A stretch of 34,673 bases of DNA, taken from Pirellulales bacterium (GTDB lineage: Bacteria; Planctomycetota; Planctomycetia; Pirellulales; Thermoguttaceae). Every line of letters begins with the position of its first letter. Within the stretch, counting starts at the first letter, position 1. The stretch lies in the NCBI GenBank assembly GCA_016935315.1, contig JAFGRD010000141.1:76616-111288 (forward strand), given 5' to 3'. The notes beneath the pieces were generated by a model. It ran no database searches, was not told the DNA's origin, and worked only from the letters and a program-made list of their open reading frames with translations. Of the stretch, positions 1-34,673 are shown one piece after another. The position numbers and the translations under genes are program-made.

Positions 1-845
1 TCGCGCTGCACGCCCTGGCGGGAAACGTCGGCCCCGTGTGCGTGCTCACTGGCCACCACCTTGTCCAACTCGTCGACGAAGATGATCCCCAGGTTCTCGG
101 CGAGCTCGATCGCCGTGCTCTGCACCTTCTCCTGATTGACCAGGTTGTCGCACTCGTGCTCGAACAGCACTCGGCGGGCCTCGCTGACGGTCATCTCGCG
201 GCGGGTGGTGCTGCGCGGGAGAATCTTCTCAAACATCCCCTGCAAGTCCACGTCCATCTGCTCCATGCCGATCCCGGTAAACATCATCGGCGTGGCCTTC
301 TGCTCCAACTGGATCTCGACCTTTCGCTGGTCCATCTCGCCGGAAGCCAGCATCGCCCGCATCTTGTCCCGCGTGCGCTCGAAACGCTCGGGCGAATCGG
401 GGCTCTCGGGCGAGGCGTCGAAGGCCGGCGGCGTGGGCAGCAGCAGATCCAGCAGCCGTTGCTCTACGCGACGGCGGGCTTCCTCCTCCACCTTGGCCCG
501 CTCCTGCTCGTGAACCAGCCCGATCCCGTTCTCCACGAGTTCGCGAACCATGCTCTCCACGTCCCGCCCAAAATAGCCGACTTCCGTGTACTTCGTGGCC
601 TCGACCTTGATGAACGGGGCCTCGGTCAGGTGGGCCAGGCGCCGGGCGATCTCCGTCTTGCCCACCCCCGTGGGGCCAATCATCAGGATGTTCTTCGGTG
701 CCACCTCTTGCCGCATCTCGTCGTCTAGCTGCTGTCGCCGCCACCGGTTGCGCACGGCGATGGCCACCGCCCGCTTGGCGTCGTCTTGACCGACGATGTG
801 ACGGTCCAGCTCCGCGACAATCTGCCGAGGGGTCAACTCTCGCAC
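1..845 (-). CDS. hslU: HslU, ATPase subunit of the HslVU protease (partial, C-terminus beyond window)
   Basis: AAA+ unfoldase that recognises cytoplasmic protein substrates and threads them into the HslV peptidase. The 281 visible residues start from a GTG at 843-845 ([19 protein letters not shown], the usual HslU N-terminus). The Walker A motif GPTGVGKT lies at residues 57-64. Walker B is FVDELDK near residues 256-262, followed by [11 protein letters not shown], typical of HslU. The I-domain between the two motifs has the expected length. The stop codon lies left of position 1, so the C-terminal sensor and HslV-binding tail cannot be seen. The GTG start sits inside the 3' end of hslV (13-nt overlap), which implies translational coupling. 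Identification is secure. Confidence 0.97.
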
Positions 846-1375
846 GCCAGCTCCTCCACCACGATGTTCGTGTTCGTATAGACGTCGATGCCGGCGGCGA
901 TCTCCAGCGCCGCGCGAACGATCTCGGCCGCTCCCAGAGTGCTGTGGGCACAAAGGGCCCGGCCGGCGGCCACTGCGTAGTTGCCGCCGGAGCCGATCCC
1001 CAGAACACCGTCGGTCGGCTGAATCACATCGCCGTTGCCGGTGACCAGCAGGGTGTGTCGGGCGTCGACCACCGCCAGAAGGGCCTCCAGTCGCCGCAGC
1101 ACGCGGTCGGTTCGCCATTCCTTGGCCAGTTCGGTCGCCGCGCGGGGAACGTTCGACGGATAGTCCTTCAACTTGGCCTCGAATCGCTCGAGCAGGGCAA
1201 ACGCGTCGGCGCTGGAGCCGGCGAAACCCGTCATGACCTTGCCGTCCATCAGCCGGCGGATCTTGTTCGAGTCGGCCTTCATGATCGACTCGCCGACGGT
1301 CACTTGGCCATCGCCTCCCATGGCGACGACCCCCTGGTGCCGCACGGTCAGAATGGTTGTCGAGTGCGTCCTCAT
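833..1375 (-). CDS. hslV: HslV, peptidase subunit of the HslVU protease
   Basis: Threonine peptidase of the proteasome beta-subunit type that forms the double-hexamer core of HslVU. The ATG at 1373-1375 gives 180 residues, the normal family length. A reading frame continues upstream but shows no family similarity. The protein begins [15 protein letters not shown]. In E. coli the mature enzyme begins TTIVSVRR, so a short pro-segment MRTHS should be removed to expose Thr6. GGDGQVTVG and the [10 protein letters not shown] segment are typical HslV blocks. A GGTGG-like ribosome site lies just before the ATG. It is the first gene of the hslVU operon and overlaps hslU by 13 nt. No heat-shock operator of the CIRCE type is visible upstream. 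Confidence 0.97.
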
Positions 1376-1453
1376 CGCGTCCCACCGCCTGATTCTTGGT
1401 TGACGTTTGCCCCGTCGATGCGCCAAGGCGGCCCAACGGGAGCCCGTTTTCTT

Positions 1454-1503
1454 CCGGCCCGCCGTTGGTTGGCCTCGGTCACCTGCAATGCAAACATCAA
1501 TAG
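1454..1503 (-). repeat. 50-nt degenerate element, copy 1 (upstream of hslV)
   Basis: Read on the minus strand it begins CTATTGATGTTTGCA and ends CCAACGGCGGGCCGG. It aligns without gaps to 5017-5066, with about 35 of 50 positions identical by hand count. It ends 79 nt before the hslV start codon, and the second copy sits at nearly the same distance from its gene. It could be a shared regulatory or leader element, or a decayed dispersed repeat. Confidence 0.45.
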
Positions 1504-1815
1504 CTTCGGTCAAAACCGACCAATATCGCGGAAAACGACGCAAAGCACCAGAGGCTGCCCTCGAATCGCCGTCGGCCGAGCCTTCGTGGCCGCAGGCCGC
1601 AGCCCGATTCCCTGCTTCCGTGCTGCAACTGCCCACTTCAAAGAACTAGCTTTTTCCCACGTTATGGCCCAGACGCGGGCTAGGTTTTCCCGGTTCCCTG
1701 CCTGATTTCTACTCGTGCTACGCTCCTCCCCCTTTCTGCAGGCCAAGGCCTGCGAGGAAAAATCGGGGGAAGTGGAGTGAATGGCTAAAATACCCAGCTT
1801 AAGGAGATGCACTGA

Positions 1816-1844
1816 TTGAAATCGGCCGCGCGATGGGCTAAGAT
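1816..1844 (+). promoter_or_regulatory. Sigma70-type promoter for the SHD1 protein gene
   Basis: TTGAAA at 1816-1821 and TAAGAT at 1839-1844 with a 17-nt spacer, followed by a leader of about 50 nt. A strong ribosome site (AAAAGGAGGA at 1881-1890) precedes the ATG at 1898. Spacing and hexamers match the housekeeping consensus closely; no experimental support. Confidence 0.5.
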
Positions 1845-1897
1845 AGGCGGTCGATTGATGGTGTTTCTCGATCCTTGCTCAAAAGGAGGACGTTCGA

Positions 1898-2674
1898 ATG
1901 GGACGACGAGGTACTGTGATGTTGGCCGTCTTGGTTGCGGCATTGTTCGTGGCGACCGACTCGGCCTGGGCCTGCAAGTTTCTGGACAATCTATTCAGCC
2001 GTTGTTGTGTCCGCCGTTGCTGCCGGGTGACCTGTTGCACTTATTGCGAGCCGGCGTGCTGCGAGCCGGCAGATGCGACAGCCGTCGAAGCAGCGGTGCC
2101 GGAGGAGTCAGCGCCGGTCGAAGAGCCGGCTAAAGAACCTACCGAGGAACCAGCGGTGGAGCCTCAGCCACCGGTAGTCCCGCCCGCGGAGCCGGCGCCG
2201 CCTGCCGAACCTGCGCCACCTGCCGAGCCTCCCGCGGAGCCAGCACCGCCTGCCGAACCTGCGCCACCTGCCGAGCCTCCCGCAGAGCCAGCGCCGCCTG
2301 CGGAACCTGCGCCACCGGTCGCGCCGCCTGCGCCGCCCGCCGAGCCCGCCCCACCGGCCGAACCGCTTGTGGAGCCTGCCCCGCCGGCCGAACCGCCCGC
2401 AGACATGGCCCCGCCCGCTGAGCCCGCCCCCGCTCCGGCCGAGCCCGATCCGCTCGCCGACCCATTTTCTCACCACAAGCCGAGTGAGACGAGAACGTGG
2501 ACCGACCTCAGCGGCAAGTATCAGGTGGAGGCCGAACTGGTCAGCTTCAATGACGGGGTGGTCCGGCTGAAGCGGTCCGATGGCCGCTGCTGCCGCATCC
2601 TGTTGGGGCAGCTCAGCCTGGCCGACCAGAGCGTTGTCCGGGGGCACGTCGAGTCGATCGCCCAGGTCCGATAG
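1898..2674 (+). CDS. Secreted Cys/Pro-rich protein with C-terminal SHD1-like domain
   Basis: 258 residues starting at an ATG with an ideal GGAGG 8 nt upstream. Residues 1-25 form a signal peptide ending AWA-C, so either signal peptidase I cleavage or an atypical lipobox. A Cys-rich segment (about residues 26-56, with CC pairs and CxxC spacings) follows. Residues 60-185 are a Pro/Glu/Ala low-complexity spacer of PAEPAPP repeats. The last 60 residues (RTWTDLSGKYQVEAELV... ending before SIAQVR) match the SHD1 (SLA1 homology domain 1) pattern, which is common in planctomycete exported proteins. The job of SHD1 in bacteria is not established; an extracytoplasmic protein- or wall-binding role is inference. 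The Pro-rich part contains three 48-nt tandem repeats. It stands alone under its own promoter. Confidence 0.85.
   Translation: MGRRGTVMLAVLVAALFVATDSAWACKFLDNLFSRCCVRRCCRVTCCTYCEPACCEPADATAVEAAVPEESAPVEEPAKEPTEEPAVEPQPPVVPPAEPAPPAEPAPPAEPPAEPAPPAEPAPPAEPPAEPAPPAEPAPPVAPPAPPAEPAPPAEPLVEPAPPAEPPADMAPPAEPAPAPAEPDPLADPFSHHKPSETRTWTDLSGKYQVEAELVSFNDGVVRLKRSDGRCCRILLGQLSLADQSVVRGHVESIAQVR
2183..2326 (+). repeat. Three in-frame 48-nt tandem repeats in the Pro-rich spacer
   Basis: Units at 2183-2230, 2231-2278 and 2279-2326 each encode the 16-residue block PAEPAPPAEPAPPAEP, the last unit with changes at its 3' end. The first two units are almost identical at the DNA level, implying recent duplication or slippage, so length may vary between strains. 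Confidence 0.85.
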
Positions 2675-2723
2675 CCGGGGCGAAGCCGGGGCGTCGTGAA
2701 AACCGGGTTTGCCGAAGCCATGG

Positions 2724-2752
2724 CTCCGGCGCGGAGAGATTCTGCGCCGGAG
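2724..2752. repeat. 9-bp inverted repeat downstream of the SHD1 gene
   Basis: CTCCGGCGC (2724-2732) and GCGCCGGAG (2744-2752) form a perfect 9-bp stem with an 11-nt loop about 50 nt after the SHD1 stop codon. It could end that transcript, although no T-run follows. It is part of a palindrome-rich stretch with the element at 2771-2820. Confidence 0.55.
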
Positions 2753-2770
2753 TCGTCCCGGCTGCCGGTC

Positions 2771-2820
2771 CCAGGGACTCGCGAAAGAGCACGTCATCTC
2801 GTGCTTCCGGGAGTCCTTGG
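2771..2820. repeat. Compound palindrome upstream of the isochorismatase-family gene
   Basis: CCAGGGACTC (2771-2780) pairs with GAGTCCTTGG (2811-2820) with one G-T wobble. Inside it, AGCACG (2788-2793) pairs with CGTGCT (2800-2805), giving a long stem interrupted by internal loops. The layout resembles an intergenic palindromic repeat unit. It ends 32 nt before the ATG of the next gene, so it lies in its promoter or leader. Confidence 0.5.
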
Positions 2821-2852
2821 CAGCCGCTCTGCTTTGGTGTACGTTGTCTCGC

Positions 2853-3446
2853 ATGAACGAGCACGATGCCCTCCTGCGTAGCCCCGAAATGATGTCTGTC
2901 GGCGACACGGCGCTGCTGGTCGTCGACGTGCAAGAGCGGCTGGTGCCGGCGATCGCGGATCACCAGCGGGTCGTTTGGAACTGCCGGCGACTGATCGACG
3001 GGGCCGGCGTGCTGGGGATGCCGGTGGTAGCCACCGAGCAATACCCCAAGGGCCTGGGCCCGACGGTGCCCGAGTTGGCACAGCGCCTCGGTGAAATCCC
3101 CTCAAAGCTGACCTTCAGCTGCGGCGGGTGTCCGGAAATCTTCCGGGCGCTGGAGAGCCGCGGGCTCGGCAAGCTGTTGGTCTGCGGGGTCGAGGCCCAC
3201 GTGTGTGTGCAACAGACCGTGCTGGACTTGCTGAGCCACGGCTGGCGCGTCTACGTGGCGGTCGACGCGGTCGGCTCGCGATTCGACATCGACTATCGCA
3301 CGGCGCTGCGGCGCATGGACTCCGCCGGAGCCACGCTGACCACGACCGAGGCCGCGCTGTTCGAGTGGTGCCAGGTGGCCGGAACGCCCGAGTTCAAGCA
3401 GATCAGCCGGTTGGTGCAGGAAGCGAAACCGCAGGTCTCGTCTTGA
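2853..3446 (+). CDS. Isochorismatase-family cysteine hydrolase
   Basis: 197 residues from the ATG at 2853; the frame is open further upstream but that part has no family similarity. Cytoplasmic Rossmann-like hydrolase family that includes isochorismatases, nicotinamidases and YcaC-like enzymes. The catalytic Asp-Lys-Cys triad is visible as D25 (LLVVDVQERL), K85 (PSKLTFSC) and C118 (CGVEAHVCV). Length and motifs fit the small YcaC-like group, whose substrates are mostly unknown. The nicotinamidase metal-binding Asp-His-His set is not evident, so that activity is unlikely. No strong ribosome site is seen. It is convergent with the glycosidase-like gene, with only 37 nt between stop codons. Confidence 0.88.
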   Translation: MNEHDALLRSPEMMSVGDTALLVVDVQERLVPAIADHQRVVWNCRRLIDGAGVLGMPVVATEQYPKGLGPTVPELAQRLGEIPSKLTFSCGGCPEIFRALESRGLGKLLVCGVEAHVCVQQTVLDLLSHGWRVYVAVDAVGSRFDIDYRTALRRMDSAGATLTTTEAALFEWCQVAGTPEFKQISRLVQEAKPQVSS

Positions 3447-3483
3447 CGAGTTCCGAGGGCCTGCCGCTTGCCGCTGCCCTGGT

Positions 3484-4944
3484 TCACTTCGCCGCCGTGA
3501 TGCGCAGCGCCACGTCCTCGGCATACGGCGGGACGGCCAAGACCCGCTTGCCATCGGAGTGCGTGAACGACTCGCGCTGGTCCACGGCGCCGGTCTTGGT
3601 ATTGGTCCATTCGGCGCGATACCGGCCGGCGGGCAGCTTCAGTTCGAGTTGTCTCGCGCCGCTGCCGCGCAGGTAGACCGCGTACTGGCGGCCCGGTTCG
3701 ACCAAGGCACGGGCGGTAACTTTCTCGGGCAGCTTGCCCTGAATCACGCTGTCGTCGGGGGCCATGTTGACGAAATCGAAACCCTCGATGAACTGCTTGA
3801 GGATGGCGAGCTGCCCGCGGAGCGTGGCGCCGCCGCCGCCCGGGGCGTTCGGTTTCGCCGTGCCGGCTTCGTGGTCGGGAGTGAAGGAGTAGTCGAGGTT
3901 GTCGTATACGGCCCCGCCGGCAAGAAGGAAGTCCCAGCCCTCGGCCCGATAGACGAAATCGGAGCTGCCCTTGAAGCCCGTTTCATCGTCGCCGAGGACC
4001 TTCCCCAGGCCGAAGTTCATCGCCACGGTAACCGGCGGCGTGGCATAGTGGAAGTTGAAGACCGAGACGGCCGGGTTGGGGTCTTCAATCTTCCGGGAGC
4101 CGTTTGCGATGTTCTGGGCGATCAGGTGCTTCTGCGCAAAGCCCGCCTCCGTCTCGACAATCGTGGCGATGATCCGATCCTGCCAGGGCCGGGTGACACC
4201 GCCGAAGTAGGGCTCGTTACAGACCTCGTAATAGACGTTGTCGAAGTCCTTCAGCTCGGAGACGATCTTGCGCGTGACCGCCTGGTGGACGGCAACCAGG
4301 TCCTCGTGCTGCAGCGTGTAGACCTCGGTCCGCGCGACCTTGCCCACGCCATTGACGTTGTTCTCCGCCTTCATCGGGCTGAGGTTCCACATACCGTCTT
4401 CGTAAAACGGACAAAACAGCACGAACTCGACGACCACCCCGCGCCGGCCAGCCTGGGCCAGAAAGTCCTTCAGACGCGCGAAGTAGGCGTCGTCCCACCG
4501 GCTCAGGTCGTACTTGTGGCCTCCGCCGGCATATCCCGGCTCGCGGCTGCGGGCCCAAGGGCAACTCAGCCGGCCGGCGGCCGGCGCCAGCGGATTGCCC
4601 CGGATGCCGAACGAGTTGCGGTCTTCGCAGTACACGCCCGAAAAGGTGCGCGTGAGGTTCAGACCCCTCGCCTTCAGCTCGTCGAGATAGGGTTCGTAGT
4701 CGAAATCCAGGTTCAGCACGGCGCCGTAGTGCTCGCCGGAAGTGATCAGAACCGTGGGCCGGTCGCGAAACAGGAAGTAATGAGGATTGTCCGGGTTCAG
4801 CGCAATCGGTTTGGGCGACTGGGCCTTGGCCGGGGAAACAGCCGCCGGGGGCGCGGACGCCGCCATCAGGACCAGCAGACCGAGTGTGGACGACAGCAGG
4901 CGTGCAGCGGGAAGGCGCGGGCAGTTGCAGTGCGAGGCGTGCAT
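3484..4944 (-). CDS. Secreted glycoside-hydrolase-like protein with C-terminal collagen-binding-like domain
   Basis: 486 residues from the ATG at 4942-4944, which has GGAG 8 nt upstream. An in-frame ATG at 4983 lacks a ribosome site and would delay the signal peptide. The N-terminus is a signal peptide ending near AKAQ. A TIM-barrel-like region follows (PHYFLFRDRPTVLITSGEHY, YLDELKARGLNLTRTF), resembling cellulase/DUF4038 enzymes. EVCNEP supplies the probable acid/base Glu244, and a DDETG segment a possible nucleophile Glu321. The last 90 residues (GRQYAVYLRGSG, LPAGRYRAEWTNTKTG, PPYAEDVALRI) resemble the putative collagen-binding domain often fused to these enzymes. Role: hydrolysis of an unidentified extracellular polysaccharide. 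Substrate cannot be read from sequence. Confidence 0.82.
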   Translation of the reverse strand: MHASHCNCPRLPAARLLSSTLGLLVLMAASAPPAAVSPAKAQSPKPIALNPDNPHYFLFRDRPTVLITSGEHYGAVLNLDFDYEPYLDELKARGLNLTRTFSGVYCEDRNSFGIRGNPLAPAAGRLSCPWARSREPGYAGGGHKYDLSRWDDAYFARLKDFLAQAGRRGVVVEFVLFCPFYEDGMWNLSPMKAENNVNGVGKVARTEVYTLQHEDLVAVHQAVTRKIVSELKDFDNVYYEVCNEPYFGGVTRPWQDRIIATIVETEAGFAQKHLIAQNIANGSRKIEDPNPAVSVFNFHYATPPVTVAMNFGLGKVLGDDETGFKGSSDFVYRAEGWDFLLAGGAVYDNLDYSFTPDHEAGTAKPNAPGGGGATLRGQLAILKQFIEGFDFVNMAPDDSVIQGKLPEKVTARALVEPGRQYAVYLRGSGARQLELKLPAGRYRAEWTNTKTGAVDQRESFTHSDGKRVLAVPPYAEDVALRITAAK

Positions 4945-5016
4945 GGCAGGAGCTCCCAGGTTTCTTGATGTGTGCATTGACAACGATCAAGGCCGATCGG
5001 CGGGAGGCCGGAAGAG

Positions 5017-5066
5017 CCGGGCCCCCGTTGGTCACCCTCGCGCATTGACTGTGCAAACGTCGATAG
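5017..5066 (-). repeat. 50-nt degenerate element, copy 2 (upstream of the glycosidase gene)
   Basis: Minus-strand sequence CTATCGACGTTTGCA through CCAACGGGGGCCCGG, aligned without gaps to 1454-1503. The best blocks are the first 15 nt (13 identical) and the CCAACGG block. It ends 73 nt before the start codon at 4944, close to the 79 nt seen for hslV. Confidence 0.45.
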
Positions 5067-5162
5067 GAGATTCCCCTCCAGCGTATGCGGCCGTGTGCGA
5101 GGCTGCAAGGGACGATGGGATGCGAAGCCGGCATCTTTGCCGGCGCGTGCAGCCTCCGGCGG

Positions 5163-8100
5163 CTACCTGCCCCGCCCTCCGCCGCCTCGCCCTCCGCCGC
5201 CGGGTCCCCCGCCGCCGGGTCCCCCGCCGCCGCCTTCCATCCGCCGCCGCATCATATCCATGAAGAACGCCCGGCGGTCGTCGGTCGCCGAGGAGCCGCC
5301 TCGCGTAGATCCGCTCGTCGGCCCGCGATAAGAGGAGGTCGTCGACGAGCCGGATCCGCCACTTCGGCCTGACGACCTGTTGAACTGGACGGCATCGCCC
5401 ATCATCGAGTTCAGTGCGCGCTGCACCGCCTCGGGGCTTGCCGTGCGGAGCGTAACCACCTGCATCGCCTGGCTGGTTTCGGTCGCCGCGACGTCGAGTC
5501 GCGTGATCAGTTGCTCGACCTCCGTCAGCAGGGGTTCGGGTGCCGCGACAATGAGTGAATTGCTCCGGACGTCGATGCCGATCGACATCTTCTGCTGCTC
5601 TTCACGCTGGCTGCGGGTGTTGCCGCTGCCGCCCCGGTTGCCGCGAAGCAACCGCATCAGGTCCTCCGGTGACGGCGCCCGGCCGCCACCGCCGCCTTGC
5701 GAGCTGGCGACCATCCGGTCTTGGTACACCTGCCTGAGGATGCCGGCGATTTCGTCGGCCTGGGTATTGAACACGGGGATCATCTTGGCCTTCGGCACGA
5801 CCAACACGTCCTCGGGGCTCCCCTTCTGATCGAGGATCTTCAAGACCTGCTCGATCATGTCGAGGTCGATCGGATTGGCCTGGACGACCAACGCATTGAG
5901 GCGCGAGTCGGGCGTGATCTTGATGGCGCCGGTCGGCGCGATCGTGCTGCCGCCACCCAACCCCAACAACGCGCCCATGATGCCGTCGCCCAGCGCGGCG
6001 CCGGCAAGATCTCCGATCAATCCGCCCCCGCCGCCTTGTTCCGTGGCGATGGTCCCGCCGCCGAGGATCTGGTCCAGCGTCTGAGCCACCACGGCCGCCG
6101 TGGCGTGTTTGAGATAGAAGATCGTCAGCTCCGGACCGGCACTAGTCAGATTCTCGGTCAGCGTCGTCAGCAACCGCTCAAACTCGTTGAGAACCTCGAC
6201 ATCCTGACAGGCGATCATCACGCCGCCGGGCCCGGGCGCCACGATGATCGGAGGCGGTTCCGAAGAATCGGCGAAACTCTGCGGCGAGTCCGCCGACGGC
6301 TCCGCCGTGGTCCCAACCGACGGGCCTTCCTCCCCCCATGGATCGACCATCGGCGGTGCATCGCCCCACGGTTCTTGCGACGGCGGCGCGACGGCTGGCC
6401 GCGAGGGCGGCGTGGGGGCTGGCGGCTCAAGAACCGGTGGCTCGACCGCCATCGGCTCGGCGTCCGCTGGCTCGCCCGCCGGCGGTTCATCGGAGGGCGT
6501 TTCGCTCGGCCGCGGCGCTACGGGCTGCGGCTCGGTCGGCGGTGGTTCCATCGGCTGCGATTCGGCCGGCACTGCCGGAGATTCGATCGACTGCGACGCG
6601 AGAAACACACGCGCGCCCCAGACGGCCCTGGTCGAACGGTCGCCCCGGGAACGGTCGTCACCGCGTTCCCACGGCGGTCGGCCGAAAGACGGAGGGCCGC
6701 GGCGCTGCTCCGACTCGTCGCGACGGCCTTCGTTCGATGGCTGGCGGCCGCCCGTCGCTCCCGGCGTGGACCTCCACATCGCAGGCAGGCGCGGGCTGAT
6801 CGCCGGGTCGGTCATGGGCGCCGCCGGCAACATGCCGGAAGAATCGCCGGGTTCGCCGTTTCGCAGGATGGGGGATACGGCCGACGGGGTCACGACACGG
6901 ATGGGATTGCCGCGCATGGTCGGCCAGAGCTTCTGGATTCGATCCAGTGCCGATTGCGCGGCCCGACCCGTCAACGGCAGCATGCGGACGTTACCGGTCC
7001 CGGTCGCGGTGATCGCTGCTTCGCCGGACTCGCCCATTTTTTCCAACAGGTCGCGGATCTGCTGGATCTGGGCCTCCGTCCCGCGGACCAAAAGCTGTCG
7101 GCTGGTCGGATCGGCGTCGACCTTCGGGGCGTTCTTGGCCGCCTTCTCGCCGCTGGCCTCGAACAGCTTGTTGATCGACAGCACGGCCAGTTGGGGATCG
7201 ATCGTCGTCAGATGAATCACCTCGACCTGTTGCGCTTCGCGCTGCATCTGGTCCAGCGTCGCCCGGATCGTGGCGTGCTCGTAGGGCCGGGCCAAGGCGA
7301 CCAGATTGTCGGTCTTCGGATCGAGCGACAGCCGCACGTCAGGCTGGCCCGCCAAGAGCGTCTGTATTACCGCCAGCACCGACGCCGGATCGGCTGAGGT
7401 GATGCTGTAGACCTCCAGTTGCGGCACCTGGTCGATCTGGGGAACGTTGCTCACCCCACCCTGTGGCGGCACGTCGACCAGCTTGAGGATGTCTTCCAGC
7501 CGCTTGATCGCTTCCGGCTTGCCGGTGACCAGCAGGCGGTTGCCCATGGGATCGAGTGCAAAACGGAGCGAGCCGTCGCCGGTGGCGTTGCCGTCTTCGG
7601 GAATATCGAGCAATCGGCGGACTACGGTGAGGACTTCATCCGGCGTGGCATACTTGATGTCGACCGCTTGCATCTGCTCTTCGCCGTGTCCTTCCGGGTC
7701 TTCGATCCGCCGAATAACCGCGCGGATAGCACGCAGTCTGCCGGCCGTTTCGGTTACCAGCACCTGCCGGGACATCGGCAAGGTGACCACGGAGCCCTGC
7801 GGCCCGACGAGTTTGCGAATCTCGTCCTCCACCTCCTCGGAAGTGACGTTTTCGAGTTGGAACAGCACGCTTACCAACTCATACTCGCCCCGGTCGTCGA
7901 GATCCTCCAGCGCAATGGTGGTGACGAAATTCGGCGGAATCCCGTCTTCGAGGTTGATCAGCATTAACATCCGATTGCGGCGGACGAGCGTGTAACCCTT
8001 GGTCAGCAGGACGCTGTTGAGCAAGTCGATGGCCTCGGCGGCCGTGTACTCGCGGCTGTCGGTGTAGTTGAACGTGCCTTGCGGGGCCATGTCGCCCACG

Positions 8101-9089
8101 TACGACAAGTCGGCCTGCTCGGCAAACCAGTCGATCACGTCTTTCCAGGGCTGGTACCGGAAGTTGAACCGAAGCATGACCGGCTTGTCCGGCGGCTGGT
8201 TGGCCGACGTGCCTTGTTCAGCGCGGTCAGCTGGTTCCGCCACAGTGCCCGGTTCCGCCACCACACCCGGTTCAGATACATCGGTTGGTGGGCCAACAGC
8301 AGGTGCGGAGGATTGGCCCTCGCCAGGCTCGGCAACGGCTGTGTCCGCAGGAACCGCGTCGCCGGGAGCGACGTCAGCCGGCATCGTGTCGCCAGGAACG
8401 GTGTCGGCTGGCGCAGTGTCGGCGGGCTGGGCAGGTTCGCTATCGGCACCGCCGGTGGGAGGGGGCAGAATCCGATCGGCCGCCGGCGGCTCGGCCGGCC
8501 CGGTCGCCTCGCCGCGCACCATGCCCTCCCAGGCCGCTCGCTGTTGACTGGAAAGCACGGTAGAGAGTTTGCGTTCTGCATCGGCGCGGATCACGTGCAC
8601 GGTCTGCTCGTCGGCCACACGGAGTTGCTCATCCCGCTGTCTGAGGATTCCTGCAACCTGGGTTTGCTGTTCGGGAGTCAGCTTCAGCCGGTCGGACACG
8701 GCCGGTTCGGCCGCCGAGGCGAGGCCCAAGCGGCGGATACGGATCCGTTCCAGCAAGGCACGTTGCTGAGCGTCGAGCAGCGCCAGCCCCTTGGCCTCCG
8801 ACTCGCGGCGGAAGGCGACCAGCTTCTGGGCCTGTTCCTCCGGTGTGAGATAAAGCAACTCGACGGCTTCATCCTCACGCTGATCGACCAGTTCCAGCAG
8901 CTTCTGCTTCTGCTCGGCGGCCAGTCCAAGCTCTCGCGCCACGCCTTCATCCTCGACAACGATCGCCAGAACACCGACGAATTCAGACTCAGCGGCGACA
9001 GCGGACAGCGACCCGAGGGCGGACAGAATCGCGGCCACCCCAAGGGCAGCCGGCACACGAAATCGACGGATTCGGCGGATGGTATTCAA
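5163..9089 (-). CDS. Giant exported secretin-N-domain repeat protein without a visible secretin pore
   Basis: 1308 residues if translation starts at the TTG at 9087-9089, which has GGAG 9 nt upstream; a TTG 15 nt earlier (9104) has no such site. Domains (numbered from 9104): signal peptide about 1-38; helical LTPEQ-containing region 45-200 resembling Spy/CpxP-type LTxxQ proteins; Asp/Pro repeat linker 200-310; an N0/STN-like domain 311-395 (LRFNFRYQPWKDVIDWFAEQ); several secretin N (NolW-like) modules about 405-475, 478-546, 562-690; a Pro/Glu linker 740-955; further N-type modules 962-1100 and 1105-1225, with Gly-rich loops; a Gly/Arg tail. The conserved beta-barrel domain expected after the N modules of GspD/PilQ is not recognisable. 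Probably a periplasmic ring or scaffold protein; function unknown. Confidence 0.85.
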   Translation of the reverse strand: MNTIRRIRRFRVPAALGVAAILSALGSLSAVAAESEFVGVLAIVVEDEGVARELGLAAEQKQKLLELVDQREDEAVELLYLTPEEQAQKLVAFRRESEAKGLALLDAQQRALLERIRIRRLGLASAAEPAVSDRLKLTPEQQTQVAGILRQRDEQLRVADEQTVHVIRADAERKLSTVLSSQQRAAWEGMVRGEATGPAEPPAADRILPPPTGGADSEPAQPADTAPADTVPGDTMPADVAPGDAVPADTAVAEPGEGQSSAPAVGPPTDVSEPGVVAEPGTVAEPADRAEQGTSANQPPDKPVMLRFNFRYQPWKDVIDWFAEQADLSYVGDMAPQGTFNYTDSREYTAAEAIDLLNSVLLTKGYTLVRRNRMLMLINLEDGIPPNFVTTIALEDLDDRGEYELVSVLFQLENVTSEEVEDEIRKLVGPQGSVVTLPMSRQVLVTETAGRLRAIRAVIRRIEDPEGHGEEQMQAVDIKYATPDEVLTVVRRLLDIPEDGNATGDGSLRFALDPMGNRLLVTGKPEAIKRLEDILKLVDVPPQGGVSNVPQIDQVPQLEVYSITSADPASVLAVIQTLLAGQPDVRLSLDPKTDNLVALARPYEHATIRATLDQMQREAQQVEVIHLTTIDPQLAVLSINKLFEASGEKAAKNAPKVDADPTSRQLLVRGTEAQIQQIRDLLEKMGESGEAAITATGTGNVRMLPLTGRAAQSALDRIQKLWPTMRGNPIRVVTPSAVSPILRNGEPGDSSGMLPAAPMTDPAISPRLPAMWRSTPGATGGRQPSNEGRRDESEQRRGPPSFGRPPWERGDDRSRGDRSTRAVWGARVFLASQSIESPAVPAESQPMEPPPTEPQPVAPRPSETPSDEPPAGEPADAEPMAVEPPVLEPPAPTPPSRPAVAPPSQEPWGDAPPMVDPWGEEGPSVGTTAEPSADSPQSFADSSEPPPIIVAPGPGGVMIACQDVEVLNEFERLLTTLTENLTSAGPELTIFYLKHATAAVVAQTLDQILGGGTIATEQGGGGGLIGDLAGAALGDGIMGALLGLGGGSTIAPTGAIKITPDSRLNALVVQANPIDLDMIEQVLKILDQKGSPEDVLVVPKAKMIPVFNTQADEIAGILRQVYQDRMVASSQGGGGGRAPSPEDLMRLLRGNRGGSGNTRSQREEQQKMSIGIDVRSNSLIVAAPEPLLTEVEQLITRLDVAATETSQAMQVVTLRTASPEAVQRALNSMMGDAVQFNRSSGRSGGSGSSTTSSYRGPTSGSTRGGSSATDDRRAFFMDMMRRRMEGGGGGPGGGGPGGGGRGGGGRGR

Positions 9090-9441
9090 CTTCCCTGGCT
9101 CCAAAATGATGACACCTGTTTGGGCGGCGTCGCGCGTCGCTCCGGTTCTTATCTATCGTACTTGGGGACCACATCTCCCGCCAGCCGAATGCCCCACAGG
9201 TCTCCCCAGCCGAGGGGTCTCGGGGCGGCTGTCTGCGCGGCCCGAAGTTTCCGTCGGCCAGCGGCACTCTCGCACCCAAGAGGCGTACGACCGCCGCGCG
9301 ATCGGTGGGCTCCCGTGGCCCCTGGGAGTGGTTCGCGTGCGCGCCAGCAGAGCGCCCCCTTTACTTAACCCCACGCCGAGCGTTTCGGACCGCGTTGCGT
9401 CCCGACTTCTCGCCGCCCCCTTGGGCAAGGCCCGGACCTGC
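9090..9441. other. Intergenic region upstream of the secretin-N-domain gene
   Basis: About 350 nt between two minus-strand genes. It should carry the promoter of the secretin-like gene; the minus strand contains TACGATAGATAAG near 9150-9165, an AT-rich -10-like patch, but no good -35. A CCGAG-GGGT-CTCGG hairpin lies near 9212-9225 and a CCTTG-GG-CAAGG one near 9419-9430. No gene seen. Confidence 0.5.
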
Positions 9442-11253
9442 TCAGAACTCCAACCGGCGAAACGCCCGAAAACCGATGCGCAAGGGAATCCAGGTGGCCA
9501 GCACCCCCAGCGCGACGCTGCCGGCAGCTCCCGCGATCAGCCAGAAATGCAGCCACCACTGCAGGTTCGGCCGCCGGCTGAGGGCGCGGGCGGCCTCGCC
9601 GAATTGGGCCATCAGATAGAAATGGCAGGGCAAGGCCGTCAGCAACACGACAGCCAGAATGTACAGCGTGCTGAGCATCAGGTTCAGCGTGCCCCCGAAG
9701 CCCGCCGCGATCCGCGACGGCGACTGCTCACGAAGGTTCGGCAACCGGGCCCCCAAACCGGCGGCAATCCCCGAGAGGCCGAAACATAGCAGCACGCAGG
9801 TCAGTTGGTGACTGGCCAGCACCATCGGCGAGACCTGCAGCATCACGTCGCTGAGAAGGATCAGTGCCGAACAGGGCAGAATCGAGCCGCCCACGGCGAA
9901 CACGAACTTCTCCCAGAGGATCATCTCGCGCCGCACCGGCAACAGCCCGAGAATCCAGAACCGCCGGCCTTCCAGGCTGATCATTGGGAAGATGAATCGG
10001 GTGGTGAAGGTCGACATCAGCAGCCCCACGACCGAGAGGTTCAGGAAGCTGATCATGTGGACCCAGCCGACCTGTTTCGTGTCGTACTGGAGGCTGCGGA
10101 TGTTCAGGAAGTAGAGGCACAGCAGCCCGAAGAAGATCAGGAACTGGGTCCACTGGGCCGGATCGCGCCGGAACAGTCGCAAGTCCTTGATCATCAGCAG
10201 CCGCATCTGCCGCGGCAGGAAGGGGCTTGTCGCCAGCAGCCCCCGATCGATCCAGGCCGCGCCGGCGCGTCGGTGCCTGGCACCTCCGGCCGACAGCCTG
10301 CTGTAAGCCGGCCGAAAGATGCGCGCGGCGGTCCAAATGGCAAGCTGGCGACAGAACAGTGCGTTGGCCGTCAGCACCGCCAAAAAGAGCACGCTTTCCG
10401 ACCACACGTCTCGGGCGGCCTCCAACAGGCCCGAGCTGAGCCACCAGCTTGGCAGCAACCGCTTTTCGCTGAATCGCAGCCGTCCCAACAGTTCCTGGAA
10501 CCACCCTGGGGTCAACATGTCGCTGTCCGGTCCCGTCAGTACGGACCAGCCGTACCAACCTGCCGTCAGCACCAGACCCACCGCGGCAAGGGCCACCAGG
10601 TGCAGCCGGCCGCCCGGCATAAAACGCACGATCAGCAGGCACAGGATGGTTCCCAGCGCGGCCGGAATGTAGATAAACGCCACCATGAAAGGCGGCAGCA
10701 TGGCGAAGTAGTACCAGGGCGCCGGGGCCGTCACTCCATAGGCCAGCAGCATGGGGCTCCCCAGCAGCAGGAACCCCCAACTGCTCAGCAAAATCGCTTC
10801 CTGAAACTTGTGGACGAAGACCCGTTCCACTCGAGCCGGCAACGTCAGCAGAAACCTCATCTCGCGGGAACGGAACAGCAGACCGTACATGATGATGCCC
10901 GAGGAAAACGTCAGCATCACCATCAACGCCGCAAAAAACATCCCGAACACCGCCCGTACCGTCTGGTCGAGCGTTTCGGGGTGCAGGATGCCGAATTTTC
11001 TCAACAAGCGGAACCCGTCGGCAAAGAGCCAGAACAGCCCAAGCCAAAGCAACAAGCTCAACGCCAGGATCAACGTCAACCGGAGTCTGGCCACCGCGAA
11101 GGTCTGCCGCAAACCGTTCGCCGCCAGCCGGTATCGCAATCGCCAGAATGCCCGGGCTTCGTCCTGGGGCAAGAGGAAATCCGAGGCAGCCGCGGCGGAC
11201 GGCTCCGCCGAGAATCTCTCCCACGGTGGGTCGGAAGACAAGGCGTCAGTCAC
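9442..11253 (-). CDS. ABC-2 type exporter permease, large form
   Basis: 603 residues, GTG start at 11251-11253 overlapping the end of the ATPase gene by 8 nt. About 12 to 13 hydrophobic segments are visible, from LTLILALSLLLWLGLFWLFA near residue 60 to the C-terminal GSVALGVLATWI stretch, with an N-terminal cytoplasmic part of about 55 residues. The size fits the double-length ABC-2 permeases in which two six-helix halves are fused, so one chain may form the whole channel. It works with the adjacent ATPase and is an exporter by organisation (no solute-binding protein nearby). The substrate is unknown. Confidence 0.85.
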   Translation of the reverse strand: MTDALSSDPPWERFSAEPSAAAASDFLLPQDEARAFWRLRYRLAANGLRQTFAVARLRLTLILALSLLLWLGLFWLFADGFRLLRKFGILHPETLDQTVRAVFGMFFAALMVMLTFSSGIIMYGLLFRSREMRFLLTLPARVERVFVHKFQEAILLSSWGFLLLGSPMLLAYGVTAPAPWYYFAMLPPFMVAFIYIPAALGTILCLLIVRFMPGGRLHLVALAAVGLVLTAGWYGWSVLTGPDSDMLTPGWFQELLGRLRFSEKRLLPSWWLSSGLLEAARDVWSESVLFLAVLTANALFCRQLAIWTAARIFRPAYSRLSAGGARHRRAGAAWIDRGLLATSPFLPRQMRLLMIKDLRLFRRDPAQWTQFLIFFGLLCLYFLNIRSLQYDTKQVGWVHMISFLNLSVVGLLMSTFTTRFIFPMISLEGRRFWILGLLPVRREMILWEKFVFAVGGSILPCSALILLSDVMLQVSPMVLASHQLTCVLLCFGLSGIAAGLGARLPNLREQSPSRIAAGFGGTLNLMLSTLYILAVVLLTALPCHFYLMAQFGEAARALSRRPNLQWWLHFWLIAGAAGSVALGVLATWIPLRIGFRAFRRLEF

Positions 11254-12034
11254 GGGACGGACCCTGGGGAAGTTCAGGTTGCGCCGGCGGAGCCGCGGCC
11301 GCCGAATCGTGATTGCCGTCGGTCAGCTTCAGAAAAAGGGACTCCAGCGAGGTGTGTTGCGCGGGCGACGCCTGCCGCAATTCCTCCATCGTTCCCAGGA
11401 AGTGCAATCGGCCGTTGTTGAGAATGCCGATCCGGTCGGCAATCTCCTCGGCCACGGCCAAGGTGTGGGTCGACATGAAGATCGTCGTGCCAGAGGCGAC
11501 CCGCGCGCGCAACAGGTCCTTGACCATCCGAACGCTGCGCGGATCGAGGCCCACCATCGGCTCGTCGATGATCAGCACCTCAGGATCGTGCAGCAGCGCG
11601 GAGGCAAACACCAGCCGCTGCTTCATGCCGTGCGAATACGTCTCGATCAGCCGGTCCAGAAAACCGGTCAACTCGAAGTTCGCGCTCTCTCGGGCGATCC
11701 TCGCGGCCGAGGCGCCGCGGTCCATCCCGCGCATCTCGGCGACAAACTCCAGCAACTCCCGGCCGGAGAGCTTGTCGTAAAGAAACGGTTCGTCCGGCAC
11801 GTACCCGAGCACGCGAACGGCCTCGCGCGGGTCGGCCGTCACGTCACGGCCACACAGGCGGACCGTTCCCGAGTCGGCCCGCAGCAAGCCGACCGCCACC
11901 TTGATCGTGGTGGTCTTGCCCGCTCCGTTCGGTCCCAACAGGGCGAACAGTTCCCCCGGCCTGACGGCCAGGGAAAGCCCATCGACCGCCACGTGGCGAG
12001 CATAGGTTCGCGTGATGTTGTCGAATTCGATCAT
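11246..12034 (-). CDS. ABC transporter ATP-binding protein (ABC-2 exporter ATPase)
   Basis: 262 residues from the ATG at 12032-12034; its ATGA overlaps the stop of the upstream gene, so the two are translationally coupled. Walker A GPNGAGKT is at residues 34-41. The signature region reads YSHGMKQRL (a degenerate LSGGQ typical of the ABC-2/CcmA-like class), followed by Walker B LIIDEP with MVGLDP and the switch His in MSTHTL. The Ala/Pro-rich C-terminal tail is dispensable-looking. It energises the permease encoded next. The reading frame extends far upstream but that part is out of family and overlaps the neighbour gene. Confidence 0.95.
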   Translation of the reverse strand: MIEFDNITRTYARHVAVDGLSLAVRPGELFALLGPNGAGKTTTIKVAVGLLRADSGTVRLCGRDVTADPREAVRVLGYVPDEPFLYDKLSGRELLEFVAEMRGMDRGASAARIARESANFELTGFLDRLIETYSHGMKQRLVFASALLHDPEVLIIDEPMVGLDPRSVRMVKDLLRARVASGTTIFMSTHTLAVAEEIADRIGILNNGRLHFLGTMEELRQASPAQHTSLESLFLKLTDGNHDSAAAAPPAQPELPQGPSRD

Positions 12035-12936
12035 CTTCGTCGCATCGTGTCTTCGCCCGTACCCACCCGCTCCGCCAGCGCCGCGGCCTCGTTTTCCGGA
12101 AGCCGATAGAAAGTCATTCGCGAGTTGAAAATCACGACCTGCTGCTTCAGCACCGTGCCGTCTTGGCGGACCCAGAGCTTGGCACGCGGTTTCTCGTCGT
12201 TTCCCAGGCCGTATCCACGGTCGGTCCGATAAACGACGAGCCAGGCCGTTTCGGTTCTGCCGTCCCAAGAGATGCGGTCGCGGCTCTCCACCGTGGCCTG
12301 GAGCACCTCGATCGGGCTGTTGGGGGGGCGCAAGGGGCTGTAGACCGGCACCGTCCAGCTCTGGCCCATCCGAAGGCCGGGAAGCTGCGTCTGGGGCGAA
12401 AGCGCATCGCCCAGCAAAGCGTTCGGGGGAAGGTAGACGTCGGTCGTGTACGTGAGGCCGCCGGTCCCCACGATTAGCTTCAGACGGTTGCCGTCGACGT
12501 TTCCTTGCAGCTTGATCGCATCGTGCAACGGGTTGATTCGCAGCGTAGAGCGGAACGACGCCAGCCGCCCCAGCGGGTCGATGGACAGCGCGCTGTGGGC
12601 CTCCATTCCCAGATGAGCCACCGGTTCGTCGACCAACTGGCCAAGCCAGCCGGGTGCCATTTCCCTAAGCGGAAGCTCGTCGAAGTGGACGTGGCTGTGG
12701 ATCTCCGTGATCTCGGTGGGCAGTTGTGCCATCGTGCTCAGTGCCCAGCCCAACGGACGACCGTTGAACGTCATCCTCCAACCGACCGGCGGCTCTCGCC
12801 CTTGGGCGGCAAGGATGCTTCCGTAGCTGGGCGGATGGCCGATCTGCAACGGCGGCAGCACCTTCTCGACCATCAGCCAACTCATGGCCGCCAGCCACAG
12901 CAGAACCACGGCGACATTGTACCAGCGACTATACAT
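12031..12936 (-). CDS. Membrane-anchored extracytoplasmic protein, first gene of the ABC export operon
   Basis: 301 residues from the ATG at 12934-12936, chosen because it places a single transmembrane or signal-anchor helix (VAVVLLWLAAMSWLMVEKVL) at the N-terminus. An earlier GTG at 13053 adds 39 residues without a ribosome site. The rest is a beta-rich soluble domain with blocks such as GWRMTFNGRPLGWA, FRSTLRINPL, LRMGQSWTVPVYSPL and AKLWVRQDGTVLKQQ. The pattern is loosely reminiscent of DUF3108-like lipid- or substrate-handling folds, but I cannot assign a family. The ATGA overlap with the ATPase gene argues that it serves the transporter, perhaps as an accessory or substrate-presenting factor. 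Confidence 0.75.
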   Translation of the reverse strand: MYSRWYNVAVVLLWLAAMSWLMVEKVLPPLQIGHPPSYGSILAAQGREPPVGWRMTFNGRPLGWALSTMAQLPTEITEIHSHVHFDELPLREMAPGWLGQLVDEPVAHLGMEAHSALSIDPLGRLASFRSTLRINPLHDAIKLQGNVDGNRLKLIVGTGGLTYTTDVYLPPNALLGDALSPQTQLPGLRMGQSWTVPVYSPLRPPNSPIEVLQATVESRDRISWDGRTETAWLVVYRTDRGYGLGNDEKPRAKLWVRQDGTVLKQQVVIFNSRMTFYRLPENEAAALAERVGTGEDTMRRR

Positions 12937-13305
12937 GAATTCAGTTCGATTCTCGCCGAAGTCGGAAATCGCTGCAAGAGACGAGCCCACCGAAAGTTGA
13001 TCTGAAATCCGGCCCCATTCTATCACATTTTTGCCCGAAAATCGGCGGAACACGAATCCCCACTCCGCCCATGCTTCCCGCCTTCCCTAAATCAGCCCGC
13101 CTTCCCTAAATCAGCCCGCCTTCCCTAAATCAGGCAGAACCGATGTTGCACCAAACGGCCATTCTACGGATGATACGACCCCTACGGTGATGGCACGCGT
13201 CGCCGGCAGCAGCCAATCAAACATCGCACCCGTCGGAAAACCAGGCCATTCGGCAAAGACCCTACTTTCGGTGGGTGCTGACATCCCAGCCACGGAGGCA
13301 GTGTA
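12937..13305. other. Divergent intergenic region with tandem repeats
   Basis: About 370 nt between the minus-strand ABC operon and the plus-strand cyclophilin gene. It contains the 19-nt tandem repeat at 13081-13135 and an AT-richer patch (TTCTATCACATTTTTGCCC) around 13017-13035, which may belong to a promoter. The cyclophilin ribosome site GGAGG lies about 7 nt before its GTG at 13306. No gene is supported. Confidence 0.55.
13081..13135. repeat. 19-nt direct tandem repeat, about 2.8 copies
   Basis: Unit CCTTCCCTAAATCAGCCCG at 13081-13099 and 13100-13118, with a partial third copy from 13119. The first two copies are identical. Spacing of just under two helical turns would suit a repeated protein-binding site, but replication slippage of neutral DNA is equally possible. 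Confidence 0.85.
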
Positions 13306-14022
13306 GTGCGATTCCACTTCTCACGCAGTGTATCATGTTTGGCCGTTCTTTCACTGCTGGTTGCGGCAGGCTGCGGCAGCGGCGAAGAGGCCGGCAATGC
13401 CGCGGCGGGACCTGCGGCCATTAACGGCTCCGCCGGCACGTCGGCTTCTCCAACCGACCCAACCGGCCTCTCTCCGTCTGGACCGATCTCCGGCCAACCG
13501 ACCGCCACCTCGCCGCATCCGGTGGTTGCGATCGAGACTTCCATGGGCAACATCACGGTTGAACTCGATGCCGAGAGAGCCCCGCTGACGGTCGACAATT
13601 TTCTCTCCTACGTCGCCAAGGGGCACTATGACGGAACGATCTTCCATCAGGTGTACCGCGACCAGGGCATTGTCGGCGGTGTCTATAGCGTCGACATGAC
13701 CGAGAAGCCGCAAGATCCTGCGATCTACAACGAAGCCTACAACGGCCTGAAGAACCTCCGCGGCACGCTGGCCATGGCTCGACAGCCCGACATGATCCAC
13801 AGCGCAACCTGCCACTTCTTCATCAACGTCGCCGACAACCCCGAGCTCGATCACAGGGACCGAAACACGCCGGAGAACTACGGCTACTGCGTTTTCGGCA
13901 AGGTGACCGAGGGGATGGACGTCGTGTTGCAGATCGCCGCAGTCGAGGTGGAAGACACGGAACTCCTCGATCGGACTCCCGTCCAGAAGCTCGTGATCAA
14001 GTCGGTCCGGCAAATCCGCTAG
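13306..14022 (+). CDS. Cyclophilin-type peptidyl-prolyl isomerase, predicted lipoprotein
   Basis: 238 residues, GTG start with GGAGG upstream. The N-terminal signal ends in VAAGC (Cys23), a fair lipobox, followed by a Ser/Pro/Gly linker to about residue 70. The cyclophilin domain occupies about 72-237 (VVAIETSMGNITVELDAERAP, NFLSYVAKGHYDGTIFH, RGTLAMAR, FFINVADN, YCVFGKVTEGMDVV). It should act on proline bonds in proteins outside the cytoplasmic membrane. The usual FHRV motif reads FHQV, so the catalytic Arg is Gln115, and the IQGGD stretch reads IVGGV. Activity may therefore be low, or the protein may act as a chaperone or binding module. It is convergent with the next gene, with a strong hairpin between them. 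Confidence 0.9.
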   Translation: MRFHFSRSVSCLAVLSLLVAAGCGSGEEAGNAAAGPAAINGSAGTSASPTDPTGLSPSGPISGQPTATSPHPVVAIETSMGNITVELDAERAPLTVDNFLSYVAKGHYDGTIFHQVYRDQGIVGGVYSVDMTEKPQDPAIYNEAYNGLKNLRGTLAMARQPDMIHSATCHFFINVADNPELDHRDRNTPENYGYCVFGKVTEGMDVVLQIAAVEVEDTELLDRTPVQKLVIKSVRQIR

Positions 14023-14030
14023 GACTCGCC

Positions 14031-14053
14031 AGAGAACAGGTCGGGTGTTCTCT
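14031..14053. terminator. Bidirectional terminator-like hairpin between convergent genes
   Basis: AGAGAACA (14031-14038) and TGTTCTCT (14046-14053) form a perfect 8-bp stem with loop GGTCGGG. It lies midway in the 54-nt gap between the cyclophilin and the uncharacterised minus-strand gene. No T-run follows on either strand. Confidence 0.5.
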
Positions 14054-14076
14054 CCGGCCGAAGGGCGACAAAGTGT

Positions 14077-14718
14077 CTACGTGCCGCGATCGGCGGCAGC
14101 TTTCTCCTCCGCCTCCCTGGCCTTGGCGTAGCCTTCCTCAAGGCGGTCTAAAAGCATCTCTGCCGTGTAGATGCGGCCGGTCGGCTTGTTGTAGTCGGGG
14201 CTGGTCGGTTTCTCGCCCATCAATCGTTCGGCCCGCTTCCCGTCCTCCGTCGTCCGCAAATACTTGATCACGTCGCCGCCGCGATCGCTTTGATGAATCA
14301 GGTTGTAGACGGTGCGTTGACCGTTGGGAAGCCAACGCATCCGGTCCAGGCTGTCGTAGGCGCCCGGATACGGAGAGATCTGGCGCATGAATTTGCGCCC
14401 CTCGGGAGTACGGAGCTGGCGAACCAGGAAGTCGCCGTCGGGCGGCACCCGGTTCACAAGCGTCTTGCTATCGGCCACGGACCAGCCCATCCGGTCCAGT
14501 TGGACGAACAGCGGCTCCACTTCGCTCTGGGCAAGGATGTCGCCCGGCTGATAGTCGGGCAACATACTGAAATGCCGCGAGACGGTCTCTCGGATGTCTT
14601 CAAACGGCGGCAGCGGCTTTTCCTCGTTCGCATCGCAGGCACCGGCCGCACACCATGCCGCGGCCAATGCGAGCGTGACTCTGCCAATCGTACGGGATTT
14701 GGGGCCCCGATGATTCAT
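14077..14718 (-). CDS. Uncharacterised secreted protein
   Basis: 213 residues from the ATG at 14716-14718, supported by GGAG 8 nt upstream and by a signal peptide immediately after it (TIGRVTLALAAAWCAAGACDA). A longer frame upstream is Arg/Gly-rich and implausible. The mature part is hydrophilic and mostly helical, with no motif I recognise: PFEDIRETVSRHFSMLPDYQ, LDRMGWSVADSKTLVNRVPPDG, DRMRWLPNGQRTVYNLIHQ, and a charged C-terminal helix YAKAREAEEKAAAD. Processing could occur at the AGAC site. Function unknown. Confidence 0.75.
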   Translation of the reverse strand: MNHRGPKSRTIGRVTLALAAAWCAAGACDANEEKPLPPFEDIRETVSRHFSMLPDYQPGDILAQSEVEPLFVQLDRMGWSVADSKTLVNRVPPDGDFLVRQLRTPEGRKFMRQISPYPGAYDSLDRMRWLPNGQRTVYNLIHQSDRGGDVIKYLRTTEDGKRAERLMGEKPTSPDYNKPTGRIYTAEMLLDRLEEGYAKAREAEEKAAADRGT

Positions 14719-15109
14719 CGCCAAAGCTCCTTCGCGCCGGCCATCGCTCCAGCGCCTTTCGCGTCCGTCCTTGCGGCGCCCCGCGCCCGGGGCCAACCGC
14801 CTCCTACCCATGCAAGTATAGGCCATTCGACGCCCCGTACCCCAAGCGGCCAGTCGCTCCCCCGGCGGGGCATCAAACGGCCAGTACTTGGTATCGTCCA
14901 ATGGCGGGGTTCAATCCGAGCCCCAATTGTCCCGACACAACCAGCGCATTCACATTCCTCGCAGCCCCCCCACTTGCCGCACCTCTCCCAAGCGTCGGAT
15001 CTGGGACGCCGGACCTGTTTCCCCAACCGGTTGTTGTTGACAGGGCCCGGCGTTGCTGTACGATAATCGGTTGCTTATGGATGGTCGCTTGGTTGCAGGA
15101 GGTACCGTC
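14719..15109. other. Divergent intergenic region
   Basis: About 390 nt. On the minus strand a TATACT -10 at 14815-14820 lies roughly 95 nt before the secreted-protein start, with only a poor -35 (TTGGGG, 19-nt spacing). On the plus strand it carries the good promoter at 15037-15064. A GCCCC-N6-GGGGC hairpin occurs at 14778-14793. No gene seen. Confidence 0.5.
15037..15064 (+). promoter_or_regulatory. Sigma70-type promoter for the zinc-ribbon gene
   Basis: Perfect -35 TTGACA at 15037-15042, 16-nt spacer, TACGAT at 15059-15064 (the overlapping GATAAT at 15062-15067 would give 19 nt). A 40-nt leader follows with GGAGG ahead of the ATG at 15110. Confidence 0.6.
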
Positions 15110-15355
15110 ATGTCGAACTCCACCTACTTCGTTCAGGAGTGCCCGACGTGTGGTCGGCGGCTGCAGATTCGGGTTGAGTATTTGGGCAGGAGCGTGGTCT
15201 GCCAGCATTGCCAGGGGCGGCTGGTGGCACGTGACCCGGCCAACACGCATCAGGAACACGGCGAGCTTGCTAAGTCGCTGTTGCACCGCGCCGAGGAGTT
15301 GCTCGAGTCGTCTGCCCGGCGTGAAACGGCTCTGCGCTTGCCCTATCCACGCTGA
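15110..15355 (+). CDS. Small zinc-ribbon protein
   Basis: 81 residues, ATG at 15110 with an AGGAGG site; the reading frame is open upstream without a ribosome site. Two CxxC pairs, C11-P-T-C14 and C31-Q-H-C34, 16 residues apart, form a probable structural zinc ribbon (VQECPTCGRRLQIRVEYLG...VVCQHCQGRL). The remaining 45 residues are charged and helical. Similar short zinc-ribbon proteins are common in planctomycetes, often with no known role. It may be a nucleic-acid- or protein-binding adaptor. It precedes rpsR but is separated by 338 nt and a second promoter candidate. Confidence 0.8.
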   Translation: MSNSTYFVQECPTCGRRLQIRVEYLGRSVVCQHCQGRLVARDPANTHQEHGELAKSLLHRAEELLESSARRETALRLPYPR

Positions 15356-15693
15356 AGGCGAGATCACCTTGGGGGTAACGGCCTGCCTTCCTCGAAACGG
15401 CGGGACGCCGGACACGCGAGAGAGACACATGGCTCTGTGCTTGAGCCGGAGGACTCGGCGCCCCACCATATCGGGCCGTGCCCGCGCGCCGGTTCGCCGC
15501 GATGCCCCTTGACGCAACAGATTACGGGAGAGAGACTTACGGATGAGGTAGCCGGGCGCTCTTGCCGTCCCACCGACGCCGGGTTGCCACTGGGCCAGTT
15601 TCTGGTAGACTTGTGTGTTTGCCCAGGGCTGACGACAACGGGACGTTCAGTTACGACAATTTCGATTGCAGGACAGGTAATCAGGATCCCCCC
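15356..15693. other. Intergenic region upstream of rpsR
   Basis: About 340 nt with a dispersed repeat copy (15387-15406) and a plausible rpsR promoter: TTGCCA at 15584-15589, 16-nt spacer, TAGACT at 15606-15611. The leader to the rpsR ATG at 15694 is about 75 nt. No gene is supported in this stretch. Confidence 0.45.
15387..15406. repeat. Dispersed repeat, copy 1
   Basis: Matches 21081-21100 at 19 of 20 positions; the shared core is CGAAACGGCGGGAC (15393-15406). Short complementary flanks (CTCG at 15391 and CGAG near 15417) could make a weak stem around it. Confidence 0.6.
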
Positions 15694-15969
15694 ATGGCAA
15701 GGCGACTCCAATTCAACAGGGTCAGTAAGAGGCGAGCAAAGGCAAAGGTCCGCGGTAAGAAGAAGGACCCCATGTCCGTTGATGGGCAGCGCCCCCGGCC
15801 GATGTATGTCGACTACAAGGACCTGGACCTGTTGAAGAAGCTGACCAACCGCCAGGGCAAGATCATCGGGCGCCGCAAGAGCGGCTGCACGGCGGTCGGC
15901 CAACACGCGGTGACCCGGGCCGTCAAACGGGCCCGATTCATGGCCCTGCTTCCCTACACCGGCGAATAG
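15694..15969 (+). CDS. rpsR: Small ribosomal subunit protein S18 (bS18)
   Basis: 91 residues from the ATG at 15694 (AGGA 8 to 10 nt upstream). The S18 core is at residues 37-91: VDYKDLDLLKKLTNRQGKI, IGRRKSGCTAVGQHAVTRA, VKRARFMALLPYTGE, matching the family closely. The first 35 residues are a very basic extension (RRLQFNRVSKRRAKAKVRGKK) longer than in E. coli. It binds 16S rRNA in the 30S platform, next to S6. The usual partners rpsF, ssb and rplI are not adjacent here. Its last 16 nt overlap the 3' end of the convergent PilZ gene. Confidence 0.95.
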   Translation: MARRLQFNRVSKRRAKAKVRGKKKDPMSVDGQRPRPMYVDYKDLDLLKKLTNRQGKIIGRRKSGCTAVGQHAVTRAVKRARFMALLPYTGE

Positions 15970-16409
15970 CCCTCCGGCTGGCGGTCCTCCGCCGAGCCTC
16001 GGAAGCGCTCGACGAAGCGGACGCCAACCTCGAAACACCGCGGCTGAATCTGTCGGCAACGCGCGACCTCGATCAGCGACTCTTTCCCGTCGGGCAGCAC
16101 CAGCCGCATCTGTTCCCGCGGGAATAGCTGCTCGCTGTGCAGAAAGGCCAGGCCGCATCGCGAGATGTCTCGCGCGAACACCCTGTGCCAGGCTTCGGCA
16201 CGCGGCAGCGCCGGCAGCGATTGGCGGTATCGCAGTGCACCGCACACGCGAATCTGGAACCGGGGGAAACGCCGCTGGTCGAAGCTGCTGCCCAGAAGCA
16301 TCTTGCCCTCCAGCGGCGATTCGGACCACGAATCGGGCAGGTCGACTTCGCACCGCAGTGGCCCGAACGTCCGGATCAGTTCTTCGAGTGGATCATCGTC
16401 TTGAAGCAT
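15954..16409 (-). CDS. PilZ-domain protein (probable cyclic-di-GMP receptor)
   Basis: 151 residues from the ATG at 16407-16409, with GGAG 8 nt upstream. Both ligand-binding motifs are visible: RxxxR at residues 46-50 (RRFPR) and DxSxxG at 81-86 (DISRCG), followed by a beta-barrel pattern (MRLVLPDGKESLIEVARC, CFEVGVRFVERF). The first 40 residues are acidic and of unknown role. It overlaps the 3' end of the HD-GYP gene by 34 nt, so effector and putative phosphodiesterase are co-translated, and overlaps rpsR by 16 nt at its own end. It probably alters motility, adhesion or envelope behaviour on cyclic-di-GMP binding, but the target is not evident. Confidence 0.88.
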   Translation of the reverse strand: MLQDDDPLEELIRTFGPLRCEVDLPDSWSESPLEGKMLLGSSFDQRRFPRFQIRVCGALRYRQSLPALPRAEAWHRVFARDISRCGLAFLHSEQLFPREQMRLVLPDGKESLIEVARCRQIQPRCFEVGVRFVERFRGSAEDRQPEGYSPV

Positions 16410-17365
16410 CGAACCATCTCCGTGTCGAAGCTCGTTCCGGCCTGTTGTTCGAGCCGAACGAGAACCTCGGCGATCGAATCGCCTTTGCGGTACGGGCGAT
16501 CCGTGCTCAGCGCGTCGAAAACGTCGGCGATGGCACAGATGCGGGCCCAAGGGTGGACTGCGTCGCCTTGCAGGCCGGCGGGATAACCTCGCCCGTCCAA
16601 CCGTTCATGGTGCTGATACACCATCATCAACTGCCCCCACGTGAGGTCCTCGCGGAGACAAAGCTCCTCGAACCCGGTCCGTGAATGCTCCTGCACCAGT
16701 TTTCGCTCGTCCGGGCTGAGACCGCCGGGCTTGTTGAGGATCGACGGAGGGATGTGCCGCTTCCCGATGTCGTGCAGCAGAGCGCCCGAGGCAATCGCCA
16801 CCAACTCCGTCTCGCGATCGACGCCCAGCTCGCTGGCCAACGCCACGCAGCACGTACACACGTTCGTCACATGCGTGTACGTGTAGTAGTCGTGCTCCAT
16901 CAAGCTGAAGAGATCGGCCAGCACCATCTCCTTGCTGCAAATCACCTCCGTCATCCGCTTTCCGATGTCTTCGGCGAACTCGACCAGGTGGTCGGGATTC
17001 ACGCTGCGGAAGGCCGAGTTGAAGGCGGACCGGGCCACCTTCTTGAGGATCTGATACCGCCGCACCGGCTCCAGCCGCTCGTTGTGGATCACCGTATCGA
17101 GCAAGTAGCTTCGATACTCCTCATGGGCGCCCGAGCGGATATACAGCGTGTGCAGACCCTGCTGCAGCAGCCTGCCGATGTCCTTCTCCTCCAACGGGTA
17201 CTTCCGCTCCCGGTAGAGGATCGGCTCGCCATCGTCGTCCGGACGAATGTACAAGTCGAAGTTCAGGGCGGGAGTGGGGGCGAGCGTATCGCAGGAGATC
17301 GGCAAGAACCCTCGGCTCGCGGATTCCGGAGTCTTCTCTTGTGCAGGGGCCGACATGGTCGTCAT
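16376..17365 (-). CDS. HD-GYP domain phosphodiesterase
   Basis: 329 residues from the ATG at 17363-17365. The N-terminal 115 residues are a separate domain rich in charged residues (NFDLYIRPDDDGEPILYRE), reminiscent of the N-terminal part of other HD-GYP proteins. The catalytic domain spans 140-325: H165, H198-D199 in LLHDIGK, H227 in QEHSRTG, HHERLDGRGYP at 252-262, and IADVFDALSTDRPY with D281. These are the metal-binding and GYP motifs of enzymes that hydrolyse cyclic-di-GMP (in some lineages cGAMP). No membrane segment or receiver domain is present. It is the first gene of a two-gene unit with the PilZ protein. Confidence 0.93.
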   Translation of the reverse strand: MTTMSAPAQEKTPESASRGFLPISCDTLAPTPALNFDLYIRPDDDGEPILYRERKYPLEEKDIGRLLQQGLHTLYIRSGAHEEYRSYLLDTVIHNERLEPVRRYQILKKVARSAFNSAFRSVNPDHLVEFAEDIGKRMTEVICSKEMVLADLFSLMEHDYYTYTHVTNVCTCCVALASELGVDRETELVAIASGALLHDIGKRHIPPSILNKPGGLSPDERKLVQEHSRTGFEELCLREDLTWGQLMMVYQHHERLDGRGYPAGLQGDAVHPWARICAIADVFDALSTDRPYRKGDSIAEVLVRLEQQAGTSFDTEMVRCFKTMIHSKN

Positions 17366-17445
17366 TCCAGCGTCGGTGCAGCCTGTCGGGTAGTCGTGCT
17401 GCGCGGATTGCCCGCTTCGCCAAAGGCGACACTCCTCCGAGTAAA

Positions 17446-17474
17446 AGGCTAGGTTGTCGCACTGCAGCTGTCAA
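17446..17474 (-). promoter_or_regulatory. Candidate promoter of the HD-GYP/PilZ operon
   Basis: On the minus strand TTGACA (17474-17469), 17-nt spacer, TAGCCT (17451-17446). The -35 is perfect and the -10 weak. The leader to the ATG at 17365 is about 75 nt and includes a small TCGCC-AAA-GGCGA hairpin. Confidence 0.4.
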
Positions 17475-17643
17475 AGGAATAGGCACACCACGCACGACGG
17501 GAATCGCCCGATATATCGCATACGGCCTATTGGGGGGGCACCTCACACTCCGGTCGCCCAGGTTGCCAGCCTCCCGAGCCCCGCCGGAACGCACAACGGT
17601 GCCACGATCGAGCACAGCCGCCATCGAAGCGAAGACGCCGGGT

Positions 17644-19476
17644 CTACCGAATCTGCAGCCGATACGGCATCCAGAGCAGCGCCGGCTCGGCCAGCAGACG
17701 CCGCAGCACCCCGGCTTGCTGCAGCGGCACCAGGGCCTCCGGCGCCGAGGCTCGCACCGCGGCCGACACCGAAGCGTCGCCGAGGAGCTGTTCGAAGATC
17801 GTCTTCGCTCGGGGTAGGATCAACAGCTCAACCTTCGCCTCCGGCTCCAGCCCAGCCGCCTGTTTGGCCTCGGCCACAGCGTCGCGCAGCGTGCCCAGAC
17901 AATCGACCAGTCCGTTGGCCTCGGCCATCCGTCCACTGTACACGCGACCCTGGGCCAACTCCTCGAGCCGCTCGGGCGGGATTTGGCGCCCCTCGGCGGC
18001 CTTGCCCACGAACTGACGGTAGATCTCCTCCAGCAGCGTCGTCCACACCTTGCGTTCGTCTTCGGTGAAACGCGCCGTGGAGGAGAACGATCCGCTGTTG
18101 GCGCCGCGACTGATCACCTCCGTCGTGATGCCGACCTTGTCGTACAACCCGCCCAGCACGATCTTGCCGCCGACCACGCCGATCGAACCGGTGAGCGTGC
18201 CGGGCTCGGCGAAGATCTTGTCGGCCCCCATGGCAATGTAGTATCCGCCGCTGCCGGCCACGTCGCCCATACTGGCGATGATCGGCTTCTCGATCCTCAC
18301 GGTCTCGCGCCAGATCAGATCGCTGGCGGTTGCCGATCCCCCCGGGCTGTCGATCCGCAGCACGATCGCCACCACCTTCGGATCGTCGGCCGCTTTACGC
18401 AAGGTCTCGACCAGCGTGGTCGCCCCGACGGTCGTTTCCCCGAACACGTCGGTCGTGCTCTTGCCCAGCAGGATCGGCCCGACGGCATAGACGACGGCGA
18501 TCTTCGGGTCTCGGCCGACCGACCGCGACGGCTTGCCGCCCATCAACAGCTCCATCATCCTCATCATGCCGCTGATGCCCGAAAAGTCCGTGTCGACCTT
18601 CCGCTTCTTGTAGTCGGTGACCACGTCGACCGCGTCCGCTTGGAGCTTCTCGGGCAGCAACTCCTCAAACTGGTCGGCGTAGACGACCTGGTCCACAAGG
18701 CCCGCCTCCCGGGCGGCCGTTGCCGTGAACAGGCCCCGGTCCAATAGCTTCTTCACGTTGCCGGGCTCCAGCTTGCGCCCGGCCGCAATTGCGCCGACCA
18801 GATCGTCGTAGGCGTCGTCGGTCAGCGCTTCGAGGCTCTCTCTCAGGGGAGGGCTCAGGGTAGTGCGGGTGAAGGGCTCGGCGGCGCCTTTGTATTTGCC
18901 CATTTGCAGCATGTCGAACTCAATACCCAGCTTGTCCAACAGACCCTTGTAGAATGTGACCTCCGCCCGCACACCCGGCACGATCAGCGTCCCGACCGGA
19001 GGCATCACAATCTCGTCGCAGGCGGTCGCCAGCAGGTATTGCGACGCCATGGCGCTGGACAGCTCGGCGTAGACCGGTTTGCCCGTCTTCCGAAATCCGG
19101 CGATCGCCGTCCGCAATTCGTGGAGCTTTCCGCGCCCGACGGCCAGACCTTCGATCCGCAGCCACAGCGCGGCGACGTCCTCGTCCTCCGACGCCTGGTC
19201 GATCCGCTGGATCACGGTGGCCAGCGACTGCTGCAACTCGCCGAAGAGCCCCAGCGACGTGGGGCCTTCCGGATAGCTGCCCTTGATCGCCAGCCGGACC
19301 ACGTTCACGCGCTTCGCCGGCCGAGGCTTCTCGGTCTCCGACTTGTCCGACGTGCCGTCGGTCTTCGCTTCGGCCTGGCTCGAATCGTCCTTTTCGGCGA
19401 CCGGTATCGCCCAGGTGGCGGAGGCGGGAAAACAGAGCGCAGCAATCAACCAGGCGAACAGGATCGCGCGTTGCAT
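17644..19476 (-). CDS. sppA: Signal peptide peptidase SppA, long (67K) type
   Basis: 610 residues from the ATG at 19474-19476 with GGAA 7 nt upstream; the longer open frame upstream runs through the lpd gene in another frame and is not coding. The N-terminal signal or anchor (ILFAWLIAALCFPASATWA) is followed by a charged linker and two tandem ClpP/crotonase-like domains. The catalytic dyad of the 67K family is visible: Lys196 in GKYKGAAEPF (N-terminal domain) and Ser409 in GDVAGSGGYY (C-terminal domain), as in E. coli SppA. It cleaves leftover signal peptides and other membrane peptides on the outer face of the cytoplasmic membrane. It is the last of a minus-strand series with lpd and the M50 protease. 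Confidence 0.95.
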   Translation of the reverse strand: MQRAILFAWLIAALCFPASATWAIPVAEKDDSSQAEAKTDGTSDKSETEKPRPAKRVNVVRLAIKGSYPEGPTSLGLFGELQQSLATVIQRIDQASEDEDVAALWLRIEGLAVGRGKLHELRTAIAGFRKTGKPVYAELSSAMASQYLLATACDEIVMPPVGTLIVPGVRAEVTFYKGLLDKLGIEFDMLQMGKYKGAAEPFTRTTLSPPLRESLEALTDDAYDDLVGAIAAGRKLEPGNVKKLLDRGLFTATAAREAGLVDQVVYADQFEELLPEKLQADAVDVVTDYKKRKVDTDFSGISGMMRMMELLMGGKPSRSVGRDPKIAVVYAVGPILLGKSTTDVFGETTVGATTLVETLRKAADDPKVVAIVLRIDSPGGSATASDLIWRETVRIEKPIIASMGDVAGSGGYYIAMGADKIFAEPGTLTGSIGVVGGKIVLGGLYDKVGITTEVISRGANSGSFSSTARFTEDERKVWTTLLEEIYRQFVGKAAEGRQIPPERLEELAQGRVYSGRMAEANGLVDCLGTLRDAVAEAKQAAGLEPEAKVELLILPRAKTIFEQLLGDASVSAAVRASAPEALVPLQQAGVLRRLLAEPALLWMPYRLQIR

Positions 19477-19628
19477 GGTTCGGTTCCTTCGGAAACGGGA
19501 GAGGCCTGTAGGTCTGCCAGGGTCGGCAACATCTTCTTCAGTGTAGCCCAACCGCGGGACGTTGTCTGCACCCGAATTCGGCACCGACGGCGGTCTCGGC
19601 CTTGCGGAAACACGCCGGCGGTCGGCCC

Positions 19629-21047
19629 CTATTTCCGCTTGGGGCGGTAGAGATCGGTTGCCGTGCCCAGGCAGACTTCGGCGGCGCCGCCCAAGGTTTC
19701 GCTGAAGGTGGGGTGGGGGTGGATCGTGTCGATAAGGTCCTGGACCTTCGCACCCGTCTCGATCGCCAGCACGGCCTCGGCGATCAGCTCGCCCGCGGCG
19801 GCGCCGACGATGCCGCATCCCAGCAGCCGATGGCTCTGCGGCTCGACCAGCCACTTGGTCATCCCCTCGGTTTGCCCGACGGCCTGGGCGCGACCGCTGG
19901 CCGCCCAGGGGAACTTGGCCACTTCGACCGCGCGGCCTCCGGCCCCTGCCTCGGTTTCCGACAGCCCGGCCCAGGCGATTTCCGGATCGGTGAATACCAC
20001 GGCGGGAACGGCCGCCGGCTCGAACACGGCCGGCTCGCCCGCCAGCGCCTCCGCGGCCACCTTGCCTTCGTGCGTGGCCTTGTGCGCGAGCATCGGAGGG
20101 CCGGCCACGTCGCCGATCGCCCACACGTGCGGGTCCGCCGTGCGCCGTCGGGCATCGACCCGAATGAACCCCTCGGAGTCCACCTCGACCCGGGTGTTCT
20201 CCAGCCCCAAACCGCCGCTGTTCGGGCGGCGTCCGACGCAGACCAACACGCGGTCGAATCGCTGGACCGTCGGCTGCACGTCGCCCTCGAAGACGACTTC
20301 GATCGCGTCGCCCCGATCGGCCAACGCGGCGGCCTTGGCGCTGAGATAGATCGCCTCGAACTCGCGCTCGAGCTTTCGCTGCAACGGACGAACCAGGTCG
20401 CGATCCACCCCCGGCAACAGCCCGTCGGTCAGCTCGACGACCGACACCCGGGTTCCCAACGCGGCATACACGGTGCCCATTTCCAGGCCGATATAGCCGC
20501 CGCCGACGACCAGCATCGAATCGGGCACGTCCGGCAGCTCCAACGCGCCGCTGGAGTCCATCACCCGCGGCGTCGGCAGCTCGAAGGCCGCCGGCCTGAC
20601 GGCGCGGGAGCCGGTGGCCACGATGCAGTGTTCGAAGCACAGCCGATCGTCGTCGAGCCCGGCGTCGCCGGCCGGTGCCAGCCGCAATGTCCGCGAATCC
20701 TCGAAGGTCCCGAGGGCGTGCACCACCCGGACCTTGCGCCGGGCGGCAAGCTGGCGGAGCCCGCCGGTCAACGTCGCGATCCCCTTCTGCTTGCGCGCTC
20801 GCAGGGCGTCGACGTCGATCGCCGGCTCGCCGAACTCAACGCCCCAGTCGGCCAGCCGCCGGGCCTCGGCCACGGCCTTGGCCACGTGCAGCAAGGCCTT
20901 CGAGGGAATACACCCCCGCAGCAGACAAATGCCGCCGAGCTGCGCTTGCTGCTCGACCAGCGTCACCTGCATGCCGAGGTCGGCGGCCCGAAACGCGGCC
21001 GCATAGCCACCCGGTCCGGCGCCGAGGATCGCCAGTTGCGTGTCCAC
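19629..21047 (-). CDS. lpdA: Dihydrolipoyl dehydrogenase (E3)
   Basis: 472 residues, GTG start at 21045-21047 with GGAG 6 nt upstream. FAD site LGAGPGGYAAA at residues 8-18; redox disulfide C41/C46 in GGICLLRGCIPSK; NAD site VVGGGYIGLEMG at about 180-191; AIGDVAG FAD motif; and the C-terminal active-site HPHPTFSE with His445 and Glu450. It reoxidises dihydrolipoamide of 2-oxoacid dehydrogenase or glycine cleavage complexes using NAD+. No E1 or E2 gene is in the window, so the complex served is unknown. The LLR segment between the two cysteines differs from the more usual NVG, but all catalytic residues remain. Confidence 0.95.
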   Translation of the reverse strand: MDTQLAILGAGPGGYAAAFRAADLGMQVTLVEQQAQLGGICLLRGCIPSKALLHVAKAVAEARRLADWGVEFGEPAIDVDALRARKQKGIATLTGGLRQLAARRKVRVVHALGTFEDSRTLRLAPAGDAGLDDDRLCFEHCIVATGSRAVRPAAFELPTPRVMDSSGALELPDVPDSMLVVGGGYIGLEMGTVYAALGTRVSVVELTDGLLPGVDRDLVRPLQRKLEREFEAIYLSAKAAALADRGDAIEVVFEGDVQPTVQRFDRVLVCVGRRPNSGGLGLENTRVEVDSEGFIRVDARRRTADPHVWAIGDVAGPPMLAHKATHEGKVAAEALAGEPAVFEPAAVPAVVFTDPEIAWAGLSETEAGAGGRAVEVAKFPWAASGRAQAVGQTEGMTKWLVEPQSHRLLGCGIVGAAAGELIAEAVLAIETGAKVQDLIDTIHPHPTFSETLGGAAEVCLGTATDLYRPKRK

Positions 21048-21080
21048 CGGAAACTCCGCTGCTGTCGCGTTGATTCGGGA

Positions 21081-21118
21081 CTTCCGCGAAACGGCGGGAC
21101 AAGCAGGCGGCGCGGAAG
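21081..21118. repeat. Dispersed repeat, copy 2, in a stem-loop
   Basis: CTTCCGCG (21081-21088) and CGCGGAAG (21111-21118) form an 8-bp stem, extended to about 12 bp by CGGG and CCCG with one bulged A. The loop holds the repeat core CGAAACGGCGGGAC shared with 15393-15406. It fills the 81-nt gap between the M50 and lpd genes, so it may also process or attenuate their transcript. Confidence 0.65.
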
Positions 21119-21128
21119 CCCGGTCGAT

Positions 21129-21842
21129 TCACAAGACGTACCGCCCGATGTCCACGGCGGTAGTGTACACGACCAGGCCCAGAATGAACACCAGCCCCAG
21201 CACCGACAGCGGCACATACAGCCGCGTGGCGGCCGGGTGGAGCTTTTCGAGCAGGTGCAGCACGATCTTACCCCCGTCGAGCATCGGAATCGGCAGCATG
21301 TTCAACACGGCCAGATTCAGGCTCAAGAGCACGGCGAACTGCAGTGCCCTGACGGGGTCCGACCCGATGAAACCTCCCCCTTCCACCACGATGCCGACCA
21401 CACCGGAAACCGCCTCGGGCCGGGCGAACAACTGCGGGATCGACGCCACCAACCGGCCCAGCATCTCGCCCGTCTGCAACACCGGCGCCACGAGAACTCC
21501 CCCCGCCGAGAGCCCGCCGCCGAGCACGTTCATGGCGGCAAACAACGGCACGGGCAACAACAGGTTCGCCAGTGGGCCGCCGGCCGCAAACGCCAGCCGC
21601 TTGCGCAGCGGAATGCGGAAATACTCGTGCTCGTCCTCGACGGCCGGCAGCACGTAGCCGCCCAGCGGGATCGCCGACAGCCAGTACTCGGTCTCCGCCC
21701 GCTTCATCCCCCACACCCGCGGACCGAAACCGACCGAAAATCGACGCACCGGGATTCCCACCCACCGGGCAGCCAAAAAATGGCCCAGCTCATGGATCAG
21801 AATCAGCAGGCCCAACAGCATCGTGATCAGCAGATAGTTCAC
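21129..21842 (-). CDS. Site-2-protease-family (M50) membrane metallopeptidase
   Basis: 237 residues, GTG start at 21840-21842 with AGGAG 6 nt upstream. The zinc-binding HELGH is at residues 17-21 in the first membrane helix and the third ligand motif LDGG at 188-191 (NMLPIPMLDGG). Three to four more hydrophobic segments are present (LAFAAGGPLANLLLPVPLFAA, LQFAVLLSLNLAVL, LSVLGLVFILGLVVY). There is no PDZ domain between the motifs, unlike RseP. Instead a short loop of about 100 residues (VLGGGLSAGGVLVAPV...EAVSGVVGIVVEGG) separates them. It should cut membrane-embedded substrates such as anti-sigma factors; no partner is apparent nearby. Confidence 0.9.
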   Translation of the reverse strand: MNYLLITMLLGLLILIHELGHFLAARWVGIPVRRFSVGFGPRVWGMKRAETEYWLSAIPLGGYVLPAVEDEHEYFRIPLRKRLAFAAGGPLANLLLPVPLFAAMNVLGGGLSAGGVLVAPVLQTGEMLGRLVASIPQLFARPEAVSGVVGIVVEGGGFIGSDPVRALQFAVLLSLNLAVLNMLPIPMLDGGKIVLHLLEKLHPAATRLYVPLSVLGLVFILGLVVYTTAVDIGRYVL

Positions 21843-21920
21843 CCAAGGCTCCTCGTGCCGAATGTGGTCGGTTCAGGCGTTTGCCGTCGCAGAGCAGTCG
21901 GCCGGCGGCCAACGGCCGCG

Positions 21921-22994
21921 CTACGGGGTCTCGGCCGCCGCCAGCGCGCCGAGCCGGGCCTCGATTTGCCGGCGCAGGGCGTCGGAGGCCCGCCCGGCGG
22001 CCATCTTGTAGTAGGTCTTCGCCACGTTGGACTTGCCCGCCTCCTCGGCCGTCTGCCCGCGCTCGAACAGCACCAGGGCCTCCTTGTCCTGGGCCGCCTG
22101 TTCCAGCTTCCGCAGCCGCCGGGCCTCGTCCACGCTGGGAACCGCCCGGCCCGCCGAGCTCAACCGCGCGTCGGCCAACCGCCCGGCCGCACGGTCGCCC
22201 GGCGGTGGAACCGCGGCCGGCTCGATCGCCTTGGCGGCGCCGGCCGCCATCGGCTGGGCCGGAGGCGCCGCGCCGCCGCCGGCGGCCTCCCGCTGCTGGG
22301 CCAACTGCTGACGCATCGCCTCGACCCGATGGTTCACCGCCGGCTGCGGCGCCACAAACGGCCCGCCCGTGTATCCCGGGTAGGTCATTTGCAGATACGG
22401 ATACGGGGCCACCGGAAAGCCGCCGACGATGGGGATGTAGCCCATCACGAACGGGCTTTGCGAGGTGTCGGAGATGGAGCCTGGCATGCCGTTGGTCAGC
22501 GTGACGCTCGGCGTCTGCGAGACGAAGCTCTGCCGATAGCCTTGCCCGGCCGCCCAGTTCAGCGCTCCGTTGAACCCCCCGCCGCGCATGGCGAAGCCGC
22601 TGCTGAGGCCTGCGCTGGGGTCGTAGCCCCCAAACTGCGGAACGCCCAGCCCGAAGCTGTTCTGGGTAAAGGGAACGGCCGCGCCCGGAGCGAAGACGCC
22701 GGGCGCCTGCATGCCGAACACGCCGCTGCGGCCGTCGTCCACGTCGAGCGTGTTGCGCATCATGGCCCCCGGGTCGTTGCCCACCCCGGGGATCGGCCGG
22801 CCGAACACCATCGACGGCCCGCCGGCGGCGTTGCCGAAGTTGAAGTTCCAGTTGACGCCGGTCCGCTCGAAGAAGCTGTCGTTGAGGCTGTGGTAGGGGG
22901 TCGAGACCGTGACCTGTTGCGCCGCGGCCTCCCGGGCGCCCAGCCACAACCCGACCCCTGCCGCCAGAACCGCCGTGAGCATACCGCGGCACAT
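21921..22994 (-). CDS. Secreted Gly/Ala-rich protein with C-terminal TPR-like helices
   Basis: 357 residues, ATG at 22992-22994 with an ideal AGGAGG site. Signal peptide 1-25 (VLAAGVGLWLGAREAAAQ). Residues 26-205 are Gly/Asn/Phe-rich (NWNFNFGNAAGG, FGLGVPQFGGYDPSAG, PYPYLQMTYPGY), suggesting a loosely folded or beta-rich extracellular region. Residues 220-300 are Ala/Pro linker. The last 60 residues (VDEARRLRKLEQAAQDKEALVLFERGQ, AEEAGKSNVAKTYYKMAAG) look like one or two TPR helical hairpins. No enzyme motif. Function unknown; a structural or assembly role at the envelope is possible. Confidence 0.8.
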   Translation of the reverse strand: MCRGMLTAVLAAGVGLWLGAREAAAQQVTVSTPYHSLNDSFFERTGVNWNFNFGNAAGGPSMVFGRPIPGVGNDPGAMMRNTLDVDDGRSGVFGMQAPGVFAPGAAVPFTQNSFGLGVPQFGGYDPSAGLSSGFAMRGGGFNGALNWAAGQGYRQSFVSQTPSVTLTNGMPGSISDTSQSPFVMGYIPIVGGFPVAPYPYLQMTYPGYTGGPFVAPQPAVNHRVEAMRQQLAQQREAAGGGAAPPAQPMAAGAAKAIEPAAVPPPGDRAAGRLADARLSSAGRAVPSVDEARRLRKLEQAAQDKEALVLFERGQTAEEAGKSNVAKTYYKMAAGRASDALRRQIEARLGALAAAETP

Positions 22995-23149
22995 CGCAAG
23001 ACCTCCTCGATCCCTGGTCCCTGCGTCTCGCCTCAGACCCCCTTATTCTATCGGCCTTTCCGCCGTCCCGTCAAGCAGTCTTCACCCTCTCCCCCCAAAC
23101 GGCTACAATCATCGGCGTGGTCCCACTCCATCGACGCAGGTGCAACCGC

Positions 23150-26056
23150 ATGACACCCCAAGAGTTCATCGCCAAGTGGCAGCGTGCGAACCTCTCGGAG
23201 CGGAGCGCCTGCCAGCAGCACTTTCTCGATCTCTGCGACGTGCTCGACCAGCGCAAGCCCGCGGCGGCCGACCCCGACGGGGCCTGGTATACCTTCGAGC
23301 GCGGCGTCCGCAAGACGACCGGCGAGAAAGGCTGGGCCGACGTCTGGATGCGCGGCCATTTCGGTTGGGAATACAAGGGAAAACACAAAGACCTTGACGC
23401 CGCCTACCAGCAGCTCCTGCTCTACCGCGAGGACCTGGAGAACCCGCCGCTTCTGGTCGTTTGCGATCTGGACCGCTTCGAGATCCACACCAACTTCACC
23501 GGCACGGCCAAACAGGTCCACCGCTTCGACCTGGCCGGACTGGCCGATCCCGACAACCTCGACCTGCTGCGCCGCCTCTTCACCGAGCCCGAGTCGCTGC
23601 GCCCCGGGCTGACCACCGAGGGCATCACCCGTCAGGCCGCCGAGCAGTTCGGGCTGCTGGCCGACGGCATGCGCGTCCGCGGCGTCGAGGCCCACACGGC
23701 CGCCCACTTCCTGATGAAGCTGATGTTCTGCATGTTCGCCGAGGACATCCGCCTGCTGCCCGAAAAAATCTTCTCCCGCATCCTCACCGCCTGCAAAAAC
23801 GACCCCCAAAGGCTGTCGCGACGCCTGACCGCCCTGTTTCGCGCGATGTCCGCCGGCGGCGATTTCGGCGCCGATCCGATCCTCCACTTCAACGGCGGGT
23901 TGTTTGCCGACGGCGATGTGGTCGAGCTTCGCGACCGCGAGATCGAAGCCCTGATCCGCGTCAACGACTACGACTGGGGCAACGTCGAGCCCTCGATCTT
24001 CGGCACGCTCTTCGAGCGGACCCTCGACCCGGCCAAGCGGTCCCAGATCGGCGCCCACTACACTAGCCGGGCCGACATCCTCACGCTTCTGGAGCCCGTG
24101 GTGATGGCCCCGCTCCGGCGCCAGTGGGGCGAGATCCGGGCCCGGTGCGAGAAGCAATGGGAGAAGGTCCGCAAAACGGCCCGCGAGGCCAAATCCCGCA
24201 AGACGACCCGCCGCCGCGCCAAGGCGCCCAAGGTCGTGCAGGACTTCGAGCGGATGCTGCTGGATTTCGACGAGCACCTGGCCCACGTGCGGATCCTCGA
24301 CCCGGCCTGCGGCTCGGGCAACTTCCTCTACGTGGGCATCAATCTGCTGTTGGACCTGGAGAAGGAGGTGATTGCCTACGCGGCCGGCCACGGCGTGAGC
24401 ATGTTGCCCCAGGTGCGCCCCACGCAGCTTGCCGGCATCGAGATCAACCCCTATGCCCAGCAGCTTGCCCAGGTGGTGATCTGGATCGGCTACTTGCAGT
24501 GGATGCACCACAACGGCTTCAGCCCGCCCCGCGACCCCGTGCTCGAGCCGATCGAGTCGATCCGCCTCCAAGACGCCATCCTCGACCTCTCCGACCCCGA
24601 AACCCCCAAAGAGCCCCAGTGGCCCGAAGCCGATTTCATCGTCGGCAACCCGCCGTTCCTGGGTGGCAAATTGCTGCGAACCGGCCTGGGCGATGAATAC
24701 GTGGACAAGGTATTCCGCCTATGGAAAGGGCGCGTGCCGCACGAAGCGGACCTCTGCTGCTACTGGTTCGAGAAAGCCAGAGCGCACATAGTCGGCGGGA
24801 GCTGCAACCGTGCCGGCTTGCTGGCAACCCAGGGGATTCGCGGCGGCGCCAATCGTAAGGTTCTCGCGAGGATTAAGAACACAGGCGACATCTTCTGGGC
24901 CGAGAGCGATCGCCCGTGGATTCTCGATGGAGCCGCCGTCCACGTGTCGATGGTCGGTTTCGACGCAGGCACCGAGTCGCATCGTGTTCTCGACGGCACG
25001 CCTGTCACGCAGATCAACCCGAATTTGTCGGCCGATGCGGACACGACTGCAGCGAGGCCGCTCGCGCCAAACCTCAACATGTGTTACATGGCGGACACGA
25101 AAGGGGGTGCGTTTGACATCACTGACGCATATGCCCTCCAGATGCTCCGCAATCCCAACCCTCATGGGAAGCCAAACTCGGACGTGGTCGTCCCTTGGGC
25201 AAATGGGTTGGACGTGGCCCGGCGATGGCGAGACATGTGGATCATCGATTTCGGACTCGGCACTCCTCTGGACGTCGCGGCGCAGTACGAATTGCCGTTT
25301 CAACACGTCGAACAGAAGGTTCGACCGCTTCGCGCGAACAATAAGCGTAAGTCGTATCGAGAGCGATGGTGGATTCATGTTGAGCCCCGCCCCGCGATGA
25401 GGAGCGTGCTCCATGGCTTGAGTCGTTTTCTCGTAACAATAAGTCTGGGAAAATATCGCCTATTTGTCTGGCTCCTTGCACCAACACTGCCTGATCATCA
25501 ACTTTTCGCGTTTGCCCAGGCGGAAGATTCCTTCGCTGGCACGCTGAATTCACGCATGCACGAAGTCTGGGCTCTTCGGATGGGAACACAGTTGGAGACA
25601 CGTCCGAGGTACACACCGACAACGTGTTTCGAGACGTTTCCCTTCCCCGAACCCACGGACGACCAGCAAGGGGCGATTGCCGCGGCGGCGAAGGAACTGG
25701 ACGCGCTTCGCAACAACTGGCTCAATCCGCCGGAGTGGACGCGGCAGGAGGTGCTCGAGTTTCCCGGCTCGGTCGACGGGCCGTGGGCCCGCTACCTGCA
25801 CGACCCGGACGACCGGGGCATCGGTACCGTCCGCTATCCGCGGACCGTCCCGCGCGACGAGGACTGTGCCGCGAAGCTCAAAAAACGCACGCTGACGAAC
25901 CTCTACAACCAGCGGCCCACCTGGCTGGAGCTGGCCCAACGGCGGCTCGACGAGGCCGTCCTGGCCGCCTACGGCTGGGAGCCGGACCTGCCCGACGAAG
26001 AAATCCTCGCGAAGCTGCTGGAGTTAAACCGCCAGCGGGCAGGCCAACAGGCCTGA
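23150..26056 (+). CDS. MmeI-like single-chain restriction-modification enzyme (type IIG/IIL)
   Basis: 968 residues from the ATG at 23150 (MTPQEFIAKW), close to the 919 of MmeI. The N-terminal nuclease carries D64-X9-E74-Y-K76 in GWADVWMRGHFGWEYKGK, the D-X9-EXK spacing described for MmeI. A helical linker follows. The adenine methyltransferase has motif I DPACGSGNFL at 384-393 and motif IV NPPF at 500-503. The target-recognition region is about 550-830, ending near TTCFETFPFPEP, and a helical C-terminal part follows. One protein would both methylate and cut DNA near its site, giving host protection against foreign DNA. No separate methylase or specificity gene is adjacent. DNA from about 24780 to 25640 looks AT-richer than the flanks. 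The target sequence cannot be predicted by eye. Confidence 0.92.
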   Translation: MTPQEFIAKWQRANLSERSACQQHFLDLCDVLDQRKPAAADPDGAWYTFERGVRKTTGEKGWADVWMRGHFGWEYKGKHKDLDAAYQQLLLYREDLENPPLLVVCDLDRFEIHTNFTGTAKQVHRFDLAGLADPDNLDLLRRLFTEPESLRPGLTTEGITRQAAEQFGLLADGMRVRGVEAHTAAHFLMKLMFCMFAEDIRLLPEKIFSRILTACKNDPQRLSRRLTALFRAMSAGGDFGADPILHFNGGLFADGDVVELRDREIEALIRVNDYDWGNVEPSIFGTLFERTLDPAKRSQIGAHYTSRADILTLLEPVVMAPLRRQWGEIRARCEKQWEKVRKTAREAKSRKTTRRRAKAPKVVQDFERMLLDFDEHLAHVRILDPACGSGNFLYVGINLLLDLEKEVIAYAAGHGVSMLPQVRPTQLAGIEINPYAQQLAQVVIWIGYLQWMHHNGFSPPRDPVLEPIESIRLQDAILDLSDPETPKEPQWPEADFIVGNPPFLGGKLLRTGLGDEYVDKVFRLWKGRVPHEADLCCYWFEKARAHIVGGSCNRAGLLATQGIRGGANRKVLARIKNTGDIFWAESDRPWILDGAAVHVSMVGFDAGTESHRVLDGTPVTQINPNLSADADTTAARPLAPNLNMCYMADTKGGAFDITDAYALQMLRNPNPHGKPNSDVVVPWANGLDVARRWRDMWIIDFGLGTPLDVAAQYELPFQHVEQKVRPLRANNKRKSYRERWWIHVEPRPAMRSVLHGLSRFLVTISLGKYRLFVWLLAPTLPDHQLFAFAQAEDSFAGTLNSRMHEVWALRMGTQLETRPRYTPTTCFETFPFPEPTDDQQGAIAAAAKELDALRNNWLNPPEWTRQEVLEFPGSVDGPWARYLHDPDDRGIGTVRYPRTVPRDEDCAAKLKKRTLTNLYNQRPTWLELAQRRLDEAVLAAYGWEPDLPDEEILAKLLELNRQRAGQQA

Positions 26057-26261
26057 GCCTCCCCAGGTCGTTAGTGTAAATGCCCTGGGCGTTTCGCAAC
26101 CCCTCGCCCGATCGACGGCAGAGGGAGCCAGGCCTCGCCCCGGCTGTTATCCCGCAGGCGGGAGCCGGCGCGGCAGCGGGAATCGACACGGTCCGGAAAG
26201 GCGTCTGCGCCGGCTTTCCAGCCATGAGAATGCCCAACTTGTTCTTGTACGAGTCCTAGCG

Positions 26262-26276
26262 CGGGCTAAGCCCGCA
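26262..26276. repeat. Palindrome GCGGGCTAAGCCCGC
   Basis: Two 7-nt arms around a single A (26262-26268 and 26270-26276). It lies in the 277-nt gap between the convergent MmeI-like and PAP2-like genes, with a CCCAGG...CCTGGG pair (26062-26067, 26084-26089) just after the first stop codon. Either could end transcription; neither has a T-run. Confidence 0.45.
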
Positions 26277-26333
26277 TCCCAAAAGGACCTGCAAACATGT
26301 GCGCACGCTGCGCGCATCTTGCGACGTACGACT

Positions 26334-27434
26334 CTAACGCCGCACGACCATGCCGATGCCGACCAGCTCGGGCGAGGCCAGCGGCAGCAGCGTGATGTCG
26401 CCGTCGGCGTACTCGGTCTCGTTGACCGCCCGGCAGGCCAAATAGCCCATCCACCAGCCCAGGCACGCCTGGGAAAGGTAGTGGTCGTCGTCGTTGACCC
26501 GGGACCAGGCGGTGAAGGTCGAGCAGACATACAACGCGCCCTTCGCCCAGGGGTCTTCGACCATTTGCGCGGCCGTGATGAAGGGGACCGAGCCCATGAA
26601 GGCGTGGCCGCTGACGGCGTTGCTGTCGTCGAAAGGCTTCCAGCGGGAGCCCACGTCGACCTCGCCGGGCCGCGAGCCGCCCAGACAGAACTGCATCGCC
26701 AGCATCGGCGGCGCGCCGACCAGATAGCCGCGGGTAACCCGGCCGCCATAGTCGCCGGCGGTGCCCAGCAACGGAACGTCCTCGAACCAGTGGCCCACCA
26801 GCCCCAGCCCGGCAAAGGCCGGAATGAAGATCTGTCCCTCGCCAAACGTCTTCCAAAACGCGGCGTAGTCGTCGCTGCCCGAGCTGCGAACGTCGTCCTG
26901 GTACCAGCCCCGGAAGTCTTCGTCCAGCGAGGTATTGGCCAGCACCGAGCCGAAGGCGATGCCGTAGCCTAGATCGCGGACCGTCCGCCACGAGTAGTAA
27001 TTGGCGTGGTCGCAGCGGATCTCACACCAGGACCGCTGCCAGTGGGAGCGGAAGCCCAGGCCGGCGTGGGCCGGCTCGGCGGCGTAGCCGGCGGCGCCGA
27101 AGGGCTCGTCGGGCGCGAAAGCCGGGTCCTGCAAGAGCAACGATCTCGAAGGGTCGAACACCTGTTGCGGCAACGGCCGGAACCCGGCGTCGGCCAGCGG
27201 CGGGCCGCCCGCAAAAACGGTGGCCGACGGGGCAGCGGGCTGATGCCAGGCCGCCGCGGGCCGCGGGCCCGCCGTCGGCTCGGACGCGGCGTCGGCAAGC
27301 GAAGCGGACGCGGCCGGCGGCTCGTGTGCCAGCGAGGCGTCGGAGTGGGCAAGCTGCCAGCTCTGGCTGCACGCGGCGCAGGGAAAGAGCATGACGACGA
27401 GCCCCAGGGCCCGTCTGCGATTGGCGTAGGTCAT
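26334..27434 (-). CDS. PAP2-like phosphatase-family protein, exported
   Basis: 366 residues, ATG at 27432-27434. The N-terminus is a short hydrophobic signal ending FPCAACSQ (possible lipoprotein). An Ala/Pro-rich stretch runs to about residue 110. The C-terminal half has PAP2-type motifs: a Gly-Ser-Arg-Pro segment near 253-256, V-SGH at 275-277 with the nucleophile-side His277, and SR-X5-H at 311-318. In the last motif (SR-X5-H-X3-D) the Asp is Gln322. Several hydrophobic helices occur between motifs. The family removes phosphate from lipid or nucleotide pyrophosphates. With the missing Asp this member could be weakly active or diverged. It is convergent with the MmeI-like gene. Confidence 0.78.
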   Translation of the reverse strand: MTYANRRRALGLVVMLFPCAACSQSWQLAHSDASLAHEPPAASASLADAASEPTAGPRPAAAWHQPAAPSATVFAGGPPLADAGFRPLPQQVFDPSRSLLLQDPAFAPDEPFGAAGYAAEPAHAGLGFRSHWQRSWCEIRCDHANYYSWRTVRDLGYGIAFGSVLANTSLDEDFRGWYQDDVRSSGSDDYAAFWKTFGEGQIFIPAFAGLGLVGHWFEDVPLLGTAGDYGGRVTRGYLVGAPPMLAMQFCLGGSRPGEVDVGSRWKPFDDSNAVSGHAFMGSVPFITAAQMVEDPWAKGALYVCSTFTAWSRVNDDDHYLSQACLGWWMGYLACRAVNETEYADGDITLLPLASPELVGIGMVVRR

Positions 27435-27775
27435 CGTCCGGCGGTTTCCCCCGAAGGCGCGTACCTCGGGCGCAACGGTCAGCAGAAGCGTGGCGCCGTA
27501 TGATAGGCGGGCGGTGAGATCTGGGTCGTTGAGCTCGACGGGTCTCGGGCCGCTGAGCTCAATCGTGCAAGGGACACGCCGCGGGAGGCGTGCATCCGGT
27601 CGTTGGGTTTCATCGGAGCCGGCAGGGGCGGAACATGAGTCACGACCGATACAGCGGGCAGGGTCGCCGGAACCGAAAGAATGGGGAGAATCGGCACGAC
27701 CGGATCAATCGAAACAGTCGCGGCCAGAGTCTCCAGATTAACGTCGGGACGGCGGGCGGCTTACGGCGTGGGCCG
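27435..27775. other. Intergenic region between two minus-strand genes
   Basis: About 340 nt. It contains an 8-bp inverted repeat TTGAGCTC (27529-27536) / GAGCTCAA (27555-27562) with an 18-nt loop, which could be an operator or a weak terminator of the sigma54-activator transcript. On the minus strand TATCAT near 27500-27505 could be a -10 for the PAP2-like gene, without a clear -35. No gene seen. Confidence 0.45.
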
Positions 27776-29800
27776 CTATTTCCGCCGCGGCGCCTGGTCG
27801 GCCAGGGAGTAGCGTCGGATCTTGCGGTCGAGAGTCGACCGCTCGATGCCGAGCAGGCCTGCCGTGCGGCTCTTGTTCCAGCCGGTGTGCTGGAGCGTGG
27901 CGAGGATGTGGTGCCGCTCGATATCGGCCAGGGAGACGGGCGCGAAGCGGCTGTCGCCCGCCATGGGGTCGCCCGTGTCGCCCGCGGTGGCCAGCTTGGT
28001 CAGCAGCAGATCCTCGGGGCCGATTTCCTGGCCGCGACAGAGGACCACCGCCCGTTCGATCACGTTCTTCAATTCTCGGACGTTTCCCGGCCATCGGTAG
28101 TTGCGCAACTGCTCGGTGGCCTCGGGCGTGAAGCCGCGGATTCTGCGTCCGGTTTCGGCGACGAACTTCTGCAGGAAGTACTCGGCCAGGATGGGGATGT
28201 CTTCGGGCCGTTTTCGCAGGGCCGGGACAATGATTTCGAGCACGTGGAGACGGAAGTAGAGGTCGCGGCGGAAGAGCCCTTCGGCGACGTCCTTTTCCAG
28301 GTCTCGGTTGGTTGCCGCGATGACCCGGACGTCGACGCTGATCGGCTTGTTGCCGCCGACCCGCTCGAACGAATGCCCTTCGAGGACACGGAGGAACTTG
28401 GCCTGGATGCCGGGGCTCATTTCGCCGATTTCGTCGAGCATCAGGGTTCCCTTGTGGGCGGCCTCGAACTTGCCGATCTTTCGATCGGTGGCGCCGGTGA
28501 AGGCTCCCCGCTCGTGTCCGAAGAGCTCGCTGGCCAGGAGGTCCTCGGCCAAGGCGGCGCAGTTGAGGCAGACGAAGACGCTTTCTCGCCGGGGGCTGGA
28601 GAAGTGGACGGCCCGGGCGACCAGTTCCTTGCCGACCCCGCTTTCGCCGCGAATCAGGATGGTGGAATTGGCCGCCGCCGCCTGGGCGATCTCCTCGGTG
28701 ACTTCGCGGATGGCGGCGCTGCGTCCGATGATCTCGCTGTGAACGCCGAGGCGTTCGCGGAGTTGGACGTTTTCGGTGCGAACCTGGGTCAGGTTGTCGG
28801 CCAGCTCCTGGCGGCGGTTGAGATTGACCAGGGCCACGGCCACCGTGTCGGCCACCGCGAGAGTGAATTCGAGGTCGTCGGGGTCGGGAACCAGATCGAC
28901 GTTGGTGGAATAGAGGTGGACCAGGCCGAACACCCTGCGCCCGCGACGGACCGGAGCACAGATGACGCTGGTGGTGTGGATTTCGCCTTTGCTGTCGCGG
29001 CTGCCCAAGGTGCTGTCGCCCATCACGTTGCGGGCCAACACGGCCTCGCCTTCCCGCATCACGGTGGAGGCCAGTACGTTGGACACGCGGTGATAGCGCT
29101 TTTCGGAGGCGCTCTGCGACGCGACGACTTCGAGGTCGTCGCCGCCGGGCTGCCCCCGGAAATCGCGGGGCAGCAACAGCAAGGCCGCGGCGTCGGTGTG
29201 GGTGGCCTCGGAAAGCCCGTCCAAAGCCAGCCCGGCCATGGTTGCCACATCGGGCGCCTTGGCCAATTCAAAGGCCATGCGGCAGAGCTTGGCCGCGGCG
29301 CGACCCATTTTCGAGACCCCGCTGGCATCCTCTTCGCCCGGCAGGAGGAATTTCGTCTGGCCGCGCCGGTGGGTGATGGTGGTCGGCTCGCACGCCGCCA
29401 GCACGCTGGAATCGTCGCTGGATCCCGGAGCGCCCAGCCTGCTGCCGTCCTGGTTCGACCGGCGAACCAGGGTGCTGGACTCGGAGAAGGCTTCGGCCAA
29501 TCGATAGACGAACACCAGTTGCGAGCGACCGATTCGGATCACGTCGCCGGCCCGCAACGTCCAGTCGCCCGTGATCCGTTGATCGCCCACCTTCGTGCCG
29601 TTGCGGCTATCCAGATCGCGGAGCGTCCACTGGCCGGCAGACATGAAGATTTCGACGTGCGTGCGGCTGCAGCGTTCGTCCTTGATCACGACCTGGTTCG
29701 TCGGCGCGCGGCCGATGGTGACCGACTGTCCCGGCACCAGCCGGAAGACGTCGCTCCACTTCGACCCTTCGCGAATCACCAAATAGGCCAGTTCGGACAC
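27776..29800 (-). CDS. FHA-GAF-sigma54 interaction-HTH transcriptional activator
   Basis: 674 residues from the GTG at 29798-29800, which follows a GAGGGGAGG site. A GTG 33 nt earlier (29833) lacks one. Domains: FHA phosphothreonine-binding 15-95 ([24 protein letters not shown] all intact); a linker; GAF sensor about 170-330; AAA+ sigma54 activator about 350-590 with Walker A GESGVGKE, the loop GAFTGA that contacts sigma54, Walker B GTLMLDE, and WPGNVREL; then a Fis-type HTH at the C-terminus ([20 protein letters not shown]). It would turn on sigma54 promoters in response to a phosphorylated partner and a small-molecule or redox signal. No kinase gene or clear -24/-12 promoter is seen nearby, so its regulon is elsewhere or unrecognised. 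Confidence 0.95.
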
Positions 29801-30171
29801 GGCCCTCCCCTCGTCAGGCTGCCCCCCAGACACGCGAATCCACAGGATCGGGAATCCGGCTCGTCTGAGAACGATCCTCCTTCATTCTAGTCTATCCGCG
29901 AACCGGGGGACTCCGCAACGAGCACCCCACTGGGCCGCTCAACACGGGGGGTTTCAGTGGATATTTGCTTGCAATTTTCCACGGTCCGGATTAGTCTTAA
30001 GGTTACTTGGGGTTATGCTCCGAGGGTGCGCAATCGGCGTCACGCCTTGGGCGTAACCCATGTGCCGTTGGCCCCGGTCGTTTGCCCTACCGAACAGAGG
30101 CAGAGGTATCTCGGTGAAAGGCCAAGACGCTTTCTCGCATTCTGCCCGACACCACCATCCGGAGGATTCTC
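29801..30171. other. Divergent intergenic region between the sigma54 activator and the DUF1598-like gene
   Basis: About 370 nt. The minus strand has TAGAAT (29889-29884) as a possible -10 for the activator, with no good -35. It also has a 23-codon frame starting ATGAAGGAGG around 29882 that ends inside the activator leader; this is probably not translated. The plus strand carries the promoter candidate at 29969-29997 and the GGAGG site of the next gene. Confidence 0.45.
29969..29997 (+). promoter_or_regulatory. Candidate promoter of the DUF1598-like gene
   Basis: TTGCAA at 29969-29974, 17-nt spacer, TAGTCT at 29992-29997 in an AT-richer patch. It would give a long leader of about 165 nt before the ATG at 30172. 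Confidence 0.35.
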
Positions 30172-31545
30172 ATGTTGACCGCTAGCCACGTTGCGGCCGG
30201 CCATCTGCGCCGCGCCCTGGTTTCGATGCTTGCGTTGGCTATGGCCGCGGCCATATGCCCGAGGCTAAGCGCTCAAGTGTTCAGCAATTATCGCTCGGTG
30301 GGGGGAGTCTCCATCGACGCCGATGGCCTGCTGCAGAATGCCACCGTGGACCAGTTGGGGGCGCTCAGCCAACTGAGAGCCCGGGCCATGCAGGAGATTC
30401 CCGATGAGCTTAACGGGGCCACGGAGCTGCGCAAGGTATCTCTGCGGCGGCTGGAAGCAGCCATCGAAACGGCCCTCAGGAGCGGCAAGCCTCTGCCCGA
30501 CGAGATCACCTGCCTGGCCGGGTTGCAGCAGATCCGCTACGTCCTCGTCTATCCCGAGCAGCAAGATATCGTGTTGGTGGGCCCGGGCGAAGGCTGGAAG
30601 GTTGACAAGGGCGGCAACGTGGTGGGCGTGACGACCGGACGGCCGGTGATGCTTCTGGACGATCTGTTGGTGGCCCTGCGGACGGCTCGGCAGGCAGCCG
30701 ACGGTGGTATCAGCTGCTCGATCGATCCCACCGAACAGGGGCTGACCCGGCTGCGACAACACGTCAGCACGCTGCGGACCATCGGCAACCCGCAGACAAC
30801 CGCCGCCGGCATCGAGCAGACGCTCGGCCCGCAGGAGATCTCAGTACACGGCGTGCCCGCCACAAGCCATTTTGCCCGGGTGCTGGTGGCCGCCGACTAT
30901 CGGATGAAACGGCTGGCGATGAATTTCGAGGAATCGCCGGTTCGCGGGTTGCCCAGTTTTCTGACGATGATCCGAGCCAGCGGGCGTGGGATGGGGAACC
31001 TGCTGCCGCGATGGTGGCTGGAACCCAATTATCAGCCGCTGTTGCGCAGTCCCGACGGGCTGGCGTGGGAGCTGCGAGGTGCTTCGGTCAAGGCAATGAC
31101 CGAGGAAGACTTTTTGACGGCCACCGGCAACCGCCAACACACGGGCCAAGCTAATCCGGCGGCGCAGCGTTGGGCCGACAACATGAGCGAGAAATATGAG
31201 GAGCTGGCCGTCGCCGAACCGATTTTCGGCCAGTTGCGTAACTGCATGGAACTGGCGATCGTCGGCGCGCTGGTGGTCAAAGAGCGTCTCGGCGAGAGGG
31301 CTGGTTACAGCATGCCGGTGCTGCTCGATCCGGCCGATGTAAAGACGGTGGAGCTTCCTGCTCCCAAGCAGGTTGGCAGCATCGCCAGCCTGATGAAGAA
31401 AGGCCGCAACTGGATCATTAGCGCCTCAGGCGGAGTATCCGTGAACTCTTGGGGCATCGCCGACAACGTGCGCCAGGGTGAAACGCCCGTGCAGCTCCGC
31501 GAGACTGCGGCCCCGAAAGAAAACACCCATTGGTGGTGGAACTAA
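30172..31545 (+). CDS. Secreted DUF1598-like planctomycete protein
   Basis: 457 residues, ATG at 30172 with GGAGG 7 nt upstream. The signal peptide ends near PRLSAQ (residue 35). Conserved-looking blocks are GGVSIDADGLLQNAT, IRYVLVYPEQQDIVLVGPGEGWKVD, GRPVMLLDDLLVALRTAR, CSIDPTEQGLTRLRQ, VLVAADYRMKRLAMNFE and PRWWLEPNYQPLLRS. These resemble what I know of the DUF1598 family, exported proteins found mainly in planctomycetes with no known function. The last 50 residues are less conserved-looking and end in HWWWN. It stands alone, convergent with the SufR-like regulator gene, and a terminator-like hairpin follows. Confidence 0.8.
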   Translation: MLTASHVAAGHLRRALVSMLALAMAAAICPRLSAQVFSNYRSVGGVSIDADGLLQNATVDQLGALSQLRARAMQEIPDELNGATELRKVSLRRLEAAIETALRSGKPLPDEITCLAGLQQIRYVLVYPEQQDIVLVGPGEGWKVDKGGNVVGVTTGRPVMLLDDLLVALRTARQAADGGISCSIDPTEQGLTRLRQHVSTLRTIGNPQTTAAGIEQTLGPQEISVHGVPATSHFARVLVAADYRMKRLAMNFEESPVRGLPSFLTMIRASGRGMGNLLPRWWLEPNYQPLLRSPDGLAWELRGASVKAMTEEDFLTATGNRQHTGQANPAAQRWADNMSEKYEELAVAEPIFGQLRNCMELAIVGALVVKERLGERAGYSMPVLLDPADVKTVELPAPKQVGSIASLMKKGRNWIISASGGVSVNSWGIADNVRQGETPVQLRETAAPKENTHWWWN

Positions 31546-31579
31546 GGGCATTCTTACCACCCTAATTCCTCGGGAAGCG

Positions 31580-31604
31580 GCCGAGCGTAGCGAAATCGCT
31601 CGGC
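31580..31604. terminator. Hairpin between convergent genes
   Basis: GCCGAGCG (31580-31587) and CGCTCGGC (31597-31604), 8-bp stem, 9-nt loop, extendable by wobble pairs. It is followed on the plus strand by TGTTTCC, a short T-rich patch. It lies between the DUF1598-like stop (31545) and the regulator stop (31703), so could serve both strands. Confidence 0.55.
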
Positions 31605-31702
31605 TGTTTCCTTGCGCCGGCACGCGAGATCGCGCCGAGCCGACCTCGGTCCCAGGACCTGTCGGATGGGCCGGCCCGGGGTCCACACAGTCGCATCACA
31701 CT

Positions 31703-32359
31703 TCACGGCCCGCACATTTCAAACCGGCACCCCGATTCACCATCCAAGCGGCAATCGGTCATTTCGACCTTCTCGCCGAGCAACGTCGATAGCAGCAGCT
31801 TCTCCATGGCGCAGACGCTGCGATCTTTCTCGGCCAGTTTCGGATAGGGGCACGCGTGGATCCTCATCACGAGTTTCGAGCCCAAACTCTCGATCGAAGC
31901 GGGTATCCGCCGTTGGGCGAGCAGTTCGCTCAACGATTGCATGCGTTCTAAGACCGTAGCGCCGCGAATTTCACCCGCATATTGCTGGCTCAACGCATGG
32001 GCGATCCGTTTCAGCACGTCGTCCCGAGCGCCTCGGTCGGTACTCCGCGTGATTTCCGTCCAAAGGGCCGTCGCCAAATCGGTGAAATTCGATCCGGTCA
32101 GCCGCAGGCCTTTCTCGGTGAGGCCATAGCGATGTTTCGGCCGCCCCCTGCCGGATCGAATGGCCACGCGTTGGACCAGACCATCCGCCATGAGCCGCAT
32201 CAGGCGCTGTCGAACGGCCGTGGCGGTGACCTCCGTGGCGACGGCCAGATCGGCCACACCCATGTACGTCTCGACCCGCAGCAAATCTAACAGGTCGGCG
32301 TCGGAAGTGGGCGCCTGGAGATTCAACTTGACTGGTTCGGGTGCTGGCGTTTCGGACAT
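31703..32359 (-). CDS. SufR-like winged-helix regulator with C-terminal Cys cluster
   Basis: 218 residues from the ATG at 32357-32359. A winged helix-turn-helix occupies about 23-85 (VADLAVATEVTATAVRQRLMRLMADG, wing GRGRPKHRYGLTEKG). A helical middle follows. The C-terminal part has C170, C183 (C-x12-C), C203, C211 and C216 in CPYPKLAEKDRSVC...DCRLDGESGCRFEMC. This is the layout of SufR-type (COG2345) regulators that hold an Fe-S cluster, though spacing of the last Cys residues differs from cyanobacterial SufR as I recall it. It likely senses iron, redox or Fe-S status. No suf genes are nearby. Its own near-consensus promoter overlaps two TTTGTCAAA sites, suggesting autoregulation and possible control of the divergent symporter. 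Confidence 0.85.
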   Translation of the reverse strand: MSETPAPEPVKLNLQAPTSDADLLDLLRVETYMGVADLAVATEVTATAVRQRLMRLMADGLVQRVAIRSGRGRPKHRYGLTEKGLRLTGSNFTDLATALWTEITRSTDRGARDDVLKRIAHALSQQYAGEIRGATVLERMQSLSELLAQRRIPASIESLGSKLVMRIHACPYPKLAEKDRSVCAMEKLLLSTLLGEKVEMTDCRLDGESGCRFEMCGP

Positions 32360-32372
32360 GGTTTCTCATGCA

Positions 32373-32401
32373 ATCTTATCCGCTTCCGCTGTTTTTGTCA
32401 A
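32373..32401 (-). promoter_or_regulatory. Near-consensus promoter of the SufR-like gene
   Basis: Minus strand: TTGACA (32401-32396), 17-nt spacer, TAAGAT (32378-32373), about 14 nt before the ATG, so the transcript has a very short leader. The -35 lies within one of the TTTGTCAAA sites. Confidence 0.65.
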
Positions 32402-32415
32402 ATTGGTTTGTCAAA
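32394..32415. promoter_or_regulatory. Paired TTTGTCAAA operator-like sites
   Basis: TTTGTCAAA at 32394-32402 and again at 32407-32415. Each is a TTTG-N-CAAA inverted repeat; starts are 13 nt apart and CAAA-TTGG-TTTG between them is also dyad symmetric. The first covers the -35 of the regulator promoter. Binding by the adjacent regulator would repress it; this is inference. Confidence 0.5.
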
Positions 32416-32449
32416 ATGGACGCATGCCCCCCGGTGTAGGTGTTCCCCG

Positions 32450-32479
32450 TTGACAGCCTGCAGCTATTTGGGTTAGAAG
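32450..32479 (+). promoter_or_regulatory. Candidate promoter of the symporter gene
   Basis: TTGACA at 32450-32455, 18-nt spacer, TAGAAG at 32474-32479. The -35 is perfect; the leader to the ATG at 32583 is about 100 nt. Confidence 0.5.
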
Positions 32480-32582
32480 AACGTATGGCCCGCGATGAAC
32501 CAGCCGGTTGGGCTACGTGGGGTGGACTAGGCATATTTGCACTTCCCGGAAACCTAACTCGATTGGGCAGCAAAGAAGGCAC

Positions 32583-34562
32583 ATGAGAAACCGATTTTGG
32601 CCTCCGGAAGCTTGTCTTACGATCCTTGTGACGGTCGTCTTGGTGCTGTTGCCCTGGCCTCCGGTTGCCCAGGCCGGCGAGATGCCCGGGCCAACCAAGA
32701 GCGACCAGCCAGCCGGGAATAAGGATTGGATGGCCAGGGTAGACCGCTGCTTCGGCGAATATCTGGTTGCACCGTTGGAGCGGTTTCTGTTCTTCGACTT
32801 CTGGACGAAAAGGTGGCTTCGCGCCAATGTCCCAGGCGGGGTCGAATGCACTGCAAAAGCCTCCCCCCACAAGTATGCGTTTGCCGAGACTTGGCCCGAC
32901 AGACAGGCCGTCATCCTGCTGCAGATCGCGGACGCCAGCACCGGATTGCACGCCGACGCTGGCCGCAAGATCCAAGGGGCTTCCGAGGCGGCCGAGATCT
33001 TGCCGGGCGAAGGGGCCTCGGTCACGATTCGACTGCGTGGCAGCGGAGTCATGGCCAGCATCCCCAACCGCATGGCTAAGAACGTTTCTTTCGTCGCCGA
33101 CAATGGTCGTACGTTCGTTGCCGCGGCCGCATGGCCCGCTGACGAGGTGCCCATTGTCATCCCCTGCCCGCTCTGCGCGGCCGAGATTGAAACCGGCCAG
33201 AGTGTCCCCTTGGTGGTATTCTGGCTGCTTACCGGTGCATTGTTCTTCACCATCCGAATGGGGTTCATCAACGTCCGCGGCTTCTGGCACGCCATTCGAG
33301 TGACGAAAGGCGACTATGACGACCCGAACGACACGGGGGAGGTCTCCCACTTCCAGGCCCTGGCTTCTGCGCTGTCTGCAACGGTGGGATTGGGCAACAT
33401 CGCCGGCGTGGCCATTGCCGTCAGTTGGGGCGGTCCCGGCGCGATCTTCTGGCTGATCGTCGCGGGGCTGCTCGGAATGAGCACCAAGTTCTCCGAATGC
33501 ACTGCCGGGCAGCTCTATCGGAAGGTCGATCCGGACGGGACCGTCTCCGGCGGCCCGATGCACTACTTGCGCGACGGCCTTGCCGAACTTGGCCTCAGAC
33601 CCTTGGGCGTCGTGTTGGCCACGCTCTTTGCCGTAGTGTGCATGGGAGGGTCCTTTGGAGGCGGCTGCATTTTCCAGGTGGGCCAATCACTGGAAGCGCT
33701 GCGGGCTCAAGTTCCCTTTCTCGAGAAATACCCGTGGGTCTACGGCATCGTGATGGTCATCGGCGTGGGAGTCGTGATTATCGGGGGCATTCGGAGGATC
33801 GCCGCGACGGCAGAGAAGATCGTGCCGCTGATGTGCAGCATCTATGTGCTCGCATCGCTCTACATTCTGGTGGTCAACTACACTCACGTGCTGCCTGCCT
33901 TTCGTCTGATCTTCGAGAGCGCCTTCACGCTCGAAGCCGGCTACGGGGGCTTCATCGGCGTGATGGTGATAGGGATCCGCCGGGCGGCCTTTTCCAACGA
34001 AGCGGGCCTGGGCTCGGCGTCCATCGCTCACGCCGCAGCGAGAACGGACGAGCCGGTCAGTGAGGGAATCGTCGCCCTGCTGGAGCCGTTCATCGACACC
34101 GTGGTCGTGTGCACGATGACGGGGTTGGTCATCGTCGTCACCGGCGTGTATGATCCCAATGGCGCCTTTTCCGAGCTAATCGAGTCCGGCAAGGGGGCCC
34201 CCCTGACCGCCGAGGCTTTTCGCACGGCCATCTGGTGGTTCCCCTACGTGCTCACCCTGGCCGTCGTGCTGTTTGCCTATTCCACGCTGATCTCTTGGTC
34301 GTACTACGGTGAACGGTGCTGGTCGCACCTGTTCGGCCGCAAGACCGCGATGGTCTACAAAGCGCTGTTCCTCACCTTCGTGATGTTGGGTTCCATTGTC
34401 ACGGCCAGGCATATCATCGACTTCTCCGACCTGATGATTCTCTCGATGGCATTCCCCAACATCCTGGGGGTCATGCTGCTCAGCGGCAAGATCCGCCGTG
34501 CGCTGAAGGACTACTGGCGGCGTCTGAAGCAGGGTGAATTGGAGCGGAAGCCAGGCAGCTAG
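32583..34562 (+). CDS. Sodium:alanine (AGCS family) symporter with large N-terminal insertion
   Basis: 659 residues from the ATG at 32583 (GAAGG just upstream); a frame open 75 nt earlier lacks a ribosome site. A signal-like helix (CLTILVTVVLVLLPWPPVAQA) is followed at 50-73 by an AGCS-like first segment (DRCFGEYLVAPLERFLFFDFW). Then come about 130 soluble residues (75-205) with a CPLC motif at 195-198, then the membrane core. Core motifs are typical: SVPLVVFWLLTGALFFTIRMGF, GEVSHFQALASALSATVGLGNIAGVA, GGPMHYLRDGL and RRAAFSNEAGLGSASIAHAAA. It would take up alanine, glycine or a related amino acid with Na+. The usual family length is about 450 to 550; the excess is the signal and insertion. 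Divergent from the SufR-like regulator. Confidence 0.92.
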   Translation: MRNRFWPPEACLTILVTVVLVLLPWPPVAQAGEMPGPTKSDQPAGNKDWMARVDRCFGEYLVAPLERFLFFDFWTKRWLRANVPGGVECTAKASPHKYAFAETWPDRQAVILLQIADASTGLHADAGRKIQGASEAAEILPGEGASVTIRLRGSGVMASIPNRMAKNVSFVADNGRTFVAAAAWPADEVPIVIPCPLCAAEIETGQSVPLVVFWLLTGALFFTIRMGFINVRGFWHAIRVTKGDYDDPNDTGEVSHFQALASALSATVGLGNIAGVAIAVSWGGPGAIFWLIVAGLLGMSTKFSECTAGQLYRKVDPDGTVSGGPMHYLRDGLAELGLRPLGVVLATLFAVVCMGGSFGGGCIFQVGQSLEALRAQVPFLEKYPWVYGIVMVIGVGVVIIGGIRRIAATAEKIVPLMCSIYVLASLYILVVNYTHVLPAFRLIFESAFTLEAGYGGFIGVMVIGIRRAAFSNEAGLGSASIAHAAARTDEPVSEGIVALLEPFIDTVVVCTMTGLVIVVTGVYDPNGAFSELIESGKGAPLTAEAFRTAIWWFPYVLTLAVVLFAYSTLISWSYYGERCWSHLFGRKTAMVYKALFLTFVMLGSIVTARHIIDFSDLMILSMAFPNILGVMLLSGKIRRALKDYWRRLKQGELERKPGS

Positions 34563-34605
34563 GGATTCGTGCATCCATCCCCTTGTTTAGTACTACAGCG
34601 CTAGG

Positions 34606-34671
34606 TCAGGGCCATTTGCAGCGGATCAGTTTTGTGAGTACGAAGCCGTTTTTCCGTAGTTTCTTGAGCGT
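34606..34671 (-). CDS. C-terminal tail of an unidentified gene, possibly a transposase (partial)
   Basis: The minus strand from the right edge reads TLKKLRKNGFVLTKLIRCKWP and then TGA at 34608-34606. The basic, Lys/Arg/Trp-containing end and less GC-biased codons (CTA, AAA, GTA, ACA) look like the tail of a transposase or another DNA-binding protein. Only 21 codons are visible, so this is a weak call; chance is possible. Confidence 0.3.
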   Translation of the reverse strand, partial: TLKKLRKNGFVLTKLIRCKWP

Positions 34672-34673
34672 TC

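Follow-up and report, generated by a model that had tools for sequence, protein, structure and literature searches.

Barrel-less secretin N-module proteins of planctomycetes as the probable inner half of a split type II secretin

Docking domain, vestibule and pore belong to a single chain in the best-studied secretins. In other bacteria it is the N0 domain that attaches the secretin to the assembly platform of the inner membrane, and the usual partner of N0 is GspC. Split secretins are already known. The secretin of the rhizobial type III secretion system is encoded by two genes, for a short N-terminal protein, RhcC1, and a separate pore, RhcC2 (PMC4500985), and the available part of a second source describes a mitochondrial type II secretion system (T2SS) in which GspD is split, with Secretin_N on the separate proteins GspDN1-3, and GspC is absent (PMC8134430). 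KilC, of the Kil system of Myxococcus, is presented in the accessible text as a secretin devoid of N0 (PMC8460266), like the long GspD of the order Pirellulales considered below. No earlier description of barrel-less planctomycete secretin proteins was found among the literature titles and openings of abstracts listed; a supplementary figure of one article, according to its available text, holds an inventory of secretion proteins (PMC5394234). The protein analysed here is encoded in a window of 34,673 nucleotides from a Pirellulales bacterium (contig JAFGRD010000141.1, positions 76,616 to 111,288). It is a member of a family of barrel-less secretin proteins, and we regard it as the probable inner half of a split T2SS secretin, formed together with a long GspD.

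The open reading frames of the window and Pfam identified a class A gene for an exported, barrel-less secretin N-module protein of 1308 aa, encoded on the minus strand from 9089 to 5163, with a TTG start at 9089 and a stop codon at 5163–5165; an alternative in-frame TTG at 9104 would add five residues. The coordinates of the original prediction, 5163–9089, were correct, and all the features below lie on the minus strand. A putative signal peptide, recognised by eye at about residues 1–33 (8991–9089), has an RRIRRFR stretch, a hydrophobic core and AVA/AE. It is followed by an LTXXQ-like helical domain (residues 34–205; 8475–8990), the homologues of which are free-standing LTXXQ proteins of relatives, by a Pro/Ala/Glu linker with low conservation in the alignment (residues 206–300; 8190–8474), and by an N0 domain at about residues 305–382 (7944–8177), identified by Pfam, AlphaFold, structure comparison and a class A N0-N1 profile. 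The coordinates of the N modules were found in the frame from 9104, five residues then being subtracted. The first block contains N modules 1 (409–466; 7692–7865), 2 (472–542; 7464–7676), 3 (557–619; 7233–7421) and 4 (621–688; 7026–7229), after which the alignment showed half a module, conserved and bearing the motif WPT..N.IRVV.PS. A Pro/Glu-rich linker at about residues 740–945 (6255–6872), predicted by AlphaFold to be disordered (pLDDT mostly <60), leads to the second block, with N modules 5 (988–1090; 5820–6128; long Gly-rich loop) and 6 (1102–1202; 5484–5786; Gly-rich loop) and a last, partial module (1209–1242; 5364–5465; 12.3 bits only). The Gly/Arg-rich tail (5166–5357) is conserved in kind in the alignment, and R1308 is nearly invariant. 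The architecture originally proposed was recovered: a single N0 is followed by six full Secretin_N modules, arranged in two blocks, and Pro/Glu linkers and a Gly/Arg tail are present.

Secretin_N matched seven stretches of the window protein (Pfam, E = 7.7e-60), and the secretin family PF00263 was absent among the Pfam matches up to E = 10. When the window protein and 19 orthologues were each scanned alone (E up to 0.1), Secretin_N was found in 20/20, N0 in 12/20 and PF00263 in 0/20. An AlphaFold model of residues 300–1245, obtained with a 60-row alignment (mean pLDDT 74.5, pTM 0.36, 421 residues at pLDDT >=90), contained N0 and N domains folded with confidence and showed no barrel, in agreement with the claim that the protein has no secretin barrel. 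The Pfam GspD N0 model (PF21305) gave only 17.7 bits for the window protein, below its cut-off of 27. The modelled N0 superposed on the N0 of GspD (4jtm) with Z 11.8 and an rmsd of 1.9 A over 79 residues, and the class A N0-N1 profile matched residues 30–194 of E. coli GspD; the predicted N0/STN-like domain is, in the model, structurally a GspD N0. The N0–N3 region aligned with PulD (6hcg) with Z 14.5 over 287 residues and an rmsd of 18.3 A, so only single domains superpose well. A degenerate GspD paralogue, now without function, could also be expected to have secretin N domains and no barrel. However, the frames are long, are conserved in many genera and contain numerous invariant residues, and class A or B is present in 33 of the 60 genomes of the order, which makes such decay extremely improbable.

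The proposal that the N-terminal region is Spy-like was only partly upheld. The helical domain was modelled with confidence (pLDDT 92), but the LTXXQ/Spy label is weaker, since the LTXXQ match in the window protein's own segment was not significant (E 0.12; none at 0.01 in another search) and Foldseek with the domain model returned zero matches at E <= 0.001. LTXXQ (PF07813) matched 21 of 47 aligned segments, the window protein not being among those matched; eight of the 47 are free-standing LTXXQ proteins. The top VIA-align row was 5io8 (Z 8.0, 82 residues), a likeness of the model that may be due simply to a widespread arrangement of helices; no Spy protein appeared, by title, in the 50 rows listed. 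As a guess, the domain might serve in cargo handling or quality control. We take it, by family name only, to resemble periplasmic chaperone or sensor proteins, and this would suit a T2SS assembly or regulatory factor, soluble or wall-bound, that guards the GspD N modules as a chaperone or decoy outside the conduit. The predicted disorder of the linkers is consistent with such a factor, as is the fact that no membrane anchor was seen by eye after the signal peptide of the window protein.

Relatives were sought in one genome per species (84,980 species), with three peptide patterns as seeds. Among the best 80 of 119 relatives, 78 had planctomycete titles; of the other two, one bore just the title 'bacterium' and the other 'Candidatus Nealsonbacteria'. 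This fits the suggestion of a structure particular to planctomycetes, and distant relatives may exist elsewhere. The 'Candidatus Nealsonbacteria' record appears to match a contig of a relative from the order. No matching stretch was found in the viral contigs searched. Class A proteins have about six N modules and giant class B proteins up to about 50, an unusual expansion. Single-chain relatives in other classes carry N0, 43–45 N modules and the barrel on one polypeptide.

In the 60 genomes of the order, the barrel-less N0 protein and long GspD were both present in 37 and both absent from 18, with only the N0 protein in one and only GspD in four (Fisher p 1.4e-10, uncorrected for shared ancestry and with many of the genomes being incomplete MAGs); the four genomes with long GspD and no N0 protein are 68, 79, 82 and 91% complete. 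The long GspD barrel was used here because GspK (PF03934) was too weak as a T2SS marker (21/60 at E 0.001, 12 over the cut-off) and missed genome G048. The GspK of G048 was recognised by NCBIfam. The summed count of classes A and B equalled that of long GspD in 31 of the 41 GspD-bearing genomes, and 100,000 permutations gave 29 at most, the rule for classes A, B and C (identity, query range and frame length) having been set after the classes were first seen. Exceptions were five genomes with class C only and one with one class A for two GspD. This count left out a 1341-aa frame of G014 (67 residues matched), a GspD match in G023 and short secretins, and assigned to class C two L113-like proteins (G042, G059), although L113 is placed elsewhere by the tree. 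The genome of the window itself has T2SS gene clusters on contigs C164 and C44, with two long GspD, one class A, one giant class B and one class C. The 60-genome set and the 80-locus set of relatives overlap (G048 and L165) and hence are not independent.

The domains of the two proteins were complementary, with N0 in 0/44 long barrel ORFs (including two non-T2SS secretins, L047 and L050) and the barrel in 0/125 N0N1 ORFs (80 from the relatives' loci and 45 others; 25 cut by the stretch end, 100 uncut). Distant N0s are recognised only weakly by the N0-only profile (7.0 bits for E. coli GspD); outside the order it succeeded in 11 of 13 cases, at loci preselected by an N0-N1 search match. Long GspD of the order mostly has 5–8 detected N modules and the barrel, with no detectable N0, and in 34 of 42 T2SS-type long GspD fewer than 60 residues separate the hydrophobic signal segment from the first detected N module, which is too few for an N0. 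The loss of N0 from the pore partner went beyond the original prediction. In f21, another family within the taxonomic class, GspD has retained an N0 of its own and is accompanied by a barrel-less protein, so N0 relocation is not the whole story there. These observations argue against the assembly factor introduced above, which we regard as unlikely: a conduit made of GspD only would miss the usual docking domain in the order, the class A and B count tracks that of GspD, and long N-module arrays are part of the secretin itself in the single-chain relatives.

The window gene has ABC permease and ATPase genes upstream and a putative glycosidase gene downstream, and no T2SS genes were seen adjoining it; linkage to a T2SS cluster is found in part of the relatives and is absent at this locus. 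The neighbourhood in its own genome, taken alone, would have missed the T2SS link. Among the 80 loci, a T2SS neighbour was found 3' of the gene in 11 of the 32 with at least 8 kb of 3' flank (gspE on the same strand in nine, >600 bits; long gspD on the opposite strand in two) and was missing at 21; on the 5' side it was found in 2/37 (gspE on the opposite strand) and missing at 35. The chance expectation for linkage took the window's own genome as its basis, with two places for gspE and two for gspD in 7.1 Mb. The script identified T2SS markers at 16 of the 80 loci, or 14 after removal of L141 and L156, in which the GspE matches score like other pilus ATPases; G024, in which three GspE-like genes (110–463 bits) lie at a distance of about 5 kb from class B, was removed for the same reason, and G027 was not counted, with only a partial gspE (218 bits) within the stretch. 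The barrel-less gene of Rhodopirellula solitaria abuts gspE. The distance to gspE is 41 bp in L182, 44 bp in L179 and up to 3.7 kb in others, and in L213 the two genes abut, with a 4-bp overlap or a 2-bp gap depending on the start codon chosen. The gene order in G048 is class A, an opposite-strand ORF, an LTXXQ gene, gspE-F-G-H-I-J-K-L-M-D and a lipoprotein-like gene; its GspD passes the cut-off of the NCBIfam model for T2SS GspD, and T2SS models are the best-scoring ones for E, F, G, I and K, with scores that fall just or well short of the cut-offs. In G055, the order is class C, class A, gspD and a lipoprotein-like gene. A giant class B gene is found 5' of gspE in G037, in G044 and, in another taxonomic class, in G197. 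Neighbour clustering for the first 20 class A loci revealed no gene common to more than four loci.

The neighbourhood in relatives, co-occurrence, copy number and complementary domains thus support the idea of a protein working with a separate pore protein, whereas the free-standing 'new envelope structure' proposed with it is not needed, the evidence pointing to the T2SS. An envelope scaffold independent of secretion, for example at crateriform attachment sites between the two membranes, might be expected in planctomycetes, for which the available text of one source describes an enlarged periplasm, with the membranes in press-stud-like contact at crateriform structures (PMC5394234). However, gene linkage and copy number favour the T2SS, and 18 of the 60 genomes of the order have neither the barrel-less protein nor long GspD, whereas that text describes crateriform structures as planctomycetal; we consider a scaffold very unlikely.

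In a split T2SS secretin, the barrel-less protein would supply N0 and the inner N modules (six full ones here), and long GspD would supply further N modules and the outer-membrane pore. We infer that both proteins oligomerise with the same symmetry, the periplasmic ring of the original prediction stacking on GspD. The N-module rings would lengthen the periplasmic vestibule from platform to pore, the Pro/Glu linkers might act as hinges, and N0 would dock on the inner-membrane platform. It is conceivable, if doubtful, that N-module rings of interchangeable lengths, provided by separate barrel-less proteins of class A or B, dock on the T2SS pore as a modular, length-adjustable trans-periplasmic conduit, bridging a periplasm much wider than that of other diderms and perhaps forming press-stud contacts under crateriform pits. 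GspC (PF11356) was above the cut-off in 0/60 genomes of the order, with one weak match (G046, 22.1 bits), and E. coli GspC found nothing among the fetched ORFs (phmmer, E <= 1). The C-terminal domain of planctomycete GspM, a name that rests on gene position (no NCBIfam match at E 0.01; PilO only at E 0.21), has a conserved R-N-L-F followed by a beta-rich stretch, which we presumed to resemble GspC HR or PilP. As an N0 partner it found no support in PDB sequences, Pfam or hhalign, in which GspC scored 8.1 and the unrelated MrcA 12.7, and it is a lead only.

The order largely seems to carry the docking domain on a protein of its own, with a vestibule length of six to about 50 modules, and this split arrangement would allow tests of how the platform, the vestibule and the pore locate one another. 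Planctomycetes are described, in the available parts of the sources, as having many carbohydrate-degrading enzymes and an enlarged periplasm (PMC11131199, PMC5394234), and these proteins offer a molecular handle on protein movement across it. Naming every Secretin_N protein 'secretin' may miscount planctomycete secretion systems.

The arrangement differs from those already described. KilC is short, and no separate N0 protein is named in the accessible text (PMC8460266). In the mitochondrial T2SS, as far as the available text describes it, N0 is missing altogether and GspDN1-3 are single or half modules (PMC8134430), whereas here the barrel-less protein has kept N0 and has many modules besides. 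RhcC1 is described as a type III component reduced to a short remnant and paired with a Tad-like pore (PMC4500985); here, the system is a probable T2SS, the number of N modules ranges from six to about 50, and the pore-forming partner has no N0 but still carries many N modules. The window protein shares the N0 and N1–N3 folds of the canonical GspD, PulD and XcpQ, but it has no barrel and adds an LTXXQ-like domain, Pro/Glu linkers, a Gly/Arg tail and extra N modules.

The window gene (5163–9089, minus strand) is an open frame that starts at TTG and runs for 1308 codons, and its product begins with a signal peptide identified by eye. This is followed by a helical LTXXQ-like domain (residues 34–205), a Pro/Ala/Glu linker and an N0 domain (about residues 305–382). 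Four N modules and a further half module then lead into a Pro/Glu linker of 200 residues; beyond it lie two N modules whose Gly-rich loops are long and, at the C-terminal end, a partial N module and a Gly/Arg tail. The original prediction of N0-like and secretin N modules without a secretin barrel was borne out: Pfam searches matched Secretin_N (E 7.7e-60) and not PF00263, and residues 309–541 matched GspD N0-N1-N2 in PDB sequences (best E 1.4e-7). The NCBIfam GspD model scored 177.7 bits, far under its cut-off of 351.35. Secretin_N was present in all 20 proteins formed by the window protein and 19 orthologues, and PF00263 in none of them. In an AlphaFold model of residues 300–1245, based on a 60-row alignment of the window protein and related-locus sequences, N0 and most N modules had a pLDDT of about 90 or more, the linkers were disordered and no barrel was present. 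The top Foldseek matches to the model were GspD/PulD/XcpQ, and N0 superposed on GspD N0 over 79 residues (VIA-align, Z 11.8, 1.9 Å).

The helical N-terminal domain has a confidently predicted fold (pLDDT 92), with no confident PDB relative in structure comparison. Three rounds of jackhmmer on sequence showed it to be homologous to free-standing LTXXQ proteins, which made up 8 of the 46 matches covering at least 100 positions. gspE adjoins seven of these eight genes, and in the eighth locus (L177) the contig stops before that point. In two loci (L176 and L195), the free-standing protein was among the 46 matches and the barrel-less protein was not.

Two further Secretin_N proteins without a PF00263 match were found in the same genome: one is a 3751-aa frame whose start lies at the contig end of C7, the other a protein of 1260 aa encoded on C33. 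With an N0-N1 query, 38 of the 60 genomes examined from the order yielded relatives, which were sorted into class A (that of the window protein; uncut frames of 925 to 1686 aa), class B (many giants; frames fetched of up to 3955 aa) and the more distant class C. The largest number of N modules detected, 50, was in a class B piece of 3815 aa whose frame is listed at 5394 aa. The midpoint-rooted N0-N1 tree supported classes C (1.00) and B (0.92), and class A as a single group was weakly supported (0.39). A class A gene also occurs in L154, recorded as Candidatus Nealsonbacteria, probably through a binning or naming error.

The family is linked to type II secretion (T2SS) genes. In genome G048, one opposite-strand ORF separates the class A gene from an LTXXQ gene, after which come gspE-F-G-H-I-J-K-L-M, a GspD of 1411 aa and a lipoprotein-like gene. 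This GspD exceeds the NCBIfam T2SS cut-off (365.7 vs 351.35); for E, F, G, I and K the T2SS models score best, all under their cut-offs (E: 627.8, cut-off 630.25; PilB 577.4), H and J score weakly, L resembles PilM and M is unmatched. G055 has a class C and a class A gene in a row with GspD and the lipoprotein-like gene, and in both G037 and G044 a class B gene is located 5' of gspE. Among the best 80 of 119 relatives, a strict T2SS gene was found within the stretch in 14 loci, a count that excludes two loci; it lay on the 3' side in 11 of the 32 loci with at least 8 kb there, and on the 5' side in 2 of the 37 with 8 kb there. In Rhodopirellula solitaria (L213), the stop codon of the barrel-less gene and an ATG of gspE share a 4-bp overlap, and another in-frame ATG lies 2 bp past the stop. 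The window gene is apart from the T2SS clusters of its own genome, which has two long GspD and matched LTXXQ-E-F-G-H-I-K-L-M on C164 and E-F-G-H-I-K on C44. In one reading, the match to the second gspE (C44:26571–28262; L287) is interrupted by a single TGA stop, while the frame found in L295 runs uninterrupted for 597 aa.

A conserved gene with a lipobox-like start, recognized by eye, adjoins long gspD (L121:18322–19416 and homologues). It was matched in 33 of 37 GspD-bearing loci, some with weak scores, has no Pfam match, and is a candidate pilotin.

Of the 60 genomes, 41 contained long GspD: 37 had both it and an N0 protein, one only the N0 protein, four only GspD and 18 neither (Fisher p 1.4e-10, ignoring shared ancestry). 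In 31 of the 41 GspD-bearing genomes, class A and B proteins together were as numerous as long GspD, against 29 genomes at best in 100,000 permutations; class C counts were uncorrelated with the number of long GspD (rho -0.002).

The two proteins are complementary. Among ORFs from the window genome, order relatives and named loci, N0 was detected in none of 44 long barrel ORFs and the barrel in none of 125 N0N1 ORFs (100 uncut). In 34 of 42 T2SS-type long GspD, the interval between the hydrophobic signal segment and the first detected N module is shorter than 60 residues and has no room for N0; the gap is 67–96 residues in six others, and the first detected module is much deeper in L230 and L247. 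In the 53 barrel ORFs of the first set, no match of a broader N0 profile improved on an iE of about 1; outside the order, it recognized N0 with an iE of at most 0.001 in 11 of 13 barrel ORFs; since these 13 were picked by an N0-N1 search match, they demonstrate that the profile works and not the frequency of N0. The class A N0-N1 profile matched E. coli GspD 30–194 (E 2.2e-8 among 18 sequences); N0 alone matched weakly (7.0 bits).

An exported 357-aa protein encoded about 13 kb from the barrel-less gene (window 21921–22994, minus strand) had no Pfam match at E 0.01. Its residues 14–222 share 44% identity with a portion of the barrel region in a 1500-aa secretin (P0007, C164), and it is a truncated barrel-like fragment. 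A 1500-aa protein on C164 (L050:1175–5677) has a secretin domain and repeats that are TPR-like by eye, with Secretin_N unmatched in Pfam.

In other classes, an N0-N1 match and a barrel occurred on a single chain in 10 of 11 genomes fetched, including three planctomycete giants with N0, 43–45 detected N modules and a barrel (L266:4308–19529, 5073 aa; L268:2065–15936, 4623 aa; L270:5096–17737, 4213 aa). In the eleventh (G197, contamination 6%), a barrel-less 2095-aa protein adjoins gspE-F-G-H-I. In f21, another family of the same class, a barrel-less protein is encoded close to gspE in L275, L278 and L280, and GspD keeps N0 in all three loci where it was read (L276, L277 and L279). The GspD N0s of other classes fall on the opposite side of the N0-N1 tree (0.87 vs 0.81), and those of f21 group among the barrel-less classes (support 0.35). 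We infer a simple order of events: a one-chain GspD was duplicated with loss of the barrel, and GspD in the order then lost N0.

According to PMC8134430, GspD N0 contacts the platform protein GspC and the N modules assemble into rings that stack. Homology would place the barrel-less protein next to the platform, where its N modules, as putative rings, would lengthen the vestibule. GspC (PF11356) was above cut-off in none of the 60 genomes, the control being positive in E. coli and Caulobacter. In planctomycete GspM (L121:13593–13967 and homologues), an R-N-L-F motif precedes an additional conserved C-terminal domain, a candidate platform partner of N0 for which the sequence tests all failed. 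If each ring adds 2–3 nm, six modules would contribute less than 20 nm, and 48 modules would extend to about 100 nm or more. Such lengths would suit the planctomycete periplasm, which is described as enlarged (PMC5394234).

Our literature search found no description of barrel-less secretin proteins of planctomycetes, and the available parts of two surveys (PMC6668835 and PMC4793230) are silent on them. Rhizobial type III secretion systems have a split secretin, RhcC1/RhcC2 (PMC4500985), and PMC8134430 describes another in the mitochondrial T2SS, with GspDN proteins. A split secretin would be common to these two systems and the proposed planctomycete pair and, since such splitting is already known, the planctomycete protein would be a variant of the split secretins.
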